A stretch of DNA of 24,266 nt from IMG/VR virus record IMGVR_UViG_3300002835_001061, positions 1 to 24,266 of that record, one strand, 5' to 3'. This DNA comes from a virus. Positions 1-24,266 of this stretch are shown in pieces. A program made the translations under genes and the position numbers. The notes under the pieces were generated by a model. It was not told where the DNA came from. It was given only the letters and a program-made list of their open reading frames with translations, and searched no databases. Positions within the stretch are counted from its first letter, which is position 1, and the number at the start of each line of letters is the position of its first letter.

Positions 1-242
1 GCTGCTGCAAGTGGGGTGGCAAAGTGATCAGCCAACTCACGCGCTTTGTGCTTGTTGATACCCTCGCGGACTAGGCTGACTACTACCATGTCGCGCCACT
101 GACTCGGCTCCTGCTCTGGCTGTGCCAGTGCGGTGCGTAGGTCTGCCATCAAATCAGCGGTCGGGCCTTGGTCGCGCCACTCCCAAGCTGGCGTATCCCA
201 GCGATCTACCACCGCTTTTGCGGCTTGTCTTAACTTAGTCAT
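1..242 (-). CDS. Conserved small phage protein, C-terminus cut by window edge
   Basis: The frame opens at an ATG ending at 242, preceded on the minus strand by a strong AAGGAGG ribosome binding site, and runs off the left edge after 80 codons. The visible N-terminus begins MTKLRQAAKAVVDRW, a start shared by many short phage proteins of unknown role. A central PEQEPSQWRDM stretch resembles the PEQEPV stretch of the upstream neighbour. The start codon overlaps the stop of that neighbour by 4 nt (ATGA), so translation is probably coupled. No catalytic motif or membrane segment is seen. Function unknown; it belongs to the long chain of coupled early genes. Confidence 0.75.
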   Translation of the reverse strand, partial: MTKLRQAAKAVVDRWDTPAWEWRDQGPTADLMADLRTALAQPEQEPSQWRDMVVVSLVREGINKHKARELADHFATPLAA

Positions 243-565
243 GTCCCCTCCTTGATGCCGTGGGCGGCTTCGATGGCTCGGGCTACTGCGCGACCGTAGC
301 TTATGACGGTAAAACTACCGCCAGACACGATGTCTGGCAGCAATTGGTCAATCTCCTCATCCGTCAGCCCCTGCCACTGGCGCTGAGTTGGGATGGTGTA
401 TTGCGTTATTGGCCCCGGAGGAGTTATTTGCGCCACCGGCTCCTGCTCTGGCTGTGCTGCTTTCTTGCCGTCGGCAAAACCTCGCTGGTACACAATCGAC
501 AGCGTGTCGGCGGCATCGTCCAGCTTGGCCTGCGCTGCTTGGCGCTTTGAATTAAATCCTGTCAT
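239..565 (-). CDS. Conserved hypothetical phage protein (WQGLTDEEI motif)
   Basis: A 108-residue soluble protein. Residues 1-35 form a likely helix (KRQAAQAKLDDAADTL), followed by a Pro/Gln-rich linker (EQEPVAQITPPGP) and a C-terminal half with WQGLTDEEIDQLL, a motif that recurs in small accessory proteins of tailed phages. The start is supported by an AGGAG site 8-9 nt upstream. The stop overlaps the next start by 4 nt. The Glu/Gln/Pro linker resembles one in the gene downstream, which suggests shuffled or related modules. No function is assigned; a role in host takeover would fit the location but is only inference. Confidence 0.8.
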   Translation of the reverse strand: MTGFNSKRQAAQAKLDDAADTLSIVYQRGFADGKKAAQPEQEPVAQITPPGPITQYTIPTQRQWQGLTDEEIDQLLPDIVSGGSFTVISYGRAVARAIEAAHGIKEGT

Positions 566-858
566 TTTGTTGCTCCTATCACGGCCAATGCAATGGCCTT
601 CTGCGGGGTGTGTATGTGGTCAACCCATGCGTCTGCACCGCCAATACAAGCTGACCAAGTGCCTACACTTGATTGATGTGGGAATGCGTTATACCGCTCC
701 GCAATCGGGCCGATCACGTTCCAGTCGCGGTGGGAGAACACGCGCCAACTACCGTTGTACACAACAACTGCCCACATATCGTCGTGGAACTTAACATCAA
801 ACAGCTTGTACCCAATAGCCAGCGCCAGCGCCTTGTCAATTTCAATGTCAGTCATCAC
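562..858 (-). CDS. Small phage protein, NinX/DUF2591-like C-terminus (tentative)
   Basis: A 98-residue protein with an N-terminal helix (MTDIEIDKALALAIGY), aromatic-rich middle (WRVFSHRDWNVIGPIAERYNAF) and a C-terminus with DHIHTPQKAIALAVIGA. The pattern of an N-terminal 'DIEIDKALA-A-GY', then 'DW..IGPIAERY' and an Ala-rich terminal helix is close to phage proteins of the DUF2591/NinX type, whose biochemical role is unknown. Both ends overlap neighbours by 4 nt. A second, clearer member of the same broad type is encoded at 9991-10320. Two ATG codons stand at the start; either could be used. Family assignment is from memory of the motif order, not from a search. Confidence 0.7.
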   Translation of the reverse strand: MMTDIEIDKALALAIGYKLFDVKFHDDMWAVVVYNGSWRVFSHRDWNVIGPIAERYNAFPHQSSVGTWSACIGGADAWVDHIHTPQKAIALAVIGATK

Positions 859-1226
859 ATCCCCTCATCGGCCAAGAACTCGGCCAAGATTAAAAGAAAT
901 AATTGTTTCTGATTAGCAGTTGCGTTCATAGTTTTGTTCCAGCAATAACTAAATTCATTTGACCGTGATAAGTAATCGTCAATCGCGGCAAGGCCGTAGT
1001 GACCTAGTACGTCGTGTAGGTACGCCTTTTTCTCGATGGTCTCTGCGGCTTTGCGTACCTCCGTGCTGATAGGGCCGTACTGCAAGTGCTCGTCATCCGG
1101 GTGGACGCGGTAGTAGCGCATCCCATCAACAAACACAAATTGACCCGTTGTTTGCCACTGCGTTCCTTTTACCCATCTTGACTGTATCCTCGCTCCACGG
1201 GCGGCAGCGTGTAGTAGTCTGCTCAT
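855..1226 (-). CDS. Hypothetical phage protein, 123 aa
   Basis: The protein has a basic N-terminus (residues 1-25, Arg/Trp-rich), a central segment with DGMRYYRVHPDDEHLQYGPIS, then a charged helix and a hydrophobic C-terminal helix (QKQLFLLILAEFLADEG). I do not recognise a family. The C-terminal helix is too short and charged at its end to be called a membrane segment. The gene is bounded by ATGA overlaps at both ends, which fixes its start and stop. Its place among accessory early genes suggests a non-structural role. Confidence 0.75.
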   Translation of the reverse strand: MSRLLHAAARGARIQSRWVKGTQWQTTGQFVFVDGMRYYRVHPDDEHLQYGPISTEVRKAAETIEKKAYLHDVLGHYGLAAIDDYLSRSNEFSYCWNKTMNATANQKQLFLLILAEFLADEGM

Positions 1227-1492
1227 GATTTACTCCTTGTTCTAAGGGCTTTGGCTGCGACAACGTAATAGTTGCTATGTTTATCTTGTGCCGCCATTTC
1301 GTCAAGCAACTTCGCACACTCCTCTCGCTCATGCTCGGCAACAAGGTTGGCAAAAGCCAAGAGTTCTGGGTATTCAGAACGATCAAACGTACCGTCCCGG
1401 TATTCCGAGGCGTGTTCATCAAGAATTTTGGCAAGCCCAGATTCCAGCGCCAGCTTGATTAGCGCCAGCTTAATGAGGTCATCTTTAGTCAT
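1223..1492 (-). CDS. EREECA-motif small protein (paralogue 1 of 3)
   Basis: An 89-residue mostly helical protein. It begins MTKDDLIKLA, the same start as the upstream gene (MTKDDVIRMA), and carries HEREECAKLLDEMAAQ near residues 53-68, a motif shared by all three consecutive genes at 1223, 1489 and 1755. The C-terminus ends in a basic 'ALRTRSKS' tail. A short internal duplication (LIKLA twice) lies near the N-terminus, see the 15-nt repeat. The three genes look like a tandem family that arose by duplication and then diverged. The EREECA motif is frequent in small phage proteins of unknown function; the single Cys does not make a metal site by itself. Confidence 0.8.
   Translation of the reverse strand: MTKDDLIKLALIKLALESGLAKILDEHASEYRDGTFDRSEYPELLAFANLVAEHEREECAKLLDEMAAQDKHSNYYVVAAKALRTRSKS
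1446..1475 (-). repeat. 15-nt imperfect tandem duplication inside a gene
   Basis: Two adjacent 15-nt units sharing AGCGCCAGCTT and ending GATT or AATG encode LIKLA-LIKLA in the minus strand gene. The duplication keeps the frame, adding five residues to the N-terminal helix. Confidence 0.75.
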
Positions 1493-1758
1493 GTTCGTCC
1501 TCTCTCGCTAATGAGATGAGCAATGTGGTCGCTAGCTGTTGCAGCATAATTTGAATTGTGCATACCTAACATTGGGTAAAGACTACCGCCCACTTTGTAC
1601 TCTGCTGCATTTTCTTTCGCCACCTTCGCACACGCCTCACGCTCGGCAGCACGGGCAAGCTCAATAAGACGCTTCAGCATTGAAAAATATACAGCGTTAT
1701 CTTCTGGACCAGTCCAACCAGCTTCCCGCGCCATGCGGATAACGTCGTCTTTAGTCAT
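1489..1758 (-). CDS. EREECA-motif small protein (paralogue 2 of 3)
   Basis: An 89-residue protein with N-terminus MTKDDVIRMAREAGW, a helix ending in ARAAEREACAKVAKENAAEY (residues about 36-55), and a C-terminal helix SNYAATASDHIAHLISERG. N-terminus, motif and SNY segment match the downstream gene (MTKDD..., HEREECAKLL, HSNYYVVAA), which supports paralogy. The residue after EREACA differs from the other copies (Ala instead of Glu). The start overlaps the upstream stop by 4 nt. Function unknown. Confidence 0.8.
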   Translation of the reverse strand: MTKDDVIRMAREAGWTGPEDNAVYFSMLKRLIELARAAEREACAKVAKENAAEYKVGGSLYPMLGMHNSNYAATASDHIAHLISERGRT

Positions 1759-1991
1759 GTGTTTCCCCTTGCTCTGATAGCAGCAGCGACGCCGTCAAGC
1801 AGATCAATGCCCTCAGCGCCTCCCAAATATCCCAAAGAATCGCTCCTATGTTCGGCATTAGGCTCAACCAACCTCGCGCATTCCTCTCGCTCGGCAGCGG
1901 CACAGGCTTTGCCCCACGCCAGCATCTGCTCTGTTGTGTAGTGCCCCGGTGTCGGGTACTTGTTGATTAAGTTTGGTTCAGGTATTTTCAT
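1755..1991 (-). CDS. EREECA-motif small protein (paralogue 3 of 3)
   Basis: A 78-residue protein. The N-terminus is unlike the other two copies (MKIPEPNLINKYPTPGHYTTEQM), but the middle has AWGKACAAAEREECARLVEP and the end DLLDGVAAAIRARGNT, matching the EREECA motif and the basic Arg-rich tail of its neighbours. It is probably the most diverged member of the three-gene tandem family. Both ends are fixed by ATGA overlaps. Function unknown. Confidence 0.8.
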   Translation of the reverse strand: MKIPEPNLINKYPTPGHYTTEQMLAWGKACAAAEREECARLVEPNAEHRSDSLGYLGGAEGIDLLDGVAAAIRARGNT

Positions 1992-2107
1992 GTCAAATAC
2001 CCCGCCATAAAAAACAGCGCAGCAATAGCAAGCAGCGCAAGGACAATGGCAATGCTGGTGTCAAGCCAGCCGTAGGCAAATAGGTCTTCCACTTCATCGT
2101 CTTTCAT
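1988..2107 (-). CDS. 39-aa single-pass membrane protein
   Basis: This very short frame is fixed by ATGA overlaps at both ends: its ATG overlaps the stop of the gene ending at 2104, and its TGA overlaps the start at 1991. The product has an acidic N-terminus (MKDDEVEDLFAYGW) followed by one strongly hydrophobic helix of about 20 residues (from TSIAIVLALL to FFMAGYLT), with no positive residue after it. Such a protein would sit in the inner membrane, probably with the acidic end outside or at the surface. A role in lysis control, superinfection exclusion or membrane takeover is possible, but nothing in the sequence decides. Confidence 0.7.
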   Translation of the reverse strand: MKDDEVEDLFAYGWLDTSIAIVLALLAIAALFFMAGYLT

Positions 2108-2337
2108 TTCTGTACCCCCGCTTTCAGCATAAACAATTCCCTCGTTTTTAGCATAGCGTCTGCCATAATATAAGCGTCACAAGCATACAAATCCTCGATT
2201 CTCAATGGCCGAGAGTATTCATGGGCCAACATTCCTTGCATAGCCTTCGCCGCAAAGTAATCGCGCAAAGTCATGCCTGCGCGGATGGCGTCAGAGCTTT
2301 GATGCGGAAACGCTGGGCCTCCTGTGTTTGTTGTCAT
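2104..2337 (-). CDS. Conserved phage protein (GGPAFP / GMTLRDYFAAKAMQG motif)
   Basis: A 77-residue protein of a very common phage family: N-terminal TNTGGPAFPHQ, a central GMTLRDYFAAKAMQGML and a C-terminal helix with AYIMADAMLKTRE. Proteins with these three blocks in this order occur widely in tailed phages and prophages, always of unknown function. The length is typical. The gene is bounded by 4-nt overlaps on both sides. No metal or nucleotide site is visible. Confidence 0.88.
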   Translation of the reverse strand: MTTNTGGPAFPHQSSDAIRAGMTLRDYFAAKAMQGMLAHEYSRPLRIEDLYACDAYIMADAMLKTRELFMLKAGVQK

Positions 2338-2519
2338 GTGAACTCCTTTACCTTCAGTCCGTACACCGTGTACAGGTAGTTTGACCTTTTGTTCTTCTTG
2401 TCGGCTTCTGCTTTGGCCTCAACGCGACTCGGGTATTGACCATGAATAGTGAACGCTTCAAGGTTACCCCTGCTGTATGGGTATGGCGGATGCTTTCGCA
2501 CAATCCAAATAATTTTCAT
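2334..2519 (-). CDS. Hypothetical small basic protein
   Basis: A 61-residue Lys/Tyr-rich basic protein with N-terminus MKIIWIVRKHPPYPY and a helix rich in Lys/Glu (VEAKAEADKKNKRSNY). The pattern of beta strand, loop, 'F.. Y..R.EA...A' helix and a final strand suggests a small alpha/beta fold. I do not recognise the family. Start and stop both lie in ATGA overlaps with neighbours, which supports expression. Confidence 0.75.
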   Translation of the reverse strand: MKIIWIVRKHPPYPYSRGNLEAFTIHGQYPSRVEAKAEADKKNKRSNYLYTVYGLKVKEFT

Positions 2520-2797
2520 TTCAATTCTCCAAGTTGTGCCTGTAAACGCTTGTGGAAACTATCCTCGCCGTCATCACCGGACAGCAGGCAGGCAATGCGC
2601 TGTGTGTAAACATAGGCCAGCTTCAGTACCGTCACTGCCTTGCTAAACTCGGCAATGGTCTCGGGGCTGTAGTGCCGACCAATGTTGTAGCCCCATTCAT
2701 CCTTTTCAGTGCTGTCGTTATCCATGATGACAGAGTCAATGCTGTCAGCCATGACCAGCAACGTGTGCTGCCTATAGTTAAAGTGTCCGCCACTCAT
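2516..2797 (-). CDS. Conserved phage protein (MSGGHFNY family)
   Basis: A 93-residue protein starting MSGGHFNYRQHTLLVMAD, with HYSPETIAEFSKAV in the middle and a C-terminal VYTQRIACLLSGDDGEDSFHKRL. This order of motifs (SGGHF-Y, a YS.ETI helix, then QRI..LLSGDDGE..F..RL) is a recurrent small phage family with no known function. The length is normal for the family. The protein is soluble and acidic. The gene is coupled to neighbours by ATGA overlaps. Confidence 0.85.
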   Translation of the reverse strand: MSGGHFNYRQHTLLVMADSIDSVIMDNDSTEKDEWGYNIGRHYSPETIAEFSKAVTVLKLAYVYTQRIACLLSGDDGEDSFHKRLQAQLGELK

Positions 2798-3057
2798 GTC
2801 CGATTCCCCCGTGATGGCAAGCTGAACGCATCCAAACTTCCTGCCCGTGGAACCTGCCGCATACTGTCGCCGTCACCTGAACGGTACACTGGTCGCTGCC
2901 ATAGGTCGTTCTCTGCCCCTTTAACTTCACCGGGTTGCTTCTCCCGCTCGACATACTCGCCCATGATTACCTTGGTCTTCTTTTGTAGCTCAAGGGCTGC
3001 GGGGCGCACCATGTGAGTAGGCGCTCGGTTGACTTTGATTTCGTCCAAGATGCTCAT
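2794..3057 (-). CDS. Hypothetical phage protein, 87 aa
   Basis: The N-terminal half is helical and charged (MSILDEIKVNRAPTHMV to ELQKKTKVIMGEYVERE). The C-terminal half is low in predicted structure and Gly/Arg/Ser-rich (YRSGDGDSMRQVPRAG and then SLPSRGNRT). The sharp change of character suggests an ordered helix plus a flexible basic tail that could bind nucleic acid or a protein partner. The start is fixed by overlap with the 30-codon gene upstream. Family not recognised. Confidence 0.75.
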   Translation of the reverse strand: MSILDEIKVNRAPTHMVRPAALELQKKTKVIMGEYVEREKQPGEVKGAENDLWQRPVYRSGDGDSMRQVPRAGSLDAFSLPSRGNRT

Positions 3058-3146
3058 AGTGGACTCTCCTCGTGGTTGCTGGGATTAAACGGCATCGGCG
3101 GGATGGGCTTGTTGGGTGGTAGCTGGGTGGGGAAGGGCCATGTCAT
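3054..3146 (-). CDS. 30-aa proline-rich microprotein
   Basis: A 30-codon frame fills exactly the gap between two larger genes, with its ATG overlapping the upstream TGA (3143) and its TGA overlapping the downstream ATG (3057). Ten of 30 residues are proline, including PPNKPIPPMPFNP. Exact ATGA junctions on both sides make chance unlikely. The codons GAGGAGAG near its end also supply the ribosome binding site of the next gene, so the frame may serve partly as a translational relay. A proline-rich peptide could bind a host protein or stall ribosomes; this is inference. Confidence 0.6.
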   Translation of the reverse strand: MTWPFPTQLPPNKPIPPMPFNPSNHEESPL

Positions 3147-3598
3147 TTCAAAGCCCCTGCAATCTTGTCCAGCTTGCCGGACTTTTCCAACTCGGCCAGC
3201 ATTTGCATAGCAGCGGCTGCCCTCTCTAGCAAATTCACGTAGCGTTCAAGGTTAGCAAAGTTGGCTGTCTTTTCTACCTTGCTTAAACCAGACGCCAAGT
3301 CATTAGCGGCTTGGCGCACATCGCCCGAACATTTCTTGGCTGACGCAGCTAACGCAGCGGTCTGCGCTTGATACTTATCCATAGCCCTTGCAAACATATG
3401 CTCTGCGTCGGTCAATGTGTGGGTGGCTTTTTGCATATCAATAGTCATGGTCTTTGTTCCTCGGGTGATGTAGCTGCCGTTAGTGCTATCGACCTCGGCA
3501 GCGACTGTGTTAATGACAGACTTTTTTGTGTACGCAGGGCCGTACTTGTCAATCTTGGCGACATGAAGGCCAGTCGTGTCAATATGAATACCACTCAT
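3143..3598 (-). CDS. Hypothetical coiled-coil phage protein, 151 aa
   Basis: Residues 1-60 look beta-rich (GIHIDTTGLHVAKID, with GSYITRGTKTMTID), and the rest forms long Ala/Lys-rich helices (AEHMFARAMDKYQAQTAAL, then NLERYVNLLERAAAAMQML) that could make a coiled coil. No transmembrane segment. I do not recognise a family. The gene lies in the coupled early chain, overlapping its neighbours by 4 nt on both sides. Confidence 0.75.
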   Translation of the reverse strand: MSGIHIDTTGLHVAKIDKYGPAYTKKSVINTVAAEVDSTNGSYITRGTKTMTIDMQKATHTLTDAEHMFARAMDKYQAQTAALAASAKKCSGDVRQAANDLASGLSKVEKTANFANLERYVNLLERAAAAMQMLAELEKSGKLDKIAGALK

Positions 3599-3795
3599 GT
3601 TTGTTTCTCCGCGTCTGCTAAGAACTTTCTCAATCGTTTGATTCGTGCGTCCTCGTAACTGACCACGCTGCTGGCATATTCCATCGCGCTGTGCGCCTCC
3701 AGCCTATGCAGTTCAGCCTCGGCCAGTTCAGCCGCAGCCATCTCCACAGGGGTTAGGCGTCTGGTCAGCCGTTTAAATTGTTGCGTTAGGTTCAT
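3595..3795 (-). CDS. Small helical phage protein, 66 aa
   Basis: Almost wholly helical: a basic N-terminus (NLTQQFKRLTRRLTP) is followed by MAAAELAEAELHRLEAH and EDARIKRLRKFLADAEK. The 'TPVEMAA.ELAEAE..LE' pattern occurs in other small phage proteins with no known function. The mix of acidic and basic heptads suggests an amphipathic coiled coil that oligomerises. Bounded by ATGA overlaps. Confidence 0.75.
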   Translation of the reverse strand: MNLTQQFKRLTRRLTPVEMAAAELAEAELHRLEAHSAMEYASSVVSYEDARIKRLRKFLADAEKQT

Positions 3796-4094
3796 ACTGC
3801 CTCCATCGCTGCCAGCTTCGCTGCCTCCATCGCTGCCAGCTTCGCGGCTTTCTTCTTGGCGTAGTACTTACGTGCGTACTCACGCTTCTTCTCTACCACC
3901 GCGTTCAGCGCGTCCTTGGTCCTGACTGCCTTCGGTGCTGGTGCTGGTGCTGCCTTCGGCTTTACCTGTAGTCGCATCAGGGCCCTCAAACACTCAATTT
4001 CATGGCGTGCGCTCTTCAACACGACTTGCAAGTGCATGTTGGCGGTCTCAAGTTCGTCGAGGCGGCGGAATACGTTTAGTCTGTTCATGTTCAT
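3792..4094 (-). CDS. Coiled-coil protein with Ala-Pro linker and basic repeat tail
   Basis: A 100-residue protein in three parts. Residues 1-45 form a coiled coil (RLDELETANMHLQVVLKSAR), residues 46-60 an Ala/Pro/Lys linker (KPKAAPAPAPKAV), and the C-terminus is a Lys-rich helix (YARKYYAKKKAAKLAAME) that ends in two copies of an eight-residue unit, AKLAAMEA. The basic tail could contact DNA or RNA. The repeat in the protein comes from a perfect 24-nt tandem duplication. Function unknown. Confidence 0.75.
   Translation of the reverse strand: MNMNRLNVFRRLDELETANMHLQVVLKSARHEIECLRALMRLQVKPKAAPAPAPKAVRTKDALNAVVEKKREYARKYYAKKKAAKLAAMEAAKLAAMEAV
3798..3845 (-). repeat. Perfect 24-nt tandem duplication in a gene
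   Basis: Two identical 24-nt units (3798-3821 and 3822-3845) follow each other without a mismatch, adding one AKLAAMEA unit to the protein. Identity of the copies points to a recent slippage event, and the copy number may vary between relatives. Confidence 0.9.
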
Positions 4095-4960
4095 TTTGGT
4101 TCCTCTGTTTGCTCGTCTAGTTTCAGTACGTAGATTTCCTTGTTGACCCTACACCCGACATCCGTGATGAACTGTTTCTCGTTCACTAGCTTGAGCAAGC
4201 CCAGCTTCCCACGGAATTCGGTGGGGAGAGTAGTATCGTCGTAGAGTTGAACATTGTCATTAATTTTGACTAGGTACTTTCCCTCATCCACAACAACAAG
4301 CGCAGACTTTTTAGCCCCCATAGCGGTTTTAATCCCTTCGATAGTAGACAGTTCATCCGTCGCAATCTGCAGCATCTTTAAGCTGTTCGCAACGCTCTTG
4401 TCCCCCTGTTGTTTCGCATACTCCAAGAACAAGTTGTACCCCGGACCTTTGGTCACGTAGTCGATGGCTTTCTGTCTGATCTCTTCCGTGTGCTTGTGTA
4501 CCACTCGGTTTTTGCCGTGATGCTCTTGTCGAACAACAGTGTCGGCTGTACCTACTGCCTCTGCTGCCACCTCTAGAACTGATCGAGGCTTGAATGTCTT
4601 TCGGACTTTGGCTATAGCTTTCTCAAAGTTGTCGGTCCTGTAGTTGTTTTGGCGTGTGGTTATTCGGTGACTCTCGATTTCAATGACCGCTCCTGTGTTT
4701 GATCTGTACCCCCTTTCAATAGTGCCTAGCGTTTCCCAGTTGTGGCTTACTACGAACTTGCTTGCCACCATTGTTTTTTGTTGTTTGTCGTTTACTTCCC
4801 AGCTAAAGTTTGTGGCCTTGAACGACCACATTGGGTTTTTCAATGCCAGTTCCCATATGACTTTGGCGAGGACGGACGTTACCTTGTACGCACTGACAAG
4901 CTCTTTGGCTTCAGGTGCGTGTACGTTAGGCAAATCCATCGCGTTGTTTGTTGTGCTCAT
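4091..4960 (-). CDS. Conserved phage protein of unknown function, 289 aa
   Basis: A soluble mixed alpha/beta protein of 289 residues. The N-terminal half has VWELALKNPMWSFKATNFSWEV and a segment where SHNWETLGTIERGYRS is followed by an Arg/Asn-rich stretch; the C-terminal half is a beta-rich domain with KKSALVVVDEGKYLVKIND and YDDTTLPTEFRGKLGLLKLV. I recall similar C-terminal domains in aquatic phages, without function. No nuclease, helicase or nucleotide-binding motif is visible. It starts with an AAGGAG site about 6 nt upstream and lies directly after the DUF3150-like gene, so it is cotranscribed with the AAA+/VWA module and could belong to it. Confidence 0.8.
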   Translation of the reverse strand: MSTTNNAMDLPNVHAPEAKELVSAYKVTSVLAKVIWELALKNPMWSFKATNFSWEVNDKQQKTMVASKFVVSHNWETLGTIERGYRSNTGAVIEIESHRITTRQNNYRTDNFEKAIAKVRKTFKPRSVLEVAAEAVGTADTVVRQEHHGKNRVVHKHTEEIRQKAIDYVTKGPGYNLFLEYAKQQGDKSVANSLKMLQIATDELSTIEGIKTAMGAKKSALVVVDEGKYLVKINDNVQLYDDTTLPTEFRGKLGLLKLVNEKQFITDVGCRVNKEIYVLKLDEQTEEPK

Positions 4961-4970
4961 GTGTTTCTCC

Positions 4971-5822
4971 TTACCAATTAAACTTACCCAAGATCGAATC
5001 GACCTTGGACTTCAACTCGCTGCGTGAGTCAGCGTCCTCTTTGATGTTCTCCAAGTTAGCCCCTAACATTGTTAGCTCTACCTGTCGCCGTGCCTCTTCC
5101 AACAGTGGGTCGTTGGTCACGTTGAGCTTAGTCAGCAGTGCACACAACTCCAGCGGGTTGGTCAGCAGTGAGTCGTGGTATCGCTTCTTGTCTCCGTCGT
5201 TACCCTCCTTCAGCTTGTCAGATACACCCAGCAGCACTGAGTGCAGCTTGTCCCACGGTGCACGCATAGCCTCCTTCAGCCGCTCGTCGAACTTGTCGCG
5301 GAACTCTGCTCGCACATCGTCCAAGTCCTCTGCTGGTATGTCCAAGCGAAAGTCGCCGGAGTCGGGCATGGGGTTGACTGAGCGACGGAACCCGAACTTC
5401 TGCTTGACTTCCTCGATGTCAGGGTAGTCACCTGCCTTGTACAGTGCACCTAAGTTGGTAGGTGCTTCAGCAACCAGACGCGGGTACTGCACAAAGAAGT
5501 TCTGGCACATAACGTCGAACGTCCGCTCGAACCCATTCATCGTCTGCTTGTACTCCATGAACAACTTGGTCGGCAGCATGCGCTCACCCTTGTCAGCCCA
5601 CGGTAACGTGTGCAGGTTGTGGTACAGCCGAGCCCGTGCTGCGAACTTCTCGATGTCCTTGCGCAAGCCCGTACCTGCGAACAGATTCTTCTTGGTCTGC
5701 GATGCGTCACGCACTGCCCCTGCGTTTGTATTGGTTAGCTCAGTTGTCTCCCGGTCAATCTTCGACGCAGGCCACACGCTGATGTTCAGTTCCACTAACA
5801 CTGCTGATGCACTAATACTCAT
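4971..5822 (-). CDS. DUF3150-like phage protein
   Basis: A 283-residue protein with the layout of DUF3150 proteins: an N-terminal ELNISVWPASKIDRETT block, then helices with ARLYHNLHTLPWADKGERML and MEYKQTMNGFERTFDVM, and a conserved-looking AGDYPDIEEVKQKFGF segment. The C-terminal third is a charged helical region. In phages this family is often next to a MoxR-type AAA+ ATPase and a VWA protein, as here (7733-8800 and 6519-7718), which suggests one functional complex; the role is unknown. The start has a nearby AAGGAG. One 13-bp palindrome (5063-5075) lies inside the gene. Family assignment is by motif memory and context. Confidence 0.72.
   Translation of the reverse strand: MSISASAVLVELNISVWPASKIDRETTELTNTNAGAVRDASQTKKNLFAGTGLRKDIEKFAARARLYHNLHTLPWADKGERMLPTKLFMEYKQTMNGFERTFDVMCQNFFVQYPRLVAEAPTNLGALYKAGDYPDIEEVKQKFGFRRSVNPMPDSGDFRLDIPAEDLDDVRAEFRDKFDERLKEAMRAPWDKLHSVLLGVSDKLKEGNDGDKKRYHDSLLTNPLELCALLTKLNVTNDPLLEEARRQVELTMLGANLENIKEDADSRSELKSKVDSILGKFNW
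5063..5075. promoter_or_regulatory. 13-bp palindrome CTAACATTGTTAG, copy 1
   Basis: A perfect inverted repeat (CTAACA-T-TGTTAG) inside the DUF3150-like gene, read there as LTML codons. It is one of five exact copies of the motif in the left block; proposed as a protein-binding site. Confidence 0.6.
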
Positions 5823-5826
5823 TTCA

Positions 5827-6258
5827 TTACTCCTTCAGTTTCAATTGATTACACAAACTCAACACGTTCTCTTTCACGTACGCCCACGTGCGGTACGTTT
5901 CTCTCCCAACACCCCACTCCCCAGTGACCTTCAACAGGGTCAATGCCAGCCCCGGTGAATAATCCCCGGCATGACCAGCATCGAACCCGAACACATGCAA
6001 CTGCCGCTTATCGTCTACCTCTGAGTACGTCAGCCCACCATGAACCTCGATGTCGTTCATGTCGTTGTACCCAAGCCCACAGCAGCGGTGCCCTTTGGGT
6101 ATGCCTACGTACCCACACAGATGGCCTAGCGTCGGGTGCCGCCAGATCGTGCACGTGTACCCTGTGCCCTTATCAATCCACTCCTCGAAGTGCTTAGGCT
6201 CTTGCTCCCAAGGTCGTTCAGCTACCAGCAGTTTGATCTGCAGTTCTGGGTCTATCAT
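5827..6258 (-). CDS. Conserved phage protein (HGGLTYS / FDAGHAGD motifs)
   Basis: A 143-residue protein with GYTCTIWRHPTLGHLCGYVG near residues 33-52, EVHGGLTYSE near 71-80, VFGFDAGHAGDYSPG near 89-103 and a C-terminal ETYRTWAYVKENVLSLCNQL helix. This order of motifs defines a widespread phage family of unknown function. His, Cys and Asp residues in the motifs (C35, H45, C48, C59, C60, H73, D92, H95, D98) could hold a metal or an active site. The start has an AGGAGTAATG arrangement. It lies within the MoxR/VWA operon, but similar proteins also occur without it. Confidence 0.82.
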   Translation of the reverse strand: MIDPELQIKLLVAERPWEQEPKHFEEWIDKGTGYTCTIWRHPTLGHLCGYVGIPKGHRCCGLGYNDMNDIEVHGGLTYSEVDDKRQLHVFGFDAGHAGDYSPGLALTLLKVTGEWGVGRETYRTWAYVKENVLSLCNQLKLKE

Positions 6259-6262
6259 TCCA

Positions 6263-6508
6263 TTACTCCTTCTCCGGTTTACCCGCCAGCTTCGCCATGC
6301 GGTAGGCGTCGTCGCTGATGATCTTCATGTTGATCTCATCGGGGTTAGTCCACACGTGGTACGTGTAGCTGCTTTCGACCCCGGCACCTCCGGGGCGGTA
6401 CTTCTTCTCGTACTTCTCCGCACGCTGCAGAATCTCAGCCATCGTCAGCGCATCCTTAGGCGACATCACTAAGCTGCTGGTGTTGTAGCCAAACTCTATA
6501 ACCACCAT
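6263..6508 (-). CDS. Hypothetical phage protein, 81 aa
   Basis: I choose the ATG ending at 6508 because AAGGAG lies at a good distance upstream, just past the stop of the VWA gene. A longer frame exists but would overlap that gene and lacks a site. The product starts MVVIEFGYNTSSLVMSPKDA, has a helix TMAEILQRAEKYEKKY and ends with YHVWTNPDEINMKIISDDAYRMAKL. The fold looks alpha/beta. Family not recognised. Its place 10 nt after the VWA gene suggests co-translation. Confidence 0.78.
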   Translation of the reverse strand: MVVIEFGYNTSSLVMSPKDALTMAEILQRAEKYEKKYRPGGAGVESSYTYHVWTNPDEINMKIISDDAYRMAKLAGKPEKE

Positions 6509-6518
6509 GTCGTTCTCC

Positions 6519-7718
6519 TTAGTCTTTAATGTGAATTGTTTTGCCGTTCGGTGCCACCACATCATTACCTCCTACGATGGCCCACATAACGGGCGCAGTC
6601 CAGTCGTTACCCCAGTCACTACCCACGTACCCGTCAGTGAGGACGATCACGCACTGAGGCACGATCTGCTCCTTCTTCAGGTAGTCCGACACACAGCTAG
6701 GGCTAGTACCCCCACCCCCTCGTGGCTTGGTCGAGCTAACAATGTTAGGCACCTCGGACTCCGCGTACGTCTCATGTGCAGCCACTGCGCTGTCCCAATA
6801 GATCAAGTCCACAATCTCGGGGCTTACCTCTTCGGCGATACCCTTAACCTCGGACAGGAATTCGGACAACTCCTTCTGCCCAATGGAGCCTGATGTGTCT
6901 ATCGCAACCACCAGATGCCCCACCTTCTCACTGATCATGCTCGGCATGTAAACGCCTGTGGATAGGGACCTACGGTTAACCCTGCGCCAGCTACTCGCGT
7001 CCTTGCTGTGACACATGGACTTCACGTAGTCACGCAGCACCTCACGCCAGTTGACCTTGGGCTCAAGCAACTCCTGCAACTCGCGGTCTAGTCCACCCGC
7101 ACCCTCACCCACCTGCTTGTTGTGCGCCATCAACCCCTGCCGTATAGCTTGGTCAATGTCGCGCACTAGCTCGCGCTTCTCCTCCTCGGTCATACCGTCG
7201 GCACCATCCCAGTCGTGCTCGTCGATGCCACCATCACCCCCGCCGCCACCGCCCGACTTCTTCTCCTCTTTCAGTATGTCGAACACCTGCTTGGAGTTCA
7301 TGCCTTTGAACCGCGCATCGCACATGCCCATCTGCTTGCCCTTGTGTGGGCCGTCCCGGTATATAGGCATAGCTATCACCACACCTTGAGGGTCCAACTC
7401 CTTGAGCATCAGGTTGATCACGTGATCACAGGCAATGTTGGCTAGCCGGTGGTCCTCGTCGTGCAGCTTCTTCCACGTGGTCATGTGCCGGTACATCTTG
7501 TGCCCTGCCTCGTGGGCAATCACAAAGCACAACTCAGGGTCACGCAGCTTGGTCACGAACTCACGCCCGTACACCTCATCCCGTCCGTTAGTACAGGCAG
7601 TCGGCGTGTGCTCATCCACTCGCGTCTTGCCAATCATCATCACACCTTGCAACAAGGCAAAGTTCTTGTTGCGCATCAAGGCGATCTTCGCCTTCTGCAA
7701 TTTCCGTTCTGCTTCCAT
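6519..7718 (-). CDS. VWA-like protein with N-terminal putative zinc metallopeptidase domain
   Basis: A 399-residue protein in two parts. Residues about 1-150 contain HEAGH at 69-73 within CFVIAHEAGHKMYRH, the HExxH signature of zinc metallopeptidases, as in the DUF2201_N/VWA-like family. A Gly-rich linker (156-164) and acidic helix follow. Residues about 266-399 are a VWA domain: VVAIDTSGSIG holds the MIDAS DxSxS (D274, S276, S278), with GGGGTSP (T338) and VLTDGY (D362) completing the metal site. Bacterial relatives pair with MoxR AAA+ ATPases, and that ATPase is encoded immediately upstream (gap 14 nt). Probably a substrate adaptor or peptidase of a MoxR-type machine. All key residues are present. 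An AAGGAG site fixes the start. Confidence 0.88.
   Translation of the reverse strand: MEAERKLQKAKIALMRNKNFALLQGVMMIGKTRVDEHTPTACTNGRDEVYGREFVTKLRDPELCFVIAHEAGHKMYRHMTTWKKLHDEDHRLANIACDHVINLMLKELDPQGVVIAMPIYRDGPHKGKQMGMCDARFKGMNSKQVFDILKEEKKSGGGGGGDGGIDEHDWDGADGMTEEEKRELVRDIDQAIRQGLMAHNKQVGEGAGGLDRELQELLEPKVNWREVLRDYVKSMCHSKDASSWRRVNRRSLSTGVYMPSMISEKVGHLVVAIDTSGSIGQKELSEFLSEVKGIAEEVSPEIVDLIYWDSAVAAHETYAESEVPNIVSSTKPRGGGGTSPSCVSDYLKKEQIVPQCVIVLTDGYVGSDWGNDWTAPVMWAIVGGNDVVAPNGKTIHIKD
6736..6748. promoter_or_regulatory. 13-bp palindrome CTAACAATGTTAG, copy 2
   Basis: Exact copy of the dispersed palindrome, within the VWA gene, where it is read as PNIVS. The reading frame differs from that of copies 1 and 5, so the conservation is not at protein level. 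Confidence 0.6.
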
Positions 7719-7732
7719 GTTCTCTCCTTGTA

Positions 7733-8800
7733 TTAAAGTAGGTCTTGGTTCTTAGCAACCCACGTTGCAAACGCCTTGCAACTGAACGCAATGGACTGCT
7801 TGGCTGGGGCCTTGGCGATGTTGACTGCGAACACTGCCTGCCACTCAGGCTCGAACCGCTCCAGATACTGCATGAACGGTGTCATCGTCTCCTTGGTCAC
7901 ACGTGAGATAGCACCAAACACCACGATGGAGCATGCACCGGGGCTAGTAGGCACAGGCGCTGTGTCGGGCTTAGTCACCGTCGCCTCCCACGTTGGTAGC
8001 TGGTCGGCAAACTCGATGTATGCTTGCATGTCCCGTGCACCTGACTCACCGAGAGCACCAGTGAGTGCAGCGATCACCGCATCCGGGTCGTTCTGGCTCC
8101 GTGTCCTAACAATGTTAGATGCAGTCTCAAGGGAACGTGGAGACACGAAGGCGTTTTGATTCCTCTTAGGGTTGTAGATGTACGGGTTGTCGTTCTGCCC
8201 TCCGTCCGTGTACGATGCCAGCACCTGCGGGAACCGACTCACCCATGCAATCACCTCGGCCTCGATGTTCTTGTTGATAGCCCACTCAATCCACTGCTCG
8301 GCATTGGGTTTGCTGATCGTCACGGGAACCAGCCGGTTACGGCTATGTGCCTTCAGGTTGTCGCCCACGCCATCGGTCGTCAAGTTGCCCGTCAAGAACA
8401 CAATGAACAAGTCCTTGTTCAGAGGGATATCACCCAGCCGTGGATTAACTTTCTCCAGCATGGGGTGCAGCATGTTCTTTACTGGCTCGGCACCCTTGGT
8501 GAACTCGTCGAGCATAACTACTACGGGTTCGCCAGTATGCACTTTGAACCTAGCGTTGGGGTAATACCGGGTCGTCTTGGTGTCATGGTCGATCACCGGC
8601 ATTGCGATATCCCCAAGGTCCATATTGGGTACGTCGATATACGCATGGGCATAGCCAAGGCGTGCACTGATCATCTCCAGCAGAGAGGACTTGCCAATAC
8701 CCGGCTCGCCCTGCAAGAGGAAGCGGGTTTCCGGGTTGCTGCAAATCAGGTTCGCAGCCTGCTTGAGCGTGATGCTCTTACCAAATGAAACTTCAGCCAT
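7733..8800 (-). CDS. MoxR/CobS-like AAA+ ATPase
   Basis: A 355-residue AAA+ ATPase. Walker A is GEPGIGKSS at 31-39, Walker B VVVMLDEF at 93-100 (D98, E99), sensor 1 FLTGN at 135-139, and SRNRLV (R154, R156) probably supplies the arginine finger. The helix-2 insert region (DIAMPVIDHDTKTTRYY) is typical of the MoxR/CobS branch. The C-terminal half is a helical lid. Such ATPases remodel or activate protein targets together with VWA partners; here the VWA gene follows by 14 nt. The start has AGAAGGAG, and a sigma-70 promoter lies about 70 nt upstream. In phages these genes are often labelled cobS without evidence of a role in cobalamin synthesis, so I leave the symbol empty. Confidence 0.9.
   Translation of the reverse strand: MAEVSFGKSITLKQAANLICSNPETRFLLQGEPGIGKSSLLEMISARLGYAHAYIDVPNMDLGDIAMPVIDHDTKTTRYYPNARFKVHTGEPVVVMLDEFTKGAEPVKNMLHPMLEKVNPRLGDIPLNKDLFIVFLTGNLTTDGVGDNLKAHSRNRLVPVTISKPNAEQWIEWAINKNIEAEVIAWVSRFPQVLASYTDGGQNDNPYIYNPKRNQNAFVSPRSLETASNIVRTRSQNDPDAVIAALTGALGESGARDMQAYIEFADQLPTWEATVTKPDTAPVPTSPGACSIVVFGAISRVTKETMTPFMQYLERFEPEWQAVFAVNIAKAPAKQSIAFSCKAFATWVAKNQDLL
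8106..8118. promoter_or_regulatory. 13-bp palindrome CTAACAATGTTAG, copy 3
   Basis: Exact copy inside the MoxR gene, read as SNIVR on the minus strand. Same reading frame use as copy 2, different from copies 1 and 5. Confidence 0.6.
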
Positions 8801-8819
8801 TTCTAACTCCTTCTAATTT

Positions 8820-8836
8820 GCCTAACATTGTTAGGC
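8820..8836. promoter_or_regulatory. 17-bp palindrome in the MoxR 5' leader, copy 4
   Basis: The only copy outside a gene, and the longest: GCCTAACATTGTTAGGC, with the 13-bp core at 8822-8834. It lies between the -10 box at 8872 and the ribosome binding site of the MoxR gene. It could be a DNA operator, or in RNA a 7-bp hairpin with a 3-nt loop just upstream of the AGAAGGAG site, which might affect translation or RNA processing. Confidence 0.65.
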
Positions 8837-8871
8837 CACTAACCGGGCGGTATTGCCCCTAATCAGACTAC

Positions 8872-8900
8872 ATTGTAACACAATATAGTACCTATGTCAA
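8872..8900 (-). promoter_or_regulatory. Sigma-70 promoter of the MoxR operon
   Basis: On the minus strand TTGACA (8895-8900) is followed after exactly 17 nt by TACAAT (8872-8877). The -35 box is a perfect match and the -10 box is 5 of 6. Sequence CTTGACATAG at the -35 end is identical to promoters at 11610-11638 and 12954-12982. Transcription would start near 8865, giving a leader of about 65 nt. Confidence 0.85.
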
Positions 8901-8922
8901 GCGTAAGCACAACCTTTACTCT

Positions 8923-9840
8923 TCACTTGACCCAACTGTCGTACTTCCTACTCGGTGCCTTACCCACGGGCAGCAGCACCTTCTCGAACACCTCGTCCTT
9001 GTGGTGCCGGTACACAATCTCGCGGAACCTAGGTAGCATTACGTTTGACTGCACGTGTATACCAATATCCGGAAATCTGAGAATGGATATCCCCCCTCGG
9101 ATAGCCAGAGCAATAGTAAGCGCGGCCCTGTAGAAGTTGCTGTGCTTGCTCTCCTCCGGTTGGTCGTTCGCCATTAGCTCCACTGGGAAGCCCTCGGTGC
9201 GTACATCAGAACGCTCCACTTCTGTGAACTCGGCTTTGCTGAACGTGATAAGTTCGTAGGCGTACTTGCTCCCCAAGAAACCTTCCTGCCGTGTTTCTTC
9301 GCGCAGGTTGACCATTGCCTTCAGGTACTTCTCGAACTCGCTGTACTTGGCTCGGACGGCGTTGGCCTTTTTCTTATTTAGTTGTGTTTCGTATACCGGC
9401 TCGCTCGATGCCAGTTCCCACGTGAACGGATAGACCTCCAGCCGACGAATCACTGTGGTCTTGGTGTTGTGCAGCACAACCTCGGCTTTGTTGCCAAGAC
9501 ACAGCACACTACTGCCGTTCTTTGCGTAGCAGCTAAGGTGCAGAATCTTCTCGATGAACGTCCGCGTTGCAATTGAGCTATACCCACCCATGTTGATCTC
9601 CACATCCCCATCGGACTTGAACTCCACCACCGGCGTCTGGTACAGGATGCACTGATAGGACGTAGTGTCATTGAGCGGGTTTATGTACTTGGCTATACGG
9701 TAGTCGTCATTGCTCCGATTACCCAGTGGGCGCACATCTCCAGCCCTACCCCTGATCGGCTTGATCTGCTCGTACCGCAGCTTTGCTTCCCCATACGTGG
9801 TTATGCGCTTTATGTCCCGCATTCCGTTTGATCCGTACAT
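8923..9840 (-). CDS. Conserved phage protein, 305 aa
   Basis: A 305-residue protein. Its N-terminus has ITTYGEAKLRYEQIKPIRG and DVRPLGNRSNDDYRIAKY, followed by CILYQTPVVEFKSDGDVEIN and a GGYSSIATRTFIEKIL block. I recall this 'TTY.EA...Y...KPIRGR...VRPLG' family in many phages of aquatic and soil bacteria, always without function. The middle is Lys/Glu-rich helical, and the C-terminus contains YRAALTIALAIRGG and a basic tail. No catalytic signature is clear. The start is preceded by TTAGGAG; the stop lies just before the next promoter. It ends the operon driven from 11610-11638. Confidence 0.85.
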   Translation of the reverse strand: MYGSNGMRDIKRITTYGEAKLRYEQIKPIRGRAGDVRPLGNRSNDDYRIAKYINPLNDTTSYQCILYQTPVVEFKSDGDVEINMGGYSSIATRTFIEKILHLSCYAKNGSSVLCLGNKAEVVLHNTKTTVIRRLEVYPFTWELASSEPVYETQLNKKKANAVRAKYSEFEKYLKAMVNLREETRQEGFLGSKYAYELITFSKAEFTEVERSDVRTEGFPVELMANDQPEESKHSNFYRAALTIALAIRGGISILRFPDIGIHVQSNVMLPRFREIVYRHHKDEVFEKVLLPVGKAPSRKYDSWVK

Positions 9841-9841
9841 G

Positions 9842-9994
9842 CTAATCTCCTAAAATTAAAACCTTGACATGTTTCAGCGTAGGCCGCAGAGCGACGAACC
9901 GCTCCTTGGCCGCAGCCTTGCTCTTGGCCTCGATGACCTCGGAGTGCCACACGCTGAACCTAGTGCTCCAGCCAGACACAAAGAACCTGATCAC
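9842..9994 (-). CDS. 50-aa protein with GTG start
   Basis: A 50-codon frame fills the space between the NinX-like gene and the 305-residue protein. It starts with GTG overlapping the upstream TGA (GTGA) and ends in TAG one base before the next ATG. The protein begins (V/M)IRFFVSGWSTRFSVWHSEV, continues with an Ala/Lys helix (EAKSKAAAKERF) and ends with TLKHVKVLILGD, an alpha/beta pattern compatible with a small folded domain. There is no strong ribosome site, so expression would depend on coupling. Function unknown. Confidence 0.65.
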   Translation of the reverse strand: MIRFFVSGWSTRFSVWHSEVIEAKSKAAAKERFVALRPTLKHVKVLILGD

Positions 9995-10320
9995 TGCAAC
10001 CCCTCTGGTACTTCGACCTCATCCCCGAGCACGGATGCCACGTAGCACCGCATGGCTGCGACGAGCGGGGTGGGGCCGTAGCCAAACGCTTCAGCGTCAT
10101 CTCGTATGGGCGCTGGCGTCCATGCTGCCCACTCAACCTTGCTTGCCGCAAATTCGCGGCTGATGCTTATTTCCTCCCGCTCAATGATCGGCCCACCTTG
10201 TGCCCAGTCGGTTGAGTAGAAATGAGGATCGTCAATCTCTGAAATATCCTCCCCCACTTCACACTTCGCCACTGCCCAATCAAGGGCTAACAATGTTAGG
10301 TCACTCGTCTTGATCTTCAT
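9991..10320 (-). CDS. NinX-like protein (DUF2591)
   Basis: I take the ATG ending at 10320, which has AAGGAG 6 nt upstream; the frame is open further, but without a site. The product of 109 residues contains LALDWAVAKCEVGE, then FYSTDWAQGGPIIEREEISI and a C-terminal MRCYVASVLGDEVEVPEGL. These blocks in this order are typical of the phage NinX/DUF2591 family, whose first member comes from the nin region of lambdoid phages; the biochemical role is unknown. It overlaps the upstream gene by 20 nt. The gene also contains palindrome copy 5. Confidence 0.85.
   Translation of the reverse strand: MKIKTSDLTLLALDWAVAKCEVGEDISEIDDPHFYSTDWAQGGPIIEREEISISREFAASKVEWAAWTPAPIRDDAEAFGYGPTPLVAAMRCYVASVLGDEVEVPEGLQ
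10287..10299. promoter_or_regulatory. 13-bp palindrome CTAACAATGTTAG, copy 5
   Basis: Exact copy near the 5' end of the NinX-like gene, read as LTLLA codons. It lies about 20 nt inside the gene, right where the upstream gene ends. Confidence 0.6.
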
Positions 10321-10549
10321 CTTCTTCTCCTTCGAGGTCGTCAAACATCTGGGCCAGCACACTGATCACGCTCATCGGCGTGACGTCGCACTTGTTCGCT
10401 GCGTTTACCAGCGCATAGCTAATTGCCGCTAGCATCGTTGCCGGGTCTGAGCCAGCGAGAGACAGAATCAAGTCCACTTTCTGCCTCATTGACTTCTGTT
10501 CTGCCTCGTTGAGTTGCGCACCTGCATCTATCTGTTTTCGGTTAGTCAT
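10301..10549 (-). CDS. Hypothetical acidic phage protein, 82 aa
   Basis: The ATG ending at 10549 overlaps the stop of the upstream gene by 4 nt and is preceded by GGAGAT; the frame is open further upstream, but that part lies over the previous gene in another frame and reads as low-quality sequence. The product has two helical segments (MRQKVDLILSLAGSDP and MLAAISYALVNAANKCDV) and a very acidic tail (DDLEGEEDEDQDE). Acidic tails of this kind occur in DNA mimics and chaperones, but nothing more can be said. Confidence 0.75.
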   Translation of the reverse strand: MTNRKQIDAGAQLNEAEQKSMRQKVDLILSLAGSDPATMLAAISYALVNAANKCDVTPMSVISVLAQMFDDLEGEEDEDQDE

Positions 10550-10755
10550 GCTTTTATCTCCACTCGTTTGAACGCCGTCAGCCAGTGCTGGCCTACCACG
10601 TAGCCAGTGTGCACCGTGCTGCCGTCCTTCTTGCCTTGGTACATCTTCGATACCTTGGAGCCACCCATGCCGATCTGGTTGCGCAGTTCTTTGATGGTCT
10701 TGGCCCAAAAGCGGTTCCCGTACTGGTCTAGATATAGCATTGGTTTTCCGTTCAT
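10546..10755 (-). CDS. Conserved small phage protein (LYLDQYGNRFWAKT family)
   Basis: I choose the ATG ending at 10755 because it has a strong AAGGAGGG site and overlaps the upstream stop. The 69-residue product starts MNGKPMLYLDQYGNRFWAKT, followed by IKELRNQIGMGGSKVSKMY, DGSTVHTGYVVGQHWLTAF. This is a frequent phage family of unknown function with a basic, partly beta-rich fold, perhaps binding nucleic acid. The length is normal. Confidence 0.85.
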   Translation of the reverse strand: MNGKPMLYLDQYGNRFWAKTIKELRNQIGMGGSKVSKMYQGKKDGSTVHTGYVVGQHWLTAFKRVEIKA

Positions 10756-10985
10756 ACTCCCTCCTTGATCGCTATGCCCGTTGCTGTCCTGCGCATGGTG
10801 CACAGGGGTGTGGTCGTTGCCTTCTCCCTCTCGGCTACTATAGCCAAGCCGTATTGGCCGAGCACGATGCGCACGGCCATGTTTCTACGCGCACCGCGCA
10901 GTGTTGCTGCGTAGCCAGTAGATGCTGGCTTCTTCCCCGATGCATTGGGGGTTTCAAAGTATTGGGTGATGTAGGGGCGCTTCAT
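10752..10985 (-). CDS. Hypothetical basic phage protein, 77 aa
   Basis: The protein has ATLRGARRNMAVRIVLGQYG and TTTPLCTMRRTATGIAIKEG. The block 'GA.R..AVRIVLGQY' next to 'Y.M.RTA.GI' is shared by other small phage proteins in my memory, without function. It is rich in Arg and Lys (likely positive net charge). The gene is bounded by ATGA overlaps on both sides. Confidence 0.8.
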   Translation of the reverse strand: MKRPYITQYFETPNASGKKPASTGYAATLRGARRNMAVRIVLGQYGLAIVAEREKATTTPLCTMRRTATGIAIKEGV

Positions 10986-11218
10986 GTCCGTATCTCCTTC
11001 GGGTTAGTTTGCTTTAAGGTTGTGTGTACGCTAGCTGGGGTAATGAACTGATAGTTACCCTTGGTGTATTCCTGCACCACGGTCCAGCCCTTACGGGCGT
11101 TGGTTGCGGCTTCTTCACCGCACCACAAGCACAGGCGATAGCCGAGGGTTACCCGGCGTGGGTCTATGTCGTCACCGCAGTGGCTGCAGGTGCAGAGGGC
11201 TTGCTTTACTTGTCCCAT
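10982..11218 (-). CDS. Zinc ribbon phage protein
   Basis: A 78-residue protein starting at the ATG ending at 11218. It contains two Cys pairs, C11-x2-C14 and C30-x2-C33, around DDIDPRRVTLGYRLCLW, the pattern of a compact zinc ribbon; C9 is an additional nearby Cys. The C-terminal half (GWTVVQEYTKGNYQFIT) is beta-rich. Small zinc ribbon proteins of this kind in phages may bind DNA or a host protein. Only a weak GGGGG stretch precedes the start, which lies one base after the stop of the tiny upstream gene, so coupling is likely. A longer frame with a TTG start exists but overlaps that gene. Confidence 0.8.
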   Translation of the reverse strand: MGQVKQALCTCSHCGDDIDPRRVTLGYRLCLWCGEEAATNARKGWTVVQEYTKGNYQFITPASVHTTLKQTNPKEIRT

Positions 11219-11219
11219 G

Positions 11220-11324
11220 TCAGCCCCCGCGCCAAAATAAAAGGTCAAGGGCAACTACGATGAGCGCCAGCAGGAACGCGATGCGTTCGGCTTTCTGTAT
11301 TGGGGTGAGGTTCGGTGGTTTCAT
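11220..11324 (-). CDS. 34-aa single-pass membrane protein
   Basis: This 34-codon frame has its ATG overlapping the upstream stop (ATGA) and ends one base before the next ATG. The product starts MKPPNLTPIQKAERIA and continues as one hydrophobic helix of about 16-18 residues (AFLLALIVVALDLLFW) ending WRGG. It is probably an inner-membrane peptide with the basic end inside. It is easily missed because of its length. Its role is unknown; phage micro-membrane proteins may act in exclusion or lysis timing. Confidence 0.65.
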   Translation of the reverse strand: MKPPNLTPIQKAERIAFLLALIVVALDLLFWRGG

Positions 11325-11527
11325 ACGTTGTACCCGTTCAGGAAACGCGCAGCTTCCAGCACGTTGTCGGGCTCGACTATCGTCAAGCCCTCGTACTCGT
11401 TGTCGATATCGCCGAACTCGGCGCTACCGTCTATGTCCGTATCTGGATCGACGGTGTTTGTGTTGAGGTAATGGGCAGGCATGAACCCGCTCCAGCCCGT
11501 GTCTACGGGACGCACTGACTTTCTCAT
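11321..11527 (-). CDS. Hypothetical phage protein, 68 aa; first gene of an early operon
   Basis: The start at 11527 is preceded by AGAAGGAA at a good distance. The product starts with a basic segment (MRKSVRPVDTGWSGF) and becomes acidic (DPDTDIDGSAEFGDIDNEYEG), ending with VLEAARFLNGYNV. I do not recognise a family. It is the first gene behind the promoter at 11610-11638, with a leader of about 75 nt, so it should be strongly expressed early. Confidence 0.75.
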   Translation of the reverse strand: MRKSVRPVDTGWSGFMPAHYLNTNTVDPDTDIDGSAEFGDIDNEYEGLTIVEPDNVLEAARFLNGYNV

Positions 11528-11609
11528 GGTGTTTCCTTCTAACGTTGGTTTCTAACTTGGTTCTGGCAGGGGGAGTCGCTTCGTTTGCTCTATCCCCTTA
11601 CCAGCCTAT

Positions 11610-11638
11610 AGTATAACACAATGTTACGTCTATGTCAA
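11610..11638 (-). promoter_or_regulatory. Sigma-70 promoter of the second early operon
   Basis: On the minus strand TTGACA (11633-11638) and TATACT (11610-11615) are separated by exactly 17 nt. It shares CTTGACATAG and the TTGTGTTA stretch before the -10 box with the promoter at 8872-8900. Its spacer holds TAACACAATGTTA (11614-11626), an inverted repeat related to the dispersed palindrome. Start of transcription near 11603. Confidence 0.85.
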
Positions 11639-11644
11639 GGATTC

Positions 11645-11678
11645 AGGGTTTTGGGCAAGTCGGTAGGGTTTTGGGCAA
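11645..11678. repeat. Two 14-nt direct repeats AGGGTTTTGGGCAA
   Basis: Identical copies at 11645-11658 and 11665-11678 with a 20-bp period, about two helical turns. A related reverse-complement sequence, GCCCCAAAACC, occurs at 12045-12055. Iteron-like spacing suggests binding of one protein on one face of the DNA. Confidence 0.55.
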
Positions 11679-11743
11679 AATGGCGTGTTACGAAAGTGCT
11701 ATAAAGTTAGTAGCGGTTTTCGGGTGTTTCACGCAGGGCAAAT

Positions 11744-11874
11744 CGTAATACGGAATACGTAAGTCCTTGATTTATATAGATAATTATTATTATTATGTAA
11801 TGTAAAGTACTATTGTATTAAAGTTACGTGAAAAAAAGGGTATATGGCGCTTAGACTTGCGTAATACAAAATAC
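11744..11874. repeat. Two 15-nt repeats CGTAATACRRAATAC
   Basis: The copies at 11744-11758 and 11860-11874 differ only at two adjacent bases (GG against AA) and flank the AT-rich run. They may be sites for the same protein on both sides of a melting region. Confidence 0.45.
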
Positions 11875-12054
11875 TCTTGCCGGGTTTTTGCCGCGTTTCA
11901 CTTCACTTCAGATTTTCCAACCTTCATACCCTTGCTGTAACAATGTCACATTAAACATAATAGCAAGGAACCTAGCATCCATGCGGGTTCCCAGACCTTT
12001 TCACTATATGAAAATAACATTAGGCCCAAAAACGTAACAAAAAAGCCCCAAAAC

Positions 12055-12067
12055 CTAACATTGCTAG
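12055..12067. promoter_or_regulatory. Near-copy of the dispersed palindrome
   Basis: CTAACATTGCTAG matches the 13-bp palindrome at 12 of 13 positions. It lies in the non-coding region, together with weaker partial matches at 11938 and 12014. Confidence 0.4.
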
Positions 12068-12111
12068 CCTGCGAAATACTACCAAAAAGGCTTGCCAAAC
12101 GCAAAAAATAA

Positions 12112-12135
12112 CGATACACTGCGTGCAGTGTATCG
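12112..12135. repeat. 24-bp inverted repeat
   Basis: Arms CGATACACTGC (12112-12122) and GCAGTGTATCG (12125-12135) are perfect complements with only GT between them. No T run follows on either strand, so it is not an intrinsic terminator. A dimer-binding site or an origin element is more likely. Confidence 0.65.
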
Positions 12136-12173
12136 GTTCAGGATAAGGTTTCCAGCGTAAACACTACCCGGCT

Positions 12174-12251
12174 TAGGGCTACCCCCGCACAGGGAACTGG
12201 TCTAACCTTCAGCCCCGGCCACACTAGGGCTACCCCCACACAGGGAACTGG
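12174..12251. repeat. Pair of 27-nt direct repeats with a 24-nt spacer
   Basis: Copies at 12174-12200 and 12225-12251 differ at one base only. Each starts TAGGGCTACCCCC and ends CACAGGGAACTGG, with CCC and GGG blocks able to pair. The unit-spacer-unit layout resembles the smallest possible CRISPR array, but the spacer is short and no third repeat or cas gene is present. Confidence 0.5.
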
Positions 12252-12307
12252 CATAAAAACGCCGGGAAATTTCGATTCGGGCGTTTCTGGGTTCCTGAGT
12301 ACAGACG

Positions 12308-12334
12308 AAAAAAAACCCGGTCGAAACCGGGTTT
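12308..12334 (-). terminator. Intrinsic terminator of the lone gene
   Basis: On the minus strand a 9-bp stem AAACCCGGT/ACCGGGTTT with a TTCG loop (12313-12334) is followed by an unbroken T run (12308-12312 and beyond the stem base). It lies about 30 nt after the stop of the gene at 12366-12878. Confidence 0.85.
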
Positions 12335-12341
12335 AGGTAGA

Positions 12342-12357
12342 GCCCGCTTTCGCGGGC
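12342..12357 (-). terminator. GC-rich hairpin just after the lone gene
   Basis: GCCCGC/GCGGGC with a 4-nt loop lies 9 nt after the stop codon, ahead of the intrinsic terminator. It has no T run of its own; it may protect the mRNA 3' end or strengthen termination. Confidence 0.5.
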
Positions 12358-12365
12358 CCTTGTAC

Positions 12366-12878
12366 TTACTTCAGAAAGCACGCTTTCAGTTCTTTTAAGA
12401 GAGCTGTCGCGTCAACCGCGTCAAAGTCGATTTTTTCTTCATCAGCTTTTTTGATGCTCTGCAACATTTCCTCGCACTTAGCGGCCATACGCTCGCCCAT
12501 AGTTTTCTTATCTGCAGCGCCACGTTCGGCACTCTCCTCGAAGCGCTTCAGGTGCTCGCGCACCCGCTTCATGTGCACATTGTCAACCCGATTTGCATAG
12601 TAGCGCTTATCGGCACGCTCTTGATCAGTGAACCCGATTGTGGATGCCGTTGTTAGCAGAGTCACAATGTTCGGCTTCTGAGCTTGAATGACCATACCGC
12701 GAATGGCGATGTATTCTGCGCCTTTGGTATCATCCAATTGGGCAAACCGTACGCCTACCATGTAGAGCTTGCTAGCAGCGGAAACCCATTTGGCATTCGC
12801 CTGATCTTCCGCGCCACAAGCTGCAACTACTGCAGAGACCACTGCCGGACTAACCAGCGTCAGTTTTTCGTTTGTCAT
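12366..12878 (-). CDS. Hypothetical protein of a single-gene transcription unit, 170 aa
   Basis: A 170-residue, mostly helical protein of unknown function. Residues 1-45 are hydrophobic/Ala-rich (VSPAVVSAVVAACGAED, ASKLYMVGVRFAQLDD), the middle has GFTDQERADKRYYANRVDN, and the C-terminal third is highly charged (VREHLKRFEESAERG, then ADKKTMGERMAAKCEEMLQ). The charged helices could bind nucleic acid or form a coiled coil. The gene stands alone, with a strong promoter (12954-12982) on one side and a double hairpin on the other, between the early block and the late genes. This layout is typical of a highly expressed early regulator or host-inhibiting protein. The ribosome site is a modest GAGAAGG. 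Confidence 0.8.
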   Translation of the reverse strand: MTNEKLTLVSPAVVSAVVAACGAEDQANAKWVSAASKLYMVGVRFAQLDDTKGAEYIAIRGMVIQAQKPNIVTLLTTASTIGFTDQERADKRYYANRVDNVHMKRVREHLKRFEESAERGAADKKTMGERMAAKCEEMLQSIKKADEEKIDFDAVDATALLKELKACFLK

Positions 12879-12953
12879 ATAAGCCTTCTCTAATAAACAC
12901 TAACTCTAGGAAACCGCCTAGTCGTATGTTGCCAATACTGTCAACATGGCTAT

Positions 12954-12982
12954 ATTGTATGACAAAGTGACCCCTATGTCAA
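12954..12982 (-). promoter_or_regulatory. Sigma-70 promoter of the lone gene
   Basis: On the minus strand TTGACA (12977-12982), a 17-nt spacer and TACAAT (12954-12959). It shares the CTTGACATAG start with the other two early promoters. Start of transcription near 12947, leader about 70 nt. Confidence 0.85.
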
Positions 12983-13026
12983 GTGATTCTATTGGAAACA
13001 CTATCCCGAGACCCCCACCACCCCTT

Positions 13027-13058
13027 TTGACAGCAAGGGACTCCTGAGCCTCTATACA
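13027..13058 (+). promoter_or_regulatory. Weak candidate promoter of the late operon
   Basis: TTGACA (13027-13032) and TATACA (13053-13058) are 20 nt apart, more than the ideal 17. No better sigma-70 pair is visible upstream of the terminase genes. It might need an activator, or the late promoter may be of a phage-specific type. Confidence 0.3.
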
Positions 13059-13108
13059 CTGTGTGCCGCTCACCCGATCACCCAAATTAAACTTTTCGTC
13101 ACAAAAAA

Positions 13109-13158
13109 CCTAGGGAAAACCCTAATAACAAAGGGCCTAGGGTAAACCCTAATAACAA
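13109..13158 (+). repeat. Two 23-nt repeats, each with an inverted repeat
   Basis: Copies at 13109-13131 and 13136-13158 differ at one base. Each holds TAGGG-WAAA-CCCTA, a short inverted repeat, followed by ATAACAA. Period 27 bp. They lie between the divergent early and late units, so they are good candidates for a double operator. Confidence 0.6.
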
Positions 13159-13160
13159 CA

Positions 13161-13260
13161 CCCCCCACCCCCTACAAAATCCTCCAAGCCATCCAGCCAA
13201 CTCCTATTCCAGAAACACCCCCCGTCACTTTTACAAATCAAACACCCCCACCCCCATATA
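13161..13260 (+). promoter_or_regulatory. C-rich, G-poor leader, possible Rho-utilisation region
   Basis: In these 100 bases I count about 49 C and 4 G on the + strand. If transcribed as the late leader, this RNA would be nearly unstructured and C-rich, as Rho-binding sites are. The other strand carries several runs of five or six G and could form a G-quadruplex. I see no gene in 12983-13303. Confidence 0.4.
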
Positions 13261-13303
13261 TTTTTGTGTTACATTTGGCCCACTTCCCGCTAACCCGGTG
13301 CAC

Positions 13304-13945
13304 ATGATAGAAATTACGCCTACTGCAGAACATCCACTGCCCTTTGATCTATCCGCAGAGCAGCCCAAAACGCATGCAGATAGTATTGCCATTGCTGCAA
13401 ATACTTCAGACCTCATAGATCAACTAGGGGGCAGCATTGATTTCTCAGAAGAAGACGAAGCGAAGGCCCGCACCCTGATCAAGGGGGAGGCGAAGGGCGA
13501 AGAACCAAAAACTGTATCTATCCCCGGCGTAGCTAAGAAGGCTGCGCAAATTCTCAAGGCTTACGACTACCAAGCGATTGCGGATGCGATTCAGGCCCGC
13601 AACTTCATCACCAACAAGCTCATTGAGTTAGCAGACTGCGGAGACCCCCGGTTTGAGCTAAAGGCATTGGAGCTACTTGGCAAGCACAGCGACATTGGTA
13701 TCTTTACAGAGCGCAGCGAGATTACTGTGCACCACACAACGTCTTCGTCCTTGGAGAATTCCATCAAAGAGCGGATCAAGCGCCTGCTGAATACTACGGT
13801 TACGGACGTAACTCCAATAGACGATCTGGATGCGCAGCTAGGACTACCCGAGCCAATGCCTGAACTGGAATCAGAGCCAGAATCAGACCTAGAACTAGAC
13901 CCATACCTTAGTCAGTTAGACCTAGAGCAAACTCAAGATGAGTAA
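13304..13945 (+). CDS. Terminase small subunit
   Basis: A 213-residue protein counted from the ATG at 13304; a GTG two codons upstream (13298) is possible, and neither has a clear ribosome site. The core at about 85-165 (KAYDYQAIADAIQARNFIT, then DPRFELKALELLGKHSDIG and ENSIKERIKRLLN) is typical of small terminase subunits, which recognise phage DNA and regulate the large subunit. The N-terminus is acidic and probably disordered; the C-terminus is Glu/Asp/Pro-rich (LPEPMPELESEPES). It overlaps the large subunit gene by 8 nt, a common arrangement. Assignment rests on motif memory and context. Confidence 0.85.
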   Translation: MIEITPTAEHPLPFDLSAEQPKTHADSIAIAANTSDLIDQLGGSIDFSEEDEAKARTLIKGEAKGEEPKTVSIPGVAKKAAQILKAYDYQAIADAIQARNFITNKLIELADCGDPRFELKALELLGKHSDIGIFTERSEITVHHTTSSSLENSIKERIKRLLNTTVTDVTPIDDLDAQLGLPEPMPELESEPESDLELDPYLSQLDLEQTQDE

Positions 13946-15461
13946 CATCTCACTTAGAGATATTGAGACGCTTATAAATACGGGGAAACTCTCCGAGTCG
14001 GACATGCGCGTGCTGGAAGCGCAGCTAGATAAGCTGGAGAAGATGAAACAACGAGAGCTTAGTCAGACTAAGTTCATCAAATTCGTAGAAGCGGTGTGGC
14101 CGAGCTTCATTTCGGGTAGACACCACAAGCGAATGGCCGAAGCGTTCGAGCGAGTGGCAAACGGGACATGTAAACGACTCATTATCAACATGCCGCCCCG
14201 GCACACTAAGTCAGAATTTGCGTCTTATCTGCTACCTGCGTGGTTTCTAGGTAAATACCCTAATAAGAAGGTGATCCAGTGCTCAAATACGGGCGAGTTG
14301 GCGGTTGGTTTTGGTCGAAAGGTGCGAAATCTGGTCGATTCCGAGGTTTATCACGAGATTTTCCCCGAGTTGACGCTCCAAGCGGACTCAAAAGCTGCGG
14401 GAAGGTGGAACACCAGCAAGGGTGGTGACTATTTTGCTATCGGCGTAGGGGGTACGGTGACCGGTAAGGGTGCAGATGTGCTCATTATTGACGATCCGCA
14501 CTCGGAACAAGAAGCTGCGATGGCCGCTAGCAACCCAGAAGTCTACGACAAAGTGAACGAGTGGTACACATCAGGGCCCCGACAGCGTTTGCAGCCAAAT
14601 GCGGCTATTGTTATAGTGATGACGCGCTGGGCTCAGCGGGATTTAACTGGACAGGTACTTAAAAGTGCAGCACAACGAGCAGGTGAAGATTGGGAAGTCA
14701 TCGAATTTCCGGCCATTTTGCCGTCCGGTACTCCTCTTTGGCCCGAATTCTGGCCCCTACAGGAACTTGAAGCCCTCCGTGCTGAACTGCCAAACTCCAA
14801 ATGGCAAGCACAATATCAGCAGAATCCTGTTGGCAACGAAAGCGCTATCGTAAAACGCGACTGGTGGAAGTGGTGGGAGAAGGATAATCCACCTCGGTGT
14901 GACTACATTTTGCAGACATGGGACACAGCCTTTGAGAAAAACCAGCGGGCTGACTACTCTGCAGGCACCACATGGGGCATATTTAATCTGGACGAAGACA
15001 ATAATGCGCCTAACATCATCCTGCTGAACACATATAAGAAGCGGGTTGAGTACCCGGACTTAAAGAAAGATGTGCTCAAGGAGTACAACGACTACGAGCC
15101 TGATGGGGTATTGATCGAGAAAAAAGCTAGTGGTGCACCTTTGATCTACGAGCTTCGCTCAATGGGCATACCTGTGCAGGAGTTTACGCCGGGTAAGGGC
15201 CAAGACAAAATTGCTCGTTTGAATGCAGTCTCGGACATAATTGCGTCTGGGAAAGTGTGGATTCCCCGTACCCGATGGGCCGAGGAACTAGTTGACGAGG
15301 TTGCTTCGTTTCCTTCCGGGGAACACGACGACTTGGTTGACGCCACAACATTAGCACTCATGCGGTTCAGACAGGGTGGGTTCCTACGACTGCCCACTGA
15401 CGAACCAGAAGAGATCAAGTGGTTCAAAGGTGCCCGCCGAGAGCGGTTTTACACAGTTTAA
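13938..15461 (+). CDS. terL: Terminase large subunit
   Basis: A 507-residue packaging motor with ATPase and nuclease domains. The deviant Walker A is MPPRHTKS at 85-92 (K91), Walker B VLIIDDP at 181-187 (D185, D186), and the coupling motif VMTRW lies at 227-231. The nuclease half has WDTA (D329), VLIEKKASG (E394) and HDDLVDA (463-469) as acidic metal ligands. The motifs fit the large terminases of the psiM2 ORF9 type (TIGR01630). The full set of residues is present and the length is normal, so the enzyme should be active. It overlaps the small subunit gene by 8 nt and precedes the portal by 9 nt. Confidence 0.95.
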   Translation: MSNISLRDIETLINTGKLSESDMRVLEAQLDKLEKMKQRELSQTKFIKFVEAVWPSFISGRHHKRMAEAFERVANGTCKRLIINMPPRHTKSEFASYLLPAWFLGKYPNKKVIQCSNTGELAVGFGRKVRNLVDSEVYHEIFPELTLQADSKAAGRWNTSKGGDYFAIGVGGTVTGKGADVLIIDDPHSEQEAAMAASNPEVYDKVNEWYTSGPRQRLQPNAAIVIVMTRWAQRDLTGQVLKSAAQRAGEDWEVIEFPAILPSGTPLWPEFWPLQELEALRAELPNSKWQAQYQQNPVGNESAIVKRDWWKWWEKDNPPRCDYILQTWDTAFEKNQRADYSAGTTWGIFNLDEDNNAPNIILLNTYKKRVEYPDLKKDVLKEYNDYEPDGVLIEKKASGAPLIYELRSMGIPVQEFTPGKGQDKIARLNAVSDIIASGKVWIPRTRWAEELVDEVASFPSGEHDDLVDATTLALMRFRQGGFLRLPTDEPEEIKWFKGARRERFYTV

Positions 15462-15470
15462 GGATACATC

Positions 15471-17972
15471 ATGGCAATGGACAAAGGTTTATACGCAGCA
15501 CCGCAGGGGCTTGAGTCACTGCAGCCTGACATTGAGATTGAGATCGAGGACCCGGAGGCTGTGCGCATTGACGTGGGCGGGCTAGAGATCGACTTGGAGC
15601 CGGGAGAAGGTAACGAGGAGGGGTTCGACGACAACCTCGCTGAGTACATCAGTGACAGCGTGCTGGACTCCTTGGGTTCAGAGCTTGTATCAGAGGTTGA
15701 CAAAGACCTGATGGACCGCAAGGACTGGATGCGCACGTATGTAGAAGGGCTGAAGCTACTTGGATTGAAGTACGAAGAGCGTACAGAACCGTGGAATGGC
15801 GCTTGCGGTGTGTTTCACCCGATGCTTACTGAGAGTGTTGTAAGGTTCCAGTCAGAAGCAATGATGGAGACGTTCCCGGCTATGGGCCCGGTGAAAACCC
15901 AGATTATTGGGGCAATTGACGTATTGGCTGAGGAGTCTGCTGCTCGTGTTCGTGATGACATGAATTATCAGTTGACCGAGGTAATGGCTGAGTACCGGCC
16001 AGAGCATGAGAAGTTGTTGTGGTCACTGCCGCTGGCGGGCTCAGCGTTCAAGAAGGTGTACTACGACCCGAACAAAGGTCGGCAGGTGGCAATGTTTATC
16101 CCCGCAGAGGATATTGTTGTGCCGTATGGTGCGTCTAGTTTAGAGACAGCGGAGCGGGTTACGCACGTGATGCGGAAGACACCGAACGAGTTGAAGAAAC
16201 TGATGGTTGCTGGGTTCTACTCAGATATTGAGCTTGGTGAGCCGTCGAATGAACTGGACGACATTGAGAAGCAGAAAGCCGAGGAGATGGGCCTGTCTGC
16301 TACACAGGACAATCGGTTCCGCATACTAGAGATGCACGTTGACTTGGACCTTGAGGGGTATGAGGACAAAGACGATGAGGGTGAGATGACAGGCATAGCC
16401 CTGCCGTATGTAGTCACTATTGAGAAAGGCACTACAAAGGTCTTGTCCGTACGTAGGAATTGGTACGAGGGAGACAAGCTGCACCTGAAACGCCAGCACT
16501 TCGTACACTACCAGTACATCCCCGGCTTTGGGTTCTATGGCTATGGTCTGATCCATTTGATCGGTGGGTATGCCAAGTCGTCCACGATGTTGATCCGTCA
16601 GTTGGTGGATGCTGGCACACTGAGTAACCTGCCCGGTGGTCTGAAATCCCGTGGTCTGCGGATCAAAGGGGACGATACGCCCATCGCTCCGGGCGAGTTT
16701 AGGGATGTGGATGTGCCAAGTGGCAGCATCAGAGACAACATTCTCCCCCTGCCGTACAAAGAACCTAGCCAAGTTCTATTCGCTTTATTCCAAAATATCG
16801 TGTCTGAAGGCCGTGCGTTTGCGTCATCTGGCGACATGAACGTGAGTGATATGAGCGCAAATGCTCCAGTTGGCACCACTTTGGCCCTGCTTGAGCGCAC
16901 GTTAAAGGTCATGTCTGCAGTTCAGGCTCGCCTGCACTATGCGATGAAGCAGGAGTTCAAACTGCTGAAGGTCATCATTGCCGACTACACACCGGAGGAA
17001 TACGACTACAAGCCAGAGGGCGGGGACCGGGACGTTAAGAAGTCCGACTATGACTCGGTGGACGTTATTCCAGTCAGTGATCCCAACGCCGCAACGATGG
17101 CGCAGAAGGTTGTGCAGTATCAGGCAGTTCTGCAGTTGGCTCAGTCAGCACCCCAGTTGTATGACCTCCCCCTATTGCATCGCCAGATGATTGAGATTTT
17201 GGGGGTCAAGAACGCAGCCAAACTTGTGCCTACTGAAGATGATGCAGTTCCAGTGGACCCCGTGCAGGAGAACCAAGACGTTCTCACAGGCAAGCCGGTC
17301 AAGGCGTTCATTGAGCAGAATCACCAAGCGCATATTGCAGTGCACCAAGCGGCGATGCAGGACCCCAAGATTCAGCAGTTGATGCAGATGAATCCCCAAG
17401 CACCGGCAATCATGGCGGCAGCTATGGCTCACATAAATGAGCATATTGCATTTGAGTACCGCAAGCAGGTTGAGATGGAGATGGGCTTACCGTTACCGAC
17501 TAAGGAGCAGAACAAAGAGGTCACTCCAGAACTTGCTGATCGTATTGCAATGATGGCAGCGCAGGCATCGCAGAAACTACTGCAGCAGAACCAGCAGGAA
17601 GCGAAACAACAAGCAGCGCAGCAACAGCAACAAGACCCTGTTGTACAAATGCAACAACAGGAACTGCAGATCAAGCAGCAGGAATTGCAGCTTAAAGCCC
17701 AGAAACAGAATGCCGACGCTAATGCTAAGGCTGCGCAACTAACTATCGAGCAGGCCCGCATTGAGGCTCAGAAGGAGATTGCGCGTATGCAGATTGCGGC
17801 TAATTCAGCTACTGCACGAGATCGGGTGGCTAAACAGCAAGAAACAGATACCGCCCGCTTGCGCGTGGATATGTCGAAGCACCAATCGCAGTTGGCTCAC
17901 CAACAACGCCAGCAAGCTCAACAACGTATGCAGCAACAACAACAACCAAAATCCACTAAGGAAACTAAATAA
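15471..17972 (+). CDS. Portal protein with long Gln-rich tail
   Basis: An 833-residue protein, large for a portal, directly after the terminase with AAGGA upstream of its ATG. The core has VEGLKLLGLKYEERTEPWNG, LPLAGSAFKKVYYDPNKGR, IPAEDIVVPYGASSLETAE, RRNWYEGDKLH and FGFYGYGLIHLIGGYAKS, motifs of the large portals found in many aquatic phages and similar in size to P22-type portals. The portal dodecamer forms the DNA gate at one vertex and docks the terminase. The last 130 residues or so are Gln-rich (runs such as QQAAQQQQQ) and coiled-coil-like, probably reaching into the head or acting in assembly. The acidic N-terminus (DIEIEIEDPEAV) is also low complexity. Confidence 0.9.
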   Translation: MAMDKGLYAAPQGLESLQPDIEIEIEDPEAVRIDVGGLEIDLEPGEGNEEGFDDNLAEYISDSVLDSLGSELVSEVDKDLMDRKDWMRTYVEGLKLLGLKYEERTEPWNGACGVFHPMLTESVVRFQSEAMMETFPAMGPVKTQIIGAIDVLAEESAARVRDDMNYQLTEVMAEYRPEHEKLLWSLPLAGSAFKKVYYDPNKGRQVAMFIPAEDIVVPYGASSLETAERVTHVMRKTPNELKKLMVAGFYSDIELGEPSNELDDIEKQKAEEMGLSATQDNRFRILEMHVDLDLEGYEDKDDEGEMTGIALPYVVTIEKGTTKVLSVRRNWYEGDKLHLKRQHFVHYQYIPGFGFYGYGLIHLIGGYAKSSTMLIRQLVDAGTLSNLPGGLKSRGLRIKGDDTPIAPGEFRDVDVPSGSIRDNILPLPYKEPSQVLFALFQNIVSEGRAFASSGDMNVSDMSANAPVGTTLALLERTLKVMSAVQARLHYAMKQEFKLLKVIIADYTPEEYDYKPEGGDRDVKKSDYDSVDVIPVSDPNAATMAQKVVQYQAVLQLAQSAPQLYDLPLLHRQMIEILGVKNAAKLVPTEDDAVPVDPVQENQDVLTGKPVKAFIEQNHQAHIAVHQAAMQDPKIQQLMQMNPQAPAIMAAAMAHINEHIAFEYRKQVEMEMGLPLPTKEQNKEVTPELADRIAMMAAQASQKLLQQNQQEAKQQAAQQQQQDPVVQMQQQELQIKQQELQLKAQKQNADANAKAAQLTIEQARIEAQKEIARMQIAANSATARDRVAKQQETDTARLRVDMSKHQSQLAHQQRQQAQQRMQQQQQPKSTKETK

Positions 17973-18172
17973 TGGATCAACATCGCTTGCTCGGGTTCAT
18001 TGCCCGAGAGATAGACAAATTGCGTAGTGAGCAAGCGAGTTTTCTTTCCGCTGGGAGAGCAGGGGACTACCCTGAATACCGGCACATCTGCGGGATCATC
18101 CGGGGTCTGAGCCATGCAGAATCTATCCTAAACGACCTCGTGCAACGTATGGAGAAATCTGAAGATGAGTGA
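17972..18172 (+). CDS. Small helical protein next to the portal
   Basis: A 66-residue all-helical protein starting MDQHRLLGFIAREIDKLRSE, followed by FLSAGRAGDYPEYRHICGII and HAESILNDLVQRME. Its ATG overlaps the portal stop (TAATG), so it is translationally coupled with the portal and probably needed in similar amounts. I recall similar short genes after portals in related phages. A role as a small head assembly factor is plausible but unproven. Confidence 0.75.
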   Translation: MDQHRLLGFIAREIDKLRSEQASFLSAGRAGDYPEYRHICGIIRGLSHAESILNDLVQRMEKSEDE

Positions 18173-18575
18173 ATTTGATATCACTGCAGTGGACCTCTCC
18201 GGTATCCTGAATAAGGGTGCCGAGGAAAAAGCAAAACAGTTGCCTGACCCCAAAACCTTTCACGTTCTTTGCGTAGTCCCAGAGGCTATGGAGGAGTTTG
18301 CAGAGAGTTCTGTGGGAATTATCAAGGACTCGAAGACTATGCACTACGAAGAGGTGCTGACCCCAGTGCTATTTGTAGTGAAACTTGGGCCTGATGCGTA
18401 CAAAGACGCAACTCGTTTCCCCAATGGGCCATCGTGCGTGGAAGGCGATTTTATTATTTGCCGACCAAATTCCGGTACTCGTTTGAAGATTCATGGCCGC
18501 GAATTCCGAATCATCAACGATGACTCGGTTGAAGCAACAGTTGACGATCCGCGTGGAATCACCCGCGCTGCATAA
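18165..18575 (+). CDS. GroES-like co-chaperonin
   Basis: A 136-residue protein whose residues 31-127 follow the GroES beta-barrel: a first strand TFHVLCVVPE, then a mobile-loop-like segment (about 43-64, ESSVGIIKDSKTMHYEE), VLFVVKLGPDAY matching the 'GEVLAVGPG' strand, VEGDFIICRPNSGTRLKI matching 'VGDxVLF..Y.G..I', and REFRIINDDSVEATV matching the end 'EYLLLREDDILAVV'. Phages such as T4 (gp31) encode GroES substitutes to fold their capsid protein with host GroEL. Its place between the portal and scaffold genes fits this. An N-terminal extension of 30 residues and a short C-terminal extension are unusual. It overlaps the gene before by 8 nt. Confidence 0.78.
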   Translation: MSEFDITAVDLSGILNKGAEEKAKQLPDPKTFHVLCVVPEAMEEFAESSVGIIKDSKTMHYEEVLTPVLFVVKLGPDAYKDATRFPNGPSCVEGDFIICRPNSGTRLKIHGREFRIINDDSVEATVDDPRGITRAA

Positions 18576-18585
18576 GGAGTAAATA

Positions 18586-19590
18586 ATGGCTAGATTTGGA
18601 CAAGACGAATTCAAGTTTCCCGACGAAAAGGAAGCTGAGGCTAAGGGTAAACCCGTAGATACTGAAGCAGGTGATGGCGGGGTTGTAATCGAGATTGAGA
18701 ACGACACGCCACCGGAAGACCGCAATCGCAAAGCTGCGCCCCCGCCTGAAGATGCTTCTGAAGACGAGCTTGCTTCGTACGACGAGAAGGTACAGGCACG
18801 GATCAAGAAGTTCACTCGTGGGTACCACGACGAGCGCCGAGCAAAAGAAGAGGCTATCCGTGAGCGCCAAGCTGCGGAGACCTTTGCAAAACAAGTGTTT
18901 GAAGACAACAAACGCCTACAGCAACAGCTTTCTACAGGAAGCCAAGCATTTATTGCGCAGAACAAAACCTCTGCAGAAAGTGACTTGGCGGCTGCTGAAC
19001 GTGGGTACAAAGAAGCCTATGAGGCTGGGGACCCTGACCTTATTGCTGCAGCGCAGACCAGAATTGCCAAAGCTACGTTGAGATTGGACAAGGCTGAGAA
19101 TATGCAGCCTATCCCAGCCGAAACCAATAGGTTTATACCGGAGCAACCGCAAAACGCTCCGCCGCAACTTGCACCACGTACTGCTAAGTGGCTAGAAGAC
19201 AACTCAGACTGGTGGGGCAAAGACGAAGAAATGACTGCTGCAGCATCAGGACTTGACAGAAAGCTACAAAGGCAGTATGGTGCTGACTATATTGGTTCCA
19301 AAGACTACTTTGAGACCATTGACAAAACAATGCGAAAGCGTTTTCCTGAGAGTTTTTCGGACTCCCAGAGCCATGAGGATGATGAAACTCCTTCCAAAAA
19401 AGTTTCTGAACCGGAGGAGGATTACACCCCCGTCCGTGCAACAAAACCAGCTTCGGTTGTAGCTCCAGCTACCCGCAGCACACCACCTAACCGTATTCGG
19501 TTAAAGGCATCCGAAGTAGCCATTGCCCGGCGACTTGGGGTGACCCCAGAACAATACGCGAAACAGGTTGCTTTACTTAATAGAGGTTAA
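18586..19590 (+). CDS. Putative scaffolding protein
   Basis: A 334-residue, highly charged protein without globular catalytic motifs. The N-terminus is acidic and disordered (EKEAEAKGKPVD, ENDTPPEDRNRK), residues 60-160 form a long coiled coil (YDEKVQARIKKFTRGYHDE, AETFAKQVFEDNKRLQQQL), and the C-terminus is basic with RIRLKASEVAIARRLG and GVTPEQYAKQVALLNRG, a helix-turn-helix-like end as in capsid-binding domains of scaffolds. Its position between portal and capsid genes supports a scaffold that guides procapsid assembly. AAGGAG precedes the ATG. A protease gene is not seen here, so the scaffold would have to exit intact. Confidence 0.68.
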   Translation: MARFGQDEFKFPDEKEAEAKGKPVDTEAGDGGVVIEIENDTPPEDRNRKAAPPPEDASEDELASYDEKVQARIKKFTRGYHDERRAKEEAIRERQAAETFAKQVFEDNKRLQQQLSTGSQAFIAQNKTSAESDLAAAERGYKEAYEAGDPDLIAAAQTRIAKATLRLDKAENMQPIPAETNRFIPEQPQNAPPQLAPRTAKWLEDNSDWWGKDEEMTAAASGLDRKLQRQYGADYIGSKDYFETIDKTMRKRFPESFSDSQSHEDDETPSKKVSEPEEDYTPVRATKPASVVAPATRSTPPNRIRLKASEVAIARRLGVTPEQYAKQVALLNRG

Positions 19591-19592
19591 AA

Positions 19593-20060
19593 ATGGAAAA
19601 GACTTTGGACAAAACTCAAAATCGTCTGGTTCGTGAACTGGATGGTCGTGAATTTTTTACACGCCCTACTGCTTGGCGTCCTCCAGAAACGCTGCCATCG
19701 CCGGATAAACGTCCGGGTTGGGATCATCGCTGGATTCGTATTAGCATGATGGGACAAGCTGATCCAAGTAATACTTCTGCTAAGTTACGCGAGGGGTATG
19801 AGCCCTGCAAGGCAGAGGACTATCCTGAGCTATTGGTGCACGCTTCTACTGAAGGACGTTTTAAAGGCAACGTCGAAGTAGGCGGACTATTGCTTTGCCG
19901 TATTCCGGAAGAGTTTCTGAAACAGCGTTCTGCTTATTACGCTAATCAGAACAAAGCTCAGATGGAGTCAGTAGACAATAATTTTCTTCGAGATAACGAT
20001 CCACGGATGTCGAAATTTTCAGAAAAATCGACAAAAGTGACGTTTGGTTCTGGTTCTTAA
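19593..20060 (+). CDS. Conserved phage protein of the head module, 155 aa
   Basis: A 155-residue soluble protein with AWRPPETLPSPDKRPGWDHR, RWIRISMMGQADPSN, AKLREGYEPCKAEDYPEL and LLLCRIPEEFLKQRSAYY. I recall the 'W.PPE.LP.P....G...RWIR' family in head modules of aquatic phages; no function is known. It ends in a basic, Ser/Thr-rich tail. Position between the scaffold and the capsid-associated protein suggests an internal head or assembly role. The ribosome site before the ATG is a modest GAGG. Confidence 0.78.
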   Translation: MEKTLDKTQNRLVRELDGREFFTRPTAWRPPETLPSPDKRPGWDHRWIRISMMGQADPSNTSAKLREGYEPCKAEDYPELLVHASTEGRFKGNVEVGGLLLCRIPEEFLKQRSAYYANQNKAQMESVDNNFLRDNDPRMSKFSEKSTKVTFGSGS

Positions 20061-20077
20061 TTTTTAAGGAGTCTTAA

Positions 20078-20902
20078 ATGGCTTATCCCGTTATTGATAG
20101 CCCCTACGGGCTAAAACCGATCAATTTGATCGGAGGTCAGGTATTTGCGGGTTCTACTCGTGAGTACCCCATGACTAACAACTACGGCACAGCAATCTTC
20201 TACGGTGATTACGTAGGGTTGTCTCGTGGTGAAGTTGTGCGTCTGTCTGTGTCTACCGGCACGGCAGGCAATCAAACCGGCATCTTTTTGGGTTGCCGTT
20301 ATACCAACCCGCTTACCAAGCAGTTGACCTTCTCGCAGTACTACCCTGCGAATACGGCTTCTGGCGATATGGTAGCTATTGTTGCTGATGATCCTGACCA
20401 AGTGTTTAAGGGTGTTGTTTGCTCTGCTACTACTGCTGTTGCTTCTGGCGCTCGCGCTATGATCGGCCAGAATCTGGCTATGATCAACAACACCGGCAGC
20501 ACTGCAACTGGCAATTCCAAGAACGCAATCTTGGCCCCAAGTGATACGCCTGCTACCACCGCAGCCCTGCCCGTTCGCGTGCTTGGCTTGGTGACTGATA
20601 CGGCTGTTACGCTTGGAACTGTAACGTATACCAGCATTTCTACTGCTACTGTCACTTGCTCGGCCCTGCCGTTTGCATTGCCAGTTGGTACTGATGTTGG
20701 ATCGCTGGACTCAAACGGCCAATACGTTTCTTCGGGTTCGTTTGTTGACACCGCCGCTGCCGCTGGCGCTACTTCGTTTATTTTGAATCAAGCTCCTGTT
20801 GCTACACTCAACACGACTATTGTGTTGATGCAGTACCCGGAAATTCTGGTCAAGATTAACTTTGGTCAGCATCAGTATTACGCTGCCACCAGCATTGCTT
20901 AA
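20078..20902 (+). CDS. Capsid-associated structural protein (putative decoration protein)
   Basis: A 274-residue beta-rich, Thr/Ala/Gly-rich protein starting with SPYGLKPINLIGGQVFAGST and containing NNYGTAIFYGDYVGL, FLGCRYTNPLTKQLTFSQYY and a C-terminal INFGQHQYYAATSIA. Codon use and composition match the capsid gene that follows. The family occurs just before the capsid gene in related phages and is thought to be structural; a decoration or head-stabilising role is my inference. A perfect AAGGAG precedes the ATG. Confidence 0.72.
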   Translation: MAYPVIDSPYGLKPINLIGGQVFAGSTREYPMTNNYGTAIFYGDYVGLSRGEVVRLSVSTGTAGNQTGIFLGCRYTNPLTKQLTFSQYYPANTASGDMVAIVADDPDQVFKGVVCSATTAVASGARAMIGQNLAMINNTGSTATGNSKNAILAPSDTPATTAALPVRVLGLVTDTAVTLGTVTYTSISTATVTCSALPFALPVGTDVGSLDSNGQYVSSGSFVDTAAAAGATSFILNQAPVATLNTTIVLMQYPEILVKINFGQHQYYAATSIA

Positions 20903-20914
20903 GGAGCATAAATC

Positions 20915-21826
20915 ATGGCTATTTCACGCGCACAACTACTTAAAGAACTGCTCCCCGGCCTCAATGCCTTGTTTGGCCTTGAGTATTCTCGCTACGGCGA
21001 GGAGCACAAAGAACTCTACGAAGTGGAATCTTCTGAGCGTTCGTTTGAAGAGGAAACCAAGCTGTCCGGTTTCTCTGCTGCACCAGTCAAAAACGAGGGT
21101 TCTGCCATCGCTTATGACAACGCACAGGAAGCATGGACGACTCGCTACAACCACGAAACCATTGCTCTAGGCTTCTCCATCACTGAAGAGGCCGTGGAAG
21201 ATAACTTGTATGACTCGCTGTCTGCTCGTTACACCAAGGGTCTGGCTCGTGCGATGGCGTACACCAAGCAAGTCAAGGGCGCTGCCGTTATCAACAACGG
21301 TTTCTCTGCGGCTTACCCCGGTGGCGACGGCGTTGCTTTGTTTTCCACTGCCCACCCGCTGGTCAACGGTGGTACCAACTCTAACCGCCCCTCAGTTGGC
21401 GCTGATTTGAACGAGACTTCTTTGGAAGCCGCCGTCATTCAGATCGCTGCTTGGACGGATGAGCGTGGTTTGCTGATCGCTGCCAAGCCCAAAAAGATGA
21501 TTGTTCCCCCGGCTCTGCAATTCGTTGCTACCCGTCTGTTGGAAACCAGCCTGCGTGTTGGCACTACCGACAACGATATCAATGCGTTGAAGAGCAACGG
21601 TTCAATCCCTGAAGGCTATGCGATCAACCACTTCTTGACCGACACCACTGGTTGGTATCTGACCACTGACGTGCCTAACGGTCTGAAGCACTTTGTGCGT
21701 TCGCCTTTGGCAAACTCAATGGATGGGGATTTTGATACCGGTAACGTGAGGTACAAGTCCCGCGAACGCTACAGCTTTGGATGGTCGGATCCGCTTGGAG
21801 TTTTCGGTTCTCCGGGTTCGTCCTAA
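20915..21826 (+). CDS. Major capsid protein, Mu gpT-like
   Basis: A 303-residue protein similar to the Mu-type major head subunit gpT: N-terminus GLNALFGLEYSRYGEEHKEL, then WTTRYNHETIALGFSITEEA and a KQVKGAAVINNGFSAAYP block, and the typical C-terminal end NVRYKSRERYSFGWSDPLGV. It should fold as an HK97-type capsid subunit. There is no obvious prodomain, so a separate scaffold (18586-19590) is expected. AAGGAG stands before the ATG. An intrinsic terminator follows 34 nt after the stop, consistent with a high-level transcript ending here. Confidence 0.92.
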   Translation: MAISRAQLLKELLPGLNALFGLEYSRYGEEHKELYEVESSERSFEEETKLSGFSAAPVKNEGSAIAYDNAQEAWTTRYNHETIALGFSITEEAVEDNLYDSLSARYTKGLARAMAYTKQVKGAAVINNGFSAAYPGGDGVALFSTAHPLVNGGTNSNRPSVGADLNETSLEAAVIQIAAWTDERGLLIAAKPKKMIVPPALQFVATRLLETSLRVGTTDNDINALKSNGSIPEGYAINHFLTDTTGWYLTTDVPNGLKHFVRSPLANSMDGDFDTGNVRYKSRERYSFGWSDPLGVFGSPGSS

Positions 21827-21860
21827 GCAAACCCGCAGCCAGCCTAGGTTGGTTGCTACA

Positions 21861-21886
21861 AAAAAGGGAGCTTCGGCTCCCTTTTT
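21861..21886 (+). terminator. Intrinsic terminator after the capsid gene
   Basis: An 11-bp stem AAAAAGGGAGC/GCTCCCTTTTT with a TTCG loop. The T run follows on the + strand and the A run gives a T run on the - strand too, so it could work in both directions. Confidence 0.92.
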
Positions 21887-21895
21887 CTTTGCCTA

Positions 21896-21924
21896 TTGCG
21901 GCTCGGTTAAAACTGTGCTACATT
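21896..21924 (+). promoter_or_regulatory. Candidate promoter of the HNH gene
   Basis: TTGCGG (21896-21901) and TACATT (21919-21924) are exactly 17 nt apart. The matches to consensus are weak (3 of 6 and 4 of 6), but the position right after a terminator and 26 nt before the ATG of the HNH gene makes a local promoter likely. Confidence 0.35.
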
Positions 21925-21950
21925 ACCTGTGTCGTAACATAGGAAACATC

Positions 21951-22553
21951 ATGGACACTACCAAACTACCTAAAACCCGCTCCGAAGCCAAAGCCACCGA
22001 AGCTAAGTACTACTTTACGGGAGAGCCGTGCAAGCACGGGCACATAGCCCCCCGCAAAACCAAAGGCGCGTGCATTGAGTGCTTAAAGGTTGAATGGGAG
22101 CGCGGCAACACCATTCGCGTTGAGTATTTCAGGCAGTACAACAAGTCAGATGCGGGGGAAGAGGCTAAACAGCGGTATTACGAAAAAAACCGTGCGCAAG
22201 TCATTGCCCGCGCACAAGCGCGACCCACAGCAGAAAAACAAGCGTACAAGAGTAAGTACAAGCAAAGTAACCCCGACCTATACAAAACGCTTACAAGTTT
22301 TCGCCGTCGTCGGTTTCGTGACGCCACCCCACCTTGGATTACGCGGAAGCAAAAATTGGAAATCCGGCAGCTTTATCAGGTTGCCATCACTATGACCCAG
22401 ACCACTGGCGAACAGTACGTTGTAGACCACATCATCCCACTACAAGGTGAGACTGTTTGTGGGCTCCATGTCCCTTGGAACTTACGCGTGACCACCCAAG
22501 AAGAAAATCTGAAGAAATCCAACAAGCTTCTTGCACCCCCCACCAATTCCTGA
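21951..22553 (+). CDS. HNH endonuclease, probably free-standing homing type
   Basis: A 200-residue protein starting at the ATG at 21951 (AGGAAA upstream). The N-terminus has a zinc-binding pattern, CKHGH at 27-31 and CIEC at 41-44. A Lys/Arg-rich helical middle (65-125) follows, then the HNH domain: VDHIIPL (D159, H160), LHVPWNL (N177), EENLKKSNK (N186). Key residues are present, so it may be active. It sits between the terminator of the capsid gene and the next structural gene and interrupts the late operon, as homing endonucleases often do. The frame remains open into the capsid gene upstream, but that part belongs to the capsid gene in another frame. Confidence 0.88.
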   Translation: MDTTKLPKTRSEAKATEAKYYFTGEPCKHGHIAPRKTKGACIECLKVEWERGNTIRVEYFRQYNKSDAGEEAKQRYYEKNRAQVIARAQARPTAEKQAYKSKYKQSNPDLYKTLTSFRRRRFRDATPPWITRKQKLEIRQLYQVAITMTQTTGEQYVVDHIIPLQGETVCGLHVPWNLRVTTQEENLKKSNKLLAPPTNS

Positions 22554-22568
22554 TATATTGCTCTTACT

Positions 22569-22626
22569 CCGGGCTTTCCGGTGTATCAAACAGTCCCGGC
22601 TGACTTACATGCAAGATTGATACACC
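22569..22626 (+). ncRNA. Candidate H-type pseudoknot RNA element
   Basis: Between the HNH gene and the next structural gene, a perfect 10-bp inverted repeat GGTGTATCAA (22580-22589) and TTGATACACC (22617-22626) encloses a 27-nt loop. CCGGG (22569-22573) upstream can pair with CCCGG (22595-22599) in that loop, giving an H-type pseudoknot. No T run follows, so it is not a terminator. It ends about 23 nt before the next ATG and could control it or mark a processing site. I recall a published candidate RNA class named for lying downstream of Mu gpT genes (Mu-gpT-DE); whether this is a member is untested. Confidence 0.55.
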
Positions 22627-22649
22627 TTAACGCATGAAGGAATGACATC

Positions 22650-23174
22650 ATGGGATTCGCAACTCACCTCGGCCCTTGGCTGCTCGGTACTGTCCGCAAC
22701 ACAACGGGCACAACGGTTGGTAATATTGAGAACTGCGGTGCAACCGTTGTCTCGCAAACATTCAAGAAAAACTACACAGGTCAGGCCGCTTCCGCGACTA
22801 CCGACACCATCTGCGTACTGCCTGCTGGCGCTCAAATCGTTGACATCCTGATCGACACCACTGTCGCATTTACAGGTTCAACTGCCGCAAACGTGTCCAT
22901 TGGCGACGGCACTACCGCCGCTTTGTATTGGGCTGCTACTGACGTAACTACTGCGGGTCGTGCAGCCGTCAGCAATGCCGCTGCTAAATTGGGCGCATGG
23001 TGTGGTGCAGCTTCTACTACATCCCCCAACGGTATTGGTATCGGCGCTACAGACGTTAAAGTGGTTGCCACAATGACTCCAACTGTTGCAGCGGTGACCG
23101 CAGGTACTGTGCAGTACACAATCATGTACGTGGTTGCCGACTCTACTGGTTTGCAGTTCCCAGCGTCTGCTTAA
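22650..23174 (+). CDS. Putative structural protein of the head module, 174 aa
   Basis: A 174-residue Ala/Thr/Gly-rich, beta-rich protein that starts MGFATHLGPWLLGTVRNTTG and contains LPAGAQIVDILIDTTVAFTG and VVATMTPTVAAVTAGTVQYT. The composition matches capsid decoration or fibre proteins; I recall this start in other phages following the capsid gene. No transmembrane segment or catalytic motif. GAAGGAATG stands upstream. The gene probably lay directly behind the capsid gene before the HNH gene was inserted. Confidence 0.75.
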   Translation: MGFATHLGPWLLGTVRNTTGTTVGNIENCGATVVSQTFKKNYTGQAASATTDTICVLPAGAQIVDILIDTTVAFTGSTAANVSIGDGTTAALYWAATDVTTAGRAAVSNAAAKLGAWCGAASTTSPNGIGIGATDVKVVATMTPTVAAVTAGTVQYTIMYVVADSTGLQFPASA

Positions 23175-23182
23175 TTGATCTT

Positions 23183-23203
23183 GGGGGCTTCGGCCCCCGT
23201 TTT
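23183..23203 (+). terminator. Intrinsic terminator or attenuator
   Basis: Stem GGGGGC/GCCCCC with a TTCG loop, followed by G and four T. The short T run and the absence of a clear promoter behind it suggest partial termination that lowers expression of the following genes. Confidence 0.78.
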
Positions 23204-23217
23204 ACAGGAGATTAATT

Positions 23218-23511
23218 ATGATGCAAACCGACGTTAAGTCAGCGCACCGCAGTACCGCTGGGTCATATTATGCAGGGCGTACACGGCTAAAAGGCTTCAT
23301 TGTTACGCCAGCCGTAAGCACTGCTTGCACATTAGAAATTCGTGATGGTAGCGCCACGGGCGAAGTCTTGTTCACGATGGACATTACAAGCCAAACGGTA
23401 GCTAACTCTACGTATGTCCTCGTCCCCGGCGAAGGTATTTTAGCAAGTACAGGTTTGTATTTGACGCTAAGCGTTGGCTCGTTAACCAGCCTCTCGGTGT
23501 TTTATGGCTAA
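23218..23511 (+). CDS. Small structural-type protein, 97 aa
   Basis: A beta-rich protein with YYAGRTRLKGFIVTPAVSTA, CTLEIRDGSATGEVLFTMD and YVLVPGEGILASTGLYLTL, a sandwich-like pattern seen in small phage virion proteins. There are two ATG codons at the start (23218 and 23221); CAGGAG lies 8 nt upstream of the first. The end overlaps the following gene by 8 nt. Function unknown; a decoration or fibre role is plausible. Confidence 0.75.
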   Translation: MMQTDVKSAHRSTAGSYYAGRTRLKGFIVTPAVSTACTLEIRDGSATGEVLFTMDITSQTVANSTYVLVPGEGILASTGLYLTLSVGSLTSLSVFYG

Positions 23512-23761
23512 GAAGAAAGGCCCGGTTCTCTCTGTTGGTCGGGGCGAGAAGCTACCGATCTCCAAGGGGGCTGGACTGACTGCCAAGGGTAGAGCTAAGT
23601 ACAACGCAGCAACCGGCAGCAACCTCAAGGCTCCACAGCCCCAAGGTGGCCCACGCAAGGACTCGTTCTGCGCCCGGATGAGCGGCATGCCGGGGCCGAT
23701 GAAAGACGAGAAGGGTAAACCAACCCGCAAGGCGGCGGCTCTTGCAAGATGGAAATGCTAG
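23504..23761 (+). CDS. Small basic phage protein, DUF6321-like
   Basis: An 85-residue, highly basic protein with GLTAKGRAKYNAATGSNLKA, RKDSFCARMSGMPGPMKDEK and a Lys/Arg-rich end (GKPTRKAAALARWKC). 'LTAKGRAKYN..TGSNLKAPQP' and 'SFCARMSGMPGPMKD' are the conserved blocks of DUF6321, seen in phages and some other viruses, with no known function. The charge suggests DNA binding, perhaps inside the head. It overlaps its upstream neighbour by 8 nt. Confidence 0.85.
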   Translation: MAKKKGPVLSVGRGEKLPISKGAGLTAKGRAKYNAATGSNLKAPQPQGGPRKDSFCARMSGMPGPMKDEKGKPTRKAAALARWKC

Positions 23762-23770
23762 GAGAATATT

Positions 23771-24067
23771 ATGAACAATATTTTTAGGGTTACAGAAGAC
23801 GCGGCAGGGAACCCTGTCTATAACCACAACAATGAGGTTGTAACCAAAGATGTTTTTGACCAAAGACGGCAAACAGCTAAAGACCAATTAGAGGCTCTTA
23901 AAAATAGCGTTACCCCCGGCATTGATGATGACCCAACCATAAAAGCAATGAGAGAAAGAATGCGTGCCAATAAACCCGTTGCAAAAGCTAAAGGTGGTTC
24001 AGTCTCCGCATCATCCCGTGGTGACGGCATAGCCCAGCGCGGTAAGACTAAAGGTCGGATGTGTTAA
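23771..24067 (+). CDS. Small phage protein with basic C-terminal SASSRGDGIAQRGKTKGRMC tail
   Basis: A 98-residue protein. The N-terminus (NNIFRVTEDAAGNPVYNHN) is folded-looking and the middle helical (QTAKDQLEALKNSV). The C-terminus carries ASSRGDGIAQRGKTKGRM, a motif that recurs at the ends of small phage proteins in this position, usually without function. GGAG precedes the ATG. The RGD tripeptide is part of the recurrent motif and gives no reason to propose cell binding. Confidence 0.8.
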   Translation: MNNIFRVTEDAAGNPVYNHNNEVVTKDVFDQRRQTAKDQLEALKNSVTPGIDDDPTIKAMRERMRANKPVAKAKGGSVSASSRGDGIAQRGKTKGRMC

Positions 24068-24266
24068 ATGCCAAGCTCCAGCAAAAAGCAGCACAGGTTT
24101 ATGGAGGCAATAGCCCACAATCCGGGCTTTGCCAAAAAAGTAGGTGTCCCACAGTCCGTGGGTAAGGATTTTAGTAACGCCGACAAAGGCAAATCTTTTA
24201 AACGAGGTGGTGATATGGCTACAAAAATGAACTCCGGTTTCATGGCAATGATTGCCAAGAAAAAAG
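24068..24266 (+). CDS. Conserved small phage protein, C-terminus cut by window edge
   Basis: The frame starts at the ATG at 24068, directly after the stop of the previous gene, and runs off the right edge after 66 codons. It begins MPSSSKKQHRFMEAIAHNPG and continues FAKKVGVPQSVGKDFSNADK, the signature of a common small basic phage protein of unknown function. A second part, after RGGDMATKMNSG, looks like a separate module (GFMAMIAKKK) found as its own protein elsewhere, so this may be a fusion. Confidence 0.8.
   Translation, partial: MPSSSKKQHRFMEAIAHNPGFAKKVGVPQSVGKDFSNADKGKSFKRGGDMATKMNSGFMAMIAKKK

Follow-up and report, generated by a model that had tools for sequence, protein, structure and literature searches.

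A double-pseudoknot leader RNA before the cement gene of aquatic phages that exchanges with Mu-gpT-DE

Leader pseudoknots and the cement-gene locus

The SAM-II and preQ1-II riboswitches are compact pseudoknots that act at the Shine-Dalgarno (SD) sequence, which their last helix reaches. The RNA described here is likewise a compact pseudoknot with its last helix at the SD, but its topology differs from theirs, it precedes a virion gene, it has a tiny unpaired core, and it matches no riboswitch in Rfam. The gene 32 leader of phages T4 and RB69 offers a second comparison. It is a pseudoknot in a phage mRNA leader, positioned 5' of the ribosome-binding site and tolerant of sequence change, and a homing-endonuclease gene lies nearby: segG overlaps the pseudoknot region (PMC535899). 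The gene 32 leader is a single pseudoknot of ~28 nt that is bound by gp32 well upstream of the SD, whereas our RNA is a double pseudoknot that abuts the SD. The Mu-gpT-DE family (RF03012) resembles our RNA in following a gpT-like capsid gene, preceding a cement-gene homologue, and ending at the SD. Its 53 positions form two nested helices, whereas our RNA spans ~68 nt, contains four helices and two pseudoknots, and is unrelated in sequence. We regard the RNA as a new type of leader pseudoknot in phages, distinct from Mu-gpT-DE. No prior description was found in the open-access literature searched, although unpublished motif lists may contain one.

We analyzed a 24,266-nucleotide stretch of viral DNA, called the window below, in which all features discussed lie on the plus strand. 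The major capsid protein gene (20915-21826) matches PF25209 (8e-13), the Mu-like_gpT family PF10124 (2e-8) and the major head protein family PHROG 371, which bears out the gpT-like identity proposed in an earlier sequence-only reading. An intrinsic-terminator-like hairpin with a T-run, evident from direct reading, follows the capsid gene (21860-21886), and similar hairpins are found in most relatives. Next comes an HNH/endonuclease VII-like open reading frame (21951-22553; PHROG 1035 endonuclease VII, 8e-15; PHROG 144 HNH, 5e-6). The earlier reading had placed the RNA downstream of the capsid gene. This description fits most relatives, where the endonuclease frame is absent and the capsid-cement gap measures 130-180 nt, but it is not directly true of the window, where the terminator and the HNH frame intervene. 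A sigma-70-like promoter, conserved in relatives, comprises TTGCAC (22531-22536), a 17-nt spacer and TATATT (22554-22559). The end of the HNH frame overlaps its -35 box, and the stop codon (22551-22553) touches its -10 box. The promoter ends 9 nt upstream of the four-helix RNA. The predicted 5' leader of the cement gene extends from 22566 to 22641 and closes with the SD sequence AAGGA (22637-22641).

The gene presumed to be under the control of this leader (22650-23174) encodes a cement (capsid decoration) protein. It matches no Pfam family, and the assignment comes from an AlphaFold2 (AF2) model and from phage DSL-LC04, in which the homologous position is annotated "cement protein." The AF2 model had a pLDDT of 68 when 20 relatives were supplied and was unusable without an alignment (39.6). 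Its best match in the PDB was a capsid chain of cyanophage Pam1 (7eel_H, E 7.6e-5), and lower-ranked matches were to capsid/cement chains of Helicobacter phages KHP40 and KHP30 and Ralstonia phage GP4. A virion protein gene thus begins just after the RNA, as had been claimed. In phage GP4, the cement and capsid proteins are present in 540 copies each, i.e. 1:1 (PMC9698820).

Homing-type endonuclease genes favor the capsid-cement gap as an insertion hotspot. Those in the window and several relatives are HNH/EndoVII-like, GIY-YIG-like frames are found there in group A loci (e.g. L198), and Caulobacter phage GB2A carries an annotated homing endonuclease at this place. Rfam's riboswitch models matched nothing in the window or in 20 diverse relatives, where the only hit was an abiF RNA (RF03085, 45.5 bits) at L057:1798-1835, located between the capsid and cement genes at the usual insertion spot.

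Four covarying helices

The elements of the leader follow the order P1a-P2a-P3a-P1b-P3b-P4a-P2b-P4b-SD-ATG, so P1 and P4 are each pseudoknotted with P2. The 10-bp stem P2 pairs GGTGTATCAA (22580-22589) with TTGATACACC (22617-22626) and occurs as 26 sequence types. P1 pairs CCGGG (22569-22573) with CCCGG (22595-22599), exists as seven pair types, and shows changes on both sides. Its 3' strand is carried in the loop of P3, a small hairpin of CAG (22591-22593) and CTG (22600-22602) that is followed by a conserved AC; among 10 P3 types, the middle pair is A-U, U-A, C-G or G-C. P4 forms the second pseudoknot by pairing CATGC (22608-22612) with GCATG (22632-22636), which adjoins the SD, and it is represented by 13 types. 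A conserved GA (22615-22616) directly precedes the 3' strand of P2. The linker between P1a and P2 (22574-22581) includes a local CCGG (22578-22581), a possible decoy hairpin partner that would compete for the P1 5' strand in part of the family. Across the family, P2 usually has 9-10 bp and P3 has 3 bp, and the P3 loop contains one base and then the P1 partner. Very few unpaired positions form the conserved core: an A, the AC after P3, and the GA before P2b.

The sequence-only reading had proposed an H-type pseudoknot made of the 10-bp stem and the CCGGG/CCCGG pairing. Both helices are present, and as expected of an H-type pseudoknot leader, a hairpin loop pairs with a strand outside the hairpin, with compensatory changes in relatives at P1 as well as P4. 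The proposal was right but understated, since it missed P3, P4, the second pseudoknot and the promoter. It had also noted that terminator features are lacking, and there are none inside the element; a terminator was ruled out because the stem has no downstream T-run. None of Rfam's ribozyme models matches the element. Single-sequence folding gave an unremarkable z of -1.6, which is uninformative because pseudoknots are invisible to the method.

Two IMG/VR scans provided about 100 loci that include the capsid gene together with the gene after it, and nearly all have the same four helices in the leader, spelled with different letters. We aligned 20 sequences with MAFFT without using structure. 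In this alignment 98.9% of the cells were paired, and sliding the partner by 1-3 columns reduced this value to 28-38%. Twelve pairs had changes on both sides, and the covariation was 0.349, compared with at most 0.119 for the slid versions. Among 97 distinct elements, 553 cells were changed on both sides versus 131 in shuffles; the near-100% pairing of this larger alignment is partly by construction, as it was fitted by descriptor. A strict descriptor fit 138 of 168 capsid loci. It passed only 7 of 6480 dinucleotide shuffles, with a best score of 50.0 against an observed minimum of 54, and fit one of 1127 other gene starts. All four helices covary, and relatives keep the stems rather than breaking them, so the refutation test set by the sequence-only reading came out in its favor. 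G-U cells exceed A-C cells 22 to 0, which indicates that the sense RNA is the constrained molecule. Taken together, the comparisons lend strong support to a cis-acting RNA directly before the virion gene, the kind of element that had been suggested at the outset.

The sequences of the RNA and of the cement protein are uncoupled. Cement proteins that are 95-97% identical accompany RNAs that are 52-55% identical, as in L145 and L133 (97% and 54%, respectively), and cement proteins that are 36-41% identical accompany RNAs that are 91-96% identical, as in L006 and L071 (41% and 96%). Selection preserves the shape of the leader and not its sequence, and this speaks against sequence-specific recognition of the RNA by the cement protein. 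Blast clustering of the downstream proteins merged all of them at loose cut-offs, so we make no claim of unrelated downstream protein families.

Exchange with Mu-gpT-DE and distribution among phages

The sequence-only reading raised Mu-gpT-DE as a candidate class. Membership did not hold up. RF03012 has no match at the element, at the gathering cut-off or at E ≤ 10, in searches of positions 21700-23300 and of the whole window plus 10 relatives, and the element falls short of 49 bits with that covariance model. In relatives the RNA does follow a Mu gpT-like capsid gene, as Mu-gpT-DE does (the HNH frame intervenes in the window), but it has P1-P4 in place of the nested helices CCUG.CAGG, which covers the SD, and CAGNN.NNCUG. 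More broadly, no family in Rfam 15 matches the element, and at E ≤ 10 positions 21700-23300 gave only chance matches to terminator-like sRNAs.

The suggested class proved informative about position, because RF03012 occupies the homologous spot in related roseophages. Roseobacter phage CRP-902 has it there at 72.3 bits. Six of 20 close roseophage contigs carry RF03012 above the cut-off, and the remaining 14 have the four-helix RNA, recognized with the strict descriptor in three and by eye in 11; the capsid proteins of the two sets are 95-97% identical. A regular expression recovered Mu-gpT-DE in four group B loci and in 46 of the 79 group C loci that could be tested. Its outer Rfam stem also covers the CAGG of the SD. 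Given its place in CRP-902 and the six contigs, we consider Mu-gpT-DE the positional counterpart of the window RNA, and probably the functional one. The orphan family thereby gains a reading, not as an element of the gpT gene but as one of two interchangeable cement-gene leaders, and the swapping of two unrelated folds at one spot constitutes a natural experiment on what the leader requires. In the roseophage set the RNA type switches together with the cement gene, so leader and gene may travel there as a cassette.

Phage MinM2 (OQ594354.1) has a capsid protein 69% identical to that of the window, and the descriptor fails on it. In its capsid-cement gap (L169, 1527-1632), CCGTCTCC precedes a terminal GGAGACGG at the SD, possibly a third leader type. 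A sub-threshold RF03012 match (24.9 bits, E 5e-5) lies away from the capsid gene on the minus strand of this phage (43369-43422).

A covariance model built from the four-helix RNA (R1) located a single copy in each locus searched, in every case behind the capsid gene. When 24 phage records were searched over their whole length, only one second copy was convincing. It is found in a 68-kb contig, where it accompanies a second gpT-like capsid gene whose protein is 41% identical to that of the window. This copy lies at L192:2935-3019 (59434-59518 of the contig of L154). The contig has two capsid modules, each with the RNA; it is either an assembly chimera or comes from a phage in which the capsid locus is present twice. 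Searching bacterial contigs with the covariance model gave four matches, all in contigs of metagenome bins on which the phage capsid gene is also present.

Named phages with the RNA, as found by the strict descriptor, are Pelagibacter phage HTVC023P, phage DSL-LC04 and Manatee Spring phage ct7L0027; HTVC027P and 023Pt_psg01 have what look by eye like looser versions. Groups A and B are more distant capsid lineages, the capsid of group A being about 41% identical to that of the window. A relaxed descriptor, which passes 11 of 1150 mononucleotide shuffles, detected the RNA in 41 of 77 group A loci and 43 of 73 group B loci. Its failures (36 of 77 in group A, 26 of 73 in group B) reflect partly looser helices and partly true absence: some negative loci, such as L199 and L355, keep the plan with longer loops, and others have no element. 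The RNA is absent from several pelagiphage-type loci with a different gene after the capsid gene (L303, L312, L314, L323 and L330). Hundreds of water-borne phages keep the fold, though nearly every stem letter has changed. A structured RNA family of unusually strong covariation, blank in Rfam, is added to an abundant group of freshwater and marine phages that includes the isolates HTVC023P and DSL-LC04.

Function of the leader

At the 3' end of the RNA, the SD core starts between 2 nt before and 1 nt after the end of P4 in ~85% of the strict-descriptor set. At the 5' end, a -10-like hexamer is found upstream of P1 in 93 of 115 distinct group W loci (81%, versus 23% after shuffling), at a distance of 8-9 nt in 80 of the 93. 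Group B loci have such a hexamer in 79% of cases, mostly 7-9 nt before P1. Only 6 of 35 group A loci (17%) have one, and P1 there often comes shortly after a strong hairpin. A flush 5' end is therefore common but not required.

We propose, at a probability of about 0.5, that the RNA is a cis-acting 5' leader of the cement mRNA that governs how easily ribosomes reach the gene and perhaps how stable the message is. The promoter at 22531-22559 would start transcription near 22566, 1-3 nt before P1. The transcript would fold as P2 capped by hairpin P3, with P1 joining the 5' end to the P3 loop and P4 joining the P2 loop to the strand before the SD. P4 would then lie within the ribosome landing site, so the fold is expected to set the ease of initiation on the cement gene, and an mRNA with its 5' end tied up in this way would probably live longer. 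The likely purpose is to match the amount and timing of cement protein to capsid need, and the matching of cement to capsid protein in phages becomes a directly testable question. The SD itself is unpaired beside P4 in the main lineage, so gating could be weak, and the leader could be constitutive. The element suggests an RNA switch or stabiliser of virus shell building that had not been catalogued before.

Ranked second is a role mainly as a 5' stabiliser, in which the fold slows 5'-end-dependent decay of a monocistronic cement mRNA (by RppH/RNase E, or by the 5' exonuclease RNase J) with no translational regulation. Structures at the 5' end can stabilise downstream mRNA as roadblocks to RNase J (review, PMC3997798), and in most group W loci the -10 box is followed by P1 at a distance of 8-9 nt, which would leave an unpaired 5' end of only ~1-3 nt and fits such a role, as does conservation of the fold without the sequence. 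Shielding would not explain why P4 nearly always abuts the SD, why a four-helix pseudoknot is needed over a plain hairpin, or why group A has promoter-less copies, and we regard it as unlikely to be the main function. Our main reason for favoring control of ribosome access over pure mRNA protection is that two different folds replace each other in a single place and that each of them contacts the SD. Somewhat less probable than shielding is an autogenous operator, in which surplus cement (or capsid) protein would bind the pseudoknot and block initiation as T4 gp32 does. The layout is that of the T4/RB69 gene 32 leader, with a pseudoknot 5' of the ribosome-binding site and shape favored over sequence (PMC535899), but RNA and cement protein sequences are uncoupled, which is indirect evidence against such an operator, the same RNA type precedes cement proteins with very different N-termini, and a structural protein is no obvious RNA binder. 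An element acting at the DNA level, for example a cruciform or a site of recombination or homing, might be suspected from the HNH and GIY-YIG-like endonuclease genes that enter the capsid-cement gap. Such a gene is not near most copies, though, and the site lies between promoter and SD; we reject the DNA-level reading because of the excess of G-U over A-C cells, which effectively refutes it.

In a more speculative reading, which we hold to be slightly less probable than an autogenous operator, a widespread double-pseudoknot leader class, exchangeable with Mu-gpT-DE, would meter cement synthesis while capsids assemble. In part of the family it would act as a two-state switch: the 5' strand would pair with either the local decoy or the P3 loop, depending on assembly state as signalled by unassembled cement or capsid protein. 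A riboswitch, or another sensor responding to a metabolite, an ion or a protein of the host, is improbable; its off state would be the local hairpin at CCGG 22578-22581 in place of P1. No metabolic gene is involved, and the conserved unpaired core is tiny. We treat the local P1a copy as a lead. Of the 97 distinct elements, 68 have an exact complement of P1a, 4-5 nt long, in the stretch leading from P1a to where P2 starts, and it is kept through several P1 types (CCGG for CCGGG, TCGG for CCGAG, CTTGG for CCAAG in L100, and CCTGG for CCAGG) but missing from the CTGGG, CTAGG and most CCTAG types. It covaries weakly on alignment A2, where 3 of 500 shuffles scored as high, a count based on few changes. 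The two states have close energies in a nearest-neighbour calculation with no pseudoknot terms: -12.3 for P2 and P3 without pseudoknots and -11.0 for the local hairpin with a shortened P2 and P3.
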